DNA of 64,000 nt from Alistipes sp. (GTDB lineage: Bacteria; Bacteroidota; Bacteroidia; Bacteroidales; Rikenellaceae): the NCBI GenBank assembly GCA_017520545.1, contig JAFXFM010000002.1, forward strand, positions 124,001 to 188,000. The letters run 5' to 3'. The translations under genes were made by a program, and so were the position numbers. The notes beneath the pieces were generated by a model that did no database searches, had not been told where the DNA came from, and worked only from the letters and a program-made list of their open reading frames with translations. Below are positions 1 to 64,000 of this stretch, piece after piece. The stretch's first letter is position 1, and every line of letters begins with the position of its first letter.

Positions 1-2387
1 TGGTGGCGCTGCTCGTGAAAGTATCGTTCGAGATGTAGAAGCCCTGACTCTTGGCGGTAAAGGTAACCTCTACATAATTTGGCATTCCTGCCACATCCTT
101 GACCGTAGCACCTTTCTTCTTCGGGTTCTCTATAAAGTTCGATGCAGAGATATAGTAATTTGGTCGGGAAGTGGTGCTTGCATTAACCATATATGGGGTG
201 GTATCGAGGCGATAGGTTGCAATCGGCAGATACTTACCGCTCACAAAGTCAATTCCGCGAATTTCGATATAGTCCTCATAGACATTGATAATTGCACCCT
301 CCGAGCCCGCAGTATTATCCACGCGTGTAGAGCCATTCGAGGTTATAGGTGCTCCGCACGACGGCACGTGAACACACCAACCCGAGGTGGGTTGTAAGGC
401 GGCATTGTAAGTACGATAGATATTGGCCCTATCCTGAAACTTTTGCAACCACCACTCCCAATGCGAGTGCCCGCTAAACCAAATGCTATTAACATAGCGG
501 TCGCAGAGTGCTTCGAGTCGTTCCAACTGCGCACCTTTCAACCAATTACCCGACGGATATATGCCATTGAGATTACCCGCACGGTCGGGGAAGAAGAGGT
601 GTGTGATAATGAAGCAACGTTCATTTCTGTACTCCTCCAATTTGCTCTCCAACCACGTCAGATGGTAGTCGAGGTAAGCCGCCGAGAAGTTCCAGCGCTC
701 CATACCGAGGAAGAGGTAGTGGTCGGTCCTGTCGCCACACTCCACCGAGCGCTCAAACACAAGTGGCAAGCCTGTATATTGAGTCCAAAGCTCAGGGTTA
801 ATACCGCTTGTTGTGGCGTCGTGATTGCCCGAAGTTGTATATATAGGTGCATTCGACAAGGCCGCAACCGCTGCCCAACTCTGATACTCCGCCTCTTTGC
901 CGTTTTGGGTAATATCGCCGCAAATGCAGGTATGAGCAACACCCTTGGCGTTGAAAAATTTCAGCGCCCTCTCAAAATCCGTATCGGGATTAATCTCTGC
1001 ACGACCTATGTGAACGTCCGACAACAAACCAAAGCTATACAACAACCTCTGCTCGGGAACATCAGGTCGAATAGGTTGCTCGGCAATAGCAATCGAGCCT
1101 TGACGCTCACCCGACGAGTTGTAGATGCCGATATTTTTCGCTTCGCGAGGTGGTCTGTTCTCGGCTATAAAATCCTCATAATAAGCAATTTCGTTCGCCG
1201 TAAGAGTGCAAATTTCGGCATAGTCCGCCAACGGCTGTCCGTCCTCACCCTCGTAGAACAATGTATATATGCCCGCCTCAACAGGCTCAACCTTGATGCG
1301 ATTATCCTCGGTAATCTCACCGGTAGCTCTTTTCTCCTCTCGAAGATTGATGCGAACAGTGTAGGATTTTCCACTCACCCAATTGTAGCAGTTGCTGCCA
1401 TTCAGCTCCGCCAACTTCGACGCCTCCAATTGGAAAACAACCTGCTCCGCATCGTCGCTTTTTACGCTGAAATTCAACGTTTTACCTTTTAACGCATCAC
1501 TCTCCGACAACGGCATCGCCAAGGCGTAGGCGATGTAGTTTTCGCCGGCAGCAATAGTACCGTTTTTGATATTTACCGCCACCTTACTGTGTCCGCCCTT
1601 GCCAAAGAATACCCCTGCTTCACTGCTGCTCCAATCGAACGCCACGCCTGCCGATTTCGATGCAATCGCCTCCTCGGAATCGGCACTTATCGACACTCCC
1701 TGCAACACAATGTCGTGCGAAGTGGAGTTGGTAACCACAAAGCGGAATGTTACGGGTATATGCTTGAAATTCAACGTTGTGCGCTCGCCATTATAGGCTG
1801 CGATGGCATACATATACATATTCGGACGAAGGAACGCTGGCTCTTGATTTGCGGTCTGTTCGAATGTTGCAGGCATCTCGATATGGCAAAGGTGTTGCCC
1901 ATTGTCAGCCCTCTCTTCGACCTGAACATTGCCCGCTACGGCATAGCAATACTTTGCCTTCTGCAAATCCTCGCTATTGTAGTAAAGTACCGTTTGGAGG
2001 TCGGCGTGATGAGCATCTCCCTCCTGTGGCGTAACCGCCACCCCACTATACGACACCTCTTCGGAGGATTCAGGCGATATTTTACCCGAAATCGGTTTCT
2101 CGCCGTCCGACAATATCAAAGCGAGTTCGTCGGTCTTATCTGAGGCTATATCTACCTCCTCCCATTTGAGTATCAGCGAGCCGCTACCGTTCGCATCGTC
2201 CCATACGGCACGTGTCGCTTCGCTGTCGGCTGTTGCGGCATTGTATCCGCAACCACTCATAATGGTTAGGCGCACATACTCCTTGGCGGGATACTCCTCT
2301 TTGCCAAAACTCGGCTTTTCGCCAATACAACTCACAGCAAGAGCCGCCAAACCCAATACCCAAAATGTAATTTTATTGATTTTCATA
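1..2387 (-). CDS. Secreted calcineurin-like metallophosphoesterase lipoprotein with fimbrillin-like N-terminus (3' truncated by window edge)
   Basis: Open from an ATG at 2387 to the left edge (795 codons) with no stop, so the C-terminus lies outside the window. The start encodes a lipoprotein signal (lipobox AVSC, Cys about 20). Residues about 35-360 look like a fimbrillin-type beta domain. From about 450 a metallophosphoesterase domain follows, with the metal-binding series in order: SDVHIG (D457, H459), GDITQNG, GNHD (520-523), THLF and GHSH (639-642). All expected ligand motifs are visible, so it should be an active surface or periplasmic phosphoesterase; the substrate is unknown. It lies downstream of the AraC-type gene on the same strand and has its own promoter-like site. 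No shadow frame in this stretch has comparable features. Confidence 0.85.
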
Positions 2388-2424
2388 ACGCTCCGTAATA
2401 GCCTTATTTAGAGTTCTCTCTATG

Positions 2425-2454
2425 CGAAGTTAGCTATAATTATTTAAATTTCAA
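2425..2454 (-). promoter_or_regulatory. Bacteroidetes-type promoter for the phosphoesterase gene
   Basis: On the minus strand TTG (2452-2454) is followed after exactly 19 bases by TAACTTCG (2425-2432), one mismatch from TAnnTTTG. The predicted start lies about 30 bases upstream of the ATG at 2387. Confidence 0.5.
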
Positions 2455-2489
2455 CTTTTTTGTGTTTACTTTTTTGTCAGCGCCATCGA

Positions 2490-3374
2490 TTATTTCGTCG
2501 GCAGTTTCTCGCCTGCCTGCACTCGTCGAATGACCTCGCCGGCGGTTATGCCCCAAAAACGGTGGCAAAAATCGTTCAAGCGTTGAGGAATAATCTCTAT
2601 CTCGCGTGCGATATGTCCCGGTGTCATCTTCTCCTCGGAGGCAAGATCCACAATTTTTGCCTTCAATCGCTCGTCCAACCACCTCTTGGGCTTCATTCCG
2701 TAGGTGGCGATAAACTTGTTGTTGAACGCCGTAGTCGAGAGCCCCGACAACGAAACCAAGCGTGATACATTGCCCGCCGCTTCGAGATAGTTGTTCTCGA
2801 TAAACGACTCGAAGTCGGCACCTCCCGAAATAATCGGACGCATAAAGGCGGTAATCTCCGCCTTGCTGTAATAGGCGAGCATAATGTGGAAAAAGTAGGT
2901 GTTCCACACGTGGCAGATGCCGCTATGCTTCAATTTGCGCTCGTGAATCTGCGTGCGGATAAGGTTTAGCAACTCGCTCATACCGCGACGAATAGGGAGC
3001 GTATTGAAGGTGTAGTCCTTCTTGCCGGCGTGGGTGCAGAAGTATTCGAGCATCTCCATATCAGTGCGAATTATCGTGGTCGAAAAGGCAAAAAGCAGAA
3101 CATTTGCCTCCTCTACAGCACGAAACTCGAATTTGCCACCCTTCGGGATAAATGCCATCGAGCCGGCCTCGATTGTGCGGTTGATGTAGAGTTTGCACGA
3201 CAACTTGATACTTCCCGAACGCAACATCAATATATAGTAGTGCTTGCAGTGAGTGTCCTTGTACAACTCGTCCGCCCCGACAACGAGGTCGGCAAAGCCT
3301 GTTTCGTGCTCGTTGATGCGGCTCGCCATCTGCACAGCACCTTTCCAATGGGTTATTACTACATCTTTTATCAT
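2490..3374 (-). CDS. AraC-family transcriptional regulator
   Basis: 294 residues. The N-terminal half (about 1-130) reads as a cupin-like sensor: beta-rich, with a stretch around 'FIPKGGKFEF'. The C-terminal 100 residues carry two helix-turn-helix segments (about 195-290), the second ending in a 'RFWGITAGEVIRRV' recognition-type segment typical of AraC proteins. It is probably a one-component regulator responding to a small ligand. Its promoter and a GTTATAAC double palindrome lie just upstream, so autoregulation is plausible. The phosphoesterase lipoprotein lies downstream on the same strand. The divergent BspA-like genes on the other side could be a second target; both targets are inference from position. 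Confidence 0.85.
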   Translation of the reverse strand: MIKDVVITHWKGAVQMASRINEHETGFADLVVGADELYKDTHCKHYYILMLRSGSIKLSCKLYINRTIEAGSMAFIPKGGKFEFRAVEEANVLLFAFSTTIIRTDMEMLEYFCTHAGKKDYTFNTLPIRRGMSELLNLIRTQIHERKLKHSGICHVWNTYFFHIMLAYYSKAEITAFMRPIISGGADFESFIENNYLEAAGNVSRLVSLSGLSTTAFNNKFIATYGMKPKRWLDERLKAKIVDLASEEKMTPGHIAREIEIIPQRLNDFCHRFWGITAGEVIRRVQAGEKLPTK

Positions 3375-3426
3375 TTTTACAAATCGTTAAATTTCAGCAC
3401 CATAACACCGATTTATTTTTGTTTCC

Positions 3427-3455
3427 GTTATAACGTATATATAAAACGTTATAAC
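3427..3455. promoter_or_regulatory. Double-palindrome operator-like site
   Basis: Two copies of the perfect palindrome GTTATAAC (3427-3434 and 3448-3455) have centres 21 bases apart, which is two helical turns. Including the inner CG pairs the whole is also a 9-bp inverted repeat with an 11-base AT spacer. It sits directly downstream of the minus-strand -7 box for the AraC gene, in the position of a repressor or autoregulator site. Confidence 0.5.
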
Positions 3456-3465
3456 TAATTCGATA

Positions 3466-3473
3466 CAAAAGTA
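3466..3473 (-). promoter_or_regulatory. -7 box upstream of the AraC-type gene
   Basis: TACTTTTG on the minus strand matches TAnnTTTG. No good -33 match was found. It lies about 92 bases upstream of the AraC start and immediately upstream of the double palindrome. Confidence 0.4.
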
Positions 3474-3495
3474 ATGATTTTTCGGAAAAACACTC

Positions 3496-3503
3496 TATCT
3501 TTG
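3496..3503 (+). promoter_or_regulatory. -7 box of the divergent promoter for leader RNA/BspA genes
   Basis: TATCTTTG is an exact TAnnTTTG match. It lies only 22 bases from the oppositely directed -7 box, so the two promoters overlap. No clear TTTG lies at -33. The first plus-strand gene starts 277 bases downstream, leaving a long structured leader. Confidence 0.45.
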
Positions 3504-3509
3504 AGTAAA

Positions 3510-3677
3510 GAAAAACAGAAAAAAACAGAAAAATATGGTTGTAAACTCTTACATAACTTTTGTAATTTGCCGTCGCGAGGTCCCACCGGGAGGGGCTTCG
3601 ACCGTAGCAACGCCACTACCATATTGACGCTTACGAATGCAGCCCACTTGGGGGTTGTCTTTCGTGAGCGTTTTTTA
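3510..3677 (+). ncRNA. Candidate structured leader RNA or small RNA upstream of BspA-like genes
   Basis: This roughly 168-base stretch has an upstream -7 box and ends in an intrinsic-terminator-like hairpin with a T run. It is markedly more GC-rich and self-complementary than its flanks: GTCG/CGAC arms surround TCCC-ACC-GGGA near 3571-3605, followed by the terminator hairpin. No open reading frame with a ribosome site was seen. No TAnnTTTG box was found between the terminator and the gene at 3780, so that gene may depend on read-through (attenuation). No known RNA family was recognised; 4.5S, 6S and SAM-type signatures were looked for by eye and not found. Confidence 0.4.
3627..3677 (+). terminator. 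Intrinsic terminator inside the BspA leader
   Basis: Arms 3627-3637 (ACGCTTACGAA) and 3661-3671 (TTCGTGAGCGT) pair over 11 positions with one G-U. An inner CAGCCC/GGGTTG pairing extends the hairpin, and TTTTTTATT follows. It lies about 100 bases upstream of the coding start. Confidence 0.55.
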
Positions 3678-3709
3678 TTGCAGATATATAAATATAAGTA
3701 TAACACAGA

Positions 3710-3757
3710 TTAACAAACAAATTAACAAACAAACAAATTAACAAACAAACAAATTTT
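3710..3757. repeat. AACAAACAAATT simple repeat before the BspA start
   Basis: TTAACAAACAAA-type units are repeated about three times directly upstream of the ATG at 3780. The tract is AT-rich and lies in the untranslated leader. It may act as an unstructured ribosome-loading region; no other role is visible. Confidence 0.6.
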
Positions 3758-3779
3758 AACCTTAAAAACGATTATGATT

Positions 3780-5300
3780 ATGAAAAAGATTTGGAACATT
3801 GCGCTTGTTGCGATAGCAGCGTTTTCGGTGGCGCTAACGTCGTGTGAGATGAATGAGGAGCCTGTAAAGAGTTGCGACCATTCGTGGGAGAATGGTACTT
3901 GCATCATTTGTGGCGAGACACAGACCTACACTCTTTCAATAAAGGATGCGGCGAGGGGTGCGCAAATTGTGATGGTAAATGGCAATGAGGTTGCCGAGGG
4001 AGAGGTAATTCGTGTTAAGCACGGCGAAGATTTGACCTTCCAGTTGAAGAATGTAATCAGTAAATTACGAACAGAGGTTTTCTTTTTTAAGTCGTATGTT
4101 GATGGCGCAGAGGTCAAAACAACGCGCGTAAAAGAGAGCGAAAACACATACACCATCGAGGGTTCGTATATCACAGGCGATGTTGTTGTTGATGCAACAG
4201 CCAGATGTAATGTCGCATTGCGCCTGAACGGTGGTTCGTGGATCGCCGAAAGTCCTGCTGCAACCGTAGTGGACGATGTGGCTACGCTGACCGATGGTTA
4301 TACTGTTGGTACAGAGTTTAATTTTACGTTTTGTTTGGAGAAAGATGGCTATTATTATGCAGGCGTAACAGACGGAACAACGACTAAATATCGTGGATAT
4401 CATTACGTAATAGCCGGCGATGTTGAATTGAGTGTTTTGTGGGATGCCTACATAGATGCTACCGCAATGAGTGCCGAGGAGTCGGGTACGGCTATGCGCA
4501 ATCTCCTTGCGAGCGGTGAGACAAGTATTACCGTTAATCTTCCGGCGGAGCCTACCGACGAGATGTATAAGGCTTTGCGCCGTGCGATTATTGAGACTCC
4601 GGATGTGGAAGATTGCACTATCGATCTCACCCTCCGAGGTGCAAAGGTAATTGGTGTGAAGGCCTTTGGTTACCACGCTGACGGAACTCCGGAAGCACCA
4701 AGAGCACTTCGTTCGGTTTTCCTTCCGGATGCTACATTGATTAAGGAAGATGCGTTTTGCGATTTGAACATACTCTCCGTATCGGCGCCAAAAGTTACCG
4801 AGATAGAAAATGGCGCATTTTATGGGTGCACCGATTTGGCAGAGATAAATTTCCCAAAGTTGAAAGTGGTTGGTCCTAATGTTTTCGGTTACGGTGCCTT
4901 CGAAGAGGTTACATTGCCAGAATTGACCATAGTAGATAGTTGGTCGTTTGCCCTTTGCGAGAATCTCAAAGTGTTGAACCTTCCAAAGGTAGCGGTGGTA
5001 GAGAGAGGTGCCTTTTACGAGTCTTACGGATTGGAGAAGATAACATTTGGCACACCTATTACAAAGTTCACTGACCCTTATTATGACAGTTATATGGATG
5101 ATAAAGATAGGGAGAAGGTTGCGGAGGCTTATCTCAACATCGATTTGGTGTTATCTGCCGAGCAGACCGAAATGGTTGTGGTTCAAGAGGCAACAGAATA
5201 TACTACGACAGTATGGGGGAGTGGCACCAACGCATTCCCGTTCGGCACAACGAATACTTTTGCCGGTTGCGAGTTTAAGTCAATCACCGCAGCCGAGTAA
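3780..5300 (+). CDS. BspA-like leucine-rich-repeat lipoprotein (long paralogue)
   Basis: About 506 residues from the ATG at 3780; an ATG two codons earlier is also possible. The lipoprotein signal ends in LTSC. Right after the lipid-anchored Cys comes a compact Cys/His motif (CDHSW...CIICGE) that resembles a small zinc knuckle. Residues about 35-155 form a beta-rich insert absent from the downstream paralogue. From 'IDATAMSAEE' onward it matches the paralogue closely. The rest is irregular 22-25-residue leucine-rich repeats of the BspA (LRR_5) type, with N-G-AF-x-GC-like turns. It is a likely surface-exposed binding protein. The first ORF after the leader RNA, it is followed after 89 bases by its paralogue. 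Confidence 0.82.
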   Translation: MKKIWNIALVAIAAFSVALTSCEMNEEPVKSCDHSWENGTCIICGETQTYTLSIKDAARGAQIVMVNGNEVAEGEVIRVKHGEDLTFQLKNVISKLRTEVFFFKSYVDGAEVKTTRVKESENTYTIEGSYITGDVVVDATARCNVALRLNGGSWIAESPAATVVDDVATLTDGYTVGTEFNFTFCLEKDGYYYAGVTDGTTTKYRGYHYVIAGDVELSVLWDAYIDATAMSAEESGTAMRNLLASGETSITVNLPAEPTDEMYKALRRAIIETPDVEDCTIDLTLRGAKVIGVKAFGYHADGTPEAPRALRSVFLPDATLIKEDAFCDLNILSVSAPKVTEIENGAFYGCTDLAEINFPKLKVVGPNVFGYGAFEEVTLPELTIVDSWSFALCENLKVLNLPKVAVVERGAFYESYGLEKITFGTPITKFTDPYYDSYMDDKDREKVAEAYLNIDLVLSAEQTEMVVVQEATEYTTTVWGSGTNAFPFGTTNTFAGCEFKSITAAE

Positions 5301-5304
5301 CGAG

Positions 5305-5363
5305 GGGTAATTACCCACTTAATGAAATTTTCAGGGTGGGAGGGGCTGAAATACCTCCTACCC
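5305..5363. repeat. Post-gene palindrome and AGGAGG-type hairpin (copy 1)
   Basis: A perfect palindrome GGGTAATTACCC (5305-5316) follows the stop codon closely. Then comes a hairpin, GGGTGGGAGG (5334-5343) with CCTCCTACCC (5354-5363), one wobble. A near-identical hairpin follows the next gene. There is no T run, so termination is not obvious. Confidence 0.6.
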
Positions 5364-5389
5364 GCAAAAAAGCAGAATAGATTGTCGTT

Positions 5390-6382
5390 ATGAAACGATT
5401 TTTAGTGATACTTGCAGCGTTGGCAATGGTATTGCCGGCGTGCGAAACGAATGAAGAGATTGACAAGCCGTGCAACCATTCGTGGGTTGATGGCGTATGT
5501 ACCAACTGCGGAGAAGACAGACGATACATAGATGCTACCGCAATGAGTGCCGAGGAGTTGGGTACGGCTATGCGTGAGATGCTTGCGAGTGGCATAACAA
5601 AGATTACCGTAAATCTTGTGGAGGAGCCTACCGACGAGATGTATAAGGCTTTGCGCCGTGCGCTTATCGAGACTTCGGAGGTGGAAGATGGCTCTATCGA
5701 TCTCACTATCCAAGGAGCAAAGGTTGTGGGCGAGGATGCATTTGGTTACCACGCTGACGGAAATAATGAATATGTGTCAGAACTTCGCTCGATAACCCTT
5801 ACGGATGCCACAATAATTAAGGATTCGGCATTTTATGCTTGCGATAATCTGATATCTTTCTCTGCTCCAAATGTTACGGAGATGGGGGATATTGTTTTCG
5901 TTGTGTGCGAAAATATAAAGGATGTCTATCTACCCAATTTAAGGGAGATGGGACGTGGCGTATTTAGTCAATGCTCCACACTTGAAAAGATCGCACTGCC
6001 CGAATTGACAACATTAAGTGAATCGGCATTTGGTCTTTGCAGAGGCCTCAAAGAGGTAAACCTCCCAAAGGTGAGTCGAGTAATGGACTGTGCCCTTGAA
6101 GAGTGCTTATCTTTGGAAAGAGTAACCTTTGGTACACCTATCGTAACATTAGTAGATCCTTTTATTCGCCTCGGAGCGGACGAATCCGAAATGATGCATA
6201 TCGCCGATGCATTGAGACGTACCACATTGGTTTTATCTGCCGAGCAGACCGAAATGGTTATGGTTAATGAGGCAACAGATTATAGTCCGGCAGTATGGGA
6301 GAGGGGCTCCAACACATTCCCATTCGGCAGTTCGAGAACCTTTATCGGCTACGAGTTTAAGTCAATCACCGCAGCCGAATAG
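5390..6382 (+). CDS. BspA-like leucine-rich-repeat lipoprotein (short paralogue)
   Basis: 330 residues with a lipoprotein signal ending LPAC. The same Cys/His motif (CNHSW...CTNCGE) follows the anchor Cys, then 'IDATAMSAEE' and a BspA-type LRR domain. The C-terminus (LSAEQTEMV...FKSITAAE) is almost the same as in the upstream gene, so the two arose by tandem duplication. The roughly 120-residue insert present upstream is missing here. It is probably co-transcribed with the upstream gene and the downstream HTH gene. Predicted to be a surface-exposed binding protein with no enzymatic motif. Confidence 0.82.
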   Translation: MKRFLVILAALAMVLPACETNEEIDKPCNHSWVDGVCTNCGEDRRYIDATAMSAEELGTAMREMLASGITKITVNLVEEPTDEMYKALRRALIETSEVEDGSIDLTIQGAKVVGEDAFGYHADGNNEYVSELRSITLTDATIIKDSAFYACDNLISFSAPNVTEMGDIVFVVCENIKDVYLPNLREMGRGVFSQCSTLEKIALPELTTLSESAFGLCRGLKEVNLPKVSRVMDCALEECLSLERVTFGTPIVTLVDPFIRLGADESEMMHIADALRRTTLVLSAEQTEMVMVNEATDYSPAVWERGSNTFPFGSSRTFIGYEFKSITAAE

Positions 6383-6423
6383 CGTGGGCGAGTTACCCAC
6401 TGTTAGTGTTAATGAGCCTTTCA

Positions 6424-6453
6424 GGGTAGGAGGGATTGAAACCCCTCCTGCCC
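6424..6453. repeat. AGGAGG-type hairpin (copy 2)
   Basis: GGGTAGGAGG (6424-6433) pairs with CCTCCTGCCC (6444-6453) around a TTGAA-containing loop. Flanks (TTCAGGGT before, CCCGC then AAGCAGA after) match copy 1, so the 3' region was duplicated together with the gene. Confidence 0.6.
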
Positions 6454-6501
6454 GCCAAGAAGCAGAGAATTAAAATTAAAAAATAGCGTTATGTAACACC
6501 T

Positions 6502-6900
6502 ATGCCTGAATTTGTAAAATATGTAAAGAAACCACCTATGCCCTCGTTCTCCGAGAAGTTGAAGGAGATTGAGCGGGTAGTGGCGGAGTGGAAACGCCAC
6601 AAGCACTACCGCCGCCACGGGCTGAAACTGCGCGATGTGGCTGCGGAGTTGGGTGTCAGCACCTGCTACCTGTCGAACTATGTGAATACGGTCGAGGGGA
6701 TGAATTTCTCGGCGTGGCTTAACAGCTTGCGCATCGAGGAGGCAAAGCGCATAATGCTGAAACACCCCGAAATGCCTATCTACGAGGTGGGGCACAAGGT
6801 TGGACACCCTCACTACGAGTCGTTCAAAAAGGCATTTCTAACCCTCACCGGCGAATCTCCCGAGGCGTGGCACGAACAAACCATCGGCATAAGCCTTTAA
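6502..6900 (+). CDS. Stand-alone AraC-type DNA-binding domain protein
   Basis: 132 residues, essentially only an AraC double helix-turn-helix. The first HTH (about 45-70) reads LRDVAAELGVSTCYLSNYV; the second (about 92-120) reads IYEVGHKVGHPHYESFKKAF. There is no sensor domain and no signal peptide, so it is cytoplasmic. It follows the two BspA-like genes on the same strand and is closed by a strong terminator. It may regulate the locus or form the output half of a two-component arrangement; that role is inferred from position only. Confidence 0.8.
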   Translation: MPEFVKYVKKPPMPSFSEKLKEIERVVAEWKRHKHYRRHGLKLRDVAAELGVSTCYLSNYVNTVEGMNFSAWLNSLRIEEAKRIMLKHPEMPIYEVGHKVGHPHYESFKKAFLTLTGESPEAWHEQTIGISL

Positions 6901-6914
6901 GAGATTCTCATTTA

Positions 6915-6951
6915 AAAGAGTGTGTCTAAAAAGTTCTTAGACACACTCTTT
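6915..6951. terminator. Bidirectional intrinsic terminator
   Basis: A 15-bp perfect stem (6915-6929 with 6937-6951, AAAGAGTGTGTCTAA arm) has a 7-base loop. It lies between the end of the HTH gene and the end of the convergent fimbrial operon, and runs of A and T flank both arms. Confidence 0.75.
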
Positions 6952-7006
6952 CTTAGGTAATGATGCCAAAAGAGCCTCATTATACAACATTCTCTACTCT
7001 ACTACA

Positions 7007-10000
7007 CTATGGAATATCGTATGTTACAGGATAATAGTACCAATATCTGTTACTTACTGATCTCGCTATTGTAATGGATGTACTACTCGACTGATTTATG
7101 TATCTTGTATTACCAATCCTATAATACGATATCGTAAAGTAATTGCCCTGATCGCTGATTGTGTATGTTGTTGCACTATCAGCAAATGAGACTGTACCAT
7201 TAGTGCCCGACAAGTACTGCTGCCTTGCCACACTCATAATCATTCCATCTTCAACCGTAAAGAGATTATAGTAATTTTGCAACGAGTTTGCCGCTAGGGT
7301 TGTGCCCACCGATGTCATATTTGTAGAGGTATATTGTCTATTCTGTATCATATACATCTGGTCGCCATTGGTTATGAGGGACGTGGCTGCGGCTCCTATC
7401 GTCAATCCCGCAACCTTCATCTGTGGCAACTCGTAACTTATAACCTTACTATCAATCGTGGCATCGACACTCATATTGTAGACTCCCTTCGTATTCTTGC
7501 TCCAAGTAACAAACCAAACACTACAAGTTTCTCCGTTAGCATCAACTATATCATTGCTACGAGTAGCCGAAATGCCATCAATTTTAACCGATGTCGGGAT
7601 ATTGTTCGAAGAGATGGATACGTAGTAGTTCACCTCCTCGCCCACAACAACATAATCGCGAGTAGTATTCGTAATGGTAGTTCTAAGCCTATCCTCCCAC
7701 TTGTAGAACTCTGCTTTCACATTCAAAACCTCGACCAATACACTTGTGGTATAAAGCAACCCGTGCTCATTTCGCACCTGCATCTTAAACGTTATACCAT
7801 CACCACTAAAATCGGTAGGAGTAACGTATGGCACCCTGCTTTCGATATTATAAACGCCCATATCACTGGTCTCGCGTACAACAACCTCACATTCATTGCC
7901 CGCTGCATCGAGATAATGTGCCGTAATACGAATAGACTTGATTGCACTTCCATAAGAGGTTGCATTGTAGGCAAGCGACATTGTTACACCCGACTCAAAC
8001 AAATCGAGCGACGAGGACAATGTTGCGGTAATACTACCGATTGTCTCATCCTTCACGCATCGAACCGGTGCAGCCGTTCGACGATTGGCAAAGTCGTTAT
8101 GCACATAGCCACTATAATTATTTACACCCGTCTCATTCCAGCTATACGCCTTCGAAACATAAACACGCGAACGGTGCATATACATTTTAACCGGCTGGCT
8201 GATATTTGTCTCCAAGGTTGGATCTGTGCAATACATCGAAGATTGATAGTCGCCCTTCTGTCCCACAAACTTCCACGAGGAGATAAGCGACGCTTGTCCC
8301 ATATCGACGCCCTTATAACCCGTATACGGGAAGAAGAACGACACTCCATCGACCGTTCGTGTATAGCCATACGTACCCGCCGAGCCACTGCCCTCACTAA
8401 ACAGCGCCGAGAGTTCGCTGCTTGGCACACGATAGCCGTACGGACACGGATCGTAGATGGTCTTTGTGGTCATACCCGTTGCCAAATCATAGCCCCACAA
8501 AAAGTCATAACGCTCATACAACCAATTGAACACATAATTCTGCGGCTGCGACGTAGGCAAAATCAGAAACATTGGATTCTCGATACCATCTTTCAGCGAA
8601 GGCTCGGCAATCTGCTTAACCTCGGCAGCTGTCTTTTCGTCCGACGAGAAGTCGTAGTACGGAGCTGTATTAAGGTTGATAGGACCGTAATTGTAAGTTG
8701 CAGGGCCCATCGAAGGGTCTTTACGTCCCCACTGATAATACAAGCCGTATGTCGCCAACGCATTGCTTGCATCCGTACACGTCGCTGCCGTAGCACCGAG
8801 GTTTCGATCAAGGAACACTATCCTGTGGTCGCCCGTCGAGAAGGATTGCTCTGCCGGCCTGTCGGTAATCCATATATGCCACGACCACAACACCTTATCG
8901 TTCTTGTCGTAGACAGCGATAACGGCATTGCCGCGTTTCGACGAATCGGGCAATTTGAAGCGGACGTAACCATACTTCAACTCCACGTCCGAGATTAGTC
9001 CGAGCGAACTCTCCCACAGCAGATGCGCAGATGTTGGGTGAATATCTTCGTGCGTTGGATACAATTTCTGCGAACCTGACGAGATAATACCCGCTTGACC
9101 ATTTCCAACTATCATAGCGAAGAAGCAGTAGCCATCGTAGATGTCGTTACCTGCATCGTCCTTCAACTCATCAGGGCAAACACAGTAGCAATTTGCCAAC
9201 TTAAAGGTCGAAACATTGTTGTTCTCCAAAGGATTGTTGGGATCCTCGGGCAACTCGTACTCGTGAAGGCTCGATAAATCGTAATAGTGTTCATCGCCCT
9301 CTCGCGCGAGGATAGCAGCGATGCTACCATCGGTTTTGAGGTCCAACTTTACATCGTAGATGCAGCCCGCATCGAAGATTGGAATGGTAACATCGTTGCC
9401 TTCCCCATCTTTGAAGGTATGATTTGCCGAGATGGTAGTAGTGTAAACACCCGACGTAGTGTGAATCTCCAACTCAACATCGCTATTTGGTTTGACGAGC
9501 GAGTAGCCAAGATAGATGTTATTGAATGTCGCTCCTTTTAGCGTTATCGGGTATGTTACGCTCTCGGAGTACTCGGGGTGGTTGCTATCATTGTCAAACA
9601 TCGGAGTACAAACGATTGGCATATTCTTGTAATCGCCCCAATGGTAGACCTCTCCAAACTCACCCAACTGCGATGGCAACCAAATTTTGCACGAAGTTGG
9701 CTGATTGACAATAACAACCTTCTCTATCTCTCCCCACATCTTCAAATTCTGCTCACTCTGCTCCGCATACGCTGTAAGACGCATAGCCGAACGGTAGTGG
9801 CGATAGGTGAAAAAGTTTGAGTATTTGGGCGATACGAAGTTGTGGCCGAAAGGTGCGCGATAGATATTCGATCCATTCGAAGGGTGAACATCGCTGCGAT
9901 GTGGCGACGATGAGTTGTATTGGTGCCACGACTGTCCTTCGCAGACGTTACTTACCATCAAGTCGGTCTCGTTGTCCAACTCCTTAAACTGCAACGCCAC

Positions 10001-10633
10001 AACCTCGGTTGGCACGCCATCTATCTCGACCGTTTCGTTCAGACGTACAGCATCGAAATTGGCATACTCGAATTGTGCATTTGCAGGCACCCCCTCTTTG
10101 CGAGGCAAGACGCAGTTCTTCGGATACCAACCCACCATTCGTGTATGGTAGAAGTGGGTTGTATCGCTCTCCAACACACCATTATTGTTGCGCTCAACGA
10201 TATTGAGTTTGTAGGACTGCTCCGGAGCAAGCGACACCGAGCGGTAGTGTATGCCCTCGGTATTGTCGGGCGACGAGATTACCGTCGCCTCGAGCAGCAT
10301 CGCTTTATTCCAATTCACCTCGTATGGCGAGTTTTCACTATTGCCATTAAATGTATAAAGACCCTCGTTCGTGTTACTCAAATCCTCGTCTATACGGAGG
10401 AAATTCGAATCCAGTCGCTTAGTGGTTATCTGGTCAATAAGCGAACGCACGGCGATACCAGCCTTCTCGGCACGCGACACATTGCGCGATTCGACAATAC
10501 ACGAAGGGTTTATCGAGGTATTGACGTTGGTCGTTTCGATATTCGCACCGCCGATAACAACCTCGTCGCCGGCAACCACACACGACGATAAGGCAATCAC
10601 TGCCACTACTACAATATACTGTAATCTGTTCAT
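7007..10633 (-). CDS. Giant fimbrial tip-like lipoprotein with one FISUMP-type module and C-terminal beta domain
   Basis: About 1208 residues. The ATG at 10633 was chosen because it opens a lipoprotein signal (MNRLQYIVVV...LSSC) and follows the upstream stop by 8 bases; in-frame ATGs at 10639 and 10657 exist. N-terminal third: fimbrillin-like beta strands. Residues about 545-870 form a module with 'KVLWSWHIWITD' (about 581), 'DRNLGA', 'YYQWGRKDP' (about 633) and 'DPCPYGYRVP' (about 729), the pattern of Fibrobacter-major-paralogue-type domains attached to Bacteroidales fimbrial proteins. A separate aromatic-rich domain (about 1081-1208) ends the protein. Last gene of the operon, so a candidate minor tip subunit or adhesin. 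That role is inferred from family and position. Confidence 0.7.
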   Translation of the reverse strand: MNRLQYIVVVAVIALSSCVVAGDEVVIGGANIETTNVNTSINPSCIVESRNVSRAEKAGIAVRSLIDQITTKRLDSNFLRIDEDLSNTNEGLYTFNGNSENSPYEVNWNKAMLLEATVISSPDNTEGIHYRSVSLAPEQSYKLNIVERNNNGVLESDTTHFYHTRMVGWYPKNCVLPRKEGVPANAQFEYANFDAVRLNETVEIDGVPTEVVALQFKELDNETDLMVSNVCEGQSWHQYNSSSPHRSDVHPSNGSNIYRAPFGHNFVSPKYSNFFTYRHYRSAMRLTAYAEQSEQNLKMWGEIEKVVIVNQPTSCKIWLPSQLGEFGEVYHWGDYKNMPIVCTPMFDNDSNHPEYSESVTYPITLKGATFNNIYLGYSLVKPNSDVELEIHTTSGVYTTTISANHTFKDGEGNDVTIPIFDAGCIYDVKLDLKTDGSIAAILAREGDEHYYDLSSLHEYELPEDPNNPLENNNVSTFKLANCYCVCPDELKDDAGNDIYDGYCFFAMIVGNGQAGIISSGSQKLYPTHEDIHPTSAHLLWESSLGLISDVELKYGYVRFKLPDSSKRGNAVIAVYDKNDKVLWSWHIWITDRPAEQSFSTGDHRIVFLDRNLGATAATCTDASNALATYGLYYQWGRKDPSMGPATYNYGPINLNTAPYYDFSSDEKTAAEVKQIAEPSLKDGIENPMFLILPTSQPQNYVFNWLYERYDFLWGYDLATGMTTKTIYDPCPYGYRVPSSELSALFSEGSGSAGTYGYTRTVDGVSFFFPYTGYKGVDMGQASLISSWKFVGQKGDYQSSMYCTDPTLETNISQPVKMYMHRSRVYVSKAYSWNETGVNNYSGYVHNDFANRRTAAPVRCVKDETIGSITATLSSSLDLFESGVTMSLAYNATSYGSAIKSIRITAHYLDAAGNECEVVVRETSDMGVYNIESRVPYVTPTDFSGDGITFKMQVRNEHGLLYTTSVLVEVLNVKAEFYKWEDRLRTTITNTTRDYVVVGEEVNYYVSISSNNIPTSVKIDGISATRSNDIVDANGETCSVWFVTWSKNTKGVYNMSVDATIDSKVISYELPQMKVAGLTIGAAATSLITNGDQMYMIQNRQYTSTNMTSVGTTLAANSLQNYYNLFTVEDGMIMSVARQQYLSGTNGTVSFADSATTYTISDQGNYFTISYYRIGNTRYINQSSSTSITIARSVSNRYWYYYPVTYDIP

Positions 10634-10641
10634 AATCATCT

Positions 10642-13600
10642 CTACTCTTTTTGACATCGTGCCGGTAGTGCATAAGCCGGACCGATGCCGCTACCGTCCG
10701 ACGAAGCAGTCTGACCAGCATAGCTGCTCGTATAGACATACGTACGACAATTAAACTGTCCCATTGGCATACCCGTAAGCGTCCAACCACTCTGTCCCAC
10801 ATTGGTATATGCACCCGAAGTTGGATAGCGATAGCCCACAAATGGATACCACGCCCTATCGAACCACGGAGATTGTCCCTCCTTGTTGAATACTATTCCA
10901 TACGTATCGAAGCCTCCCTCGCCATTCGTAAATGTAATGTTACCGGCATTCTCGCCATACGTATAGCCTGACCAAGCGTGGTGGAAAGGTGTTCGATAGC
11001 CCGGAGGACAAGGGTCGTGCATAGTTTTGGAGAAGGTCTGTCCCTGAATAGTGAAATCCTTCACAGCATATCCCCAAAGTGCCACATTGGTATATCCATC
11101 AGCAAACGATGTCGGGAACCAACCCGAGGTGTTGTTTCCGGCAAGAGCTTTACTCTTGTAGAATGCCATAGGGCGCTGTACCACCATCGGTATCGTAGCC
11201 GCCTCATACGTGTCGATATCGGTACGGCTCGACCACTCGCCCGTCATATAATTCTTTACCCAATACTGCGACGACTGCGGATTGTCGCTCACGCTTTCAG
11301 TACCCGAGTTATATGCCGGAGGGCCCATAATCGGGTCCTTACGTCCCCACTGGAAGTAGAAGCCGTATGTTGCCAATCGCTCCTTGCTACTCGCAAACGG
11401 AACATTCGAGCCGCTCACATTCGGAGCGAATGTAGCGCCTATAAATCTATCCATAAAGGTGTAGTTTCCGGTTATCAAATCGGCAGGCTTGTCGGTAAAC
11501 CACAAGTGCCACGACCACAAAATTTCGCCATCGACATCGTACGCCGCCAAGCCAACATTTCCCTTATGGAACTCGCCCACATAGAATGTTACGTAACCCT
11601 CTGCATCGGGCTCACCATTATTCAGGAACTGCAACGAGAGGAGATTATCCACGTCGCTCCTATCGCCCGAAACCTCGGTAAAGTCGCCTTGCCACCACAG
11701 CACATCAACCTTCGAAGGGGCCATATCGACCGAAAGACCGCCGTTAATCTCGGCCGTTGTAGTACCACCGAGAGGCAATAGACGTCCCACACCATTACCT
11801 CGCACCGTAGCCTTAAACTTGTAGTAGCCCGAACGATGTATCATATAGCAGTTTGCCGTCTGCGATGCGCTCAAATCGGTTACGATAGGTGTTGAGTGCG
11901 ACGACACACATCGCACAGGAAGGGCTCTGTTGCGGTGGCTCGAACCGGAACTTATACCTGCAACCCTAATTGCAGTGTATTGGAGCTCGTATGGCTCTTT
12001 CGCACTTTTCAAATCGACAACACTCGACCACAAACGCGACATCGTGCGTTGGCTATCATATGTTCCGTCGCTCTCGATATAGCCTTGGAACGGATACCAC
12101 ACATTATTCGATGCAACCGACAAATTCACACCCACGCCATTGCGCCACTCCTTCTCATAGTTGGCGATACTGTTCCAAACACGGATGTCGGCAACCATAT
12201 AGCCAGGAGGACACGGATCGTACATTGTTTTTACGAGGTCGGTGTATTCGTTCTGATAACCCCACAGCGCATCGTTGGGCGTTGTCAGCCAATCGTTTGC
12301 AGCACTGCCATTTCCGAGTAGCGTAGTAGGATAGTGCATCGACTCCTCGACCGATGCCACTCTCCTCGAGTCGCTCGGTACGTTGTCTGCACGTGTTATG
12401 TTGTCGTAGATGCCCGAAGCCGAGGATTTGAATGGCGTAGGTCTACCCCACTGATAGTACAAACCGTCCATTCCGTTTGTGCCATCGGGAGTTCGCGACA
12501 CGGCACCAAGATTTCTGTCTTGCACCATATATCCGCTCGGATATCCTTGCACACTTACGCGATCGGTAAGCCATATATGCCAAGTCCACAAGAGGTTACC
12601 ACCCTCCTCGTCGTAGGCAGCAAGCACAACGTTACCCTCCGACAATAGTCGTTTATCGTTTTCGTCGTCAGGGTTGCCTTGCACGTTGAACAAAATTTTT
12701 CCGTTCGACACCTCGTTTAAATTGAGCGACAACGCCTTACGCTGCACACCGTCCACCGTTATCAATGGCGTATCGTCCCACAAAATATCCACATATTTAG
12801 GATGAATCTCTGCCTCGCCTCCTACCAACGAATTGTCGCCATTACCCTTGACCGTAGCATCAATACAATAGCCATAATTTCCCGAGTTTACAATGTAGGA
12901 ATTCGCCGTTTCGTAGGTCGAGAGGTTGTAGAACATATCCACCTCCACTTCCTGGTTGATAACCTCTTCGTGGCGATTCCACTCGCTCACCGAGACATCT
13001 GCATTGATAAATCCGTGATTTGAGAAGCGAAGCACAATATCGTAGGCGTATCCCGCCTTGAAATTGCGTGCGATAGATACTCTCTGACGAGCCGCCGCCC
13101 TACTTGTCGAGAGGCTGATATTCAACACGCCAGCTGCCGGCGGCGCCGACACACACTTTGCCACCAAATGACGATTTGACAAACCGACAGGAATTTTCTC
13201 ACCCGGATTGAAATATATGTTATTGTCAGGGTCGGAGAGGTATAATGTCTCCGAGCCCTCATACTCCACGCCAAACTTTGCAGTACCATCTCTCGGAAGA
13301 GTCAGAGTGCACGACGTTGGAAGGTCCTCTATATTCATATCCTCCAACACACCCCACGAAGTCGATTGTGTGCCGTCCTCCTCCTGCATTGAGTAGATAT
13401 AGATGCGATAGACACACAGCGCGTGGTCGAACTTCATAACATCGAAGCCCTCCATCTGTGTTCCCGTAACAACATTTCCGTAGAGAATATCCGAATCGCC
13501 CGTAATAGGAATCTTCACGGTCGTAGCCGAGCCTGATGTGGCGTAGTCGTAACCGGCTTCGCCCGGTTTCCACGGCTGCCAAGCTACATACTTAACCTCG

Positions 13601-13992
13601 TCGGTGGTGTTGTAGAAGAACTGCGATGAACTCGTAAATTTTATGTCGCGAATATAGCTATTCGACGGATTTGGCTTGCCCATCTCGGCAAGTATCGGCT
13701 CGCCACAATCCAAAAAGTAGGGGAACGATATGGTGTGGGACTCGTCGATACGTGCCATACCCAGAGTCAATACGGTGTCGGTCGCAGCATTGATAATGCC
13801 GCTTGTCGAATTGGCGTTACCACGTGTTGCCGACTGCGTCGAAGGGACCAAATTTGGCGAGTAGCCAATATCTGCCCAAAGGCGCACCGCACGTGGATTA
13901 TTCGTTGGTGTGTCCACACTGCTATCACTCAAACAGCCCGTCGCCACAGCCACAACCATCAGCATCAATATATATTTGCAAATCTCTCTCAT
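10642..13992 (-). CDS. Giant fimbrial tip-like lipoprotein with two FISUMP-type modules
   Basis: 1116 residues with a lipoprotein signal (VATGC). Residues about 30-370 are fimbrillin-like, with 'WQPWKPGEAGYDY' and 'VMKFDHALCVYRIYI', the conserved 'F-x-H-A-x-A/C' core of fimbrillins. Two repeated modules follow. Module 1 has 'LLWTWHIWLTD' (about 467), 'YYQWGRPTPF' (about 512) and 'DPCPPGY' (about 592). Module 2 has 'ILWSWHLWFTD' (about 822), 'YFQWGRKDP' (about 880) and 'DPCPPGYRTP' (about 990). Each module is introduced by an 'ANSYIV' or 'ANCYMI' strand. The gene ends 8 bases before the next tip-like gene and follows the fimbrillin gene by 13 bases. Probable fimbrial accessory or tip adhesin. 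Confidence 0.7.
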   Translation of the reverse strand: MREICKYILMLMVVAVATGCLSDSSVDTPTNNPRAVRLWADIGYSPNLVPSTQSATRGNANSTSGIINAATDTVLTLGMARIDESHTISFPYFLDCGEPILAEMGKPNPSNSYIRDIKFTSSSQFFYNTTDEVKYVAWQPWKPGEAGYDYATSGSATTVKIPITGDSDILYGNVVTGTQMEGFDVMKFDHALCVYRIYIYSMQEEDGTQSTSWGVLEDMNIEDLPTSCTLTLPRDGTAKFGVEYEGSETLYLSDPDNNIYFNPGEKIPVGLSNRHLVAKCVSAPPAAGVLNISLSTSRAAARQRVSIARNFKAGYAYDIVLRFSNHGFINADVSVSEWNRHEEVINQEVEVDMFYNLSTYETANSYIVNSGNYGYCIDATVKGNGDNSLVGGEAEIHPKYVDILWDDTPLITVDGVQRKALSLNLNEVSNGKILFNVQGNPDDENDKRLLSEGNVVLAAYDEEGGNLLWTWHIWLTDRVSVQGYPSGYMVQDRNLGAVSRTPDGTNGMDGLYYQWGRPTPFKSSASGIYDNITRADNVPSDSRRVASVEESMHYPTTLLGNGSAANDWLTTPNDALWGYQNEYTDLVKTMYDPCPPGYMVADIRVWNSIANYEKEWRNGVGVNLSVASNNVWYPFQGYIESDGTYDSQRTMSRLWSSVVDLKSAKEPYELQYTAIRVAGISSGSSHRNRALPVRCVSSHSTPIVTDLSASQTANCYMIHRSGYYKFKATVRGNGVGRLLPLGGTTTAEINGGLSVDMAPSKVDVLWWQGDFTEVSGDRSDVDNLLSLQFLNNGEPDAEGYVTFYVGEFHKGNVGLAAYDVDGEILWSWHLWFTDKPADLITGNYTFMDRFIGATFAPNVSGSNVPFASSKERLATYGFYFQWGRKDPIMGPPAYNSGTESVSDNPQSSQYWVKNYMTGEWSSRTDIDTYEAATIPMVVQRPMAFYKSKALAGNNTSGWFPTSFADGYTNVALWGYAVKDFTIQGQTFSKTMHDPCPPGYRTPFHHAWSGYTYGENAGNITFTNGEGGFDTYGIVFNKEGQSPWFDRAWYPFVGYRYPTSGAYTNVGQSGWTLTGMPMGQFNCRTYVYTSSYAGQTASSDGSGIGPAYALPARCQKE

Positions 13993-14005
13993 CGTACACC
14001 CTCCT

Positions 14006-15004
14006 CTATTTTATCTCCGGCAACACCGTGCCCTCGATATAATCCACATCTTTCCACTCGACAACTGTACCTTCGAGGTTCACACCCGAGTCTACCGTTG
14101 CCGTATAGACAATATGGTGGCCCGGCTGGTAGTTCATCGGGTTATAGTTGTAGAGTTGGAACTTCTCGGTATGCTCTACGTAATTATCAGCGCTCTCGAC
14201 CGTTACCTTCTCGTTTACCTCATACACGATTGTCAATGTCGTGTTGGCGGTGAGCTGCTGTGGCAAACACATAATCGACATACGGGCGCCAGTGTTCTCC
14301 CTGTCGTCGCCTATCGAAACAGCGGGTGTCGGAGCATAGGTATATACGGCATCTCTGCTGCCAGATGGCGTTATATCCCAGATGTTTTTCCCTCCCGAAT
14401 TGGCAATCGCCTGCTCGGTACACTTCATATTGCCACTCGAGTATATATTCTCCAAGGTCAGACTCTTCAATCGCGCCTCAAACATATTTCCTCGCACTAC
14501 GTAGATATCCACCAGCGTCATTGCGTGTTCGAGGTGCAACTGCACGATAGGCTTCATCGCTCCATCGGTTACTTTGAACGAGTGCGACAGCAGATAGTCG
14601 ATAAACACTGCGCCATCGTACTTGACAGGTTGCTGCACCGATATTTCAATACCATCTGTACCGTTGGTAATTGTCAAGCCCTCTGTAGTATTGTAGGCAT
14701 AGCCGTGGAATGAGTAGTTGCTACCCTCCACCCAATTACGTTTGGTTGTCGGAAACCACTTTCCCGTTTCGGCATCGCGATAGATGTTTACGTTGTTGAA
14801 AATCTCGGTCGTGTTGTTCTGCACGCCATACACCTTAACCGTTGCCACGCCATTGTCTATATCGGTCTGTGTCAGCGCACGCGAAACGTGGTTGGCACTA
14901 AAAACAATCTCCTGCGGGTTGCCAATCAAAGTCCTATCGTCCCCGTCGCAACTCGACATCAACGCCACAAAAAGCAATATGCCTATGTATAATGCACTCT
15001 TCAT
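14006..15004 (-). CDS. Fimbrillin-family lipoprotein (minor subunit candidate)
   Basis: 332 residues with lipobox MSSC. It has the fimbrillin plan: an early 'IVFSANHVSRA' segment (the usual Arg-gingipain-like processing area), 'NYSFHGYAY', the core 'VQLHLEHAMTLVDIYVV', and a late 'YQPGHHIVYTATVD...VVEWKDVDYIEG' strand that in this family supports strand exchange between subunits. The Cys means export by the lipoprotein route, with pilin maturation after N-terminal cleavage, as known for FimA and Mfa1. It lies between another fimbrillin and the giant tip-like genes, with gaps of 8 and 13 bases, so it is co-transcribed. Confidence 0.75.
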   Translation of the reverse strand: MKSALYIGILLFVALMSSCDGDDRTLIGNPQEIVFSANHVSRALTQTDIDNGVATVKVYGVQNNTTEIFNNVNIYRDAETGKWFPTTKRNWVEGSNYSFHGYAYNTTEGLTITNGTDGIEISVQQPVKYDGAVFIDYLLSHSFKVTDGAMKPIVQLHLEHAMTLVDIYVVRGNMFEARLKSLTLENIYSSGNMKCTEQAIANSGGKNIWDITPSGSRDAVYTYAPTPAVSIGDDRENTGARMSIMCLPQQLTANTTLTIVYEVNEKVTVESADNYVEHTEKFQLYNYNPMNYQPGHHIVYTATVDSGVNLEGTVVEWKDVDYIEGTVLPEIK

Positions 15005-15012
15005 ACTCTTCT

Positions 15013-15969
15013 CTACAAATCAACATAATGATCCACCCAAGGAAGCACCTCAACAGAAAATGTTATGGTGTTGTCGGTAATGGTCATTGTATATTTATAC
15101 TTCTCACCTGCCTTCCACTCGTGTGGGGTATAACCTCCAAGGTTTCCAAGTTCAATATCTCGCACCGCATACTCCGCATCACCCTCTTTTATATACTCCA
15201 AGTGCAGCGTAACGGGTGTTTTATATACGGTCTGCGGTAGTACCAAAATAGGTCCTCCATCATAGAGTGGATATCGAACATCGACATTCACGGGCAGTCC
15301 CCCATCCGGCAGAGTACAGGCACCGCCAAAAGGCTGAACAGCACTATTCGGATCTACCGTTGTGCCATACAGAACCCACTCGGCTCCCGCTGAATCAAAG
15401 ATAAAATCGCCCGTATTATACAACCCCACAAGACGGATATTTCGCACATCGGTAACCGCGCTATTCGAACCATTTATCAACTCGAACTCCACCGCTGCGC
15501 AAGCGTGGCGGAACTGCAACAGCACGGTCGAGAAGTCGTCGTCATTGCGGAGGTCGCGGTCCGTCGCAGCATAGAGCAGATCGTCTGCGTCGGAATTGCT
15601 CGAATAGTTTGTTATTGTGGTCTTGCCCGTATAGTCCGAAAATGAGCAAGCAACGTAGTATGGGCTTACTGCGCAGAAGTGATAGAGCGCACCATTTATC
15701 CAATACTGTGTATTGTTGTAGGTCCAACCGGGTATGGTATTGTCGTAGTAAAGACGCTCTGCATCGAACAGGTTTCCGACACGACCGTCCAAGCTGTACG
15801 AACCATACACCTTAACATCTTGTTGTTGCAGGTCGGCAACATTCTCGACGAGGTCCGTTTTTGTAACTTTCGAACCAAAATCAATTTTGCGTGGACCATC
15901 TATCTGCTCCGAGTGGTTGCATCCACCCAAAAACAGCACCACAAGCAGTATTGTCAGTAATTTACGCAT
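15013..15969 (-). CDS. Fimbrillin-family lipoprotein (minor subunit candidate)
   Basis: 318 residues with lipobox LGGC. Features: 'KIDFGSKVTKTDL' after the anchor, 'YHFCAVSPYYVA', the fimbrillin core 'LLQFRHACAAVEFEL', and the closing 'EWKAGEKYKYTMTI...VLPWVDH' strand. The family resemblance is clear though sequence identity to the two other fimbrillins here is low. It is separated from the upstream fimbrillin by 228 bases that hold repeats, the only sizeable gap in the operon. It might therefore be expressed at a lower level than the presumed shaft subunit. Confidence 0.72.
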   Translation of the reverse strand: MRKLLTILLVVLFLGGCNHSEQIDGPRKIDFGSKVTKTDLVENVADLQQQDVKVYGSYSLDGRVGNLFDAERLYYDNTIPGWTYNNTQYWINGALYHFCAVSPYYVACSFSDYTGKTTITNYSSNSDADDLLYAATDRDLRNDDDFSTVLLQFRHACAAVEFELINGSNSAVTDVRNIRLVGLYNTGDFIFDSAGAEWVLYGTTVDPNSAVQPFGGACTLPDGGLPVNVDVRYPLYDGGPILVLPQTVYKTPVTLHLEYIKEGDAEYAVRDIELGNLGGYTPHEWKAGEKYKYTMTITDNTITFSVEVLPWVDHYVDL

Positions 15970-15992
15970 CGTTTTTCTTTTAACCGTTGTCA

Positions 15993-16180
15993 GTTTTTAG
16001 TTAGTAGAGAGCAGTTTTCCGCTTTCCGTTTTAACCCCACTTTGTGGGCTTTTCCTCCTCGCGGCTCGGCATAGTGCAAACAAGGTTTGCCCTCTGCTCT
16101 CGCTCCGCAGCGTCGGTTCCGTTTTCCGTTTTCCGTTTTTCAGTTTTAATAGTACCCGCAGGGGCGGTCAAGCCCCTACG
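15993..16180. repeat. Intergenic repeat cluster inside the fimbrial operon
   Basis: Contains TTAGTTAGTAGAGAGCAG (from 15996), TTTTCCG/CTTTCCG reiterations (16014-16031 and 16117-16140), and a hairpin CGCAGGGGC/GCCCCTACG (16157-16180, one wobble). The same phrases recur at 42549-42616, with the CGG-type phrase inverted. No open frame is visible. The hairpin lacks a T run on the minus strand, so it may reduce but not stop transcription. Confidence 0.6.
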
Positions 16181-16197
16181 GATTAAAGTGTGGACGA

Positions 16198-17187
16198 TTA
16201 GATTATAATTTGATTGCCACTGTTTACATCAACCGGATCCCAATTATCAACAACGCAGTCGAAGAAGATCTCGTTTATGTTCACCAAGAACTTGTAGGTG
16301 TACTTCTTACCCATCTCCCACTGACCATAGGTCGAAAGATCAACGGTCTTAACGTCCTTATGACCATTCACGGTGTAGGTAATCTTCATTCTTGTCTGGT
16401 GGTCCGTAGGAATGATGAGAATAGGTACTGGAGAGTATGCAACGTCGGGTTTAAGAATTGCTGCCAACTCGCCATCCTCTACACCGGTAACAGTGGTCGA
16501 TTTGAGGAAGAAACGGTTCTCCGAGAACTCCTGAGCTGCGTGAGTCCACGTTGCTGTGCTAGCTGCACTATCGTTAGGAGTAATTGTCAAGTTACCTACG
16601 AAGAATACTTTCTCCAACTGCACCGAATTGAGAACTACTTCTGCGGCAGAGTTTGTCTTCTTGAACTCAACATTGATCTGTGCCAATGCGTGGTGGAACT
16701 GCAATGGCTGTGCATCGGTCTGTGGAGCATCAACCGAAAGAAGGTCGCTGTAAAGAACATCGTGCTGATCCTTGATGTTGTTCGAGATGTTATTCACAAC
16801 CATATTGTCAATTTTACCGGTTGTGGCGTTGTAGTTAGTGGTAATGGTTGCCGAAACTGGGGATGGGCAGAATGCAAGGAAGTTCATATTACCTGCATTT
16901 GGCCAGTAGTAAGGGGTCTCTCCACGCCAGCTATTGTTGTCCTCGTCGTACACGAACTTAGCTTTGTCGAAACGAACAACATACTTGTCGCTCGCGTCGT
17001 TAGGGTCGTCCCAAACGGCCGAAACCGCAATCGGATACTTGAAGTCTGCCTCTGTGTCGATAATGCCACGAACCGCAGCCGACTTAAAGCCGATTTCATT
17101 CACCTGACCTGTGTAAACCTCTTCGGTCTGAACACAGCTGCTCAACGATACCATCGCTGCCACAGCAAATAAGAAAATCTTTTTCAT
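16198..17187 (-). CDS. Fimbrillin, presumed major shaft subunit
   Basis: 329 residues with lipobox LSSC. The fimbrillin plan is clear: 'EIGFKSAAVRGII' near the processing region, 'YYWPNAGNMNFLAFCPS', the core 'LQFHHALAQINVEF', and the C-terminal 'WEMGKKYTYKFLVNINEIFFDCVVDNWDPV' strand. It is the closest of the three to the standard Mfa-like fimbrillins, and it directly follows the DUF5119-like gene after an AT-rich 113-base leader. By analogy with other Bacteroidales fimbrial operons it is the likely shaft subunit; this is inference. Confidence 0.78.
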   Translation of the reverse strand: MKKIFLFAVAAMVSLSSCVQTEEVYTGQVNEIGFKSAAVRGIIDTEADFKYPIAVSAVWDDPNDASDKYVVRFDKAKFVYDEDNNSWRGETPYYWPNAGNMNFLAFCPSPVSATITTNYNATTGKIDNMVVNNISNNIKDQHDVLYSDLLSVDAPQTDAQPLQFHHALAQINVEFKKTNSAAEVVLNSVQLEKVFFVGNLTITPNDSAASTATWTHAAQEFSENRFFLKSTTVTGVEDGELAAILKPDVAYSPVPILIIPTDHQTRMKITYTVNGHKDVKTVDLSTYGQWEMGKKYTYKFLVNINEIFFDCVVDNWDPVDVNSGNQIII

Positions 17188-17300
17188 AACTAATAAGTTT
17201 TTGAAAGTTAATAAATAATTGAATTGTGTTTGTTAAAAAATGTGTTGTTTGTGTGTTTTAATTTTTTTTTGCTCTGCTTATGTTTTAGTTTTTTAGCTGT

Positions 17301-18257
17301 TTAAATGTTAATATCATATTGATGTTCGTCCCAACCATCAACCTTTGGAACAAATCCTCCGCCCACCTCAGGCTTAGGAATAGCTATCTTGGATTTAATC
17401 ACGATATGTTGATTGGGATTGTTCTCCATTTGGTCCGAAATGTCGAAATTGTACATATATGGGTGTCCCTGTATGTCGGTGAAGAGCACGCTTAACAACG
17501 CCGCGTCGCCACTTGTCTTTTCGCGACCAAAGGTCTCAAAGCGCGAAGAGAGGAGCGCAGTGCGATGCTGTGCGCTTACCACATCAAAGTAGAGCGCAAC
17601 GGGCTCCGTCATAAGGGTATTCGCTGCAATAAAGTTCGAACCGACCTGTCCCGACAGCATCATCGATACCGAACCAACCCACTCTATACCGGATATACCC
17701 TCTATGTCGATAGTCCAACTCTCCACTACCGACTTGGCCGTGGTATGAATGACGAATACATCTTCGGTGATGTGTTGTGGAATATGAATGTTTCTCTCGC
17801 GAGCCACGAAGAGGTGTCCCGGAGTAACACGTATATCATCGTACGATGGTCGGGTATCTGCACGCGACTGCAAGTAACGGGTGAAGCGACTACGCGAATG
17901 TTCGTCCACTTCATCGGTGTATGCCTCCATATCGAGCCACGAATAGTAGTTTCGTACGTGGGTATCACCAGCCTCCAAGTTGTATACGACCATATCGACA
18001 TCGCCATACGGAGCGTGAATATAGCCACCCGTACTCGCCACAAAGTCGTGGCTGAGATATTCGCCGGTGATGGCATCGAAGAAGGCGACACGCATAAGAC
18101 CGGGCTCATTGTCTTGGAGCTCGTAATTGGTAACATTGCGCTCTATTTCCAAGTCGAGATAAACACGCAGGTATTGCTCCTCTATCGGACGGCGCTGACA
18201 CGCCACCGACACGAGTGCAACCACAGCAACAAGCAGTATGTATCGCATCTTACTCAT
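17301..18257 (-). CDS. DUF5119/FimB-like fimbrial anchor lipoprotein
   Basis: The ATG at 18257 was chosen (MSKMRYILLVAVVALVSVAC); a longer frame to 18380 would put 41 untypical residues before the signal. About 318 residues. After the lipid Cys comes 'LRVYLDLEIE', then 'MRVAFFDAITGEYLSHDFV' and 'GDVDMVVYNLEAGDTHV', the pattern of the DUF5119/Mfa2-FimB group that caps and anchors fimbriae to the outer membrane. It overlaps the upstream gene's end by 8 bases (translational coupling) and precedes the presumed major fimbrillin. Specific family assignment is from memory of the pattern, so moderately sure. Confidence 0.68.
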   Translation of the reverse strand: MSKMRYILLVAVVALVSVACQRRPIEEQYLRVYLDLEIERNVTNYELQDNEPGLMRVAFFDAITGEYLSHDFVASTGGYIHAPYGDVDMVVYNLEAGDTHVRNYYSWLDMEAYTDEVDEHSRSRFTRYLQSRADTRPSYDDIRVTPGHLFVARERNIHIPQHITEDVFVIHTTAKSVVESWTIDIEGISGIEWVGSVSMMLSGQVGSNFIAANTLMTEPVALYFDVVSAQHRTALLSSRFETFGREKTSGDAALLSVLFTDIQGHPYMYNFDISDQMENNPNQHIVIKSKIAIPKPEVGGGFVPKVDGWDEHQYDINI

Positions 18258-19983
18258 CGCCGTGTTGTGTTTTATCGTTTGGTTTAACCCTCTTGAAAAT
18301 TGGCACCACGAGCGAAACATTCGCCTTCGTTGGACCGAAGAAGCGAATGTGCTTGGTGTATTTGTCGCTGATAAGCACACCGTGGTCAGGTATTACGGAG
18401 TACTTCCTCGCCTGCGAATATATGTAGCCCACTCCGAGTGAAAACTCGAGGTGAACACTCTTTTTCTTGCCCACAGCCATAGCGTAGGTGTAGTCGATAC
18501 CGACATTCATAAACTCGCCCTGATGACCGTGGTAGTTGCGCTCGAAGTCGTAATAACCCATATAGCCATAGACACCTACCGAATGACCTTGCAGGCGGTC
18601 GAACACAGTGCGGTTGCGACCAAACCAGTAGCGACCCTCGATGCCCCAGCCGAGGAACTCGAAACAGTTTTTGTTGTCCGCCTTTGGCCATATCCAAGGA
18701 TAGTAGTAGTCGGCACCCACCGACCAATTTGTGCCGATAGGAACCTCAACACCCACATTCAATGCCGGTACCAGCAGGTTGGTGCGTGCAGCCATCACAA
18801 TCTTGCGAGGCTCGATAGGCTTCTCGGGCTTCGGTTGCTTTGCAGGCTTTGGTTGCTTCTCGGGCTTTGGCTCTTGGGCAGGTTTTGGCTCTTGGGCAGG
18901 TTTTGGCTCCTCTATTTTCGGCTGCTCAACCGCCTTCTCCTCAACTTTTGGTTGCTCGACTACCTTCTCCTCAACCTTCGGTTGCTCAACGGCTTTTTCC
19001 TCAACCTTTGGCTCAACTGCCTTTGGTTGCTCGACGACTTTCGGCTGCTCAACGGCTTTCTCCTCTACCTTTGGTTGCTCGACTACTTTCGGCTGCTCAA
19101 CCGCCTTTTTCTCAACCTTTGGCTCGGCTACTTTTGGTTGCTCAACGGCTTTCTCCTCTACCTTTGGCTCGGCAACGATTGGTGGAGTAACAACCTCCGG
19201 CTCGGTTGGTTGCGCTACCGCTACAACCTCCTTTGGTTGCTCGATTGGCGTTGGTTCAACCTTTGGCTCAACCGTCTTTGGTTGCTCAACTGCCTTTGGT
19301 TGCTCAACTGCCTTTGGTTGCTCAACTGCCTTTGGCTCGGGAGCGTTCGGCACAAAATCGCAAACACTATAGGCAATAACCGCATTTCGCGACAACGGCA
19401 TATAGTCCGCACACAACGCACCCCACGTCTTACCCTTATCGAGGGCTTTCAGGCGTTGCTCCTTTGCATCGTCGGAGATGTTGGCACGCAAAATGGCGAG
19501 AACATCCCTACGATTGTCGCCGTTGTAGTGCTGCTCCACATAGTCGATAAAACTCTGCCAATCCTCGCCCATCGACATAACATTGATACTGAAGCGGTCG
19601 CCACCATTCATTCGGGATATAGCGTCACGCAGAGCCTTTGCACGACGCAGAGCCAGACTACGGTTGTACAACTCGTTGCCCACAGGCGAAGCAGAGCCGG
19701 AGATGGTAATTGCGAGTTTGCTACCCGCCTCCGACAACCGCTCAACCATCTTGGCAATAGCCATAAATGCCTGCTTGTTGTTGGCGTAGTCCCAACGAGG
19801 TGCAGACTTATCGTGTTCGTAGAGAATTTGGATATTTTGATGGGGGGGGGTTAATGTCTTGTTTGCGCTCTCGTCGCTTGCAACAACGGGTGCATTGCCG
19901 AGATTTTCAACCCCGGCACCCAGTGCGATAGACGACAACAACGACGCACAAAATGCGACAATCCAAACTGTATATTTACCCAT
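18250..19983 (-). CDS. OmpA-like/DUF3575 outer-membrane protein with EQPK-repeat linker, first gene of the fimbrial operon
   Basis: About 577 residues from the ATG at 19983, chosen because MGKYTVWIVAFCASLL starts a signal peptide. Residues about 55-200 are OmpA-like ('ITISGSASPVGNELYNRSLALRRAKAL'). About 213-390 is a long low-complexity linker of VEQPK/EPKVEEKA units. The last roughly 185 residues (from RKIVMAARTNLL) form a DUF3575-type beta-barrel. It probably spans the outer membrane and contacts peptidoglycan, serving as platform for the fimbriae. Odd point: codons about 45-48 contain nine consecutive C residues (sense strand), a slippage-prone tract that would put the gene out of frame if its length changed. 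Confidence 0.72.
   Translation of the reverse strand: MGKYTVWIVAFCASLLSSIALGAGVENLGNAPVVASDESANKTLTPPHQNIQILYEHDKSAPRWDYANNKQAFMAIAKMVERLSEAGSKLAITISGSASPVGNELYNRSLALRRAKALRDAISRMNGGDRFSINVMSMGEDWQSFIDYVEQHYNGDNRRDVLAILRANISDDAKEQRLKALDKGKTWGALCADYMPLSRNAVIAYSVCDFVPNAPEPKAVEQPKAVEQPKAVEQPKTVEPKVEPTPIEQPKEVVAVAQPTEPEVVTPPIVAEPKVEEKAVEQPKVAEPKVEKKAVEQPKVVEQPKVEEKAVEQPKVVEQPKAVEPKVEEKAVEQPKVEEKVVEQPKVEEKAVEQPKIEEPKPAQEPKPAQEPKPEKQPKPAKQPKPEKPIEPRKIVMAARTNLLVPALNVGVEVPIGTNWSVGADYYYPWIWPKADNKNCFEFLGWGIEGRYWFGRNRTVFDRLQGHSVGVYGYMGYYDFERNYHGHQGEFMNVGIDYTYAMAVGKKKSVHLEFSLGVGYIYSQARKYSVIPDHGVLISDKYTKHIRFFGPTKANVSLVVPIFKRVKPNDKTQHGDE
19276..19329 (-). repeat. Three perfect 18-bp tandem repeats in the linker
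   Basis: CTTTGGTTGCTCAACTGC (plus strand) occurs three times without change. It encodes AVEQPK units, and degenerate units extend across about 18900-19345. The unit is a multiple of three, so copy-number change would alter linker length without breaking the frame. Confidence 0.8.
19842..19850 (-). repeat. C9 homopolymer near the 5' end of the fimbrial operon's first gene
   Basis: Nine consecutive G on the plus strand (C9 in the coding sense) fall in codons for Thr-Pro-Pro-His, about 45 residues after the start. It is the longest G/C homopolymer noticed in the window. Confidence 0.75.
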
Positions 19984-20047
19984 TAACCCAGAAGCAATGC
20001 AGTTGCAATAAAATTCAATCTCTCCGGATTTGTCATTGCACAGCAAG

Positions 20048-20077
20048 CAAAATTAGCATTTTTATAGCAAATGCAAC
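20048..20077 (-). promoter_or_regulatory. Promoter of the fimbrial operon
   Basis: On the minus strand GTTG (20074-20077) is followed after 18 bases by TAATTTTG (20048-20055), which matches TAnnTTTG. The predicted start lies about 60 bases upstream of the ATG at 19983. Confidence 0.55.
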
Positions 20078-20324
20078 GCCCTTCACCACAAAAAATGCAA
20101 TAAAATTTAAAAAAGCCTACAAACAATTATCAAACCGCGCCAAATAGCTACAGAAGTTGAATATAATTCGCCATTTTTTTGATACACAGCCATTGAACTG
20201 CATCTGTTAAGCATTTTTGAGCGAGCAAAAAAACCACAAAACACACCTCTACCCACACACCATATTTATGCAACACCGCAATATATATATGCACAAAAAA
20301 TAGTATTGGCAAACACAAAAAACA
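20078..20324. other. AT-rich intergenic region without a gene
   Basis: No open frame with coding character, tRNA or long inverted repeat was seen. Phase-variable Bacteroides promoters are often flanked by inverted repeats; none was found here by eye. Confidence 0.5.
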
Positions 20325-20356
20325 GGGTTGGATTTTATCAGATCCAACCCCGTTTT
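20325..20356. terminator. Bidirectional terminator
   Basis: GGGTTGGAT (20325-20333) pairs perfectly with ATCCAACCC (20342-20350). T runs follow on the plus side (CGTTTTT) and on the minus side (TGTTTTTTG). It closes the minus-strand envelope operon that ends at 20406. Confidence 0.75.
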
Positions 20357-20405
20357 TCTCTATTTTTCACCCAAAATTGCGGTACAATTTCGCCCCAAAA
20401 AGAGG

Positions 20406-20960
20406 CTAATATGTAATGCGATCGGCATATTTTTTCCATCCGTCTGCAGCCTTATATTTCGCAACCGACGAGTAGGGAACATAGATTTCAAAATAATAAT
20501 AGGTGTCGTCGAACAACCCCTCGGGAATAGTTGGAGGTGTAGTTGCCTCGCAAGTTACATAGCAGAGATCGTAACAAAAATCGAACGCTCCGCTCTCTAT
20601 CTTTTTAAGGCTTGCCGGAAGGGTTATTTTGTACAATTGCTCACAACTCATAAACGCCCCCGCCTCGATGGTTTCGACGTGCTCGGGGAGAACAATCCAT
20701 TTGAGGTTGGAGTCGTAAAAGGCATACTCACCGATTTTATAAACCGGAGCAGCAAATTTTATCGTACCCGAGAAGGAGTCATACTTGTGTTCGATGATTT
20801 TTGCACCAAACAACTCCACCTCCTTGCTCCACTTTATGTCAACCTTATAATTATCTTTGGTTTCGTAATCTATAATATCTTGAACGCCCACCGTGTAGGA
20901 TTGACAGCTCGAAAACATCATTGTGATGCAAAAGGCGAGAGATAGAACAATTTTTCTCAT
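20406..20960 (-). CDS. Small BspA-like leucine-rich-repeat lipoprotein
   Basis: About 184 residues from the ATG at 20960 (MRKIVLSLAFC...FSSC), with lipobox Cys about 19. A beta-rich stretch is followed by three or four BspA-type repeats ('YKIGEYAFYDSNLKWIVLPEHVETIEAGAFMSCEQL'). The end reads 'YVPYSSVAKYKAADGWKKYADRI', the standard C-terminal cap of LRR_5 proteins in this phylum. It is the last gene of a four-gene operon, 12 bases after the PEGA-barrel gene. Probably a surface lipoprotein partner of that operon; no enzymatic motif. Confidence 0.75.
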   Translation of the reverse strand: MRKIVLSLAFCITMMFSSCQSYTVGVQDIIDYETKDNYKVDIKWSKEVELFGAKIIEHKYDSFSGTIKFAAPVYKIGEYAFYDSNLKWIVLPEHVETIEAGAFMSCEQLYKITLPASLKKIESGAFDFCYDLCYVTCEATTPPTIPEGLFDDTYYYFEIYVPYSSVAKYKAADGWKKYADRITY

Positions 20961-20972
20961 TCGACACAACTA

Positions 20973-23333
20973 TTAGAAAGTTACACCAAGTCTGATATCC
21001 AAGCCCATACCACCAAAGTTCTCTATGGTTGCGCTGATATCGTCGTAATCGTAGCAACAAGGGACATTAAAGTATTGGAAACCAACCGCAAAAAAGACGC
21101 TCTTATTGGGCGAGGTACGGATATCAAGACCCAATTGCGGATTCACAAAAGCACGGCTTGTCTTATACTCCGTCTCGCAATTGTCGAGCACAAGTTTCTG
21201 CTTTTTAGCCAAGTAACCTCCTGCGGAAAGTGCGAAGAATGGTGAACAACGGCGATTTAAGAAATTCACCTTCATATAGCCATACAATGGCATCGACAAC
21301 ACACGCGGCTTTAAGTATGGGGCTTCGCTATCGTTGTCGGCAGTGTACGCACTACGCGTTGATGAACCAGAGCCAAAGTTGAAATTTAAACCCGAGCCAA
21401 CACCCATATAGAAGTTGTTGTTGAACTTGTGGCCCATCGTAAATGACCAGCAAAGACTTGGATATGGAAAACCCTCTAAACCAATCATATACGACAAGTC
21501 TGTAACGATACCAAAACCGCTTTGGTGGTTGCGATATGGATCGGTTTTTTTGCCTCGTTTCGGACGATATGACGTACTTGGACGCTTTGTATCACTATAC
21601 GACGCCCCCTTGCTCTGCGATGACGAGGAGTAGTTGTCGTACGACTTATAGTTGTTTGGCTGAGAGATCGTAGTATCCTCGTTGTCGTTGTCGCCATTAT
21701 AGGTATTATCCCCCGAATATGAGGAGTAGGACGACGATTTCGAGGTCGAGGAGGACGAAGACGACGAAGACGAATAACCGCCATAATTCGGCGTCGGCGT
21801 CGGCTTCTTCTCCAACTTCACACTGTGTGTGAAAGTTTCTCCCTCCTTGATATTAACTATACGATTATCATCTTTATACCCATCTCGATGAACCCGAACA
21901 CTATGCGCTCCTATAATCAACGAGTGCGAGAGTGGTGTTTCGCCCACCTCTTTACCATCGACATAGACCTTGGCAATCGTTGGCGAACAACTCACCTCCA
22001 ACGTACCCATAATAGGCACTGGTGCGTCCAACTCAATCTTCAAAGGCTCCGCACTCGGAGTTATATCTACGTGCTTTACGGTTGAGCGATGGTTCTCCTT
22101 GCGAGCAGAAAATTCGTATGTTTGTGCAGTCAATTTACCGCTCCAAGGCGAAGCCCCCTGACGCTCGTCGTCTATATAAATATATGTATCCTCGTCATCG
22201 CCGGCACTAATCGTAACCTCCGCATAGTTGGCAACCAACTTCGGAGCGTGTGTATATGTAACGCTATCCTGTATAACAATCTTCTCCTCGTGGGGTTTAT
22301 AAAACTCCTTCACGATGCGAATATCGTGAGCACGGCTCGGTAACTGATATTTGGAAATCGGTACATAGCCGATTTCTCTACGATCAACAGACACCTTTGC
22401 TCCTCTCAACTCCTCTGTATCGGGTATAGTGAGCCAACCGAATTGAGGGCGCAACTGCACAATCTTTTCAACTTTTTCGTTTTGAACAACGATAACGCCC
22501 TTCTCGTCGTGGTAATCCATTGCCGTAACCGAATAGGTGTGAGTTCCATTGTACAACCTTGCCGATGCCTCACCCTCGGAATCAACGGTAAAGTCGTTGT
22601 CGTCTATCTTCAACACCACATTTCTCTTGGGGAAAATCTTGAAAACAACATATTGCGGCTTTGCCTGCTCGTGGTTTATCTCTATACGGAAGTAGATATT
22701 TGTTCCGCTAACCTCAACCTCCTTCTCGGAGACTAACTGCCCCTCCTGCACCTTGATTTTGTGCGGTCCGGGCAGAACCTTATCCACCGTCAGCGTGAAA
22801 CTTTGGGCATCTGTGCGCCCCTGAAACTCATTGTCGATATAGACGTCGGCGTTGGGAACATTCGTACTCACAACAATCGTATGCTGATAGTTGAGTTCGG
22901 CATTTATGTAATACTCCTTGTTACCCTCCAATGCAAGCGACACCTCGTTCGAGTCGCCATACTTCGGGTGGCGGAGATAGAATCGTGTTTCGGGTTTTGC
23001 CGTAAGTTCGATAATTAGTCCATTGCCCTCGCCCTTATTGGCTGCAATCTGCTTCATAACCTCGATAACACCGCCCTTTTCTATCACCGTGAGTTGCGAA
23101 ATCTCGTCGCGAGTCATACGATTGATGCGCATCTTTATTCGCGCACAAGGTCGCATCGAGCGGTCGAGCCCGATTGGGTCTATCATAACACCCGAAAGTT
23201 CGTCGGTCTGCACAGGCGACAAACTCCGAGCATCAATCTCGATGCTGTACTTCTGCTTCGACTCCTGTTGCTCCTGCGCCATCGCCAAAAGAGGCACAAC
23301 CAAGGCAAATATATATAGTAAAAATCGCTTCAT
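20973..23333 (-). CDS. PEGA-domain protein with Ser-rich linker and C-terminal outer-membrane barrel
   Basis: About 786 residues from the ATG at 23333, which opens a signal peptide (MKRFLLYIFALVVPLLAMAQ). Residues about 30-150 are an unassigned N-terminal domain. Several PEGA-type beta modules follow, including 'TNVPNADVYIDNEFQGRT', 'DDEDTYIYIDDERQGASPW' and 'CSPTIAKVYVDGKEVGETPLSHSL'. About 520-610 is a serine/tyrosine/asparagine-rich linker with a run of Ser. The last roughly 175 residues look like a small barrel (alternating strands, 'FGIVTDLSYMIGLEGFPYPSL...', final Phe). Likely an outer-membrane protein whose PEGA modules extend from the membrane. Function unknown; second last gene of the operon. 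Confidence 0.72.
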   Translation of the reverse strand: MKRFLLYIFALVVPLLAMAQEQQESKQKYSIEIDARSLSPVQTDELSGVMIDPIGLDRSMRPCARIKMRINRMTRDEISQLTVIEKGGVIEVMKQIAANKGEGNGLIIELTAKPETRFYLRHPKYGDSNEVSLALEGNKEYYINAELNYQHTIVVSTNVPNADVYIDNEFQGRTDAQSFTLTVDKVLPGPHKIKVQEGQLVSEKEVEVSGTNIYFRIEINHEQAKPQYVVFKIFPKRNVVLKIDDNDFTVDSEGEASARLYNGTHTYSVTAMDYHDEKGVIVVQNEKVEKIVQLRPQFGWLTIPDTEELRGAKVSVDRREIGYVPISKYQLPSRAHDIRIVKEFYKPHEEKIVIQDSVTYTHAPKLVANYAEVTISAGDDEDTYIYIDDERQGASPWSGKLTAQTYEFSARKENHRSTVKHVDITPSAEPLKIELDAPVPIMGTLEVSCSPTIAKVYVDGKEVGETPLSHSLIIGAHSVRVHRDGYKDDNRIVNIKEGETFTHSVKLEKKPTPTPNYGGYSSSSSSSSSTSKSSSYSSYSGDNTYNGDNDNEDTTISQPNNYKSYDNYSSSSQSKGASYSDTKRPSTSYRPKRGKKTDPYRNHQSGFGIVTDLSYMIGLEGFPYPSLCWSFTMGHKFNNNFYMGVGSGLNFNFGSGSSTRSAYTADNDSEAPYLKPRVLSMPLYGYMKVNFLNRRCSPFFALSAGGYLAKKQKLVLDNCETEYKTSRAFVNPQLGLDIRTSPNKSVFFAVGFQYFNVPCCYDYDDISATIENFGGMGLDIRLGVTF

Positions 23334-23375
23334 ATCTCTAATTACTGAAAACCGCATAGGCATCGGCTCCCCATT

Positions 23376-25256
23376 TTACAATCCGTCGTAAACCGATACG
23401 GTGCGGGCAATCATCTCTTCGGCAGTGTAGAAGACATCGCGCTCCTGATGCCAAACGCGAACTCGGACAAGCGGATGCACATCGTTGCGCATATCTATCG
23501 CAAGTGTCAAAATTCCGTCGTCGGCGTAGTTGTTCGAGTAGTACAACTGGCGCACCTGCACCGCATAAACACCCTCCTTGGCTCCGTGACCACGGGCTAC
23601 GGTACACTCCTCGAAGCGGATATTCACAAACTCCTTGCTCAAAAAGCATTGGCGAAGGTGTGAGATATACTCTCGCTTGGTCTGACGTGAATATACCGTC
23701 TTTGTACCCTGAATGGAGTATGGTGTATCGGCAAATTTGCGGGTACTCTGCTTCAACACACGACCCACGATAATATAGGCGTCCTCGGCAAAAACCTTAT
23801 TGATGTAGTCGAGATTCTTCAAACAGTACGCCGTTCTGTAATCTTCGAGGAATGCAATCAGGGTCAATCGTGCGGCATCGTCCCAATCCATCGCCATAAT
23901 CGACTTCTCGGTCTTGGCACCAAGTTTATACGCCACCGACTCAACCTTGTGAGTGCGATTATTAACTCTGAACACCACATCCTCAACGAAGGAGTGGTTT
24001 CCGTGAAAGCGCAACTTCAACGGCAACGATTGACATATAGTCAAAGTGTCGTGGCGAATAAAGTTGAACTCCGGCGTTCTTGCAAGCGTAGGGTTTCCAC
24101 TGGCGACAATCTTCTGATACTGCTCCCACGCCTCAGGTTCAAAGTGTTGCTCTATCTCGACCTTCTCCTTGCTGGAAATAGAGGCAACCACATCTTTCAT
24201 AATGTTGTCGTAGGTTACGGGCGACTCCACCCTCTCCTTAATCTCAACATAACTCTTTTGCGACTCTTCGAGTTTCTGATTTACGACAGACTCTGTGCTT
24301 TTGGCTGTGGTATCCACCTCTTTTTGTGGCACAACATCCTTCTTTTCGGCGGTAGGGACAACCTTCTTCGCCTCCTCGAACGTTGCACTGCCTGCGCCCT
24401 GCAACAACACATATACCGAAGGGTCCATCTGACGCGCCAACTCCTTATTGACGCAGTTTATCTCCAACTTCAACTCCGACGGAAGTTGCGACATCTGGAT
24501 AACACCACGACCATCTTTCACCGACTCGTTCTCGGTGAAACTACGACCGTCGAAGTAGCCAAATCGCAGATATCCGATAGGCTCCTCGTCGTAAACGAAG
24601 TCCAAGTAGAGTTTATATGGGTAGTTGCGATTCTCCTTGTCCTTCTCAACAAGAATAACACTAACCTTGATGTTTGTCAAAATATCGCGCAGTTGCGACA
24701 GCAACCACTGCTTCGCCGCAACACCATCTACGCTTATCGGTGTGTGATGGTTTGGATAGGTCTGCAAGAGGACGTTTGCCCAAGTGTAGTAGCGCAACTT
24801 ATCCTCGACCAGCGAAGCGTATTTTCCCGACTCGATATACTCCTCGATTTTACTCTTCAACACACTGTATCGAGCCTCCCAATCCTTTCGCGAAATGTAG
24901 CGAAGAACGCGTTTCTGTCCCTCTTGGTCAGTTAAAACCTCCCTGCGGACATTTTCCAAGTACATATTGGATACCGACGCTGCATTTATTGAGGTGCTCT
25001 CCGCCGATTGATGCCCCGTTGTCGTCAATTTATCTTCAAGTTTCGACTTATTCACAAGGGTAATACTCGCATCGTGGCTTGCCAATGTGTTGATGGCATT
25101 TTTGTCGGCCTCCTCCAAGGTCATACCATATCCAATTGCCCAAACATAGTCCTTCATATCCGTATCGCTCATAATACGCTCAATGGATACGCTCTGGGCA
25201 GAAAGATTATAGAAAAAGCAGACAAAAAGAGTCAATAAAAGCAGGTATCTTTTCAT
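23376..25256 (-). CDS. Secreted LPP20-like/NTF2-like domain protein of unknown function
   Basis: 626 residues with a signal peptide (MKRYLLLLTLFVCFFYNLSAQ). Residues about 30-175 resemble the LPP20 type, where 'GYGMTLEEADKNAINTLASH' marks the usual A-x-x-A-L helix. About 300-360 is a charged linker. The C-terminal 150 residues (from 'ARLTLIAFLEDYRTAYCLKNLDYINKVFAEDAYIIVG') have the spacing of an NTF2-like fold. No catalytic residues recognised. It is the second gene of the operon, 42 bases before the PEGA-barrel gene. Its helical N-terminal half resembles the product of the first gene, suggesting they act together. Confidence 0.6.
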   Translation of the reverse strand: MKRYLLLLTLFVCFFYNLSAQSVSIERIMSDTDMKDYVWAIGYGMTLEEADKNAINTLASHDASITLVNKSKLEDKLTTTGHQSAESTSINAASVSNMYLENVRREVLTDQEGQKRVLRYISRKDWEARYSVLKSKIEEYIESGKYASLVEDKLRYYTWANVLLQTYPNHHTPISVDGVAAKQWLLSQLRDILTNIKVSVILVEKDKENRNYPYKLYLDFVYDEEPIGYLRFGYFDGRSFTENESVKDGRGVIQMSQLPSELKLEINCVNKELARQMDPSVYVLLQGAGSATFEEAKKVVPTAEKKDVVPQKEVDTTAKSTESVVNQKLEESQKSYVEIKERVESPVTYDNIMKDVVASISSKEKVEIEQHFEPEAWEQYQKIVASGNPTLARTPEFNFIRHDTLTICQSLPLKLRFHGNHSFVEDVVFRVNNRTHKVESVAYKLGAKTEKSIMAMDWDDAARLTLIAFLEDYRTAYCLKNLDYINKVFAEDAYIIVGRVLKQSTRKFADTPYSIQGTKTVYSRQTKREYISHLRQCFLSKEFVNIRFEECTVARGHGAKEGVYAVQVRQLYYSNNYADDGILTLAIDMRNDVHPLVRVRVWHQERDVFYTAEEMIARTVSVYDGL

Positions 25257-25281
25257 AAAAGTTCTGGGGATAATTGTAAAA

Positions 25282-25316
25282 GTGTGGGCGGTGGTCTAAA
25301 AAACTACCGCCCACAC
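25282..25316 (-). terminator. Intra-operon hairpin
   Basis: GTGTGGGCGGT (25282-25292) pairs perfectly with ACCGCCCACAC (25306-25316). On the minus strand it is followed only by CTTTTAC, a weak T tract. It lies between the first and second gene of the operon and may lower downstream expression or stabilise the first message. Confidence 0.5.
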
Positions 25317-25330
25317 AATGTTTATGGGTT

Positions 25331-25960
25331 TTACTGATTCACTACTTGTTTAACGAAGCCCTCGTCGATCCACTTCGAGATGCGAGTGCCATACTCCTGC
25401 GCCATCTTCTGCTCCTCGGCAGCACGCTTGATAGCATTGAGGTGACGCTGGTGAGCAGCATCGTAATCGATAAGGCAAACGAGTTTTACGTCGTAGGTGT
25501 TCTGCTTCTTGTTATGACGAACGAGGGTGTACGATACGCGAACCTCGCCATTCAACTCGGCGCAAACCAAACGCTCATATGCAGCCACAAAGTTCTCGGC
25601 CTGAACACTATTTACATCGTGCATATCCGAAGTAACACGACCCTTAACAATTGCGCGAGCCGACTCTGCGTGCTCGTTGATAATGTTATTGCGAGCGATA
25701 GACTTCGCCATATTAACGCTACGCTTACCCTCGGCTGTATTTACAATCTGGAAAGCGGTGCCGGCATAAACCTTTTCGAGGTGCTTTGCGATACGGGTCT
25801 CCAAATCGCCAACCTCCAACATCTTGTAACCCTCTTTCTCGGCAGCCTTAACAGCCTTCTTTGCCTCTTTCTTTGCCAAGCGAACATCCTTTTTCGATTG
25901 TGCGCTTACCGGTGCTATTGCAAGCATTGCAACACCCAACAACAATAAGATTTTCTTCAT
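25331..25960 (-). CDS. Secreted LPP20-like protein
   Basis: 209 residues with a signal peptide (MKKILLLLGVAMLAIAPVSAQ). A Lys/Ala-rich segment (KKDVRLAKKEAKKAVKAAEKEGYK) is followed by an LPP20-like domain ('AEGKRSVNMAKSIARNNIINEHAESARAIVKGRV') and 'VRVSYTLVRHNKKQNTYDVKLVCLIDYD', the strand pair typical of that fold. First gene of the four-gene operon, with a promoter about 120 bases upstream and a hairpin just after its stop. It could be the most abundant product of the operon. Function unknown. Confidence 0.65.
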   Translation of the reverse strand: MKKILLLLGVAMLAIAPVSAQSKKDVRLAKKEAKKAVKAAEKEGYKMLEVGDLETRIAKHLEKVYAGTAFQIVNTAEGKRSVNMAKSIARNNIINEHAESARAIVKGRVTSDMHDVNSVQAENFVAAYERLVCAELNGEVRVSYTLVRHNKKQNTYDVKLVCLIDYDAAHQRHLNAIKRAAEEQKMAQEYGTRISKWIDEGFVKQVVNQ

Positions 25961-26081
25961 AATGGTGTAATTTTATGTGTTTAACAATATGGTTAATTTC
26001 TGTTATCTGCTCATTTGCTTTTAGGGCTTACAACGCGACTAAATCTCCCAGATATCGCACCCGCAAACCCAAAGATGCCCA

Positions 26082-26089
26082 CAAAGTTA
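26082..26089 (-). promoter_or_regulatory. -7 box of the envelope operon
   Basis: TAACTTTG on the minus strand is an exact TAnnTTTG match, about 122 bases upstream of the start at 25960. No clean -33 box was found. Confidence 0.45.
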
Positions 26090-26149
26090 CAAATTTTTTC
26101 GTAAAAACCGGCAAGAAATAGAATTTTATTGCTACCACAACAAAAACGA

Positions 26150-26325
26150 CACCCCTTTAAGGGGTGATTATGTGAGTAGACAGTAGTGCGTAGTTATTAA
26201 AACCACAACGAGCCTTAAAAGAGTTTCTAATTCTCAAATTTTTTAACTAAAAAGAGCTATGACTACAAGCAAAATCCCCGTATTAAGAGGAGGGTGGATA
26301 ACGCGCTTTTCTGCTCGGGGAGGAT
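26150..26325. other. Non-coding stretch with small palindromes downstream of tRNA-Arg
   Basis: Contains CACCCC-TTTAA-GGGGTG (26150-26166), a degenerate GAGTAGACAGTAGTGCGTAG phrase related to repeats at 15996 and 42591, and TTCTGCTCGGGG (26309-26320), an inverted copy of the tRNA T-arm/acceptor segment at 26385-26396. No gene seen. Confidence 0.5.
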
Positions 26326-26333
26326 AGAGCAAC

Positions 26334-26365
26334 AAAAAGAGATGCCATACCTCTGTACGCATCTC
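26334..26365 (-). terminator. Terminator of tRNA-Arg
   Basis: GAGATGC (26339-26345) pairs with GCATCTC (26359-26365). On the minus strand a TTTTTG run follows. It lies 17 bases beyond the tRNA 3' end. Confidence 0.65.
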
Positions 26366-26381
26366 CAATCACTTTAAGTTG

Positions 26382-26453
26382 TACCCCCGAGCAGAATCGA
26401 ACTGCTATCTAAGGTTTAGGAAACCTTCGTTCTATCCGTTGAACTACAGGGGC
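26382..26453 (-). tRNA. tRNA-Arg (anticodon CCT)
   Basis: A cloverleaf is readable on the minus strand. The acceptor GCCCCTG pairs with CGGGGGT (two wobbles). The D-arm begins TAGTTCAACGGATAGAAC. The anticodon stem-loop is AAGGT-TTCCTAA-ACCTT, giving anticodon CCT (reads AGG). The T-arm is AGCAG-TTCGATT-CTGCT. CCA is not encoded. Confidence 0.9.
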
Positions 26454-26511
26454 GCACAAAATCTCCGAAAAGATTTGCTCTTTTGGCTGGGCAAATATAC
26501 GAAATTTTATC

Positions 26512-26519
26512 TATCTTTG
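26512..26519 (+). promoter_or_regulatory. -7 box of the DUF4015-type gene
   Basis: TATCTTTG is an exact TAnnTTTG match 30 bases upstream of the ATG at 26550. No clear -33 element. Confidence 0.5.
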
Positions 26520-26549
26520 CATCATTAACCCTACAAAGCGCTTTTTTTT

Positions 26550-28265
26550 ATGAAAAATATATTTTTTCTCCTTGTATTAACGGTTGCAACCCTTGTCTCC
26601 TGCGACACAGAAATCATATTTGGCTCGCGATATCTCGCATCGGAAACAGAAACCGTTCAACTCTACTCTATCGACGAAAATAACCGTGTAAAGTTGTCGC
26701 ACATCGTGCCACGAGGCGGAAAAGTTACAGCTGCCTTCTCCAAAAAAGAGAAAATTATCAATGGTGAGAAATATATCCCAATTGAGATGGATAACATCGG
26801 CTCGCTCTTTGCAAAAGAGCAGTCGCTCGTTAAAACCCAACAAGAGGTGGTGCAGGAGAGGGCTCTCTGGGTGCGTACCCCAACATCAATAATTACCGAC
26901 CGCGAAACCTCGCGCATCGGTGGTTTGGCGGAGAAGGGTGAACATATAAGAATTGTGGGTTTCGAATCGCTCGATGCCAATGGACACGTCGCTCGCTACA
27001 AGGTACAACAAGATTCTATCGAGGGTTGGGTATATTCGAAATACCTCGTTCGCACACAGGAGGAGGCGGAGAAGCGTTATATGGCGGAGAAGTACGACAA
27101 AGTCCACAAGGCCATACGAAATAGATTTGGTGGCGGCGAAGCCATCGGTTGCGACTTCTACCCCGTGGAGCGCGTGAAGTTCAAGTACAACACTATGCCC
27201 GAGGCGTGTTATTCTCTCTACCTCACCAACTCGCCTGCCGTGTTGGAGAAGATTGAGGATTATATCAACTTCGCAAGGGAGACTCAAATCAACACCTTCG
27301 TAATCGACATCAAGGATAACGAGCGTCCGGGCTACAAGTCGGAGGCGATGCGCAAATACTCGCCAACAAACTACAAATACGCCAACGCAAAGGGTGTTGC
27401 ACTATATAAAAATGCAGTATCGCGACTCCAGAAGGAGGGTTTTTATGTAGTGGGTCGTATCACTTGTTTCAAAGATTCACATCTTGTGAAGGACCACCCC
27501 GAGGTCGCCATCACCGAGCTTGCTACGGGCAGACCATTCCGCCACAACAAGGCGTACTGGCCAAGCGCCTACAACCGTCAGGTGTGGCAGTTCAACGTTG
27601 AATTGGCGAAGGAGGCGGTACGCAAATTCGGCTTCAACGAGATAAACTTCGACTATGTCCGTTTCCCCGACCGTATGACGCGTGTTGAGTCGTTGATCGA
27701 CTACCACAACCTATACGAGGAGTCGAAGGTGCAGGCTATTCAGCGATTTGTACAGTACGCTTGCGATGAGATTCACGCCGTTGGAGCCTACGTATCGATT
27801 GACGTCTTTGGCGAGGCTGCAAATCCGGGCTACACTACCGCCTATGGTCAGTATTGGCCCGCAATATCGAACATCTGCGATGTAATTTGCGGAATGCCTT
27901 ACCCCGACCACTTCTCCGACGGCTACTACGGCGTTAAGGAGCCGTGGAACCACCCATACGACATTTTGAAGGCGTGGGGTGTATGCGTGCAGGGACGTCA
28001 GGAGGTAACGCCTACACCCGCCATTGCACGTACTTGGATTCAGGCGTACCCTGTTATGAGCCACATCGACCCAGAGGGCCTGCGCTACAACGCAGAGGAC
28101 GTCGAGCAAGAGATTCGCGGTCTGTACGATGCAGGGTTGATGGGTGGTTACATCACTTGGCACTCGGGCTCAAAACTCTCAAAATATCGTGCCCAAAAGG
28201 GGGCGTTCTGCATCGATTACCACACGGAATGGACCAAGTGGAAGAGGGCAAACCACATTGAGTAG
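26550..28265 (+). CDS. Lipoprotein glycoside-hydrolase-like protein (DUF4015 type) with SH3-like domain
   Basis: 571 residues with lipobox LVSC. Residues about 105-165 look like a bacterial SH3 module ('ALWVRTPTSIITDRETSRIGGLAEKGEHIRIVGFE...GWVYSKYL'). From about 215 a TIM-barrel-like domain follows: 'INTFVIDIKDNERPG', 'GFYVVGRITCFKD', 'FNEINFDYVRFPD', 'AYVSIDVFGEAANP', 'CGMPYPDHFSDG' and 'ARTWIQAYPVMSH'. This matches the putative glycosyl hydrolase group formerly called DUF4015. Acidic residues at strand ends (ID, FDYVRFPD) could be catalytic. Probably acts on a cell-wall or extracellular polysaccharide, since SH3 modules often bind peptidoglycan. Substrate unknown. Confidence 0.78.
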   Translation: MKNIFFLLVLTVATLVSCDTEIIFGSRYLASETETVQLYSIDENNRVKLSHIVPRGGKVTAAFSKKEKIINGEKYIPIEMDNIGSLFAKEQSLVKTQQEVVQERALWVRTPTSIITDRETSRIGGLAEKGEHIRIVGFESLDANGHVARYKVQQDSIEGWVYSKYLVRTQEEAEKRYMAEKYDKVHKAIRNRFGGGEAIGCDFYPVERVKFKYNTMPEACYSLYLTNSPAVLEKIEDYINFARETQINTFVIDIKDNERPGYKSEAMRKYSPTNYKYANAKGVALYKNAVSRLQKEGFYVVGRITCFKDSHLVKDHPEVAITELATGRPFRHNKAYWPSAYNRQVWQFNVELAKEAVRKFGFNEINFDYVRFPDRMTRVESLIDYHNLYEESKVQAIQRFVQYACDEIHAVGAYVSIDVFGEAANPGYTTAYGQYWPAISNICDVICGMPYPDHFSDGYYGVKEPWNHPYDILKAWGVCVQGRQEVTPTPAIARTWIQAYPVMSHIDPEGLRYNAEDVEQEIRGLYDAGLMGGYITWHSGSKLSKYRAQKGAFCIDYHTEWTKWKRANHIE

Positions 28266-28295
28266 TTGAGAATTGCGCCATTTTTACTACCTTTG
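28266..28295 (+). promoter_or_regulatory. Promoter of the first porin gene
   Basis: TTG (28266-28268) is followed after exactly 19 bases by TACCTTTG (28288-28295), a full match to the Bacteroidetes consensus. It starts right after the upstream stop codon and lies 33 bases before the ATG. Confidence 0.65.
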
Positions 28296-28327
28296 CTACG
28301 TCAAACCAAACAAGAATAAATTAAGAT

Positions 28328-29545
28328 ATGAAGAGATTTTACATTTTAATATGCGCGCTTCTGTTTGCAGGGGCTTCGCTCTCGGCACAGGAGAGCACGA
28401 AGAGCACCTCAACGGAATCGATTGAGGCGCGCCTTGCCAAGATTGAGAAGCGCAATGCTACAAGGGATAAGTTACGCCAATATATCAAAATCTCGGGTTT
28501 TATTCAGGGTGAGTACGACTGGACGGACGACCGCGAGGGACACCTCTCAACCGGAATGTCGTCGTTCTATCTCCGTCGTTTGCGCCTAACGTTTTCGGGC
28601 GATCTGTATAATGGCAAGGCGGGAAAACTCGACTATCGCGTATATTTCGACCTCGCTCGCGCAACACAGGGTAAAATATCCAACATTAAAGAGATTAAGA
28701 GCCCTCTGCTCGATATGTGGATGCGCTACCAGCCTTGCAAGGAGTTTGGTATTCAGTTTGGTCAGTTTAAGAACCCTGTAACCTTCGAGGCGAGTATCTC
28801 GCCATCGAAGTACGACTTTATCGACTTCTCGTATGCTGTACAAAATCTCGCAAAAATGGGTAGCAACGATGTTGCAGGGTTGAATGTTACGGCTCGTGAT
28901 ATCGGTTTTATGCTCCTCGGAGGTTTTGTTCATCGCGAGAATTACAGCGTCATCAACTACCACGTGGGTGTATTGAACGGAAGCGGCATTAACGAGAAGG
29001 ATAACAACAAATCGAAGGACGTTTTTGGTCGCATTACCATCAACCCAACCCGCGACTTGGCGTTGGCGGCGTACTACCAATGGGGCGAGGCTAATCTTTC
29101 GCACTTCTCGGCAGAGAAGTATGCCGAATATGGCTGGACAGGAAGTTCGAAGTATGTGCCTATGCATCGTTGGGGTGGCGGCTTCAACTACGACGGGAAA
29201 AAGGCATTTGCACGAGGCGAGTATATCGCCGGCTTGACCGGAAAACTCGCATCGGAGGGTGTGTATGTTGAGGCGGGTAAGCGCTTCCACCTCCCAAAGA
29301 ACGCCGGTATGTTGTGGGCAGGCGGTATGGTAGATTACTTCTGCCGCAACTGCTTCGACTATATCCACCGCGACACCAAAAATGCCGCTATCGATATGCG
29401 CTACTCGGTCTGCGTGGGTTACACCCCATTTAAGTATCTCCGCGTGCAGTTGGCCTACGGATTGGAGCACCGCATCAACTACGCCTTTGCCAACAGCAGA
29501 CCATTTGGCAACAGTGTGAAGTTGATGGTTACGGGCGCGTTCTAA
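28328..29545 (+). CDS. OprO/OprP-type outer-membrane porin
   Basis: 405 residues with a signal peptide (MKRFYILICALLFAGASLSAQ). A short predicted coiled coil follows (about 25-55, 'SIEARLAKIEKRNATRDKLRQY'), as in trimeric phosphate/polyphosphate porins. The barrel opens with 'IKISGFIQGEYDW', has the family mark 'FYLRRLRLTFSGDL', 'WMRYQPCKEFGIQFGQFKNPV' and 'FGRITINPTRDLALAAYYQWG', and ends in Phe. Likely forms a trimeric anion-selective channel; specificity not predictable from sequence. Paralogue of the next gene, but separated from it by a strong terminator and preceded by its own promoter. Confidence 0.82.
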   Translation: MKRFYILICALLFAGASLSAQESTKSTSTESIEARLAKIEKRNATRDKLRQYIKISGFIQGEYDWTDDREGHLSTGMSSFYLRRLRLTFSGDLYNGKAGKLDYRVYFDLARATQGKISNIKEIKSPLLDMWMRYQPCKEFGIQFGQFKNPVTFEASISPSKYDFIDFSYAVQNLAKMGSNDVAGLNVTARDIGFMLLGGFVHRENYSVINYHVGVLNGSGINEKDNNKSKDVFGRITINPTRDLALAAYYQWGEANLSHFSAEKYAEYGWTGSSKYVPMHRWGGGFNYDGKKAFARGEYIAGLTGKLASEGVYVEAGKRFHLPKNAGMLWAGGMVDYFCRNCFDYIHRDTKNAAIDMRYSVCVGYTPFKYLRVQLAYGLEHRINYAFANSRPFGNSVKLMVTGAF

Positions 29546-29603
29546 AAATAGTAAAAACCGTCCTACATATAGCCCAAAGGGGCTTTTCGGGTGTAGAGAT
29601 AGC

Positions 29604-29646
29604 ACACGGCAAGGGTAAAACAGATACCTTTGCCGTGTACTTTTTT
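29604..29646 (+). terminator. Terminator between the two porins
   Basis: ACACGGCAAGGGTA (29604-29617) pairs with TACCTTTGCCGTGT (29625-29638), one wobble, 7-base loop, then AC and TTTTTT. The right arm contains TACCTTTG, a -7-like string, but no -33 lies upstream of it. Confidence 0.7.
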
Positions 29647-29657
29647 ATACCTGTAAT

Positions 29658-30686
29658 ATGAAACGAACAATTTTTACAATCATCTCTTTGGTGTCGTCTC
29701 TCTTTTCGGCACAAGCCATCACCTGGGACGACGTAAAACAGCATCTCAACATCTCGGGTTACCTGCAAGCCCAATACAATTTGGAGTTTGCCGATACCTA
29801 TACCTCAAACTCCTCGTTCCGTATTCGCCGCGCGAGATTGTCGTTTGCCGGCAAAATTGTCGAGAGCGACAAATTTGGCGTAGCGGACTACCGCTTGCAG
29901 GTAGATTTCGCCTCCTCGCCACAGATTGTCGATGCGTGGGTACGCTATCGTCCATTCAGCCAGCTCGGTGTGCAGGTGGGACAGTTCAAGGTTCCGCTCT
30001 CTATCGAGAACTCGGAGTACGCCCCACTACAACTCGAATTTATCGACTACTCGTTGGTGGTGCAGCGATTGGTGCGAATGAGCAGTAACGACGTTACAGG
30101 CATAAGCTCTACCGGACGCGATTGCGGCGCACAGCTATATGGCGGCTTCATCGACAAGGGCGATTTTCACCTTCTAAACTACAACTTGGCCATCTTTAAC
30201 GGAAACGGAATAAACCGAGGCGACGACAACCACAGCAAAGATTTTGTCGGTCGCATAACAGTAAATCCCCTCCGCAATTTGGCTATTGCAGGCTACTACC
30301 AATATGGTGAGGGCAACTTGGGTGAGCGCAAATATGTCTGCTACCAACGCTATGGCGGAGGCATCGCCTACGAGGGGGCAAGGGCGTTTGCGCGAGCCGA
30401 ATATATAGCAGGTGTTACGGGCTCGCTCAGCTCGGAGGGTGCTTATGCCTCGGCAGGTTGGAAGTTCACAACCCCGAATGCAGGCAATGGCTCGGTGGGT
30501 GCGCGATTCGACTACTTCGACGAGAATACCCACACCGCATCACGCGAGTTCAACTATACTTTGGGTGTCGCCTACAATCCGTGGCGATATATGCGCCTGC
30601 AACTCAACTATGCCATAAAGCAATACCCGCATCACGACCGCCCACTGTCGCATAACATTATGGTTATGGTATCGGGCATATTCTAA
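29658..30686 (+). CDS. OprO/OprP-type outer-membrane porin (short paralogue)
   Basis: 342 residues with a signal peptide (MKRTIFTIISLVSSLFSAQA). Same barrel plan as the previous porin: 'LNISGYLQAQYN', 'FRIRRARLSFAGKI', 'WVRYRPFSQLGVQVGQFKVPLSIE', 'DFVGRITVNPLRNLAIAGYYQYG', ending in Phe. The N-terminal coiled coil of the longer paralogue is missing. It starts only about a dozen bases after the terminator's T run, so expression may come by read-through or from a promoter hidden in the hairpin. It is followed after 12 bases by the YeiH-type exporter, probably co-transcribed. Confidence 0.8.
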   Translation: MKRTIFTIISLVSSLFSAQAITWDDVKQHLNISGYLQAQYNLEFADTYTSNSSFRIRRARLSFAGKIVESDKFGVADYRLQVDFASSPQIVDAWVRYRPFSQLGVQVGQFKVPLSIENSEYAPLQLEFIDYSLVVQRLVRMSSNDVTGISSTGRDCGAQLYGGFIDKGDFHLLNYNLAIFNGNGINRGDDNHSKDFVGRITVNPLRNLAIAGYYQYGEGNLGERKYVCYQRYGGGIAYEGARAFARAEYIAGVTGSLSSEGAYASAGWKFTTPNAGNGSVGARFDYFDENTHTASREFNYTLGVAYNPWRYMRLQLNYAIKQYPHHDRPLSHNIMVMVSGIF

Positions 30687-30698
30687 AAATATCTCGCT

Positions 30699-31979
30699 AT
30701 GAAAAATTTTTTTAGACAATTTTTAGTAGAGGACTGGGTTACAACGCTTCTCTCTCTACCCATTCTCGTACTGTGCGGCTGCGCCTACTATCTCCCGGGT
30801 GGAGGTCCCAAAGTGCCGGCAACACTACTCACCCAATCGGCGTGGATAAACATCGGCTACCTCTTTCTGATAGCACTTGTGGCGTTATATATAGGCAACC
30901 GCCTCCTCTCGCGCCCCACAAAAGGGTTATTCTGGTCGTTTGTGGTAGTCTTTGCCGTATCAATGTTGGCACAAGTAGTGGCAAATATCCCTTTTATCAA
31001 ACGATTTGGCTTTGAGGCGGTATTCTTCTCGGTAATCTTCGGACTCCTTATTCGCAACTGTTTCCGTATACCCGAGTGGTTAAAACCCGCTATTCAAGGC
31101 GAATTTTTCATTAAAATAGGTGTTGTGTGTCTGGGAGCGACGATTCTTTTTCGCGACTTCGTGGCGGCGGGATCGTTGGCTTTGGTACAGGGGTGTGTGG
31201 TTATCTCCTGCGTGTGGTTTTTCGCCTACCTGCTCTCTCGGCGACTGCGTGTCGATGAGGCGAGCGCAATGACCCTCTCGTCGGGCGTATCTATTTGCGG
31301 CGTCTCGGCGTGTATCACCGCTGCCGGCGTAGCAAATACCGACGGCAAAAGGTTGTCGTATATCGTGTCGGTAGTGCTTATTATTGTTGTTCCGATGATC
31401 TATCTTATGCCCTATCTCGCCAAGTTGATAGTGCCGCTTCTGACCGATGATGTGGCTACCCAAAACGCCATTGCCGGAGCGTGGATAGGCGGCACGGTCG
31501 ATACCACGAGCGGTGTGGGTGCCGCCTCGGCGATATATGGCGAGGAGGCAAATAAGATAGCGATGATTGTAAAGGCTACGCAGAACGTGCTGATTGGTGT
31601 TGTGGCATTTTGTATCGCCACCTACCTCGCTTCGAAGAGTGCTGACGGCAAAATTCGTCGCCCATCGCTACGCATCGTATGGGATAAATTTCCGAAATTT
31701 GTGCTTGGCTTTGTCCTCGCGTCGCTGGTGTTCAGCCTGCTGCAACAAAATGGTATTTTTCCCGATTTCGAGGCTCGGAAATTGACTGAAACGGCATTGG
31801 CAAAGCGATTTTCGGGCTTTTTCTTCTCGTTGGCATTTGTCTGTATCGGTATGGATACCCGACTCAAAGATATCGTCTCGAAAGATAACCGCAATATCCT
31901 CTACGCCTTTCTCACCGCACAGTGTTTCAACATCGTTGTAACCTTCTTTGTAGCGTGGTTGCTATTTGGTGTTATATGA
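30699..31979 (+). CDS. YeiH-family (UPF0324) putative sulfate exporter
   Basis: 426 residues with about ten hydrophobic segments. Family marks: 'GEFFIKIGVVCLGATILFRD', 'DEASAMTLSSGVSICGVSACITAAG', 'AGAWIGGTVDTTSGVGAASAIYGE' and 'KRFSGFFFSLAFVCIGMDTRLKDI'. The YeiH group is annotated as inner-membrane transporters, some of sulfonate or sulfate; actual substrate is not established from sequence. It starts 12 bases after the small porin gene, which would place an outer-membrane channel and an inner-membrane exporter in one transcript. Confidence 0.82.
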   Translation: MKNFFRQFLVEDWVTTLLSLPILVLCGCAYYLPGGGPKVPATLLTQSAWINIGYLFLIALVALYIGNRLLSRPTKGLFWSFVVVFAVSMLAQVVANIPFIKRFGFEAVFFSVIFGLLIRNCFRIPEWLKPAIQGEFFIKIGVVCLGATILFRDFVAAGSLALVQGCVVISCVWFFAYLLSRRLRVDEASAMTLSSGVSICGVSACITAAGVANTDGKRLSYIVSVVLIIVVPMIYLMPYLAKLIVPLLTDDVATQNAIAGAWIGGTVDTTSGVGAASAIYGEEANKIAMIVKATQNVLIGVVAFCIATYLASKSADGKIRRPSLRIVWDKFPKFVLGFVLASLVFSLLQQNGIFPDFEARKLTETALAKRFSGFFFSLAFVCIGMDTRLKDIVSKDNRNILYAFLTAQCFNIVVTFFVAWLLFGVI

Positions 31980-32019
31980 TTTATATAAATTTTCTCTATG
32001 CAGCAATAAGAATTTATAA

Positions 32020-32051
32020 TTTGTTTTATCGCGATTAAAATTTTAACTTTG
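32020..32051 (+). promoter_or_regulatory. Promoter of DUF4405 and superoxide reductase genes
   Basis: TTTG (32020-32023), 20 bases, then TAACTTTG (32044-32051): a full consensus match 22 bases before the ATG at 32073. Confidence 0.65.
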
Positions 32052-32072
32052 TAACAGAAAATAACACGAAAG

Positions 32073-32441
32073 ATGAGAAACCGATTACAACTAAACATTA
32101 TTATCGACCTTGCAATGTTTCTGGCAATGGTGGTAACGAGCATCAGCGGTATTATGATTAAAATCATAGCTCCGCTGCGCCGACACGCCACCGAGAATTG
32201 GGTGAGAGAGTTGGCAGAGGGGTTGATGCTTGGTGTTGGCAGACGTTGGTGGGCAGAGATTCATCTTTGGGGCGGAATCGTATTGATTGCTTTGTTGGTG
32301 GTACACGTTGTACTGCATTGGAAGGTGGTCGATGGCTATTTTAAGAAGCACATCGCAAGCAAGGGGCTTCGCACCACCCTCTATGTCGTGCTCTTGGTAC
32401 TATTATTGATAATGACCATACCTTGGATATTTATAATGTAA
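32073..32441 (+). CDS. DUF4405-type membrane protein
   Basis: 122 residues with three hydrophobic helices: 'NIIIDLAMFLAMVVTSISGIMI', 'IHLWGGIVLIALLVVHVVLHW' and 'LYVVLLVLLLIMTIPWIFIM'. The histidine pattern around 'EIHLWGGIVLIALLVVHVVLHWK' resembles haem-b-coordinating membrane proteins and the DUF4405 group. It may bind haem and pass electrons. It starts the two-gene unit with the superoxide reductase (21-base gap), which supports a redox role. Function otherwise unknown. Confidence 0.65.
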   Translation: MRNRLQLNIIIDLAMFLAMVVTSISGIMIKIIAPLRRHATENWVRELAEGLMLGVGRRWWAEIHLWGGIVLIALLVVHVVLHWKVVDGYFKKHIASKGLRTTLYVVLLVLLLIMTIPWIFIM

Positions 32442-32461
32442 AACAATAAAAAATTACTATT

Positions 32462-32836
32462 ATGGCTGTTAAATTCTATGTTTGCCCTCATTGCGGCAAT
32501 GTTATTCAGAAGTTGGTGGATTCGAAGGTGCCCGTAGTTTGCTGCGGCGAGAAGATGCAGGAGTTGGTGCCAAATACTGTTGATGCAAGCAACGAGAAGC
32601 ACGTTCCCGTTGTAACAAAAATTGACGATTGCCACATCAAAGTTGAAGTTGGTAGCGTGGCACACCCTATGCTGCCCGAGCATCACATCTGCTTCATCTA
32701 TGTCGAGACCGAGAAGGGCGGTATCCGTATTGATTTGACCGACAAGCCCGAGGCAACCATTTGCGTATGCGACAGCAAACCTATTGCTGTTTACGAGTAC
32801 TGCAACCTCCACGGTTTGTGGAAAACCGAGTTGTAA
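32462..32836 (+). CDS. Desulfoferrodoxin-type superoxide reductase
   Basis: 124 residues. The N-terminal desulforedoxin-like motif is CPHCG...CCGE (four Cys for a rubredoxin-like iron). The catalytic domain has the His/Cys set for the reactive Fe centre: 'EKHVPV', 'GSVAHPMLPEHHI' and 'EYCNLHGLW' (Cys and His as the last ligands). Normal 2Fe-type length, so a class I superoxide reductase that reduces superoxide to peroxide in the cytoplasm without releasing oxygen. It follows the DUF4405 gene and precedes, convergently, the cytochrome c peroxidase operon that would remove peroxide in the periplasm. Confidence 0.9.
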   Translation: MAVKFYVCPHCGNVIQKLVDSKVPVVCCGEKMQELVPNTVDASNEKHVPVVTKIDDCHIKVEVGSVAHPMLPEHHICFIYVETEKGGIRIDLTDKPEATICVCDSKPIAVYEYCNLHGLWKTEL

Positions 32837-32866
32837 AAACCTCAACAAAAACCCTCTATAACAAGA

Positions 32867-32900
32867 AAACCAACCCCGATTTTCGAGGTTGGTTTTTCTT
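32867..32900. terminator. Bidirectional terminator
   Basis: AAACCAACC (32867-32875) pairs with GGTTGGTTT (32887-32895) around an inner CG/CG pair, followed by a T run. It separates the superoxide reductase gene from the convergent peroxidase operon. Confidence 0.7.
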
Positions 32901-32918
32901 TGTAGCCCAACAAAGCGA

Positions 32919-34289
32919 TTATTTTTGCTCGTTGGCATTGGTGAGCAACTTGCCCTGATACTCACCTGTAAGGGTGTTGAGGAATGCGACAATCTTATCC
33001 TCCTCTTCGTCGGTAAGTTCTACACCCGACTGGTAGGTACCCATAGCGCACACAGCCTCTTTGAGCAAGGTGCGAGTTCCGTCGTGATAGTAAGGCCAAG
33101 TGAGAGCAACATTGCGCAAGCCCGGCACCTTGAAGCGATGGCGGTCGCGCTCCACACCTGTCTGCTTGAAGCGACCATTGTCCTCCTCGGTCAAATCCAA
33201 GCCACGGTCAGCAAAGTAGTGTTTGCGCAAGCCCATCAACTCATACGACTCACCACCAAGGTTCTTACCTACATGGCAAGTTGCGCAGTTATACTTCTTG
33301 AAGAGTTCATAGCCCTCCAACTCCTCGGCGGTGATAGCCGATTTGTCGCCACGCAAGTATTTGTCGAAGCGAGAATTAGGTGTTATGAGTGTACGCTCGA
33401 ACTGCTCGATAGCATCGGTAATTGTTGCCTGGGTGAAGCCCTCAGGATATACCGCCTTGAACTCGCGCGCGAATTTCTTGTCTTTGTTGAGTTTTGCAAC
33501 GATAGCATCGAAGTTTGGCGAAGCCATCTCCACAGGATTTACCGGAGGTCCGGCAGCCTGGTCGGCAAGAGTCTGAGCGCGACCGTCCCAAAACTGTACG
33601 AAGTTATAGACTGCGTTGAATACGGTTGGAGCATTCACACCACCGAGCTTACCCTCAACACCTTCGGAGAACGGCTTGTTATCGACACCCGCGGTATTCA
33701 AACCGTGGCACGATGCGCACGATATGGTATTGTCAATCGAGAGGCGTTTATCGTGATAGAGCTTGAAGCCCAAAGCCGCCTTCGCCTCATCGTATGGCAA
33801 CAAGAGGTCGATAGGGCGCACCGGCTCGCAACCACACACGCCATCGTGGTAGTAGGCTGTACGATATGCCGCAGCCCATTCGAGGATAACATCACGCTTT
33901 GCATTTGTCATACGGCTACCCCAATGCACAAGGTAGTACTTCACCATAGGCATACGCTTGTCGATAGCCACCTTTTCGATTTTGGCAACATCAACAGGGT
34001 TGAAATCGTTATCTCCGGCTTGAAGTTTGGTCCACAAAGGCTCCATATCGAATGCGCGGTAGCCCTCGTCAACATCTTTCTTCATAATGTTACCGACAAC
34101 GGGCAACTTGAAGTAGAATGGCATTTGTGGCTCAGCCGAGTGGCAATCCAAACAGCCACCCTTAACAAAAATAGCCGCCACTCGCTTATCGAGCGGATAG
34201 TCGGCAGATGGCACGCGGTCGGAGATGCGGAATATCGCAAGAGCAACGACCACAAGCAACAGAACTAAAAAGAGTAGTTTTTTCTTCAT
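32919..34289 (-). CDS. Tri-haem cytochrome c peroxidase
   Basis: 456 residues with an N-terminal membrane or signal segment. Three CXXCH haem-binding motifs: CLDCH (about 46), CASCH (about 190) and CATCH (about 335). The last two with 'VPGLRNVALTWPYYHDG', 'DGRAQTLADQA' and 'NCATCHVG' make the di-haem peroxidase core; the first sits in an extra N-terminal haem-binding domain. A third haem can deliver electrons from quinol or a cytochrome. The protein should reduce hydrogen peroxide in the periplasm. It is encoded directly after the ResB and CcsA cytochrome maturation genes, which fits. Confidence 0.88.
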   Translation of the reverse strand: MKKKLLFLVLLLVVVALAIFRISDRVPSADYPLDKRVAAIFVKGGCLDCHSAEPQMPFYFKLPVVGNIMKKDVDEGYRAFDMEPLWTKLQAGDNDFNPVDVAKIEKVAIDKRMPMVKYYLVHWGSRMTNAKRDVILEWAAAYRTAYYHDGVCGCEPVRPIDLLLPYDEAKAALGFKLYHDKRLSIDNTISCASCHGLNTAGVDNKPFSEGVEGKLGGVNAPTVFNAVYNFVQFWDGRAQTLADQAAGPPVNPVEMASPNFDAIVAKLNKDKKFAREFKAVYPEGFTQATITDAIEQFERTLITPNSRFDKYLRGDKSAITAEELEGYELFKKYNCATCHVGKNLGGESYELMGLRKHYFADRGLDLTEEDNGRFKQTGVERDRHRFKVPGLRNVALTWPYYHDGTRTLLKEAVCAMGTYQSGVELTDEEEDKIVAFLNTLTGEYQGKLLTNANEQK

Positions 34290-34310
34290 AATTACTCTGT
34301 TTTTTAATGG

Positions 34311-35093
34311 TTAATTATTACGGTTATATGAATGTACGCTTTTTTCGGCAGAAGGGAGATAATTTACTCCATACCAACACATTTGCAACGATAGGAATGC
34401 CACAATCAGCACTATGCAAAACTTTTGCACACCCCTTGGGCACATCAATCGCAGATGTATTGCCCCCAAATAGAGAAACCAAGTTGCCGCAGCCCACGCC
34501 TCCTTGGCGTCCCAACTCCAATACTCGCCCCACGCCTGCTTTGCCCACAAAGCACCTGTCAGCATACCGACAGTGAATAACGCCAAACCACCACCGAGCA
34601 GATTATCAATAGCCGGCAGTATGCTCTCATTGCGTTTCACAAGATAGTATATAGCCAGAAGTGTTGCCACACCAAGCAGTGCGTATGAGAACATGTAGAC
34701 CGCCACATGAGGCATAAACCATGCGCTCTGCAACGCCGGCATAAGGCTCTTGTCGTGCAACTCGGGGCGCAGACAATTTATCACCATAAATACTGTGGCA
34801 AGGAGGGTTGAAAAACTCAACACCCACTTAAAACGCCACTTTGCGTATGTTGCCACGCCTGCCACAAGCAGGAAGAGTGAGTACCAAAGACGTGTTTCGC
34901 CCATTGTTCGCATAGGAGGTCGTTCGAGTTCAACCCACAACATCACGACAAAGGCTCCCAACACCGCCACCGCAAACAACGAAGCAATAATGGCAGATTT
35001 TCGGCAATCACGCAACGCAAGCACCGAAGCCACAACCGCTAAAACAGCCGTTACAACAACAAACAACGGAAATATGTTCCAGCCAATCATCAT
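34311..35093 (-). CDS. CcsA/CcmC-like cytochrome c biogenesis protein
   Basis: 260 residues with about eight hydrophobic segments and the tryptophan-rich haem-handling motif 'WGEYWSWDAKEAWAAATW' (WWD-type, about 185). It is the haem-export/ligation half of the system II cytochrome c synthetase. Its start overlaps the resB stop by four bases (ATGA), so the two are translationally coupled. It is followed after 21 bases by the cytochrome c peroxidase, whose three haems it probably helps attach. Confidence 0.88.
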   Translation of the reverse strand: MMIGWNIFPLFVVVTAVLAVVASVLALRDCRKSAIIASLFAVAVLGAFVVMLWVELERPPMRTMGETRLWYSLFLLVAGVATYAKWRFKWVLSFSTLLATVFMVINCLRPELHDKSLMPALQSAWFMPHVAVYMFSYALLGVATLLAIYYLVKRNESILPAIDNLLGGGLALFTVGMLTGALWAKQAWGEYWSWDAKEAWAAATWFLYLGAIHLRLMCPRGVQKFCIVLIVAFLSLQMCWYGVNYLPSAEKSVHSYNRNN

Positions 35094-35920
35094 TGCCCTC
35101 TATTTTGAAAACCTTTCATAAACAACAAAAAGGCACCAAGCAGTAGCAACACTATACCTATTAGCGAAACCACTCGCCAAGGCTCGCGAACAATTTGCAG
35201 CACGCAACCTTCGGGCGCATAACTAACCAAGTATATATCCTCACCGTAGCGTTGCGAGTATGGGCTATTTACCTCGATATCCACAACCTTCTCATCTACG
35301 GCAACTGTGGCTCGAAACTGCTTTGGTGTGCCATCTTCCGAGTGCTCCATCGTGAAATTTTCGAGGCGTAGTTCGTAATCAAGAAAACTCTTTTCTCCGC
35401 GCTCATTTATCGCCTCACGAGAGGGTGTGCAATTTATTTGCATACGCAAAATTTGCTTGTCTGGTGCCCCAAAAAGCATTGATAACAGAGCAAGCAATAG
35501 GCCACAATGTGTGATAAGGAAGCGCCAACGCACACCATTGCTATTTCGCCAACCACGCAATATAACAAGTGTTAAAACTATCAGAACATACAGCCCACCT
35601 CCAACTACAAGCCACGATGTTGTCGAAGGCTCACTCTGCAAACCAAGCACCACACCTATAATGGCCGCTACCGCCAATGCGATATATGTCGCCTCTGCCG
35701 AAAGAAGGTACTGCACCACCACCGATGTCGCACGACGACGATACCCCTCCCAAATAGCCACAAGCCACAATACTCCGACCAAAAGATTCATTGGGAAGGC
35801 AAAAAACCACGCGGGAAATTCGCCAAAGAGCAACTGCACGACAAAAAGAGCAACCGCAACCGTAGCAATCACAACGCGGGGTACAAGTTTTTTTGTCGAA
35901 CAGTTCATTGTTACACACAT
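35090..35920 (-). CDS. ResB-like cytochrome c biogenesis protein
   Basis: About 276 residues from the ATG at 35920; an ATG at 35908 is an alternative and would suit the nearby -7 box, while a longer frame to 35962 looks untypical. Four N-terminal hydrophobic segments are followed by a periplasmic beta domain ('NCTPSREAINERGEKSFLDYELRLENFTMEHSEDGTP...YLVSYAPE') and a last membrane helix, the layout of short Bacteroidales ResB proteins. With CcsA it forms the system II haem ligase. First gene of the peroxidase operon. Confidence 0.8.
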   Translation of the reverse strand: MCVTMNCSTKKLVPRVVIATVAVALFVVQLLFGEFPAWFFAFPMNLLVGVLWLVAIWEGYRRRATSVVVQYLLSAEATYIALAVAAIIGVVLGLQSEPSTTSWLVVGGGLYVLIVLTLVILRGWRNSNGVRWRFLITHCGLLLALLSMLFGAPDKQILRMQINCTPSREAINERGEKSFLDYELRLENFTMEHSEDGTPKQFRATVAVDEKVVDIEVNSPYSQRYGEDIYLVSYAPEGCVLQIVREPWRVVSLIGIVLLLLGAFLLFMKGFQNRGQ

Positions 35921-35924
35921 TTTC

Positions 35925-35932
35925 CAAATGTA
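35925..35932 (-). promoter_or_regulatory. -7 box close to the resB start
   Basis: TACATTTG (minus strand) matches TAnnTTTG. It lies only 5 bases before the ATG at 35920 and 17 before that at 35908, so the message would have little or no leader. Confidence 0.35.
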
Positions 35933-35979
35933 AAGATAGTAATTTTTGGGCGAATACAACATATTTGACTAAATTTTTA

Positions 35980-35987
35980 TATCTTTG
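35980..35987 (+). promoter_or_regulatory. -7 box immediately before the DAACS transporter start
   Basis: TATCTTTG ends six bases before the ATG at 35994. The predicted transcription start falls on or next to the start codon, suggesting a leaderless message. Confidence 0.45.
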
Positions 35988-35993
35988 TCGTTG

Positions 35994-37199
35994 ATGAAAA
36001 AGTTGCTGACAAATTTGGGCTTATGGATTCTTGTGGCGATGGTTGCAGGGGTCATCGTAGGTGTAGTTATGGGTGGCGAAGCAAAGATGTTTGCCCCACT
36101 TGGAACACTATTTATTCAACTTATAAAGATGTTGGTGGTACCACTTGTCGGCATCTCTATAATTTCGGGCGCAGCATCGCTCGGCAGTAGCCGTTCGGCG
36201 GGTAAAATCGGCATTACAAGCATAGGATATATCCTCATCACAACTATTATATCAATTATTTTGGCCATCTCCGCCGGTGTTATCTTCAAGCCCGGCGCTG
36301 GGTTGAGTGCCGAGAGCGTCTCGTCGCTGATACCGAATGGTGCCAATGCCGGAACACCAACCGACCTCTCGTTTTGGGATACCATAATCGGAATGATTCC
36401 AGCCAACCCAATAGAGGCTTTTGCCGAAGGTAACATTCTGCAAATCATCGTCTTTGGACTCTTTCTCGGATTTGGAATTGCCGCTCTCGACGTGGAGAAG
36501 CGCACAAAGGTTACAAATGGTCTTAACTACCTGCTCGACGCACTTATTTGGTGTATAGGCAAGGTGATGTGGGTGGCGCCAATAGGTGTTTTCGGACTGA
36601 TGGCGGAGGCGATGGGAACATTCGGCTTCGACATCTTGTTGAAGGTTATAAATCTGCTGTGGGTCGATTTGATTGCCGTATTTGTAATGGGCATAGTAGT
36701 ATATCCGCTTACCGTAATGCTCCTCTCGAAGGTTGGCATTAAGGATTTCTTCTCGGCGATGTTGCGACCACAGATTGTCGCCTTCTCGACTGCCTCGTCG
36801 ATGGCTACACTCCCTGTAACTATGTCGGCGTGCGACAAAATGGGGGTCTCGAAGGAGGTTACGGGTTTTGTCATACCACTCGGGGCAACGATAAATATGA
36901 CGGGTAATGCCATTTACTACACCTTGGTTGCCCTATTTTTCGCGCAGATATACGGTATTGAACTCGGTATACCGCAATATGTCGCCATCACCATAACCGC
37001 CTCACTCGGCAGCATTGGTCAGGCAGGCGTTCCGGGCCCTACGCTGATGGTCGTGGCGGTGTTGGTAGCCGCAGGCATTCCGATTGAGGGTTTGCCGCTG
37101 TTGTATGCCCTCGACCGCATCTTCGATATGATTCGCACCGTTCTAAACATCACGGGCGATGCTGCATGTGCCGTAGTAACAGACAGATTTGCAAAGTAA
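35994..37199 (+). CDS. Dicarboxylate/amino acid:cation symporter (DAACS family)
   Basis: About 401 residues from the ATG at 35994; a TTG nine bases earlier is unlikely. Eight or so membrane segments and the family's re-entrant motifs: 'AFSTASSMATLPVTM' (Ser-rich loop) and 'GATINMTGNAIYY' (usual NMDGT, here with Thr and Asn changed), then 'DRIFDMIRTVLNITGDAACAVV' in the last segment. Takes up glutamate, aspartate or a C4-dicarboxylate with sodium or protons. The NMTGN variation may change cation or substrate binding. Divergent from the resB operon. Confidence 0.88.
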   Translation: MKKLLTNLGLWILVAMVAGVIVGVVMGGEAKMFAPLGTLFIQLIKMLVVPLVGISIISGAASLGSSRSAGKIGITSIGYILITTIISIILAISAGVIFKPGAGLSAESVSSLIPNGANAGTPTDLSFWDTIIGMIPANPIEAFAEGNILQIIVFGLFLGFGIAALDVEKRTKVTNGLNYLLDALIWCIGKVMWVAPIGVFGLMAEAMGTFGFDILLKVINLLWVDLIAVFVMGIVVYPLTVMLLSKVGIKDFFSAMLRPQIVAFSTASSMATLPVTMSACDKMGVSKEVTGFVIPLGATINMTGNAIYYTLVALFFAQIYGIELGIPQYVAITITASLGSIGQAGVPGPTLMVVAVLVAAGIPIEGLPLLYALDRIFDMIRTVLNITGDAACAVVTDRFAK

Positions 37200-37217
37200 A
37201 AGCATTAAATAAAACGA

Positions 37218-37240
37218 GCCAATAGCCAATGGCTAAAAGC
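37218..37240. repeat. GCCAATAGCCAATGGCTAA-type intergenic phrase
   Basis: Contains TAGCCAATGGCTA, a near-perfect palindrome. Related phrases occur at 41196-41210 (over the metX start) and 50374-50393 (over the U32 start). Confidence 0.5.
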
Positions 37241-37250
37241 AAAATAAAAT

Positions 37251-37820
37251 ATGGAACAGATAGAGTATTTCGATACATTTGAGAACAACCTTTTGAAGGA
37301 GATGTTGCGCCTTTGTACCTCGTACAAGATGTTGGAGGGCACACTTCTCTCGTCGGAGGATTTGGACGAGCGTTGGAAGGAGTATGCTCCCGAGTATATG
37401 GCGGACGCTGTGCCACAGGTAAACGCCTTCCCCGCAGCGGCTATTGCGTGGGCCGGATATGTGGGTATGGCTGTGGCTCATCGCTGGGACGAAAATTGGG
37501 AGCTCTATGCCACCGAGCCTTACGAGAAGTTGCACGGTGGGCAGGGTTTTGACGATATGGACGAGCATATCCTGCAAAACATCTTGGGATTGTCGCTCGA
37601 TAGCGAAGAGGCAAAGAAAATCGAGGAGATGATGCGTCGTTGCGCCAACACGGCAATCACCTACATTCGTCGTGAGGATACCGAAGCGCAGAGCACCAAG
37701 GCATTCTACATTTTTGCCCGCACCACTCGCGTTTTGTTCCGCATAGGTGCAGCGATGGAGCTACATCGTCTCGGCTACAAATTCGAGAAGGTAAATTTTG
37801 GCGAAGAGGGGGCAAACTAA
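37251..37820 (+). CDS. Conserved hypothetical protein
   Basis: 189 residues, no signal peptide, largely helical. Notable stretches: 'FPAAAIAWAGYVGMAVAHRWDENW' (hydrophobic, might be amphipathic) and 'AFYIFARTTRVLFRIGAAMELHRLGYKFEKV'. I do not recognise a named family, though similar short cytoplasmic proteins occur in other Bacteroidales. It starts 51 bases after the transporter gene and ends two bases before the convergent glycosyltransferase stop, with no terminator in between. Confidence 0.7.
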   Translation: MEQIEYFDTFENNLLKEMLRLCTSYKMLEGTLLSSEDLDERWKEYAPEYMADAVPQVNAFPAAAIAWAGYVGMAVAHRWDENWELYATEPYEKLHGGQGFDDMDEHILQNILGLSLDSEEAKKIEEMMRRCANTAITYIRREDTEAQSTKAFYIFARTTRVLFRIGAAMELHRLGYKFEKVNFGEEGAN

Positions 37821-37822
37821 CA

Positions 37823-38965
37823 CTACTTCGCTGCGCAAAGTTGCTTCAAACTGTCGTTGAGTATAGCGCCAACGCGCTCAACAGAGAACTCTTCGATAAG
37901 GGCATCTCGCTCGGAATAGTCGGGCGCGGAGTCGGCCACCTCTATCGCTCGAAGCATACCCTCGTATAGACTCTCCTCGTTGTGGTCGCACTGCACAACC
38001 GTGTTGAGCCCCGCAAACATCTCGCGCGAAGGGGTTATACGTCCCGTTTCGCTCAAAATCACACGGTTAATCTTCAAATAAGAGGTTATTTTGCTCGACA
38101 AGAATGGGTCTTTCACCCTATCGGCATCAATATCGACCAAAATCTTTGCACGACGGAAATAGGGCGCAAGATCGGTGGTGTACTCACCCTCCTCGATATG
38201 TTGTCGCTCCTCCTCGGTTAAGATACTCTCCACACCTCGAAGTTTGGTATCGCGCCCAACGACCATAAATTTCGCTTCGGGGTACACTTTTAGCAGCCGC
38301 TTAAAAGCCCTCAAAAAGTGGCTTGGATTGCGCAAACCATAGAAATTTCCTGTATATAACAGCACCAACTCCTCCGACACGGGGTATTCGTAGCGACAAA
38401 TAGGCGACGGAGTGAGTAGTGTTACCCCCTTTCTCGTAACTGACGGCTTACAGAGCGAGAGTTGATATTCGAGCATATGGCTATTCGACGCCGCCACAAG
38501 ATCTGCCGCAGAAAAGATACGTTGTGAGATCCATTTTTTGCCCCTAAACTCGCTCCTCTTACGAATCCAGCCTCCGGGGGCAGGAAAAGCATCGACCGTA
38601 TAGATTGCGAACTTGCAACCCAACTGCTTGGCTATGCGTTTGCCCGCAACTATCGAGGTAAGATTTACATTGTTTAGAAAAGAAATAACCACATCGTAAT
38701 CCCTCGCCACCATCTTCACTGCCTTGCGGCTCCAACAATTCGACACGGGTGTTGCGCCAAACCATCTTATAAAACGCCTCTGCCACGCCATCTTCTTGGT
38801 TGGATATGGAAGCGTATAGCACTCTCTGATACCTTCGATGGGGCACTTAGGCTCACAATCGCTCAACAGGTCAATCTCGTGCTCCGACACAAGTTGCCCG
38901 AGGAGATTGGCTGCGATAGTCGGCATTGCATCGCCCAGCTGAAAACAGATGGCAAGAATCTTCAT
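37823..38965 (-). CDS. Glycosyltransferase family 4-like protein
   Basis: 380 residues with a two-Rossmann GT-B layout. N-terminal half: 'MKILAICFQLGDAMP' and 'YDVVISFLNNVNL'. The C-terminal donor-binding half begins with 'ELVLLYTGNFYGLRNPSHFLRAFKRLLKVYPEAKFMVVGRD' and ends with a helix-rich region containing 'SSKITSYLKINRVILS', in the place of the usual E-x7-E loop. Donor and acceptor not predictable. It is the last gene after metY-metX-hom on the same strand (23-base gap), with no obvious functional link; co-transcription is likely by spacing. Confidence 0.78.
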   Translation of the reverse strand: MKILAICFQLGDAMPTIAANLLGQLVSEHEIDLLSDCEPKCPIEGIRECYTLPYPTKKMAWQRRFIRWFGATPVSNCWSRKAVKMVARDYDVVISFLNNVNLTSIVAGKRIAKQLGCKFAIYTVDAFPAPGGWIRKRSEFRGKKWISQRIFSAADLVAASNSHMLEYQLSLCKPSVTRKGVTLLTPSPICRYEYPVSEELVLLYTGNFYGLRNPSHFLRAFKRLLKVYPEAKFMVVGRDTKLRGVESILTEEERQHIEEGEYTTDLAPYFRRAKILVDIDADRVKDPFLSSKITSYLKINRVILSETGRITPSREMFAGLNTVVQCDHNEESLYEGMLRAIEVADSAPDYSERDALIEEFSVERVGAILNDSLKQLCAAK

Positions 38966-38988
38966 ATCTACTATTTGCGAGAACTCCT

Positions 38989-40179
38989 TTACTTTGTAGG
39001 ATATGCCGCAATAAAGAGGTCGCGCTCACGAATCTGCGCACTAATTCTGTGCAGGTTGGCTAACGAAATGTGTCCTACCAGATACTTGTAGTCGTCGCTG
39101 ACATACTGCTCCTCGATGCTTGCAAACTCAAACAAAGCTCTATCCTCGGCATTCGAGTAGCGGAGATATACACGCACCAAAACGTCGTCGGTATATTCAA
39201 CCGGTGTGCGACCAATCATTCGCTTATACTCATAGCGGTAGTTGTAGAAGCAGGCCATAATATCGCTCAACACAGCCGAGCCTGTTGGGTGGCCACCTGC
39301 ACCACGACCAAACATAAACTGCTTGTCGTAGAATTTTCCCTTAATAACCACGCCATTGAACTCGTCCTCGACCGAGTAGATATACTTATCACGCGAAATG
39401 AGCTGTGGCATAACGCTCATAATAATTTTGCCGTTATCCAATTTTTCGACGTGAGCAACCAACTTGTAGCGACGCTCCTTCTCGTTTGCAAAACGAATAT
39501 CGTTATCGTTCATCGAAGATATGCCGTAGGTAAAAATTTTCTCAGGCGAAACGTAGCAACCAAAGGCGTGAACCGTGATAATAATCAACTTAAACAACGA
39601 GTCCCAACCGCCAATATCGAGCGTAGGGTCGCTCTCGGCAAAGCCCAACTCCTGCGCACGACGCAAGGCAACGTCGTAGGAGTAGTTCTCGTTGAAGATT
39701 TTCGACAAGATAAAGTTCGACGAGCCATTTAAGATTCCCTTCACCGATACGAGAAGGTCGTTATCGTAGTACTCTTCGAGGTTGCGGATAACGGGAATAC
39801 TACCGCACGCCGAAGCGTCGTAGAGGAGTGCCACATTGTGCTCTCGTTGCAACTCAATCAACTCAGGAAGGTGATGTGCCAACATCTTTTTGTTGCCCGA
39901 CACCACCGAAAGACCGCTCTGCAAAGCTCGCTTTACGATGTGGTATGCAGCCTCTGCGTCGTCAATCAACTCGACGATAAGATTTATATCTTTGTCTGCA
40001 AAAATATCGTCAGCATTGTCGGTAAAATCAATCTTCACGCCACGCTGCTTGGTGATGTCGCGCACGCAAACGCGCTTGATTATCGCCTCCTTCGACGAGA
40101 TGGTGTTCAGCACGTCGTAAAGACCTCGGCCCACATTGCCGAAGCCGAACATTCCGATTGTAAGTTGTTTGTTTCCCAT
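38989..40179 (-). CDS. hom: Homoserine dehydrogenase
   Basis: About 396 residues from the ATG at 40179 (an ATG at 40191 overlaps the metX stop). The NAD(P)-binding turn 'GMFGFGNVGRGLYDVL' opens the protein. Family marks: 'VELIDDAEAAYHIVKRALQSGLSVVSGNKKMLAHH', 'YDASACGSIPVIRNLEEYY', 'KGILNGSSNFILSKI' and 'ELGFAESDPTLDIGGWDSLFKLIII'. It reduces aspartate semialdehyde to homoserine, the substrate of the MetX product upstream. Monofunctional: no aspartokinase domain. Confidence 0.88.
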   Translation of the reverse strand: MGNKQLTIGMFGFGNVGRGLYDVLNTISSKEAIIKRVCVRDITKQRGVKIDFTDNADDIFADKDINLIVELIDDAEAAYHIVKRALQSGLSVVSGNKKMLAHHLPELIELQREHNVALLYDASACGSIPVIRNLEEYYDNDLLVSVKGILNGSSNFILSKIFNENYSYDVALRRAQELGFAESDPTLDIGGWDSLFKLIIITVHAFGCYVSPEKIFTYGISSMNDNDIRFANEKERRYKLVAHVEKLDNGKIIMSVMPQLISRDKYIYSVEDEFNGVVIKGKFYDKQFMFGRGAGGHPTGSAVLSDIMACFYNYRYEYKRMIGRTPVEYTDDVLVRVYLRYSNAEDRALFEFASIEEQYVSDDYKYLVGHISLANLHRISAQIRERDLFIAAYPTK

Positions 40180-40183
40180 ATCT

Positions 40184-41203
40184 CTATTCATTTATAAATT
40201 CCAATATAAGTTTGTTGAGCGACTCTGCCTCAACCAAAAATCCATCGTGTCCGAACGACGAGTCGATAAGGTGGTAGTGCGCACCCTTGATATTGTCGGC
40301 AAGATAGCGATTTTCGACCTCCGTAAAGAGGATATCGCTCGTGATACCCACCACAAAAGTTCGGCTCTTTATCGCCTTCAAAGCCTCCTCCACGCCTCCT
40401 CTGCCACGACCAATATCGTGCGAATCTACCGCTTGCGATATGCGATAGTAGGCATAGGCATTAAAGCGGCGGCGCAACTTCTCTCCCTGATAACGCTGAT
40501 AGGAGTGTACTCGGCGTTTGAACAAATCTCCCTTCAACGCCTCGTCGTCCTGCTGCGTCAGGCAGTACGCCGGACCTCCTCGATAACTCAACAACGCTAC
40601 ACTTCGTGCAATTGCCATTCCGTTCTCGCCTGCCTCATCGCGACGCTCACCAAATGTTGGGTCGTTTTCGAGAATCATTCGCTGCGACTCGTTGAATGCC
40701 GAAATCCACGGCGTTGTGGTTGCTCCGGTAGCGATAAGCACAAGGTTCTCCGCCAAGTCGGGATTCATCAACGACCACTCCAAACACTGAAAACCGCCTA
40801 TCGAGCTACCAATAAGGAGCTTGACGCGCTTTATGCCGAGATGCTCCGCCAAGCGACGATGACACTCCGCCATATCGCGCACCGTAACCATCGGGAAGTC
40901 GCCATACCACTTCTCGCCCGTAGTCGGATTCACAGAGAGTGGACCCGTAGTGCCATAGTGCGAGCCGAGGAAGTTGGCGCAGATGATAAAGTAGCGCGAC
41001 GAGTCGAGCAACTTGCCCTCGCCAATCATCTCGGGCCACCACGACTCCACATCGGACGATGCGGTTAGGGCGTGGCACACCCAGATAATGTTCGAGTCAT
41101 CGGCATTGCGCTCTCCAAGGGTGTCGTAAGCGATTGTCAGTTCGCTCAACACCCCTCCCGCCTCCAAGTGCAAAGGTGTAGTATCGTGAAAAAATTTAGC
41201 CAT
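40184..41203 (-). CDS. metX: Homoserine O-acetyltransferase
   Basis: 339 residues, alpha/beta hydrolase fold. Nucleophile elbow 'GSSIGGFQCLEWS' (Ser about 147), acid near 'SDILFTEVE' and catalytic His in 'DSSFGHDGFLVE', all present and in order, plus the 'SRYFIICANFLGSHYGTTGP' family segment. It converts homoserine to O-acetylhomoserine for methionine synthesis. Start ATGGCTAAATTT falls inside the GCTAATGGCTAA repeat phrase. Between metY (21-base gap) and hom (start 4 bases after the stop). Confidence 0.92.
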   Translation of the reverse strand: MAKFFHDTTPLHLEAGGVLSELTIAYDTLGERNADDSNIIWVCHALTASSDVESWWPEMIGEGKLLDSSRYFIICANFLGSHYGTTGPLSVNPTTGEKWYGDFPMVTVRDMAECHRRLAEHLGIKRVKLLIGSSIGGFQCLEWSLMNPDLAENLVLIATGATTTPWISAFNESQRMILENDPTFGERRDEAGENGMAIARSVALLSYRGGPAYCLTQQDDEALKGDLFKRRVHSYQRYQGEKLRRRFNAYAYYRISQAVDSHDIGRGRGGVEEALKAIKSRTFVVGITSDILFTEVENRYLADNIKGAHYHLIDSSFGHDGFLVEAESLNKLILEFINE

Positions 41204-41224
41204 TAGCCAATTTTTTATTTTGCA

Positions 41225-42505
41225 TTATATATTTTTGAACGCCTGCTCGAAGTCCTCGATAATATCCTCAACAGCCTCCAAGCCCGCCGAGATACGCAAC
41301 AAGGTAGGCGCGATACCCGCCTTAACCTTCGCCTCGTCGCTCAACTGCTTGTGAGTGGTCGATGCAGGGTGGGTAACAACGGTTATTGAGTCGCCAATCA
41401 TTGTCATATTGGCAACCAACTTTAACCCCTCAACAAAGCGCACTGTGCTCTCCAACGTTCCCTTCAACTCCACTGATATAACACACGCAGCGCCCTTGCG
41501 GAAGTATTTCTGAGCCAAAGCGTAACTTGCATCCTCCTCGAAGCCTACGTAGCTTACCGCCTTAACATTCTTGTTCGCGCGGAAGAACTCTGCCAACTTT
41601 GCCGTTGCCTCCGCCTCGTGGCGAACACGCAACGAGAGGGTTTCCAGACCAAGCATCATCAGGTAGGTATCGAAAGGCGAAGGGCAGCAACCAAAGTCGC
41701 GCAATCCATCAACGCGACACTTCACAATAAACGCCTGATTATGGAAGGTATTCCACAAGTTCAAGCCGTGATAACCCTCCGATGGGCCGTCAATCTCAGG
41801 ATAGCGACCGTTGCCCCAATCGAATGTTCCGCCATCGACAATGATTCCGCCCATAGCCGTACCGTGGCCATTTATCCACTTTGTAGCCGAGTCGCAGATG
41901 ATATCGGCACCCCACTCGAACGGGTTGCAAAGGTATCCGCAAGCACCAAAGGTGTTGTCCACAACCAGAGGCATTTGATGCGAGTGAGCAACCTTTGCCA
42001 ACGCCTCAATATCGGCTACGATGCAGCCGGGGTTGGACATCGACTCTACGAACACGAAACGAGTCTTCTCGTCAATCAACTCCTCGATGCTCTCGGGTGA
42101 AGCGTTCTTTGCAAAGCGCACCTCAACGCCGAGGTTTCGCAACGAAATGGTGAATTGGTTGTGTGTTCCGCCATAGACATATGGCGAAGTAACTATATTG
42201 TCGCCCGCCTTGGCAAGAGCCGTAACGGTGAGCAGAATTGCCGACATACCCGACGAGGTAGCAAGCGCACCCACGCCGCCATAGAGAGCCGCAACACGAT
42301 TTTCGTAGGCTGCGGTCGTTGGGTTGTGAATACGGGTGTATATATTGCCCGGCTCGCTCAATTCGAAGAGGTTTGCCGCATATTCGCAAGTTTTGAAGTG
42401 GTAAGCAGCAGTTGGGTATATCGCCAAACCACGCGACAGTGTGTGGTCGGGAGTATATCCGCCGTGAATCTGCAATGTCTCGAATCGTAATTTTTTCTCG
42501 CCCAT
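41225..42505 (-). CDS. metY: O-acetylhomoserine sulfhydrylase (PLP-dependent Cys/Met metabolism enzyme)
   Basis: 426 residues. PLP-fold marks: 'YTRIHNPTTAAYENRVAALYGG', 'GALATSSGMSAILLTV', 'VDNTFGACGYLCNPFEWGADI', and 'CDSATKWINGHGTAMGG' with the Schiff-base Lys in SATKW. The closing part contains 'MTMIGDSITVVTHPASTTHKQL', which is typical of the O-acetylhomoserine group. It incorporates sulfide into O-acetylhomoserine to form homocysteine. First gene of the metY-metX-hom unit, with a -7 box 32 bases upstream. Confidence 0.9.
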   Translation of the reverse strand: MGEKKLRFETLQIHGGYTPDHTLSRGLAIYPTAAYHFKTCEYAANLFELSEPGNIYTRIHNPTTAAYENRVAALYGGVGALATSSGMSAILLTVTALAKAGDNIVTSPYVYGGTHNQFTISLRNLGVEVRFAKNASPESIEELIDEKTRFVFVESMSNPGCIVADIEALAKVAHSHQMPLVVDNTFGACGYLCNPFEWGADIICDSATKWINGHGTAMGGIIVDGGTFDWGNGRYPEIDGPSEGYHGLNLWNTFHNQAFIVKCRVDGLRDFGCCPSPFDTYLMMLGLETLSLRVRHEAEATAKLAEFFRANKNVKAVSYVGFEEDASYALAQKYFRKGAACVISVELKGTLESTVRFVEGLKLVANMTMIGDSITVVTHPASTTHKQLSDEAKVKAGIAPTLLRISAGLEAVEDIIEDFEQAFKNI

Positions 42506-42536
42506 CGTTCCTACTATAAATATATATTTAATCGGA

Positions 42537-42544
42537 CAAAGTTA
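42537..42544 (-). promoter_or_regulatory. metY: -7 box of the metY operon
   Basis: TAACTTTG on the minus strand is an exact match, 32 bases upstream of the metY start. Its -33 region falls inside the TTTCCG repeat tract. No SAM riboswitch fold was seen in the short leader. Confidence 0.55.
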
Positions 42545-42548
42545 GTAC

Positions 42549-42616
42549 AAAAAACGGAAAACGGAAAGCGGAAAACGGAAAACTTTTGAATTTAGTTAGT
42601 AGAGAGTAGTGAGTAG
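42549..42616. repeat. CGGAAAA and TTAGTTAGTAGAGAGTAG intergenic repeats
   Basis: Four GGAAAACGG/GGAAAGCGG-type units (42549-42586) are followed by TTTAGTTAGTAGAGAGTAG (from 42591) and TGAGTAG. The same phrases lie at 15993-16140, there with the CGG-type phrase inverted. Confidence 0.65.
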
Positions 42617-42650
42617 TTAAAATATATTGCGCCACTAACACCCCTAATAA

Positions 42651-42682
42651 AAAAACGGATTGAGGTGCCCCAATCCGTTTTT
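42651..42682. terminator. Terminator after the OPA transporter gene
   Basis: AAAAACGGATTG (42651-42662) pairs perfectly with CAATCCGTTTTT (42671-42682), 8-base loop, with A and T runs on both sides. Closes the minus-strand glycerophosphodiester block. Confidence 0.8.
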
Positions 42683-42698
42683 ACTGCGCTATTGCAAA

Positions 42699-44126
42699 CT
42701 ACTCCTGCGCCTTCTTCTTGCCCCAAGTGAGCATTGGCAACAAGAACGAAATAATCGAAGCTCCAATCCAGAAGAGAGCCGCAGACGAGAAGTCGTACTG
42801 CTTAACGGTTTCGCCGGCAGCATTTACCACCTCGGTGATGTTGCTGTTAATCAACCAGCCGCTGACAATATCCTGCGTGCCTGCAGCTGCATAACTTGCA
42901 ATACCAACAATACCGAGAGCAGCACCGGTTGCCTTACGTGGAACAATATCCACAGCCATCAAACCACCCAAGAAGGCGATCAATACACCGATAGCGATAC
43001 CAAACAACACCATCGAAAGAACATTTACCCAATAAGCGTCGCCACCATACACGAAGAGGATATACGACAGGGTAAGTACTACACCCGATACGAATGCAGG
43101 CATCTTGCGGTCGCCCTTGAACAATACGTCCGACATCCAACCCGCCAATACCGTACCTACGATACCGAGCAGTGCGTTAATCGATATGATAAAGGTTGCC
43201 GATTCGAGCGAGAAGCCCTTCTCCTCCTGCAAGAAGAGGATACCCCACGAGTTCAACGAGTAGCGCGATATATACATAAACGCCGAAGCGAGCGCCAAAA
43301 TCCAAACGCCCGGAGTGCGAAGAGCGATAAGCTGGGCATTGCCTGCCGACTTGTCGTCCGCCTTCTTCTCCTCGACCTTCTCGCCGGTCAAAACCTCAAT
43401 CGAAGGCAAACCCTTACTCTCTGGTGTATCGTGCATCATAAAGAGGATAACAACCACACCTATCGCGCCCGCCAAAGCCGAGCCAAAGAAGCCCCACTGC
43501 CAACCGGCAACGGCAACGATAGAGCCCACGAAGATGAACGACAACCACTCGCCGATATTGTGGCTCGCCGAGAAGAAGCCGTAGAATGTACCACGACGCG
43601 AAAGTGGGAACCAACGCGAAAGGGCGATAATTGCAGGCGCTGCACCCATAGATTGCGACCAACCATTAATACCCCACATAATAGCGAAACAAACAAGTAC
43701 CATCGCCGAAGGTATCATCGCACCACCAATGTGGAAGTTGTGTGAGCCAAACATACCCACCACGCCCATTACCAAGTTTGCCAAGGTCGAAACCAACAAA
43801 CCTGTTGCCATAAAGCGCTTAATGTTGCTGTGGTCGGCTATGAAGCCGTTTACCAACTTACCGATAGCGTAAGCATAGAGAAGCACCGAGCCGATAATAC
43901 CCAAGTCGGCAGCGTCGAGCATACCGCTGTCGATAATCGGTTTCTTCATTACGTTGAGCGATGTGCGGCATACGTAATAGAGGCTGTAACCGAGTGTTCC
44001 TGCCACGAACGATTGGAGCGCCAGCGAGCGGTGATATCTCTTCTGTCCCGCCTCGTCCAAATCGGCACGAAGTGGTGCAGGTTCACTTATGCCATAAAAT
44101 TTCTTAAATCCTGAAATCAATCCCAT
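42699..44126 (-). CDS. glpT: OPA-family organophosphate transporter, likely glycerol-3-phosphate:phosphate antiporter
   Basis: 475 residues with twelve predicted membrane helices, MFS fold. OPA marks: 'GYSLYYVCRTSLNVMKKP' (first helix), 'SDVLFKGDRKMP', 'NGWSQSMGAAPAIIALSRWFPLSRRGTFYGFFSASHNIGEWLSF' and 'GAALGIVGIASYAAAG'. The next gene upstream encodes a glycerophosphodiester phosphodiesterase, which would release glycerol-3-phosphate for it; hence GlpT rather than UhpT. Exchange with phosphate across the inner membrane. Last gene of the block. Confidence 0.85.
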   Translation of the reverse strand: MGLISGFKKFYGISEPAPLRADLDEAGQKRYHRSLALQSFVAGTLGYSLYYVCRTSLNVMKKPIIDSGMLDAADLGIIGSVLLYAYAIGKLVNGFIADHSNIKRFMATGLLVSTLANLVMGVVGMFGSHNFHIGGAMIPSAMVLVCFAIMWGINGWSQSMGAAPAIIALSRWFPLSRRGTFYGFFSASHNIGEWLSFIFVGSIVAVAGWQWGFFGSALAGAIGVVVILFMMHDTPESKGLPSIEVLTGEKVEEKKADDKSAGNAQLIALRTPGVWILALASAFMYISRYSLNSWGILFLQEEKGFSLESATFIISINALLGIVGTVLAGWMSDVLFKGDRKMPAFVSGVVLTLSYILFVYGGDAYWVNVLSMVLFGIAIGVLIAFLGGLMAVDIVPRKATGAALGIVGIASYAAAGTQDIVSGWLINSNITEVVNAAGETVKQYDFSSAALFWIGASIISFLLPMLTWGKKKAQE

Positions 44127-44154
44127 ATCTTTTCTGTTTTTAGGCTATTAGCAA

Positions 44155-45078
44155 TTATTTAAGTGTATGACGACCCTTTTTCTCCAAATACTTGATGAGC
44201 ATTGCCGGACGGTCGGTCTGAATCATCGAAGCGCCATACGAGAGGATTTTACCATAGATTTTATCCTCGTTACCTACGGCCCTATCATCGTAGTAGCCAT
44301 TCTCGTATCCACCGCAAAGACTACCCCACAAGGTATTTATCCACAGACGCTTACCGCTCTTTACAACCTGCTTGAAAACCTTTGCTTCACCCTTCAACGA
44401 GCCGTCCCAGCACATCTCGTATGCAATAAACGGAAGGTCTGTTGCAAGGTAGTCGTTGAACAACGGCTCGTGTTTACCCCACGACTTTGCAACATAGTTA
44501 ATAATAGGCATATAGAGCATATTCTCCTTGTGCTTCGAGAAGAACTCCTTCATCGCCTCAGGCGACTTTGTACTCTTCATAATTACCTGATCTGCCATCT
44601 TGCGCTCAACGAGCATCTCCATAATCTGGTCGTAATAATTCACAGCCTTGTCGAGGTTGATAAGTACACGACCGTTGCACAAATCGAGCGCCTCCGCCAA
44701 CGTTGGCATCTTGTAGCGCGTAGTAGCGCCGTGCCCGGCACGCAAATAGCGACTGCGAATATATTCGAGAGTCAATTCGCTAACTTTGCCCTTTCCGTTA
44801 GTGGTACGGTTGATAGAGCCGTCGTGGCAAACAACCAACTCGCCATCGACCGTACGACGCACGTCCAACTCAACGATATCCACGCCCATCTGAATAGCCG
44901 ACTCGATAGCTTCCAAAGAGTTCTCGGGGAAATTTCGCCAATCGGCACGATGCGAAACCACAAAAACATAGTCCGATTTAGGGTTACGTAACTCGCGCAA
45001 CAACTTATCGGTGCGACTCTCTGCCACTGCTGTAAATGCCGAAACAACAAAAAGAGCCCAAATAAGTAATCTCTTCAT
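44155..45078 (-). CDS. Secreted glycerophosphodiester phosphodiesterase
   Basis: 307 residues with a signal peptide (MKRLLIWALFVVSAFTAVAE). GDPD marks are complete: 'VSHRADWRNFPENSLEAIESAIQMGVDIVELDVRRTVDGELVVCHDGSINRTTNGKGKV' supplies the metal-binding His/Glu/Asp and the second catalytic His, followed by 'MPTLAEAL' and 'RVLINLDK'. Periplasmic or outer-membrane-facing hydrolysis of deacylated phospholipids to glycerol-3-phosphate. Sits between the GH3 gene and the OPA transporter. Confidence 0.9.
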   Translation of the reverse strand: MKRLLIWALFVVSAFTAVAESRTDKLLRELRNPKSDYVFVVSHRADWRNFPENSLEAIESAIQMGVDIVELDVRRTVDGELVVCHDGSINRTTNGKGKVSELTLEYIRSRYLRAGHGATTRYKMPTLAEALDLCNGRVLINLDKAVNYYDQIMEMLVERKMADQVIMKSTKSPEAMKEFFSKHKENMLYMPIINYVAKSWGKHEPLFNDYLATDLPFIAYEMCWDGSLKGEAKVFKQVVKSGKRLWINTLWGSLCGGYENGYYDDRAVGNEDKIYGKILSYGASMIQTDRPAMLIKYLEKKGRHTLK

Positions 45079-45090
45079 AATATATTAATG

Positions 45091-47325
45091 TTATTTGATT
45101 GTGAATTTACCCTTTAATGGAGCATACGAATCGGCTCCTACCCAAACGTCAAAATCGCCCTTGTCGGCCTTCCAACTCAAATCGGTGTGGCAATACGCGA
45201 GCTCCGAGGTTGGAATCTCGAACTCCACAATCTTCGACTCGCCTGCCTTCAACGACAAACGCTCAAAGCCCTTCAACTCGCGCACCGGGCGTGTTGTCTC
45301 TGCCACAACATCGTGCACATACAACTGCGCAACATCGTCGCCCGCAACCTTACCTTTGTTGGTAACCTTCACGCTAACCTTCACTACGCCACCAAGTTCG
45401 ACGGTTGGAGTCAAAACCTTCAAATCCGAATACTCGAACTCGGTGTAGCTCAAACCGTAACCGAATGGGAAGAGTGGTGCATTCTGAATATCTACGTAAC
45501 TTGCGCTATATCCCTGCGCCTTGAATTGGCTCTTAGCAGGACGACCCGTATTTTTCGAGTTGTAGTGCACGGGTATCTGACCAACGTAGTATGGGAACGA
45601 CATGGTGAGGTGGCCCGAAGGGTTCTCGTCGCCCGATACGAGATCGGCAACCGCAGGACCCGCCATTGTTCCGCCGTGCCAAGTCAAAAGCACCGCATCC
45701 GCCTTCTCAACCTCGTTGCGGATATCCATTGCACGACCTGTCGAGAGCAATACAACGATCTTCTTACCCGTCTTCTTCAAAGCGTCGAGCAACTCCTGCT
45801 GATCTGCAGGAACGGTAATATCGGCACGCGAACGCGATTCGCCACTATGCCAGCCCGAAAGTCCTATCGAGAGGAGAACAACATCGGACTGCTCGGCAAT
45901 CTTCACAGCCTCCTCAACGCCACCCTCGATAAGTCCATTCTTATATCTACCGCACTCGCAAGCCTTGGTGTAGAGCACATTCTCCTTACCAAAACGCTCT
46001 TCGAGGGCTGTGCGGAAGGTTATAGAGCGCTTCTCGTCGCCCAAGCCGCGCCAAGCACCAAGCTGATCCTTTGGAGCATCGGCAAATGGACCGATAAGAG
46101 CTATTTTAACACCCTTTTGGAGCGGCAATACACCGTCGTTTTTGAGCAATACCATCGACTCGGCAGCCACCTTGCGGGCAAACTGCATATTCTCGGGACG
46201 GTAGTACACCTCTGACAAATCCTGCTTTCCATATTTGTATGGATCCTCGAACAATCCGAGGCGATACTTTACAGCCAAGACCTCGCGAACGAGTTCGTTA
46301 ACAAGTTTCTCCGAGATGCGACCCTCCTTAACAAGCTGCTCTCCATAGGCGATGTAGTCGCCACCAAGCATATCCATATTGAGGTGCGCCTTCAATGCCA
46401 ACTCGGCAGCATCTTTGCCGTCTGCTGCTACACCGTGAATAATCATCTCGTGCACCGCATTCCAGTCCGAAACAACAAAGCCTCGGAAGCCCAGCTCCTT
46501 GCGGAGAAGGTCGTACAAGAGCCACTTGCTACCCGATGCGGGAACTCCCATAAAGTCGTTGAACGACGACATAACGGTAACGGCACCGGCATCCACCGCA
46601 GCACGGTATGGTGGGAGGTAGAGATTGCGGAACATCAACTCCGACATATCCACCGTATTGTAGTCCTTACCTGCCTGCGCTGCGCCATAAGCGGCAAAGT
46701 GCTTGATACACGCAGCAATGGTGTTGGTCGCCGAGAGGTCATTGCCCTGATAGCCGCGCACCATCGCAGCGGCAATTTTTGCACCGAGGTATGGGTCCTC
46801 ACCGGCACCCTCCGAAACACGGCTCCAACGAGGATCAACCGAGATATCACACATTGGCGAGAAGGTCCAATGTATTGCCGTTGCAGCACTCTCCTCCGCT
46901 GCAATACGAGCCGAACGTTCTATGGCATCGATATTCCACGAGCAGGACATAGCCAAGTTCTCGGGGAAGATAATTTTACAACCGTGAATAATGTCATAAC
47001 CGAAGATAAGAGGAATACCTAAACGGCTCTCCTCGACAGCCATCTTTTGCAGACGCAACGCCTCGTTGCGATCACGAATAGAGAGGAACGAGCCGACCTC
47101 GCCTTTGCGAACGGCACTCTCGATATCGCACTTAACGCCTCCGGGGCCCGTTACCACGCCCCTGCGGGTAATGAATTGTTCGAGCTGTCCGAACTTCTCG
47201 CGCAAGGTCATCTTCTTGATGAGTTTGTCGGCAAACTTGAATGCCTCCTTCTCCTCCTGTGTCATCTGTGCCGTAGCCGATGTTACAAGGGCTACAAACA
47301 TCAATAAAATCGAAAACTTTTTCAT
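45091..47325 (-). CDS. GH3 beta-glucosidase-type glycoside hydrolase
   Basis: 744 residues with a signal peptide (MKKFSILLMFVALVTSATAQ). The GH3 N-terminal barrel has 'IPLIFGYDIIHGCKIIFPENLAMS', 'WSRVSEGAGEDPYLG', 'KHFAAYGAAQAGKDYN' and the nucleophile Asp in 'GFVVSDWNAVHEM' (about 285). The second domain is present ('IALIGPFADAP', 'QSDVVLLSIGLSG'), with a C-terminal fibronectin-III-like domain ('NKGKVAGDDVAQLYVHD'). Exported beta-glucosidase or related exo-beta-glycosidase. Same strand as ROK kinase and SGNH hydrolase, suggesting a glucoside-release pathway. Confidence 0.88.
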   Translation of the reverse strand: MKKFSILLMFVALVTSATAQMTQEEKEAFKFADKLIKKMTLREKFGQLEQFITRRGVVTGPGGVKCDIESAVRKGEVGSFLSIRDRNEALRLQKMAVEESRLGIPLIFGYDIIHGCKIIFPENLAMSCSWNIDAIERSARIAAEESAATAIHWTFSPMCDISVDPRWSRVSEGAGEDPYLGAKIAAAMVRGYQGNDLSATNTIAACIKHFAAYGAAQAGKDYNTVDMSELMFRNLYLPPYRAAVDAGAVTVMSSFNDFMGVPASGSKWLLYDLLRKELGFRGFVVSDWNAVHEMIIHGVAADGKDAAELALKAHLNMDMLGGDYIAYGEQLVKEGRISEKLVNELVREVLAVKYRLGLFEDPYKYGKQDLSEVYYRPENMQFARKVAAESMVLLKNDGVLPLQKGVKIALIGPFADAPKDQLGAWRGLGDEKRSITFRTALEERFGKENVLYTKACECGRYKNGLIEGGVEEAVKIAEQSDVVLLSIGLSGWHSGESRSRADITVPADQQELLDALKKTGKKIVVLLSTGRAMDIRNEVEKADAVLLTWHGGTMAGPAVADLVSGDENPSGHLTMSFPYYVGQIPVHYNSKNTGRPAKSQFKAQGYSASYVDIQNAPLFPFGYGLSYTEFEYSDLKVLTPTVELGGVVKVSVKVTNKGKVAGDDVAQLYVHDVVAETTRPVRELKGFERLSLKAGESKIVEFEIPTSELAYCHTDLSWKADKGDFDVWVGADSYAPLKGKFTIK

Positions 47326-47336
47326 ATCGTAATTTT

Positions 47337-48083
47337 TTAGTTTTTTGGTATCGTTGTTGTGTATGTATGCTTTGTTTTTAGAGTCTTGTTTATGGCGTTC
47401 AACACCATAGGCTCCAACACCTCTGCATAGCAGAGCGAATTGGGATGAACCTCGTCGTTGTGATATTTTGTATTCATACCCTTGCGCTCATCGACGAGAG
47501 CCGAGTGGTAATCGACATACTCAATACCGCTCTCGACGGCATATCTTTTAATCATCGCATTGAGGCGTATGATATCGTCGGCAGGGGCAAGTTCCTTCCG
47601 CCAACGGAACGACACGGCAGGAGTTAGCGAGCAGAGAACAACCTTTATGTTGTGCAGCTTTGCCAACTCACACATCGAAACGATGTTTCCAAAGATATTT
47701 TCCAATGAGATTATGCCGTTATTGCGAGCGATATCGTTTATTCCCGCCATAATAACCACAACGCGAGGGTTCAAATCGAGCACATCACGACGGAAACGGA
47801 CCAACATATGAGATGTGGTCTGACCACTGATGCCTCGACCCACGAAGTTGTTGTTTTTAAAGAAGTCGGGGTGATACTTTGCCCAATTCTGGGTTATGGA
47901 GTTGCCCATAAATACAGCGTCGGGCCGAACGCCCGATGCAAGAAGCGCAGCATTCTCCTTCTCGTAACGAGAGAATCTTGCCCAATCGCACTCCGAAAGG
48001 GGAATATCCTTCTGTTGCGCGTATGCGCATACGCACGTACATAAAGCAAAAGCCACCGTTAATGCGGTGAATAATCTCTTCAT
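47337..48083 (-). CDS. Secreted SGNH/GDSL hydrolase
   Basis: 248 residues with a signal peptide (MKRLFTALTVAFALCTCVCAYAQ). SGNH blocks: I 'VFMGNSITQNW' (nucleophile Ser), II 'GRGISGQTT' (Gly), III 'IMAGINDIA' (Asn) and V 'NDEVHPN' (Asp, His). Likely removes acetyl or other acyl groups from sugars. Next to a GH3 enzyme, consistent with a de-esterification step before glycan hydrolysis. Preceded by the ROK gene's hairpin. Confidence 0.85.
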   Translation of the reverse strand: MKRLFTALTVAFALCTCVCAYAQQKDIPLSECDWARFSRYEKENAALLASGVRPDAVFMGNSITQNWAKYHPDFFKNNNFVGRGISGQTTSHMLVRFRRDVLDLNPRVVVIMAGINDIARNNGIISLENIFGNIVSMCELAKLHNIKVVLCSLTPAVSFRWRKELAPADDIIRLNAMIKRYAVESGIEYVDYHSALVDERKGMNTKYHNDEVHPNSLCYAEVLEPMVLNAINKTLKTKHTYTTTIPKN

Positions 48084-48106
48084 ATAGGTTAAGTTTATGG
48101 TTGCAC

Positions 48107-48145
48107 AAAAGGGGGTTTCCGCTGCGCTAACAGCGGGCCCCCTTT
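48107..48145 (-). terminator. Hairpin after the ROK gene
   Basis: AAAGGGGG (48108-48115) pairs with CCCCCTTT (48138-48145), with an inner CCGCTG/CAGCGG stem. On the minus strand TTTTG follows. It may stop or attenuate transcription from the ROK gene into the SGNH-GH3 block; no separate promoter for that block was found. Confidence 0.6.
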
Positions 48146-48156
48146 CGAATAGTCAT

Positions 48157-49161
48157 CTACTTCGCCTGCCAAACCAATGCCGATGCTCCAAGAACAGCAG
48201 CATTCTTGTTCTGCAACTCACTCGGGAGAACCTTCACCTTATTCTTGAAGGCGATAAGCATACTCTCCTCCATATATTTCTTGATAGGGTCGAAAATCAA
48301 ATTTCCCGCCTTTGCAAGACCTCCGAAGATGAAGATTGCCTCGGGCGAAGTGATTGTAACAGCATCTGCCAATGCGTAACCCAACTTCTGACCGGTGAGG
48401 CGGAAGCACTCCTTTGCAATAGGGTCGCCTTTAGCCGCAAACTGTGAGAGCATAGCGGCTTCGAGCTGGTCGAATGAGTACTCGCGAAGTGGCGATGGGT
48501 CGTTCATTGTTGCCATCAACTCGAATGCGGTACGTTTGATACCTCCCGCCGAGGTGTAAGTTTCGAGGCAGCCCTTGCGACCGCAACCGCAATCACGACC
48601 TCCGCGCTCAACAATTACGTGGCCGAACTCGCCCGCAAAACCGTCGTGGCCATAAATCATCTCACCATTTGCCACAAATCCCGAACCTACGCCTGTGCCG
48701 AGGGTAATCATCACAAAATCCTTCATACCCTTTGCGCCACCATATACCATCTCACCGATGGTTGCTGCGTTGGCGTCGTTGGTAACGTATACGGGGATAC
48801 CGCTGAAGTGCTTGCCCAGATCGTTGGCGATATTGAAGATGCGATCTTCGTCTCTTCTGCCGGCAGCAAGCTGCTCCTTCGAGTATTTCCACATATTTGA
48901 CGGAATCTCAACGGTGCCCTTGTAGTAGTTGCCATTTGGCGCACCAATACCGATACCCACCAACTCGTATTGGAAGTTGATGCTGTTGAGCAAGGCCTTC
49001 ATCGCCACAGCCAAATCCTCGATATAGCGAGGATAGTCATCGTATGCCATATACGAACGGGTAGAGATGGCCGACTCACCAAAAATCTCGCCACTCTCAT
49101 CTACAAGACCAAATGCGGTATTTGTACCACCGATGTCGATACCGAAAACTAATTTTTTCAT
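48157..49161 (-). CDS. ROK-family sugar kinase (glucokinase-like)
   Basis: 334 residues. ATP-binding start 'VFGIDIGGTNTAFGLVD', sugar site 'GIGIGAPN' and 'YVTNDANAATIGEMVYGGAKGMKDFVMITLGTGVGSGFVANGEMIYG', with catalytic Asp in NDAN. The ROK zinc signature is 'GHVIVERGGRDCGCGRKGCLETY'. No DNA-binding domain, so a kinase rather than a ROK repressor. Probably phosphorylates glucose or a related hexose released by the GH3 enzyme. First gene of the minus-strand block, with a good promoter upstream. Confidence 0.88.
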   Translation of the reverse strand: MKKLVFGIDIGGTNTAFGLVDESGEIFGESAISTRSYMAYDDYPRYIEDLAVAMKALLNSINFQYELVGIGIGAPNGNYYKGTVEIPSNMWKYSKEQLAAGRRDEDRIFNIANDLGKHFSGIPVYVTNDANAATIGEMVYGGAKGMKDFVMITLGTGVGSGFVANGEMIYGHDGFAGEFGHVIVERGGRDCGCGRKGCLETYTSAGGIKRTAFELMATMNDPSPLREYSFDQLEAAMLSQFAAKGDPIAKECFRLTGQKLGYALADAVTITSPEAIFIFGGLAKAGNLIFDPIKKYMEESMLIAFKNKVKVLPSELQNKNAAVLGASALVWQAK

Positions 49162-49227
49162 AGTGATTGTTTTTAAAATTTTAAAGTTATTTCAAGTCAA
49201 TTAAAAATTCATCTTCGTTTAATCATT

Positions 49228-49258
49228 CAAAGTTAGGGATAAATTCCAAGATTACAAA
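49228..49258 (-). promoter_or_regulatory. Promoter of the ROK kinase gene
   Basis: On the minus strand TTTG (49255-49258), 19 bases, then TAACTTTG (49228-49235): full consensus, about 67 bases before the start at 49161. Confidence 0.65.
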
Positions 49259-49267
49259 ATTTTTTTG

Positions 49268-49275
49268 TACCTTTG
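49268..49275 (+). promoter_or_regulatory. -7 box of the polyprenyl synthase operon
   Basis: TACCTTTG, exact match, 44 bases before the ATG at 49319. The divergent ROK promoter lies alongside. Confidence 0.5.
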
Positions 49276-49318
49276 AGGTGTTGTTTAAAAAAATAGGGAC
49301 ATTTAAATAGTTTTTACG

Positions 49319-50296
49319 ATGAAATTGTACTCCAACAGCGAACTGCTTTCGCTCTTTGAGCGACATATCGCACAAATGGCGACACCCAAAGAGCCGCAAC
49401 TCCTCTATGCACCGATAAAATATGGCTTGGAAGAGGGAGGAAAACGTATTCGTCCAATACTGTTGATGCTCTCCTACAATGCTTATGCCGAAGATGTCGA
49501 GCGTGCGCTGATGCCCGCTATGGCGGTGGAAATTTTTCACAACTTCACACTGCTGCACGACGACATTATGGACAATGCAGCAGTGCGTCGAGGACGCCCT
49601 TCGGTACCGGCAAAGTGGGGTGAAAATGTGGCTATTTTGTCGGGCGATGCGATGTTAATTTTGGCATACAACCACCTACAACGCACTGACACAGACCAAA
49701 TTTCAAAAATTTTTGAAATTTTCAACAAGATGGCGGCAGAGGTGTGTGAGGGACAGCAATTCGATATGGATTTCGAGACTCAACAGAAGGTTTCGGTGGT
49801 CGATTATATGCGTATGATCGAGCTGAAAACCGCCGCCCTGCTTGCTGGTTCGGCAAGCATCGGAGCAACGCTTGCAGGGGCCTCGGCACAAGATTGTCGC
49901 AACCTCTACAACTTTGCTTTGGAGGTGGGTATCGCATTCCAATTGCAGGACGACTTGTTGGATAGTTTCGGCGACGAGCGACTCGGCAAGAAGATTGGCG
50001 GCGACATTCTCGAAGGCAAGAAGACTATTTTGATGATTGAGGCCTTCTCGCGTGCCAACGAAGAGCAACGCGAGGTATTGCGAACTACGCACCTGCGCAA
50101 CGATTTGAGCGACGCCGAGAAGATTTCAAAAATCAAGGCTCTGTACGAGGAGTTGGGTGTTTCGGAGAGGGTTGAACAGCAGATTTCGCAGAAATTTCAA
50201 AAGGCTCTCTCTATTCTCGACACACTCGAAGTGCCACAGGAGCGCACTCTCGAACTACGTCGCTACGCCGAAAACCTGATAGGTAGAAAAAGCTGA
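49319..50296 (+). CDS. Trans-isoprenyl diphosphate synthase (polyprenyl synthetase)
   Basis: 325 residues. First Asp-rich motif 'LLHDDIMDNAAVRRGRPSV' and second 'FQLQDDLLDSFGD', with 'GGKRIRPILL' for the substrate diphosphate. Makes the long polyprenyl chain, probably for menaquinone side chains. That fits its presence, on the same strand, with mqnB and mqnD 5-8 kb downstream. Chain length cannot be read directly; residues before the first motif ('IFHNFT') suggest a medium or long product. First gene of the plus-strand block. Confidence 0.88.
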   Translation: MKLYSNSELLSLFERHIAQMATPKEPQLLYAPIKYGLEEGGKRIRPILLMLSYNAYAEDVERALMPAMAVEIFHNFTLLHDDIMDNAAVRRGRPSVPAKWGENVAILSGDAMLILAYNHLQRTDTDQISKIFEIFNKMAAEVCEGQQFDMDFETQQKVSVVDYMRMIELKTAALLAGSASIGATLAGASAQDCRNLYNFALEVGIAFQLQDDLLDSFGDERLGKKIGGDILEGKKTILMIEAFSRANEEQREVLRTTHLRNDLSDAEKISKIKALYEELGVSERVEQQISQKFQKALSILDTLEVPQERTLELRRYAENLIGRKS

Positions 50297-50393
50297 TAAT
50301 TAGACGAGAGAAATGCAAAATGCAAAATGCTGAATTATCAATTTTTAATTTTTAATTCTTAATTTTTAATTTTGCCAATAGCTAATGGCTAAT
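50294..50393. repeat. AAAATGC and TTTTTAATT intergenic repeats before the U32 gene
   Basis: Holds a TGATAATT/AATTATCA inverted pair (50294-50301 and 50333-50340), AAAATGCAAAATGC units, then TTTTTAATT and TTCTTAATT reiterations, and finally GCCAATAGCTAATGGCTAA (from 50374) running into the start codon. Same vocabulary as other gaps in the window. Confidence 0.6.
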
Positions 50394-51632
50394 ATGAAAC
50401 GCACAGATATAGAGATAATGGCACCCGTTGGGTGCTACGAGTCCTTGCACGCAGCAATAAATGCCGGTGCCAACTCGGTCTATTTCGGCATTGGACGACT
50501 CAATATGCGCTCTGCCTCGGCAGCAAACTTCTCCGAGGCAGATATGGAGCAGATTGTAGAGATTGCCCACGCTGCCGGAGTAAAAACATACCTCACAGTA
50601 AACACCATCATCTATGATGATGAAATGCAGGCAATGCACGAGGTTGTCGATAAGGCAAAGGCGGTGGGTGTAGATGCCATCATCGCCTCGGACTTGGCAG
50701 TTATAACCTACGCCTACCACGTGGGGGTCGAGGTGCATATCTCGACGCAATGCAACATCTCCAACTCGGAGGCGGTGAAGTTCTTCTCGCAGTGGGCAGA
50801 TGTGGTGGTCTTGGCACGCGAATTATCGCTCGAACAGATAGCCGAAGTACATCGCGCAATCGTCGAGCAGGATATACGCGGACCAAAGGGCGAATTAGTT
50901 GAGATAGAGATGTTTGCACACGGAGCATTGTGTATGTCCATTTCGGGAAAATGCTACCTTAGCGAACACGAAACAGCCTGCTCGGCAAATCGTGGTGCTT
51001 GCCGACAAATCTGCCGCAGAAAATACACCATACAGGATAAGGATACGGGCGAAATGCTCGATATTGATGGTCGCTACATCCTATCACCGAAAGATCTATG
51101 CACCATCGACTTTCTCGACCAATTTATTGCCGCAGGCGTGCGAGTGCTGAAAATTGAGGGACGTGCGCGAGGTGGCGAGTATGTAAAGCGTGTGGTTGAG
51201 GCGTACGACAAGGCTTTGCGCCTTATCGAGAAGGGCGAGTTCTCGCGCGAGAAAGCCGAGGCGCTGAAAGAGGGGTTGCTGCGAGTTTTCAACCGAGGTT
51301 TTTGGGGCGGTTACTACGCCCACAAACGCATTGTGGAGCATAGTCAGGCGTATGGTTCGTCGGCAACACACCGCAAGGAGTATGTCGGCAAAATCACCAA
51401 CTATTTCAAAAATATAGGTGTTGCAGAGATTACGGTTGAGGCTTCGACGCTGACTGCTGGCGACGACATTCTGATTATGGGCGAAAAGACCGGTGTCGTC
51501 GAGCAGAAGGCGGAGGGTATTGTCCTCGCCGAGAAGATTGTCGAGGGGGTAAAGCAGGGCGATGTCTGCTCTATAAAGACCGTTGAGCCTGTGCGTCGCG
51601 GCGACAAACTCTACAAGGAGGTAAAACGATAA
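50394..51632 (+). CDS. Peptidase U32-family protein (tRNA/rRNA hydroxylation type)
   Basis: About 412 residues from the ATG at 50394; the upstream ATG at 50385 lies in a repeat. U32 signature 'EIEMFAHGALCMSISGKCYLSEH' (about 174) with the following Cys cluster 'ACSANRGACRQICRRKY'. N-terminal TIM-like 'IMAPVGCYESLHAAINAGANSVYFG'. Members such as TrhP and RlhA hydroxylate RNA with prephenate-derived chemistry; older annotation calls them proteases. Which member is not clear. Between polyprenyl synthase (97 bases, with repeats) and the GH36 gene. Confidence 0.82.
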   Translation: MKRTDIEIMAPVGCYESLHAAINAGANSVYFGIGRLNMRSASAANFSEADMEQIVEIAHAAGVKTYLTVNTIIYDDEMQAMHEVVDKAKAVGVDAIIASDLAVITYAYHVGVEVHISTQCNISNSEAVKFFSQWADVVVLARELSLEQIAEVHRAIVEQDIRGPKGELVEIEMFAHGALCMSISGKCYLSEHETACSANRGACRQICRRKYTIQDKDTGEMLDIDGRYILSPKDLCTIDFLDQFIAAGVRVLKIEGRARGGEYVKRVVEAYDKALRLIEKGEFSREKAEALKEGLLRVFNRGFWGGYYAHKRIVEHSQAYGSSATHRKEYVGKITNYFKNIGVAEITVEASTLTAGDDILIMGEKTGVVEQKAEGIVLAEKIVEGVKQGDVCSIKTVEPVRRGDKLYKEVKR

Positions 51633-51656
51633 AAACAACTTTAAAAACTATAACCA

Positions 51657-53480
51657 ATGAAAAAACTAACTCTCATTATTTGCGCCGTGCTACTTTCGGC
51701 AAACGCTATGGCTTTCAGCACCGTTGTAAAGTCGAAATTGGTGGGCGATGTAACCGTTTCGAGCAAGGAAAGCGTGTGGAAAATCGATGCCACGGTTTCA
51801 TCGAAGGGTGGTTGCGAAGTCGTAACCATCGAGATGAATGCTCCACAGCCAACAACTCCACCAAAGGTATCGGTCGAGTTTTGCTCTCCGCAACTCGATG
51901 CTCACCATCTTTGGCAGGCAGGTCCTCCTGACCAAACTCTGCTCCGCCCCGATTGGAGTAAAGGCTACTCCTCGTCTTTGGCGCAGAGCATTCCGCTATA
52001 CTCGTTTATAAATACAAGCAACCGTAATCGCCTTACTGTGGCGGCATCTGAGGCTATTCGTAAGGTTGAAGCGAAGATGGGATTTCGCGAAGAGGATGCG
52101 TTGTTGCGTGGTGTGTTCAACTTCTTTGTTGAGTCTGAGGCACCGCTCTCGCACTATAAGGTGTCGATTTTGCTCGATAACCGCAATATATTCTGGGCAG
52201 ATGCTGTGCGTGAGGGTGTGCAGTGGATAGAGTCGCAGAATGACTTTAAGGTTTGCCGAGTTCCCGATGCAGCATTCGACCCATTGTACTCCACCTGGTA
52301 TCAGTTCCACCAGCAGATTACCGACGAGAAGATTGAGGCGGAGTGTCGTGAGGCGGTGAAGTTGGGTATGAAGACCATTATCGTAGATGATGGCTGGCAG
52401 ACCGCAAACAACAATCGAGGCTACGCCTATTGTGGCGATTGGGAGGTTGCCCCATCGAGAATCAAAGATATGGCAGCCCACGTCAAGCGTGTGCAGGATA
52501 TGGGTATGAAGTATATGGTGTGGTACTCGGTGCCTTTTGTGGGCAAGTACAGCAAAAACTTCAAGCGTTTCGAAGGTAAGTATCTCGCTGTTCCGGAGAG
52601 TCGTGGTGCCGGTATTTTGGACCCACGTTTTCCCGAGGTGCGCGAGTTTATCTGCTCGACCTACGAGAAGGCTCTGCGCGATTGGAATTTAGATGGTTTC
52701 AAGTTGGACTTTATTGACTCGTTCCGCCTTTTTGGTACAGACCCCGCTATTGAGGATGGATATGCCGGTCGCGATATCAAGAGCGTGTCGGAGGCTACTA
52801 ATGTGCTGATGAAGAGCGTGGCAGAGCGCCTACAAGCCATCAAGCCCGATGTGCTCATCGAGTTCCGACAGAGGTATATTGGTCCGGCTGTGCGTCAATA
52901 TGGAAATATGTTCCGTGCAACCGACTGTCCGGGAGATATGCAATTAAACCGCACACGCATTGCCAATCTTCGTTTGACAAGTGGCACAACGGCAGTTCAC
53001 GCCGATATGTTGGAGTGGAATGTCAATGAAAAGCCCGAAGTTGCAGCACGCCACGTCCTCTCGGCTCTGTATGGAGTGGTGCAATACTCTGTTATGTTGC
53101 GCGATATTCCGAAGGGACAGTTCGATATGGTGAAGCATTGGATTGATTTCTCGCAGAAGCACCGCCAGACACTGCTCCACAGCGATTTCCGCCCATATCA
53201 CCCCGAAAATTGTTTCCCAATTTTGGAGGCAGAGAGCAAGAAAGAGCGTATTATTACCGTTTATCAGGAGGGTGCGGTTGTTACTTCGGGTGCGCCCGAC
53301 CGCGACATCTACATCATCAACGCTACGGGTGAGGAGCGACCTGTTGTGGAGTTGCAGAAAGCACCTCGCAAGGTGGAGTACTTCGATACCTACGGCAATG
53401 TTGTAAAGGGAGAGGAACTCGTTGCGGGCTTGCAGCGAGCAAATATCCCTGTCAGCGGATATGTTAAATTAACTTACTAA
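51657..53480 (+). CDS. Secreted GH36-type alpha-galactosidase-like glycoside hydrolase
   Basis: 607 residues with a signal peptide (MKKLTLIICAVLLSANAMA). N-terminal beta domain to about 210, then a TIM barrel: 'TIIVDDGWQTANN', 'MVWYSVPFVG', nucleophile Asp in 'LDGFKLDFID' (351) and acid/base Asp in 'FRATDCPGDMQLN' (423). The C-terminal beta domain holds 'TVYQEGAVVTSG'. Probably hydrolyses alpha-galactosides outside the cell or in the periplasm. The active-site pair K-x-D and R-x-x-D fit GH-D clan members. Sits in the operon with a U32 gene and an aminopeptidase. Confidence 0.85.
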   Translation: MKKLTLIICAVLLSANAMAFSTVVKSKLVGDVTVSSKESVWKIDATVSSKGGCEVVTIEMNAPQPTTPPKVSVEFCSPQLDAHHLWQAGPPDQTLLRPDWSKGYSSSLAQSIPLYSFINTSNRNRLTVAASEAIRKVEAKMGFREEDALLRGVFNFFVESEAPLSHYKVSILLDNRNIFWADAVREGVQWIESQNDFKVCRVPDAAFDPLYSTWYQFHQQITDEKIEAECREAVKLGMKTIIVDDGWQTANNNRGYAYCGDWEVAPSRIKDMAAHVKRVQDMGMKYMVWYSVPFVGKYSKNFKRFEGKYLAVPESRGAGILDPRFPEVREFICSTYEKALRDWNLDGFKLDFIDSFRLFGTDPAIEDGYAGRDIKSVSEATNVLMKSVAERLQAIKPDVLIEFRQRYIGPAVRQYGNMFRATDCPGDMQLNRTRIANLRLTSGTTAVHADMLEWNVNEKPEVAARHVLSALYGVVQYSVMLRDIPKGQFDMVKHWIDFSQKHRQTLLHSDFRPYHPENCFPILEAESKKERIITVYQEGAVVTSGAPDRDIYIINATGEERPVVELQKAPRKVEYFDTYGNVVKGEELVAGLQRANIPVSGYVKLTY

Positions 53481-53488
53481 TAATATAT

Positions 53489-54883
53489 ATGTTTAGCGCA
53501 AACACCTATATCGCTCGTCGCGCAGAGTTGCGACGTCGCATCGGCAATGGATTGATTTTGATTGCGGGAAACACCTTCTCGCCAAACAACTATCCGAATA
53601 ACGCATACTACTTTCGTCAGGATTCGACCTTCCTCTACTACTTCGGCTTGAACCTGCCTACTTTGATGGCGGTAATCGATGCCGAGTCGGGCGAGGAGAT
53701 GCTCTTTGGCGACGATTTCACCGTTGAAGATATCATCTGGACGGGCCCACAGCCAAGTCTTGTGGAGTTGGGCGCAGGGGTTGGCGTGTCGAACTGCCAA
53801 CCATTGAAGGCACTTGACGGCGTTATCGCTGCCGCAATGAAGCAGGGACGCAAGATTCACTACTTGCCACCATACCGCGGCGAGAGCAAAATCGAACTTT
53901 CGCGCCTTCTCGGTCTGCCAATTTCGGAGTTGTACAACCACAAATCGGTTGATTTGATGTTTGCCGTAGCGGAGATGCGCGAGGTGAAGTCTGCCGAGGA
54001 GATCGAGGCCTTGGAGCGTGCGTTCCACCTCGGCTACGCTATGCACACCACAGCAATGAAGATGTGTAAGGCGGGGGTTGTCGAGCGCGAAATTGCCGGT
54101 GCAATGGAGGGCGTGGCAAAGGCACAAGGTCTTGGCGTGTCGTTCCCAAGTATCGTATCGCAGCACGGCGAAACCTTGCACAACCTCAACTGCGACGGCG
54201 TGTTGGAGAATGGACGTTTGTTGTTGGTGGATGCAGGAGCCGAGTCGGTGGAGAACTACTGCTCCGACCACACTCGAACATATCCTGTGTCGGGAAAATT
54301 CACCCAAAAGCAAAAGGAGATTTACGAAATAGTATTGCGTGCACACGACGAAGCTCCAAAGAATATGCGCACCGGTGCGATGTATATGGAGGAGGTGAAC
54401 AAGAAGGCTCTGCTTTCGTTGGCAGAGGGTTTGCACGACGTAGGTCTTATTCACGGCTCGGCAGAGGATGCTGTCGAGGCGGGAGCGATGTATCTCTTTA
54501 TGCCTCACGGTCTTTCGCACGGCCTGGGTATGGACGTTCACGACTGCGAGGCTATGGGCGAGCGCAGTTACGACTTCTCGGAGTTGAAGGAGCGTGCCGA
54601 GGCTTCGGGCACTTGCGTCTATCGTGCCGCTTGGAAGTTGCACGAGGGTACGGTTATGAGCAACGAGCCGGGCATCTACTTTATCCCTGCGTTGATTGAT
54701 AAATCGAAGGCAGAGGGGTTGTATAAGGGCATTGTAAATTACGATTTGCTCGACGAGTACCGTGATTTTGGCGGTATCCGCATCGAGGACGACATCGTCG
54801 TAACCGCCGAGGGTGGTCGCGTAATTGGCGACAAGCATATCCCATCGACCGTCGAGGAGTTGGAAGCGGTAGTTGGAAAGTAA
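53489..54883 (+). CDS. pepP: Xaa-Pro aminopeptidase (aminopeptidase P, M24B)
   Basis: 464 residues, no signal peptide. N-terminal creatinase-type domain ('YIARRAELRRRI...', 'TFSPNNYPNNAYYFRQDSTFLYYFGL'), then the pita-bread metal site in order: 'LLVDAGAESVENYCSDHTRTYPVSGKF' (Asp, Asp), 'FMPHGLSHGLGMDVHD' (His), 'SNEPGIYF' (Glu) and 'GGIRIEDDIVV' (Glu). Two-manganese enzyme removing the residue before proline. Starts 8 bases after the GH36 stop. Confidence 0.9.
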   Translation: MFSANTYIARRAELRRRIGNGLILIAGNTFSPNNYPNNAYYFRQDSTFLYYFGLNLPTLMAVIDAESGEEMLFGDDFTVEDIIWTGPQPSLVELGAGVGVSNCQPLKALDGVIAAAMKQGRKIHYLPPYRGESKIELSRLLGLPISELYNHKSVDLMFAVAEMREVKSAEEIEALERAFHLGYAMHTTAMKMCKAGVVEREIAGAMEGVAKAQGLGVSFPSIVSQHGETLHNLNCDGVLENGRLLLVDAGAESVENYCSDHTRTYPVSGKFTQKQKEIYEIVLRAHDEAPKNMRTGAMYMEEVNKKALLSLAEGLHDVGLIHGSAEDAVEAGAMYLFMPHGLSHGLGMDVHDCEAMGERSYDFSELKERAEASGTCVYRAAWKLHEGTVMSNEPGIYFIPALIDKSKAEGLYKGIVNYDLLDEYRDFGGIRIEDDIVVTAEGGRVIGDKHIPSTVEELEAVVGK

Positions 54884-54920
54884 AGCGATTAACGCCGCTA
54901 ACGACACTAAACAACAAGGA

Positions 54921-55436
54921 ATGATTATTCTCTTCCCTACCGAATTGGAGGCGGCGCGACTGCGAAAGTTGCGCCCCGACCTTGATATCCGCATCTGCGG
55001 TATCGGTGCTGTCGAGACGGCTACCGAGGTGGCACGTATTCTACGTACCGAGCGAAAGCCGCTGCTGCTTTGCGGCATTGCGGGGGCGTACGACCACACC
55101 CTGAAAAAGGGCGATGTAGTGGCGGTTACCGAGGAGCGATTTGCTTATCTCTCAACGGGTTACGACCGCTCCTATCTCGCTTCGATGGTGGTCGAGGGGC
55201 TGCCTATGGTGCGCAGCAACACCGTGTCGCACTGCTCGCAAGAGCCCAATGGTGCTCAAATCGAAAATATGGAGGGGGCAGCACTCTTCGCCTTGGCACA
55301 AGCCGAGGGGGTACGCTGTGGAGAAATTCGCGCCATATCGAACTATGTCGGCGAGGAGCGAGGAGAGTGGAATATCGAGCTCGCCATCGAGCTACTTACA
55401 AAGACTATTCTAACCCTTAACATCGAGGAGATATAA
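54921..55436 (+). CDS. mqnB: Futalosine hydrolase
   Basis: About 171 residues from the ATG at 54921, chosen over a longer frame because 'MIILFPTELEAARLRKL' is the natural start and lies 37 bases after the pepP stop. Nucleosidase family: 'ICGIGAVETATEVARIL', 'LLCGIAGAYDHTLKKGDVVAV', 'IENMEGAALFALAQ' (base/ribose-binding Glu) and 'RAISNYVGEER' (catalytic Asp position is Asn-like here: S-N-Y, as in many MqnB). Removes the base from futalosine in the alternative menaquinone pathway. Its TAA shares one A with the GH78 start (TAATG). Confidence 0.82.
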   Translation: MIILFPTELEAARLRKLRPDLDIRICGIGAVETATEVARILRTERKPLLLCGIAGAYDHTLKKGDVVAVTEERFAYLSTGYDRSYLASMVVEGLPMVRSNTVSHCSQEPNGAQIENMEGAALFALAQAEGVRCGEIRAISNYVGEERGEWNIELAIELLTKTILTLNIEEI

Positions 55437-58090
55437 TGCTAAAACGAGCCGCACTATTGCTTTTACCGTTGTTTCTTATGTCGTTCAGCCGGCTCACGCC
55501 TGTGGAGTTGTCGTGCGAACATCAGCAGCAACCTCTTTTAGATATAACGACACCCCGACTATCGTGGAAAAACATCTCCGAGAAAGAGGGCGACAAGCAG
55601 AGCGCATATCGTATTCGCGTCGTAAAGCACGAAGGCGGCAAAGAGGTGGTAGTATGGGATAGTGGCAAAGTACTATCCGACAGCTCCCTATATATTCCAT
55701 ACGGCGGCAAGACGCTTGTCTCGTCGTGCGACTACTCTTGGCAGGTAAAGGTGTGGGATAGCAACGATAGGGCTTCGCAATGGAGCAAGAGGGCAAAATG
55801 GCACACTGGCAAGCTCTCCTCGAAAGAGTGGAAGGCTCGATGGATAGGCGTTCCGTGGCAAGGCGAAGAGTCCTACGATGCAGAGTGGGCTCGAAAAAGC
55901 ACCAAAAATCCACGTGTAAAGGCCGAACGTATAAACATAGTATCACCGGCACCTCTTCTACGCAAGGAGTTCGAGATTAGAAAGCGTATTCGCTCTGCGC
56001 GATTCTATGGTGCAGGTCTTGGCTACTTTGAACTATACCTCAACGGCAAACGCATAGGCAACGACTACTTCTCGCCGAACCAAACAAACTACGACTCCCG
56101 CCAATATCTTGGCACACGAAGAATTGCCGTCGAGGACCCCTTCAACGAGTATCTTGTGATGTACGTAAGCTACGACCTCACGCATCTGATTCAGCGAGGA
56201 AGTAACTGTGTGGGGGCGATTCTTGGCAATGGCTTCTACGATATGCTGGAGTATTGGCCACCAATGGGATATGGTACGCCACGACTCTTTGGCGAGATTG
56301 AGATTGAGTACGTCGATGGCACACGCGATGTGGTAACAACAGACACCTCGTGGCGTTGTACAAAGAGCGCCATTACGGCTGATCAGATGTTTTATGGTGA
56401 GCACTACGATGCTCGACTCGAGCACAATGGATGGGCGGAGTGTGGCTATGATGACAGCAAATGGGAGAGGGCTGTAGAGAAGCGCACCCCTCGCGGAAAG
56501 CTTGTAGCACAAAATGGCCCTGCAGACAGAGTCGTAAGACGATACGCTCCAACCTCCATCACCAAGCAGGAGGATGGTTCGTGGTTGGTAAAGTTCCCTG
56601 AGGAGATTTCGGGTTGGGTAGAGCTGAAAAATTTGGAACTTTCATCGGGGCAAAAGGTCGATATAAAGTATATATGTGAGTCGCTTAATGGAGCAAACTC
56701 CTATATCGCCAATGGTTCGGGCAAAGCGTCATATCACGCCCGATTTATCTGGTTTGTGTTCTCGCAGGTGGAGATACGCGGCATTGAGAGATTGCAAGCT
56801 GGGCAAGTTGAGGCCCAAGCGGTAAATTCAGACGTGGCCTCGGTAGCGGAGTTCGAGTGCTCGAATCATCTCTTTAACTCGCTACACAACGCTTGGCGAT
56901 TGACACAACTCGACAATATGCACGGAGGTGTGGCAAGCGATTGTCCACAACGAGAGCGTGCACCTTATACAGGCGATGCACAGTTGGCGTGCCAGATGGT
57001 GATGCACAATTTCGATGCAAGAGCCTTTTACAACAAGTGGATTCGCGACATTCGCGGTGCGCAGCTGGCAAACGGCTATGTACCCAACTCGGCACCATGG
57101 CAACCAGGGTGCGGCGGAGGTCCGGCGTGGGGTGCAGCAATAGCGGTAATACCGTGGGAGTATTATCTGCAGTATGGCGACAAGAGCATAATCGAGGAGA
57201 ACTACGAGCCGATAAAACGCTATATCGAATGGATGGACTCGTGGGTTGATGGCGAGGGTATTATGGAGTCGAAAGATGAACAGAAATACAAACGTCTCGG
57301 CGACTGGATTATGCCTCACAAAAAGTTCCCACACCCTGCTACGGTTCATACCTTTGCATACTATCAGTGCGTAGATATCGCCACCAAAATTGCCGAGGTT
57401 TTGGGCATAAGCAAGGATATTACCCACTATGCTTCGCTTCGCAAACGCACCGTAGAGGCCTATCACAAGCGATTTTACAATGCTGAAGAGCATAGCTATG
57501 GCAAACACGGTGCAAATGTTTTCGCCCTATATATGGGTATGCCGAACAACTACCAGCAAGAGGCCCTCGAAGCCCTCAAGCGCGAAATAAACGAGGCGAG
57601 TGGACACTTCATAACCGGAATTGTAGGTACACGACATATTTTTGATGTGCTGTGCGAAATGGGAGAGGTCGATTTGGCATATTCAATGATGAACAAGCGA
57701 ACAATCCCAAGTTTTGGCTATTGGATAGAGCAAGGCTCAACAACGCTGTGGGAGAGCTGGGATGGTAATCCGCGACACTCTCGCAACCACCCTATGTGGG
57801 GAGGTGGATTGGCCTGGTTCTACCGCCATCTCGGAGGATTAAAGCCTCTGGAGGCGGGTTATCGCACATTTGAGGTTGCACCAAAGATACCGAAAGGGCT
57901 CGACCATTTGCGCTACTCGCTCAACTCTGTATATGGAGAAATTGAGGTGGTATGGCGTATCGAAAATGGTACATTCTCGCTGGACTGCAAAGTTCCTGTT
58001 GGTACTACCGCAAAGATAAAGCTACCATTTGGCGACCATAGTATAATTACGGCAAAGCCAGGTCGCCACACATTCAAAAGGGAGATATAA
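55436..58090 (+). CDS. GH78 alpha-L-rhamnosidase
   Basis: 884 residues with a hydrophobic start that looks like a signal peptide (MLKRAALLLLPLFLMSFS). N-terminal Ig-like and beta domains ('PRLSWKNIS', 'YSWQVKVWDS', 'LGYFELYLNGKRIGNDYFSPNQTNYD'). The (alpha/alpha)6 barrel begins about 480 with 'DCPQRERAPYTGDAQLACQMVMHNFDARAFYNKWIRDI', the GH78 catalytic loop with the general acid Glu and Asp. C-terminal beta domain from about 810. Releases terminal rhamnose from plant or bacterial glycans. Its ends share GGAGATATAATG with the mqnB/mqnD context, see findings. Confidence 0.88.
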   Translation: MLKRAALLLLPLFLMSFSRLTPVELSCEHQQQPLLDITTPRLSWKNISEKEGDKQSAYRIRVVKHEGGKEVVVWDSGKVLSDSSLYIPYGGKTLVSSCDYSWQVKVWDSNDRASQWSKRAKWHTGKLSSKEWKARWIGVPWQGEESYDAEWARKSTKNPRVKAERINIVSPAPLLRKEFEIRKRIRSARFYGAGLGYFELYLNGKRIGNDYFSPNQTNYDSRQYLGTRRIAVEDPFNEYLVMYVSYDLTHLIQRGSNCVGAILGNGFYDMLEYWPPMGYGTPRLFGEIEIEYVDGTRDVVTTDTSWRCTKSAITADQMFYGEHYDARLEHNGWAECGYDDSKWERAVEKRTPRGKLVAQNGPADRVVRRYAPTSITKQEDGSWLVKFPEEISGWVELKNLELSSGQKVDIKYICESLNGANSYIANGSGKASYHARFIWFVFSQVEIRGIERLQAGQVEAQAVNSDVASVAEFECSNHLFNSLHNAWRLTQLDNMHGGVASDCPQRERAPYTGDAQLACQMVMHNFDARAFYNKWIRDIRGAQLANGYVPNSAPWQPGCGGGPAWGAAIAVIPWEYYLQYGDKSIIEENYEPIKRYIEWMDSWVDGEGIMESKDEQKYKRLGDWIMPHKKFPHPATVHTFAYYQCVDIATKIAEVLGISKDITHYASLRKRTVEAYHKRFYNAEEHSYGKHGANVFALYMGMPNNYQQEALEALKREINEASGHFITGIVGTRHIFDVLCEMGEVDLAYSMMNKRTIPSFGYWIEQGSTTLWESWDGNPRHSRNHPMWGGGLAWFYRHLGGLKPLEAGYRTFEVAPKIPKGLDHLRYSLNSVYGEIEVVWRIENGTFSLDCKVPVGTTAKIKLPFGDHSIITAKPGRHTFKREI

Positions 58091-58863
58091 TGAAACTATC
58101 GCTCCATATTTCGCCCTGTCCGAACGATACGTTCGCCTTCGATGCGCTGATAAACGGTCGTCTTGCGCACGATTTCGACCTCGACGTCGAGTATCACGAT
58201 ATCGAGGTGTTGAACGAGGGCGTTTTGCGTGGCGAGCCCGATATTTCAAAAATCAGTTATGCGGTCTATCCGCTTGTGGCAGAGCGATATGCGTTGTTGG
58301 ATAGCGGCTCGGCTTTGGGGCGAGGAAATGGACAACTTTTGGTGCGTCGCAAGGGCGAAACGGGCAAAATTCGCACCGTAGCCTCGCCCGGAAAAAACAC
58401 CACCGCCAACGCACTGCTGATGCGCTATTTTCCCGATGTTGAGGAGGTGCGACAGATGCTCTTTTCGGATATTGCCGAGGCGGTCGAGCGCGGCGATGTC
58501 GATGCCGGAGTTTTGATACACGAGGGGCGTTTTGTCTATGAACGTCGCAACCTCTGCCTTGTTGCCGACCTCGGCAAATTGTGGGAGAGCGAAACGGGTC
58601 TGCCACTACCTCTCGGCGCTATTATCGCAAAACGAGAATTGGGCGAAAATGTGATATCGAAATTCGATAATCTGCTTGCCGAAAGTGTCCGTTTTGCCTT
58701 TGCTAATCCGCAAGTTTCGCGCAATTTTGTAAAGGAGCACGCGCAGGAGCTCGAAGACGACGTCATCGAGAAACACATCTCTCTTTTCGTGAACGACTAC
58801 ACCCTATCGCTTGGCGAGGAGGGTCGTTGCGCCGTAGAACGATTGCTCGGCGCCGAGCGTTAG
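58090..58863 (+). CDS. mqnD: 1,4-dihydroxy-6-naphthoate synthase
   Basis: 257 residues, periplasmic-binding-protein-like fold without a signal peptide. Family marks: 'LHISPCPNDTFAFDALINGRL' at the start, 'DISKISYAVYPLVAERYALLDSGSALGRGNGQLLV' and 'ASPGKNTTANALLMRYF'. Catalyses the last ring-forming step that makes 1,4-dihydroxy-6-naphthoate from cyclic dehypoxanthinylfutalosine. Start ATG overlaps the TAA of the GH78 gene by one base. Last gene of the plus-strand block. Confidence 0.9.
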   Translation: MKLSLHISPCPNDTFAFDALINGRLAHDFDLDVEYHDIEVLNEGVLRGEPDISKISYAVYPLVAERYALLDSGSALGRGNGQLLVRRKGETGKIRTVASPGKNTTANALLMRYFPDVEEVRQMLFSDIAEAVERGDVDAGVLIHEGRFVYERRNLCLVADLGKLWESETGLPLPLGAIIAKRELGENVISKFDNLLAESVRFAFANPQVSRNFVKEHAQELEDDVIEKHISLFVNDYTLSLGEEGRCAVERLLGAER

Positions 58864-58871
58864 CAATTTTT
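58843..58871 (+). terminator. Probable terminator at the end of mqnD
   Basis: TTGCT (58843-58847) pairs with AGCAA (58862-58866) around a CGGC/GCCG inner pair, followed by TTTTTCTCTC. It overlaps the final codons of mqnD. Confidence 0.45.
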
Positions 58872-58944
58872 CTCTCTTTTTCAGCCATTTACGCTATTCC
58901 GGCGACCATTTCGGCTACAATTTCAAAAAAAGAAGCAAAATTTT

Positions 58945-58959
58945 CCTAATATAATTAGG
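58945..58959. promoter_or_regulatory. Operator-like palindrome at the -33 position
   Basis: CCTAAT-ATA-ATTAGG is a perfect 15-base inverted repeat ending 19 bases before the -7 box. The string TTAGGTATAA also occurs at 58955-58964 and 58994-59003, on both sides of the -7 box. Confidence 0.45.
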
Positions 58960-58978
58960 TATAACAGTTTATTATGCT

Positions 58979-58986
58979 TACCTTTG
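58979..58986 (+). promoter_or_regulatory. -7 box of the peptide/lipoprotein-nuclease unit
   Basis: TACCTTTG is an exact match, 78 bases before the ATG at 59064. The -33 position carries TTAGG instead of TTTG. Confidence 0.5.
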
Positions 58987-59063
58987 CCGCCGATTTAGGT
59001 ATAATGAGTTTTTTCACTTAAAAAATTTTTAACATTTTAATAATCAAATTAATAATCAAAGTT

Positions 59064-59222
59064 ATGAAGCGAACAACTGTTGCGGAGTATATTACTCCAA
59101 GCGTGGAGGTCCTCTCGGTTAAGGTCGAGGCGGGCTTCTTTGTATCGCAGAATCCTGACTTGACCTATGGTGGAGCAGGAGAGGCCGGTGCAATTGGTGA
59201 TGGTAATTCGTACGAACTTTAA
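59064..59222 (+). CDS. Small peptide (52 residues), unknown function
   Basis: ATG at 59064, stop TAA at 59220-59222. The sequence opens MKRTTVAEYITPSVEVLSVKV..., continues EAGFFVSQ... and ends in a Gly/Ala-rich, acidic tail (GGAGEAGAIGDGNSYEL). It has the look of the short Bacteroidales peptides with a 'TPxVEVL' start and an 'EAGF' junction followed by a small-residue tail, found upstream of surface lipoproteins; function not known. No Cys, no classical signal peptide. Ends 15 bases before the lipoprotein start, so coupled with it. Too short to be found by standard cut-offs. Confidence 0.65.
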   Translation: MKRTTVAEYITPSVEVLSVKVEAGFFVSQNPDLTYGGAGEAGAIGDGNSYEL

Positions 59223-59237
59223 AAACTGTGCAATGCT

Positions 59238-62123
59238 ATGAAGAAGATCTTTACAAAATTGATGCTTTTGGCAGTTGCAGCAGCTGCATTAGTATCGTGC
59301 GAGAACAAATTTGAGGAGCAGACACCTGTTGTCGAGCTCACACAGACAGTAACTCTCTCGGCGGAGAAGCCTACACAGGTTCGTACCGAATTGATCGAGG
59401 GCGTTCCATATTGGAGCAAGGGCGATCAGATTGGTGTTTACGTTCAGGATGGCGAGACCTACAAGAACTATGCATTCAAGAACGACAGCGAGGAGGCATC
59501 GCTTACCACTTCGTTCACCGGAACAACTGCGGTAGCAAACACTCTCTTTGTTTACTATCCTTACACCAATTTCACCACCCCTGTTACCGAGGATGGTGTT
59601 AAGGTTGAGATTCTTGCAAATCAGGAGCCTACTGCTGCATCGTTCGATGGCAGAACAGACCTTATGATTGCAAAGCCTGTAACTCTTGATGCCGAGGGCA
59701 ACCAACTTTCGGATTTGGAGTTTGCTCGTGTGGCAGCAATCGTTAAAATTGTGTTGAAGGATAAGACCGGCAACTTGGCTGATCAGCACGTATCGTCTTT
59801 GACTATGACCGCAGAAACCAACCTCGTAGGTCGCGTTTATCTCGATGTTGTAAATCAGAAGATTAACAGCGAGAAGGGCTTGTACTACGGAGGTGCTCCG
59901 AGCGTAACTGCAACCTATACCGAGGCTACACAGTACGAGGTTAATGGCACAAACGCAACCTATCTCGTTGTCTATCCGCAGACTTTGGCTACTGGCTCGA
60001 AACTTTCGTTCGAGGCTGTAACCGAGGGCTACGCTATCTCGAAGGAGATTACATTGCCAAGCGACATCGAGTTGTTGGCAGGCAAGGTTACCACTTTGAA
60101 TGTATCGCTCGCAGCAGAGAATGTTGTTAAGGAGGAGGCCGGTCTTGCATTGCCATTCAAGGATGACTTCGCTCGTGTTGCTTATGATGCAGGCGAGGGA
60201 GGTATCGATCTCTCTGTTTTGGGCGAGAACTACTCGGCAATGGATAAGGTTTACAAGGCAAAGGTTGGCAATGGTGGTATCCTCAAACTCGGAACTAGCA
60301 CGGCAGAGGGATACTTTACAACTACCGCACTCGATCTTTCGAAGCCATTTACCGTATTTGTTGAGGCACAGCGTTATGGTACCAGCACTTCGGATAAGTT
60401 GCAGATTACTGTTGGTTCGCAGGTTCTGACTTCGACTAACTTGACAGCAGACTCAAAGTACTACGTATTCGAGTTCGAGGCAGCAAGCAAGAAGGAGCAG
60501 GTTGAGATTCGCACCATCAAGCGTGCTTATATCAACGACTTGCAGATTGTTGAGGGACACGGTCTTGATGTACCAACACTCCCTGCTGTATTGACCGTAA
60601 ATGTTGAGTCGATTACAAGCATTTCGCACGAGGGCGAGAATGTTACTTTTGAGTACTCGGTTGCAAACCCTGTTGAGGGTACAAGCGTTGTTATCACCGC
60701 CGATGCAGAGTGGCTTACAATTGCCGACAACAATGGTTCTGTTACTGTAACCGTTGAAGCAAACGAGGCTGAGGAGGCTCGTAATGCAACTATCACTGTT
60801 AAGTACGGCGACCTTACCGAGACTATCGCTATTCAGCAGAACGCTAAGCCTGCCGAGGGTGGTGGCGACACAGAAGAGACAGGTTGGGTACGTGTAACAT
60901 CGCTTGCTGATATCACAAGCGGTACTTATGTTATCGTTGCAACAGCATCGGGTGCAGACTACTACTGTCCAAACTCGACATTCCAATCGTCCACCCATCC
61001 AAAGGCTGTAAAACTCTCTGATAAGAGCGTTTCGGTAAGCGGAGATAAACTCACTGGTACTATTATCGACGATATGAAGTGGACATTTACTGGTACCGCT
61101 TCGAATATGGTAATTACTAAGTACAACGCTACAACACAACTTTACAACACTGGTGCAAATAATGGTGTTTGGGTTGCTACCCCATCGACTGCTTCGTACT
61201 GGAAATTTACCGTAACAGGCTCTAACTTCCTTGCAACTTACAACGCTACAGGCCGTTGCCTCGGTACTTATAATACTCAGGACTGGCGTTCTTACTTGGA
61301 TACAGCGTTAAATAACTACTCGAACACGAATGGTGAGATTCGTCTCTACAAACTCGTTGGAGAGGAAGGTGGCGAGGGTGGCGAGACCCCAGAGACCCCT
61401 GCTCCGGAGTTGGCTATAACCACAACTTCTCCTATTGCTGTTGGTGCAGAGGGCGATGTTGCAACCGTAGCCTACACCATTACAAACCCTGTTGAGGGCA
61501 AGAGCGTAACTGCTTCGGCTGATCAGACTTGGGTTAATACGTTCGACTATACCGTAGCAGGCGAGGTTTCGTTTACAGTTGATGCAAACACCGGCGCAGC
61601 ACGTGAGGCAACCGTAACACTCGCATACGATGGTGCAGAGAGCAAAACCATTAAGGTTTCGCAGGCTGCCGGTAATACCGGTGGCGACGAGGGTGGCGAG
61701 GCTACTCCAGAAACAAAAACCATTTCATTTACTGGAGGTTCGGGAACAAATGAGGACACAATAAGTTTTACATCTGTTAGCCCATTGTCTTGCGTAATTA
61801 CCAAAAATGGAAATCAAACATCTCCTCGATTAGATGCCAATATGGTGCGTATGTATGCAAGCGGTGGCAAATCAAATAAGATGACTATTACAACCACATC
61901 TTCCCCAAAGAAGAAGATTACCAAAGTTGTAGTAACAGCAACATCAGGTAGTTATGCAACGGCATTGGGTGATGGTTCGGCAACTGTTGATAGTGGTGCT
62001 TCGGTTTCAATCGCAACAAGTGGTTCAACCGTAACATATACCATTACTGGTAACACAGAAACCATTGAGATTCTTACAAGCGGTCAGGCTCGATTGAGCA
62101 AGGTTGATGTAACTTATCAATGA
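59238..62123 (+). CDS. Multi-domain surface lipoprotein (fimbrillin-like, BACON and beta domains), ending at an in-frame TGA
   Basis: 961 residues with lipobox LVSC (Cys 21). Order of domains: fimbrillin-like 30-300; a beta domain about 305-445 ('LPFKDDFARVAYDAGEGG...LQIVEG'); a BACON domain about 455-540 ('ISHEGENVTFEYSVANPVEGTSVVITADAEWLTI'); a small-beta domain 550-700; a second BACON about 720-805; a final beta domain about 825-961 ending 'KVDVTYQ'. Several acidic Gly-rich linkers (EEGGEGGETPETP). It stops at TGA (62121-62123), but the same frame goes on into a Gly/Ser/Pro linker and a nuclease (next entry). Confidence 0.75.
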   Translation: MKKIFTKLMLLAVAAAALVSCENKFEEQTPVVELTQTVTLSAEKPTQVRTELIEGVPYWSKGDQIGVYVQDGETYKNYAFKNDSEEASLTTSFTGTTAVANTLFVYYPYTNFTTPVTEDGVKVEILANQEPTAASFDGRTDLMIAKPVTLDAEGNQLSDLEFARVAAIVKIVLKDKTGNLADQHVSSLTMTAETNLVGRVYLDVVNQKINSEKGLYYGGAPSVTATYTEATQYEVNGTNATYLVVYPQTLATGSKLSFEAVTEGYAISKEITLPSDIELLAGKVTTLNVSLAAENVVKEEAGLALPFKDDFARVAYDAGEGGIDLSVLGENYSAMDKVYKAKVGNGGILKLGTSTAEGYFTTTALDLSKPFTVFVEAQRYGTSTSDKLQITVGSQVLTSTNLTADSKYYVFEFEAASKKEQVEIRTIKRAYINDLQIVEGHGLDVPTLPAVLTVNVESITSISHEGENVTFEYSVANPVEGTSVVITADAEWLTIADNNGSVTVTVEANEAEEARNATITVKYGDLTETIAIQQNAKPAEGGGDTEETGWVRVTSLADITSGTYVIVATASGADYYCPNSTFQSSTHPKAVKLSDKSVSVSGDKLTGTIIDDMKWTFTGTASNMVITKYNATTQLYNTGANNGVWVATPSTASYWKFTVTGSNFLATYNATGRCLGTYNTQDWRSYLDTALNNYSNTNGEIRLYKLVGEEGGEGGETPETPAPELAITTTSPIAVGAEGDVATVAYTITNPVEGKSVTASADQTWVNTFDYTVAGEVSFTVDANTGAAREATVTLAYDGAESKTIKVSQAAGNTGGDEGGEATPETKTISFTGGSGTNEDTISFTSVSPLSCVITKNGNQTSPRLDANMVRMYASGGKSNKMTITTTSSPKKKITKVVVTATSGSYATALGDGSATVDSGASVSIATSGSTVTYTITGNTETIEILTSGQARLSKVDVTYQ

Positions 62124-63239
62124 TCTTCGGGTAGTGGGTCAGGAGGGGCAACCCCTCCTGCCACGGACCCTACCCCGGGATTAACTAACATATCGGCTTC
62201 GCTTAACGGCACTTTGGCGTCGGCGGGTTGCGAGGTGGAGAGCCCGGAGTATATAACTAACGGAGTTGTAACGTTCCACTTCATAAGCTCTTCGCACTCG
62301 ACATCGGCAACCTACAACGTAGGCACAACACAAACCTACGCGCAGGTGTGCAACGTGCAGTTGGAGGCGGCTACGACCTACTCGGTCTACGCTTCGTGCA
62401 CCGCAACAAACGGCACCGCTGTAACATCGACAACTACAACGCTGACAACGCCCGTACCTGTGGTTATGCCAAGCGAAAGTTGGCTCGAATTGCCGGCGAT
62501 TAGCAATAGTTCGCTCTATCCGAACGCACAAGAGTTGAAGGTTGAGGCGAGTGGTGTGCGCAACTACACCGCCTACTACGACAACTCGACCTACACCTCG
62601 ATGTGGGTGGCATATCCGCTCCAATCGAGCCATATGGGTTCGTTCGCGCGCCCGTCGAAGTGGTACTACAACCCACTCATAGCGACAAGTGAGCAGGTAA
62701 ACCTCTGCGACCACTCCTACGAGGGCGATACATACTCACGCGGACACCTTATTCCGAACGCCTCGCGCAACGGAAACGAGGAGATGCAGTTGCAGACTTT
62801 CTACGTTACCAACTCGGTACCGCAGGTGCAAAACAGCTTCAACAGCGGAGTGTGGAGCAGCCTCGAAAGCGCATTGCAGAGCGAGGCAGCAAGCGAGACA
62901 ATCTACATCGTAACGGGTGTAGCCTTCAAGAAGGTAGGCGAGACAAAGTCGGTGTCCTACATTCAGGCAACCGACGACACCAAGCAGATACCTATACCAA
63001 ACTACTTCTACAAAGTAGCGTTGAAGGTGAAGACCAACAGCAGCGGAACGGTAACATCGGCATCGACAGTAGGTTTCTGGTTCGAGAATAAGGCCTACTC
63101 CGACGTCTACACCAACTACTCGGTAACGGTGGATCAGGTGGAGCAATGGACAGGTTTCGACTTCTTCGCCAACCTCCCCGACAATATAGAGGTAACGGTG
63201 GAGAGCAGTAAAGATTGGAATGCATTCTTGGCGTTCTAA
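62124..63239 (+). pseudogene. DNA/RNA non-specific endonuclease domain continuing in frame after TGA, without its own start
   Basis: Directly after TGA the frame encodes SSGSGSGGATPPATDPTPG, a Ser/Gly/Pro linker, then a fibronectin-like beta domain ('TNISASLNGTLASAGCEVESP...'), then an endonuclease NUC domain: 'YSRGHLIPNASRNGNEE' (His of the usual DRGH, here SRGH), 'YVTNSVPQVQNSFNSGVWSSLE' (metal-site Asn) and 'EQWTGFDFFANLP'. About 371 codons to the stop at 63239. No ATG start before the nuclease region: the first in-frame Met is near 62467, after the beta domain. So it is most likely the C-terminal part of the upstream lipoprotein, cut by a nonsense codon or made by stop read-through. Confidence 0.7.
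62140..62160. repeat. AGGAGGGG hairpin just after the in-frame TGA
   Basis: CAGGAGGGG (62140-62148) pairs perfectly with CCCCTCCTG (62152-62160) over a CAA loop. It begins 16 bases downstream of the TGA and lies inside the open frame. It resembles the hairpins at 5334-5363 and 6424-6453, which also follow stop codons. Confidence 0.7.
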
Positions 63240-63266
63240 AATCGTTCTGATTGGTGAAATTCCATA

Positions 63267-63306
63267 AACAAGATGGGTATCGAAAACGATACCCATCTTG
63301 TTTTGC
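63267..63306. terminator. Strong bidirectional terminator
   Basis: AACAAGATGGGTATCG (63267-63282) pairs perfectly over 16 bases with 63287-63302, AAAA loop, followed by a T run. It separates the nuclease from the convergent acyltransferase. Confidence 0.8.
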
Positions 63307-63350
63307 TTTTAGCTGTTTATATATATCGTAATTGCGAGAAGCGAAGCGCC

Positions 63351-64000
63351 CTACCCTACGATATATTTGCCTATTTTCGGGATTTTTTGCGCGATTACGG
63401 CGATTACTGCCGATACAACAAAGCCGAGTACCGCAGCCACGACAATCTCGACAGGAGAGGTCCAAATGCCGAGGCGGCCATCAACGCCCACGCCGAGCCA
63501 CTCGCGGATTGCTCCGCTGATTGGCACAAGCAGCAAGAGGTGCAGGAGATAGATGCCGTAACTCGCCTTCGAAACGGGCAAAAGCACCCTCTGATAAAAG
63601 CCTCCGCAGCTCTTTATCTTCTTAAAAAGGAGTATCCACGCCACAGTCATAAGCACAACGCCCACAGTGTCGTTGCACCACGTAGTCTCCCACCACATTG
63701 CCTTCTCGACAAGGCCCGTAAGCGGAAATTTGCCCTGCGACATCTCGAAAACTCGGCGCAAGAAGCCACCAAAAGAGATGGCGAAGCCCACGAGGTAGGA
63801 AGGTATGGCGATAGCCAACGTCTTGCCCCACGATAACTCGCCCACAAAGCGACGGAAGTACAAGCCAAGCAGGAGGTAGCCGATAAAGCCACTAAAATAG
63901 TAGAACGTGCCGTAGGAGTTCCAAGCCGCCTCGCCCCAAAGAGGAGTTTGCGCCTGTCGCGGAAGCCCCGAAACACCATAGACGACCTCCATACCCTCGA
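63351..64000 (-). CDS. Acyltransferase-3-type membrane protein (5' truncated by window edge)
   Basis: The minus-strand frame is open to the right edge; an ATG at 63992 lies inside it but codons continue upstream. About 216 residues of the C-terminal part are visible: several membrane helices, 'FYYFSGFIGYLLLGLYFRR' (the G-Y-x-L-L-G-x-x-F pattern of acyltransferase 3 proteins), 'KASYGIYLLHLLLLVPI' and a last helix ending near 'QKIPKIGKYIVG'. These enzymes acetylate surface polysaccharides or other exported glycans. The catalytic N-terminal His region is outside the window. Confidence 0.72.
   Translation of the reverse strand, partial: EGMEVVYGVSGLPRQAQTPLWGEAAWNSYGTFYYFSGFIGYLLLGLYFRRFVGELSWGKTLAIAIPSYLVGFAISFGGFLRRVFEMSQGKFPLTGLVEKAMWWETTWCNDTVGVVLMTVAWILLFKKIKSCGGFYQRVLLPVSKASYGIYLLHLLLLVPISGAIREWLGVGVDGRLGIWTSPVEIVVAAVLGFVVSAVIAVIAQKIPKIGKYIVG

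What the first reader, a model, noticed from the sequence alone, without database searches (positions are those of the whole stretch)
59238..63239. Large lipoprotein whose frame continues across an in-frame TGA into a nuclease, with a stem-loop just after the stop
Seen: the 961-residue lipoprotein frame stops at TGA (62121-62123), the same frame is then open for about 371 codons, starts with a Ser/Gly/Pro linker of coding character, and includes a beta domain and a NUC endonuclease domain. No ATG precedes the beta domain. A perfect 9-bp GC-rich stem-loop begins 16 bases after the TGA. Known: stem-loops in that position can promote read-through or recoding (bacterial SECIS elements, for example). 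Inference: either a recent nonsense mutation in a lipoprotein-nuclease fusion, or regulated read-through that decides between a binding-only and a nuclease-bearing surface protein. The simpler reading is a nonsense mutation. The hairpin also belongs to a small family that follows other stop codons here, which weakens the recoding idea.
Basis: partly seen in the sequence, partly recalled or inferred. Interest (0 to 1): 0.75.

Follow-up and report, generated by a model that had tools for sequence, protein, structure and literature searches.

The report
Conserved UGA read-through linking lipoprotein and nuclease
In gut bacteria related to Alistipes, a stop codon followed by a conserved RNA hairpin lies between a surface lipoprotein and a nuclease in dozens of genomes, which strongly suggests that ribosomes are meant to read through it now and then and make a rarer nuclease-bearing form of the protein.

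Summary
The same layout (exported lipoprotein, in-frame stop, Gly/Ser/Pro linker, Endonuclease_NS domain without its own start or signal peptide) occurs at 58 sequence-distinct loci, two of them in a cultured Alistipes isolate. The inner stop is TGA at 57, TAG at 1, TAA at 0; TGA ends only 45 of 353 other long ORFs there. A hairpin starts 5-7 bases after the stop, in two main sequence classes. Class 1 shows clear compensatory change; class 2 weakly. Synonymous divergence just after the stop is lower than further on in 12 of 13 pairs. The extension is under purifying selection (dN/dS 0.09-0.37 in 11 finite pairs). Codon adaptation falls after the stop in 50 of 56 loci, but not in stop-less fusions. 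SelB was found in 0 of 268 family genomes. Best explanation: programmed UGA read-through, helped by the 3' hairpin, giving a minority of lipoprotein molecules a C-terminal nuclease. All evidence is comparative; expression was not tested. My paper searches found no such conserved, structure-linked read-through family in bacterial chromosomes outside selenocysteine.

The parts
59238..62123 (+). Lipoprotein ORF (961 aa): lipoprotein signal peptide, BACON domains, other beta modules; ends VTYQ-TGA. Codon adaptation (EF-Tu reference) second highest of 37 window ORFs of 250 aa or more
62121..62123 (+). In-frame UGA, proposed read-through codon; preceded by CAA (second base A, as in 55 of 57 loci)
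62129..62170 (+). 3' RNA element (class 1): outer stem 62129-62132/62167-62170, middle stem 62134-62137/62161-62164, upper stem 62140-62148/62152-62160, loop 62149-62151; covarying among relatives
62124..62177 (+). Gly/Ser/Pro linker (SSGSGSGGATPPATDPTP), coding frame that overlaps the RNA element; low synonymous divergence
62178..62447 (+). Beta domain of the extension (residues 19-108)
   Evidence: AlphaFold2 model; fold not named
62556..63182 (+). Endonuclease_NS domain (DNA/RNA non-specific endonuclease)
62124..63239 (+). Proposed read-through extension, 371 codons, no signal peptide, stop TAA 63237-63239
   Evidence: (rule run on named relatives)
63266..63303 (+). 17-pair terminator-like hairpin after the nuclease; none listed just after the TGA
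   Evidence: 5 terminator-like sites found, 4.2 expected; this one is by far the longest

Best explanation
Programmed stop-codon read-through. Most ribosomes end at the UGA and release an abundant exported lipoprotein. A 17-pair interrupted hairpin that starts 5 bases after the UGA, about where mRNA enters the ribosome, hinders termination, so that a minority of ribosomes decode UGA with a near-cognate tRNA (tRNA-Trp CCA is the likeliest; inferred) and go on through a flexible linker into a beta domain and a nuclease. The nuclease is thus exported and anchored only as a rare C-terminal extension of the lipoprotein. Shown by comparison: conserved UGA, conserved covarying RNA, conserved frame, purifying selection downstream, lower codon adaptation downstream. 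Inferred: that read-through occurs, its rate, the residue inserted, and the use of the nuclease (cutting extracellular nucleic acid).
For: Inner stop TGA at 57 of 58 loci, TAG 1, TAA 0, against TGA at 45 of 353 other long ORFs of the same loci. Class 1 RNA, 21 sequences: 30 cells with both sides of a pair changed against 8.9 in shuffles (0/500), covariation score 0.261 against at most 0.108 when slid. Fold energy below the mean of synonymous-codon reshuffles in 51 of 52 loci then known; mean z -1.99/-1.69/-1.76 for class 1/class 2/variants, controls at codons 60+ -0.58/-0.33/-0.04. dS of the first 20 codons below the rest in 12 of 13 pairs (for example 0.056 v 1.66, 0.057 v 0.431, 0.061 v 0.814). 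First 22 codons: a stop in frame 0 at 0 of 57 loci, in +1 at 34, in +2 at 51. dN/dS 0.09-0.37 in the 11 of 13 pairs where finite. Of 43 named lipoproteins 37 show an export signal by a simple rule and the other 6 are cut by a contig end; 0 of the 43 extensions show one. Codon adaptation higher upstream in 50 of 56 (p 1.3e-9), in 6 of 17 stop-less fusions. Two such loci in the isolate CHKCI003. Terminator-like site after the nuclease, none listed just after the TGA.
Against: No transcript, protein or reporter evidence. The base after UGA is not special (A22 T16 G13 C6). Covariation of the class 2 first hairpin is weak (2 cells; shuffles reach it 8 of 500). Only 30 of 52 loci are individually at p<=0.05 in the synonymous-codon test, L178 goes the other way (z +1.05), and some control stretches are also strongly folded (L139 -3.79, L179 -3.16). 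In class 1 the number of pairs with a double change (5) is no more than shuffled (4.4). One locus has TAG (L180, contig cut 107 codons upstream), and in L187 the frame breaks 197 codons after the TGA near a contig end. Loci are related, so p-values overstate independence. PMC11126739 (passages) found no correlation between predicted mRNA structure and read-through in E. coli reporters. Most family genomes lack the element: class 1 model 31 of 268, two of these false on inspection; class 2 model 13 of 268.
Confidence: 0.86

Rival explanations
1. Recent nonsense mutation or decaying pseudogene of a lipoprotein-nuclease fusion.
For: Fusions without a stop exist among the relatives (18 of 77 named loci).
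Against: 58 sequence-distinct loci keep the stop; dN/dS 0.09-0.37 in 11 finite pairs and no further frame-0 stop in the first 22 codons of 57 loci; hairpin at the same place.
Confidence: 0.01
2. Selenocysteine insertion: UGA plus SECIS-like hairpin.
For: The position of UGA and hairpin resembles bacterial SECIS (recalled).
Against: SelB in 0 of 268 family genomes, 110 of them at least 90% complete and at most 5% contaminated, while the same search finds it in E. coli; no tRNA-Sec over the cut-off in the own genome; no Rfam match at E<=1; one TAG variant.
Confidence: 0.01
3. Termination followed by re-initiation in the linker, or separate initiation at a non-AUG codon, giving a free nuclease.
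For: A TTG-started ORF can be drawn from 62214.
Against: The product would lack an export signal (0 of 43), unlike the relatives with their own gene (29 of 30 by a simple rule, L131 by eye). Among the named loci that could be sorted, all 44 without their own signal lie in the lipoprotein's frame (3 fragments set aside). A cytosolic nuclease would be expected to harm the cell (inference).
Confidence: 0.05
4. Ribosomal bypassing (stop-hop) over the hairpin, as in T4 gene 60 (recalled).
For: A hairpin directly after a stop; in class 1 the element ends in a conserved GACCCTACCCCGGGA-like stretch.
Against: The codon before the stop varies (14 different codons in 52 loci), so there is no fixed take-off/landing pair; the hairpin itself is kept as an open coding frame.
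Confidence: 0.04
5. The hairpin is a DNA recombination site by which the nuclease cassette moves between lipoproteins, and the TGA is only the end of the old lipoprotein.
For: High DNA identity between the window and L116 starts 10 bases before the TGA; lipoproteins and nucleases vary on both sides of the element.
Against: One copy in the own genome; the frame and export arguments still require translation through the stop; pairs are kept by compensatory change within a coding frame.
Confidence: 0.03

Closest known systems
Viral and eukaryotic programmed read-through with a 3' RNA structure (MuLV gag-pol; Drosophila cases)
   Same: In-frame leaky stop, structured RNA a few bases after it, minority C-terminal extension
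   Different: Here a bacterial chromosome, lipoprotein plus nuclease, two RNA classes, UGA nearly fixed. Seen: passages of PMC5009743, search listing of PMC13170385; Firth 2011 (extended 3' RNA elements) seen only as an entry in a reference list, not held
Bacterial SECIS/selenocysteine recoding
   Same: UGA followed at once by a hairpin within the coding frame
   Different: No SelB found in the family, no Rfam match, one TAG variant
In-frame stops in bacterial genes suggested to be read through (Belinky 2021, PMC7918605)
   Same: In-frame stops kept with dN/dS below 1
   Different: That paper (abstract and passages seen) has no hit for Bacteroid-, Alistipes, nuclease, hairpin or secondary structure; here a defined RNA element recurs at one place
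Q-beta leaky UGA giving the extended coat protein (recalled; PMC8067240 seen in a listing only)
   Same: Leaky UGA yields a rare extended surface protein
   Different: RNA phage, not a bacterial gene family
Endonuclease_NS nucleases (NucA, EXOG, EndoG)
   Same: E 1.7e-18 to the nuclease chain 2o3b_A
   Different: Apparently made as a read-through extension of a lipoprotein

Membership tests
Programmed stop-codon read-through | Stop codon kept in place across diverged homologues | tested here: met
   57 TGA + 1 TAG of 58 loci
Programmed stop-codon read-through | Coding signature in the extension | tested here: met
   dN/dS 0.09-0.37 in 11 finite pairs of 13; frame-0 stop in the first 22 codons 0 of 57
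Programmed stop-codon read-through | Conserved cis-element near the stop | tested here: met
   Class 1 covariation, 0/500 shuffles; class 2 weaker
Programmed stop-codon read-through | Extended product detected | not testable with these tools
   No expression data
Selenoprotein with SECIS | SelB present | tested here: not met
   0 of 268
Selenoprotein with SECIS | tRNA-Sec present | tested here: not met
   Own genome only: best 41.8 bits, cut-off 47, and that place is tRNA-Ser by ARAGORN; genome 92% complete
UGA-reassigned genetic code | UGA no longer an ordinary stop; tRNA with UCA anticodon | tested here: not met
   UGA ends 45 of 353 other ORFs; none of 36 tRNA genes has UCA, Trp is CCA; the list lacks Ala, Ile and Phe, so it is incomplete
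Endonuclease_NS | Pfam PF01223 above its cut-off; RGH, N and E residues | tested here: met
   127.5 bits against 23; R206 G207 H208, N230, E248 invariant in 22 sequences; their catalytic role is recalled
BACON lipoproteins | Lipobox signal peptide and BACON domain | tested here: met
   Window: signal by eye, BACON 3.7e-14. Of 7 relatives scanned, 4 had BACON above the cut-off
Pseudogene | Relaxed selection or further disabling changes | tested here: not met
   one frame break in L187

The most novel reading that the evidence does not exclude
A dedicated bacterial recoding element: a portable RNA cassette (UGA plus hairpin, at least two classes) used like SECIS but without SelB, which sets the ratio of bare to nuclease-bearing surface lipoprotein, may respond to conditions, and is exchanged between lipoproteins upstream and nucleases downstream.
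Probability: 0.45. Interest if true: 0.95.

Novelty: new variant of a known kind. Interest (0 to 1): 0.87.

Why it matters
Read-through as a conserved, programmed device is well known in viruses and some eukaryotes. My searches (open-licence PMC only) listed no bacterial chromosomal family of it with a conserved RNA element outside selenocysteine. Here the evidence spans dozens of gut genomes and includes a cultured isolate, so it can be tested directly. It would show how bacteria can tune the dose of an exported enzyme through translation, and it means that gene callers will split or discard such genes.

Tried and rejected
A strict DNA pattern in the own genome found only the known site. Class 2 model over 393 order genomes: 5 weak matches, none with the layout. 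Exact patterns of the two classes in viral contigs: 0 and 0. Rfam over 501 bases round the site: nothing at E<=1. False matches of the class 1 models, dropped: L084, L218, L219, L220, L221. L187 was left out of the tree as too short, L185 out of the fusion codon test, and one locus failed its length filter. L203, L207 and L208 are L168, L180 and L187 by contig position and are not counted again. Both the quick tree and the careful tree (bootstrap not settled) place the read-through loci in several parts of the nuclease tree; the careful one needs 8 label changes, at least 5 on well-supported branches. My first stop-codon background (86 TGA of 394) wrongly included the lipoproteins themselves; Fisher p 4e-31 (56 of 57 against that background) rests on it; the corrected background is 45 of 353. 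The sorting rule missed L178 and L187, which I reassigned by eye; L190, L191 and L192 (fragments or remote) were set aside.
Full report
WHAT IS THERE. The window holds a 961-aa lipoprotein ORF (59238-62123) ending in TGA, then 371 open codons in the same frame (62124-63239) with a Gly/Ser/Pro linker, a beta domain and an Endonuclease_NS domain. A long terminator-like hairpin lies after the nuclease at 63266-63303, and none was listed just after the TGA.

IT IS NOT UNIQUE. A search of 61 genomes (own plus 60 relatives) with the nuclease part led to four other loci with the same layout. A covariance model built from the window and three of them was run over 180 genomes of the genus: 34 had a match at E<=0.1. 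Of the 30 loci fetched, 29 have the layout, all with TGA (L079 after a 3-base shift); L084 is a false match. A search that does not depend on the hairpin, with a nuclease alignment against named genomes, gave 77 loci. They sort into 44 with lipoprotein-stop-nuclease (43 TGA, 1 TAG: L180), 18 direct fusions without a stop, 12 separate genes with their own signal, and 3 fragments or remote sequences (L178 and L187 reassigned by eye). The two sets overlap; 52 loci were distinct by the sequence round the stop: 22 of class 1, 22 of class 2, 8 variants. A class 2 model over 268 family genomes matched 13, in two genera; five of these were new loci. One more came from the isolate genome. Total 58: TGA 57, TAG 1, TAA 0. 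Distinct here means by sequence; I did not check whether two assemblies of one species are among them.

WHOSE GENES. Named carriers are Alistipes, Tidjanibacter, Rikenellaceae and unclassified Bacteroidales (one labelled Bacteroides), mostly metagenome assemblies from ruminant hindgut. G063 also carries the second locus L217, so metagenome assembly error does not explain the finding. PMC4882955 (search listing with the start of the abstract) describes six cultured chicken-cecum isolates and holds that strain name in its abstract.

WHY READ-THROUGH. (1) Stop choice: TGA at 57 of 58, against 45 of 353 other long ORFs of the same loci; the final stops of the same genes are TAA 30, TAG 13, TGA 8, one cut off (52 loci then known). 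A single transition would give TAA, the commonest stop, and it was not seen. (2) RNA: on 21 of the 22 class 1 sequences (L159 left out as shorter), 30 cells have both sides of a pair changed with the pair kept, against 8.9 in shuffles, and the covariation score is 0.261 against at most 0.108 for slid partners; the count of pairs with such a change (5) is no higher than shuffled (4.4). Class 2 (22 sequences) pairs in 96% of cells, with 2 double changes in its first hairpin and more in a second small one. (3) The fold is stronger than its own amino acids would give: 51 of 52 loci lie below the mean of synonymous reshuffles, 30 of 52 individually at p<=0.05. The 60 bases after the stop have median -28.1 kcal/mol, against -10.7 after 348 other ORFs; at or below -18 are 55 of 58 against 73 of 348. 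(4) Synonymous divergence of the first 20 codons is below that of the rest in 12 of 13 pairs, while dN/dS of the whole extension is 0.09-0.37 in the 11 finite ones. L150/L152 is saturated throughout, and L206/L211 has dN above dS in the first 20 codons. (5) Frame: no frame-0 stop in the first 22 codons at any of 57 loci; 34 and 51 have one in the other frames. Over 250 codons one locus has one, which is L187, broken 197 codons after the TGA near a contig end. (6) Export: of 43 named upstream ORFs (L187 not run) 37 show a signal by a simple rule and the other 6 run to a contig end; 0 of the 43 downstream parts do. (7) Dose: codon adaptation to EF-Tu falls after the stop in 50 of 56 loci, while in stop-less fusions it is higher upstream in 6 of 17. 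In the window the lipoprotein ranks second of 37 ORFs (0.510, median 0.330) and the nuclease part scores 0.373. The reference is one EF-Tu gene of one genome, so the scale is rough for distant species.

A FURTHER SIGNAL. The codon before the stop has A as its second base in 55 of 57 loci, against 176 of 353. It may be part of the recoding context or a by-product of the usual C-termini of these beta domains; I cannot tell which.

MODULARITY. Window and L116 are 87% identical in DNA from 10 bases before the TGA onwards, yet their lipoproteins are 43% identical over the first 541 residues and differ at the C-terminus. Nucleases behind the element are diverse: seven scanned, chosen over the range, are all Endonuclease_NS. 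The careful tree of 86 nucleases needs 8 changes of the read-through label. So the UGA-hairpin is flanked by exchangeable parts on both sides. The own genome holds one copy, which speaks against a shuffling site within the genome.

MECHANISM. Selenocysteine is excluded as far as these genomes can tell: SelB 0 of 180 and 0 of 268, with E. coli as a positive control; no tRNA-Sec over the cut-off in the own genome. None of the own genome's 36 tRNA genes has anticodon UCA; Ala, Ile and Phe tRNAs are also missing from that list, so the assembly (92% complete) may lack others. tRNA-Trp has anticodon CCA, five anticodon-stem pairs with G-U at the top, and A at position 24 by my own reading of the fold. 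That position is the classical UGA-suppressor change of E. coli (recalled; PMC13092985, passages, speaks of G24A as shown to facilitate UGA read-through). A near-cognate Trp tRNA is therefore my candidate, unproven.

NOVELTY. Paper searches covered open-licence PMC only. PMC7918605 (abstract, passages) argues for frequent read-through in bacterial genes from dN/dS, without this case. PMC5009743 (passages) says that no bacterial RF2 gene uses same-frame UGA read-through, and describes MuLV read-through with a pseudoknot. PMC11126739 (passages) measured read-through in E. coli reporters and found no correlation with predicted structure, which is a caution. PMC8211752 (passages) speaks of read-through in archaea as selenocysteine and pyrrolysine.

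LIMITS. All evidence is comparative. Loci are related by descent and recombination, so p-values are descriptive. The inserted residue, the rate, any regulation and the use of the nuclease are inferences.

Noticed in passing
window 59064-59222 (+): Small ORF of about 52 codons (MKRTTVAEYITPSVEV...GGAGEAGAIGDGNSYEL), read by eye, directly upstream of the lipoprotein; short ORFs ending in ...GEAGDDFGTGDYGDF and ...GEAGDKYDDIYNGIF precede the fusions in L119 and L133. My note gave its coordinates slightly wrong.
   Followed up: no
G000:C6:56992-57759, C6:16207-16839, C13:89183-89746, C7:6145-6837: Four other matches to the nuclease in the own genome, with no stop inside the match.
   Followed up: no
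G028:C8:4434-5144 and G029:C24:119096-119806; L021, L028: Nuclease matches with an internal TAG or TAA inside the match itself; perhaps ordinary decay, not examined.
   Followed up: no
window 62111: Start of high DNA identity to L116 ten bases before the TGA: a module boundary at the read-through element.
   Followed up: partly
L217 3854-4681: Second UGA-hairpin nuclease locus in the genome of the cultured Alistipes sp. CHKCI003, with a distant nuclease.
   Followed up: yes
L180 324-326: The only locus with TAG in place of TGA, on a contig cut 107 codons upstream.
   Followed up: partly
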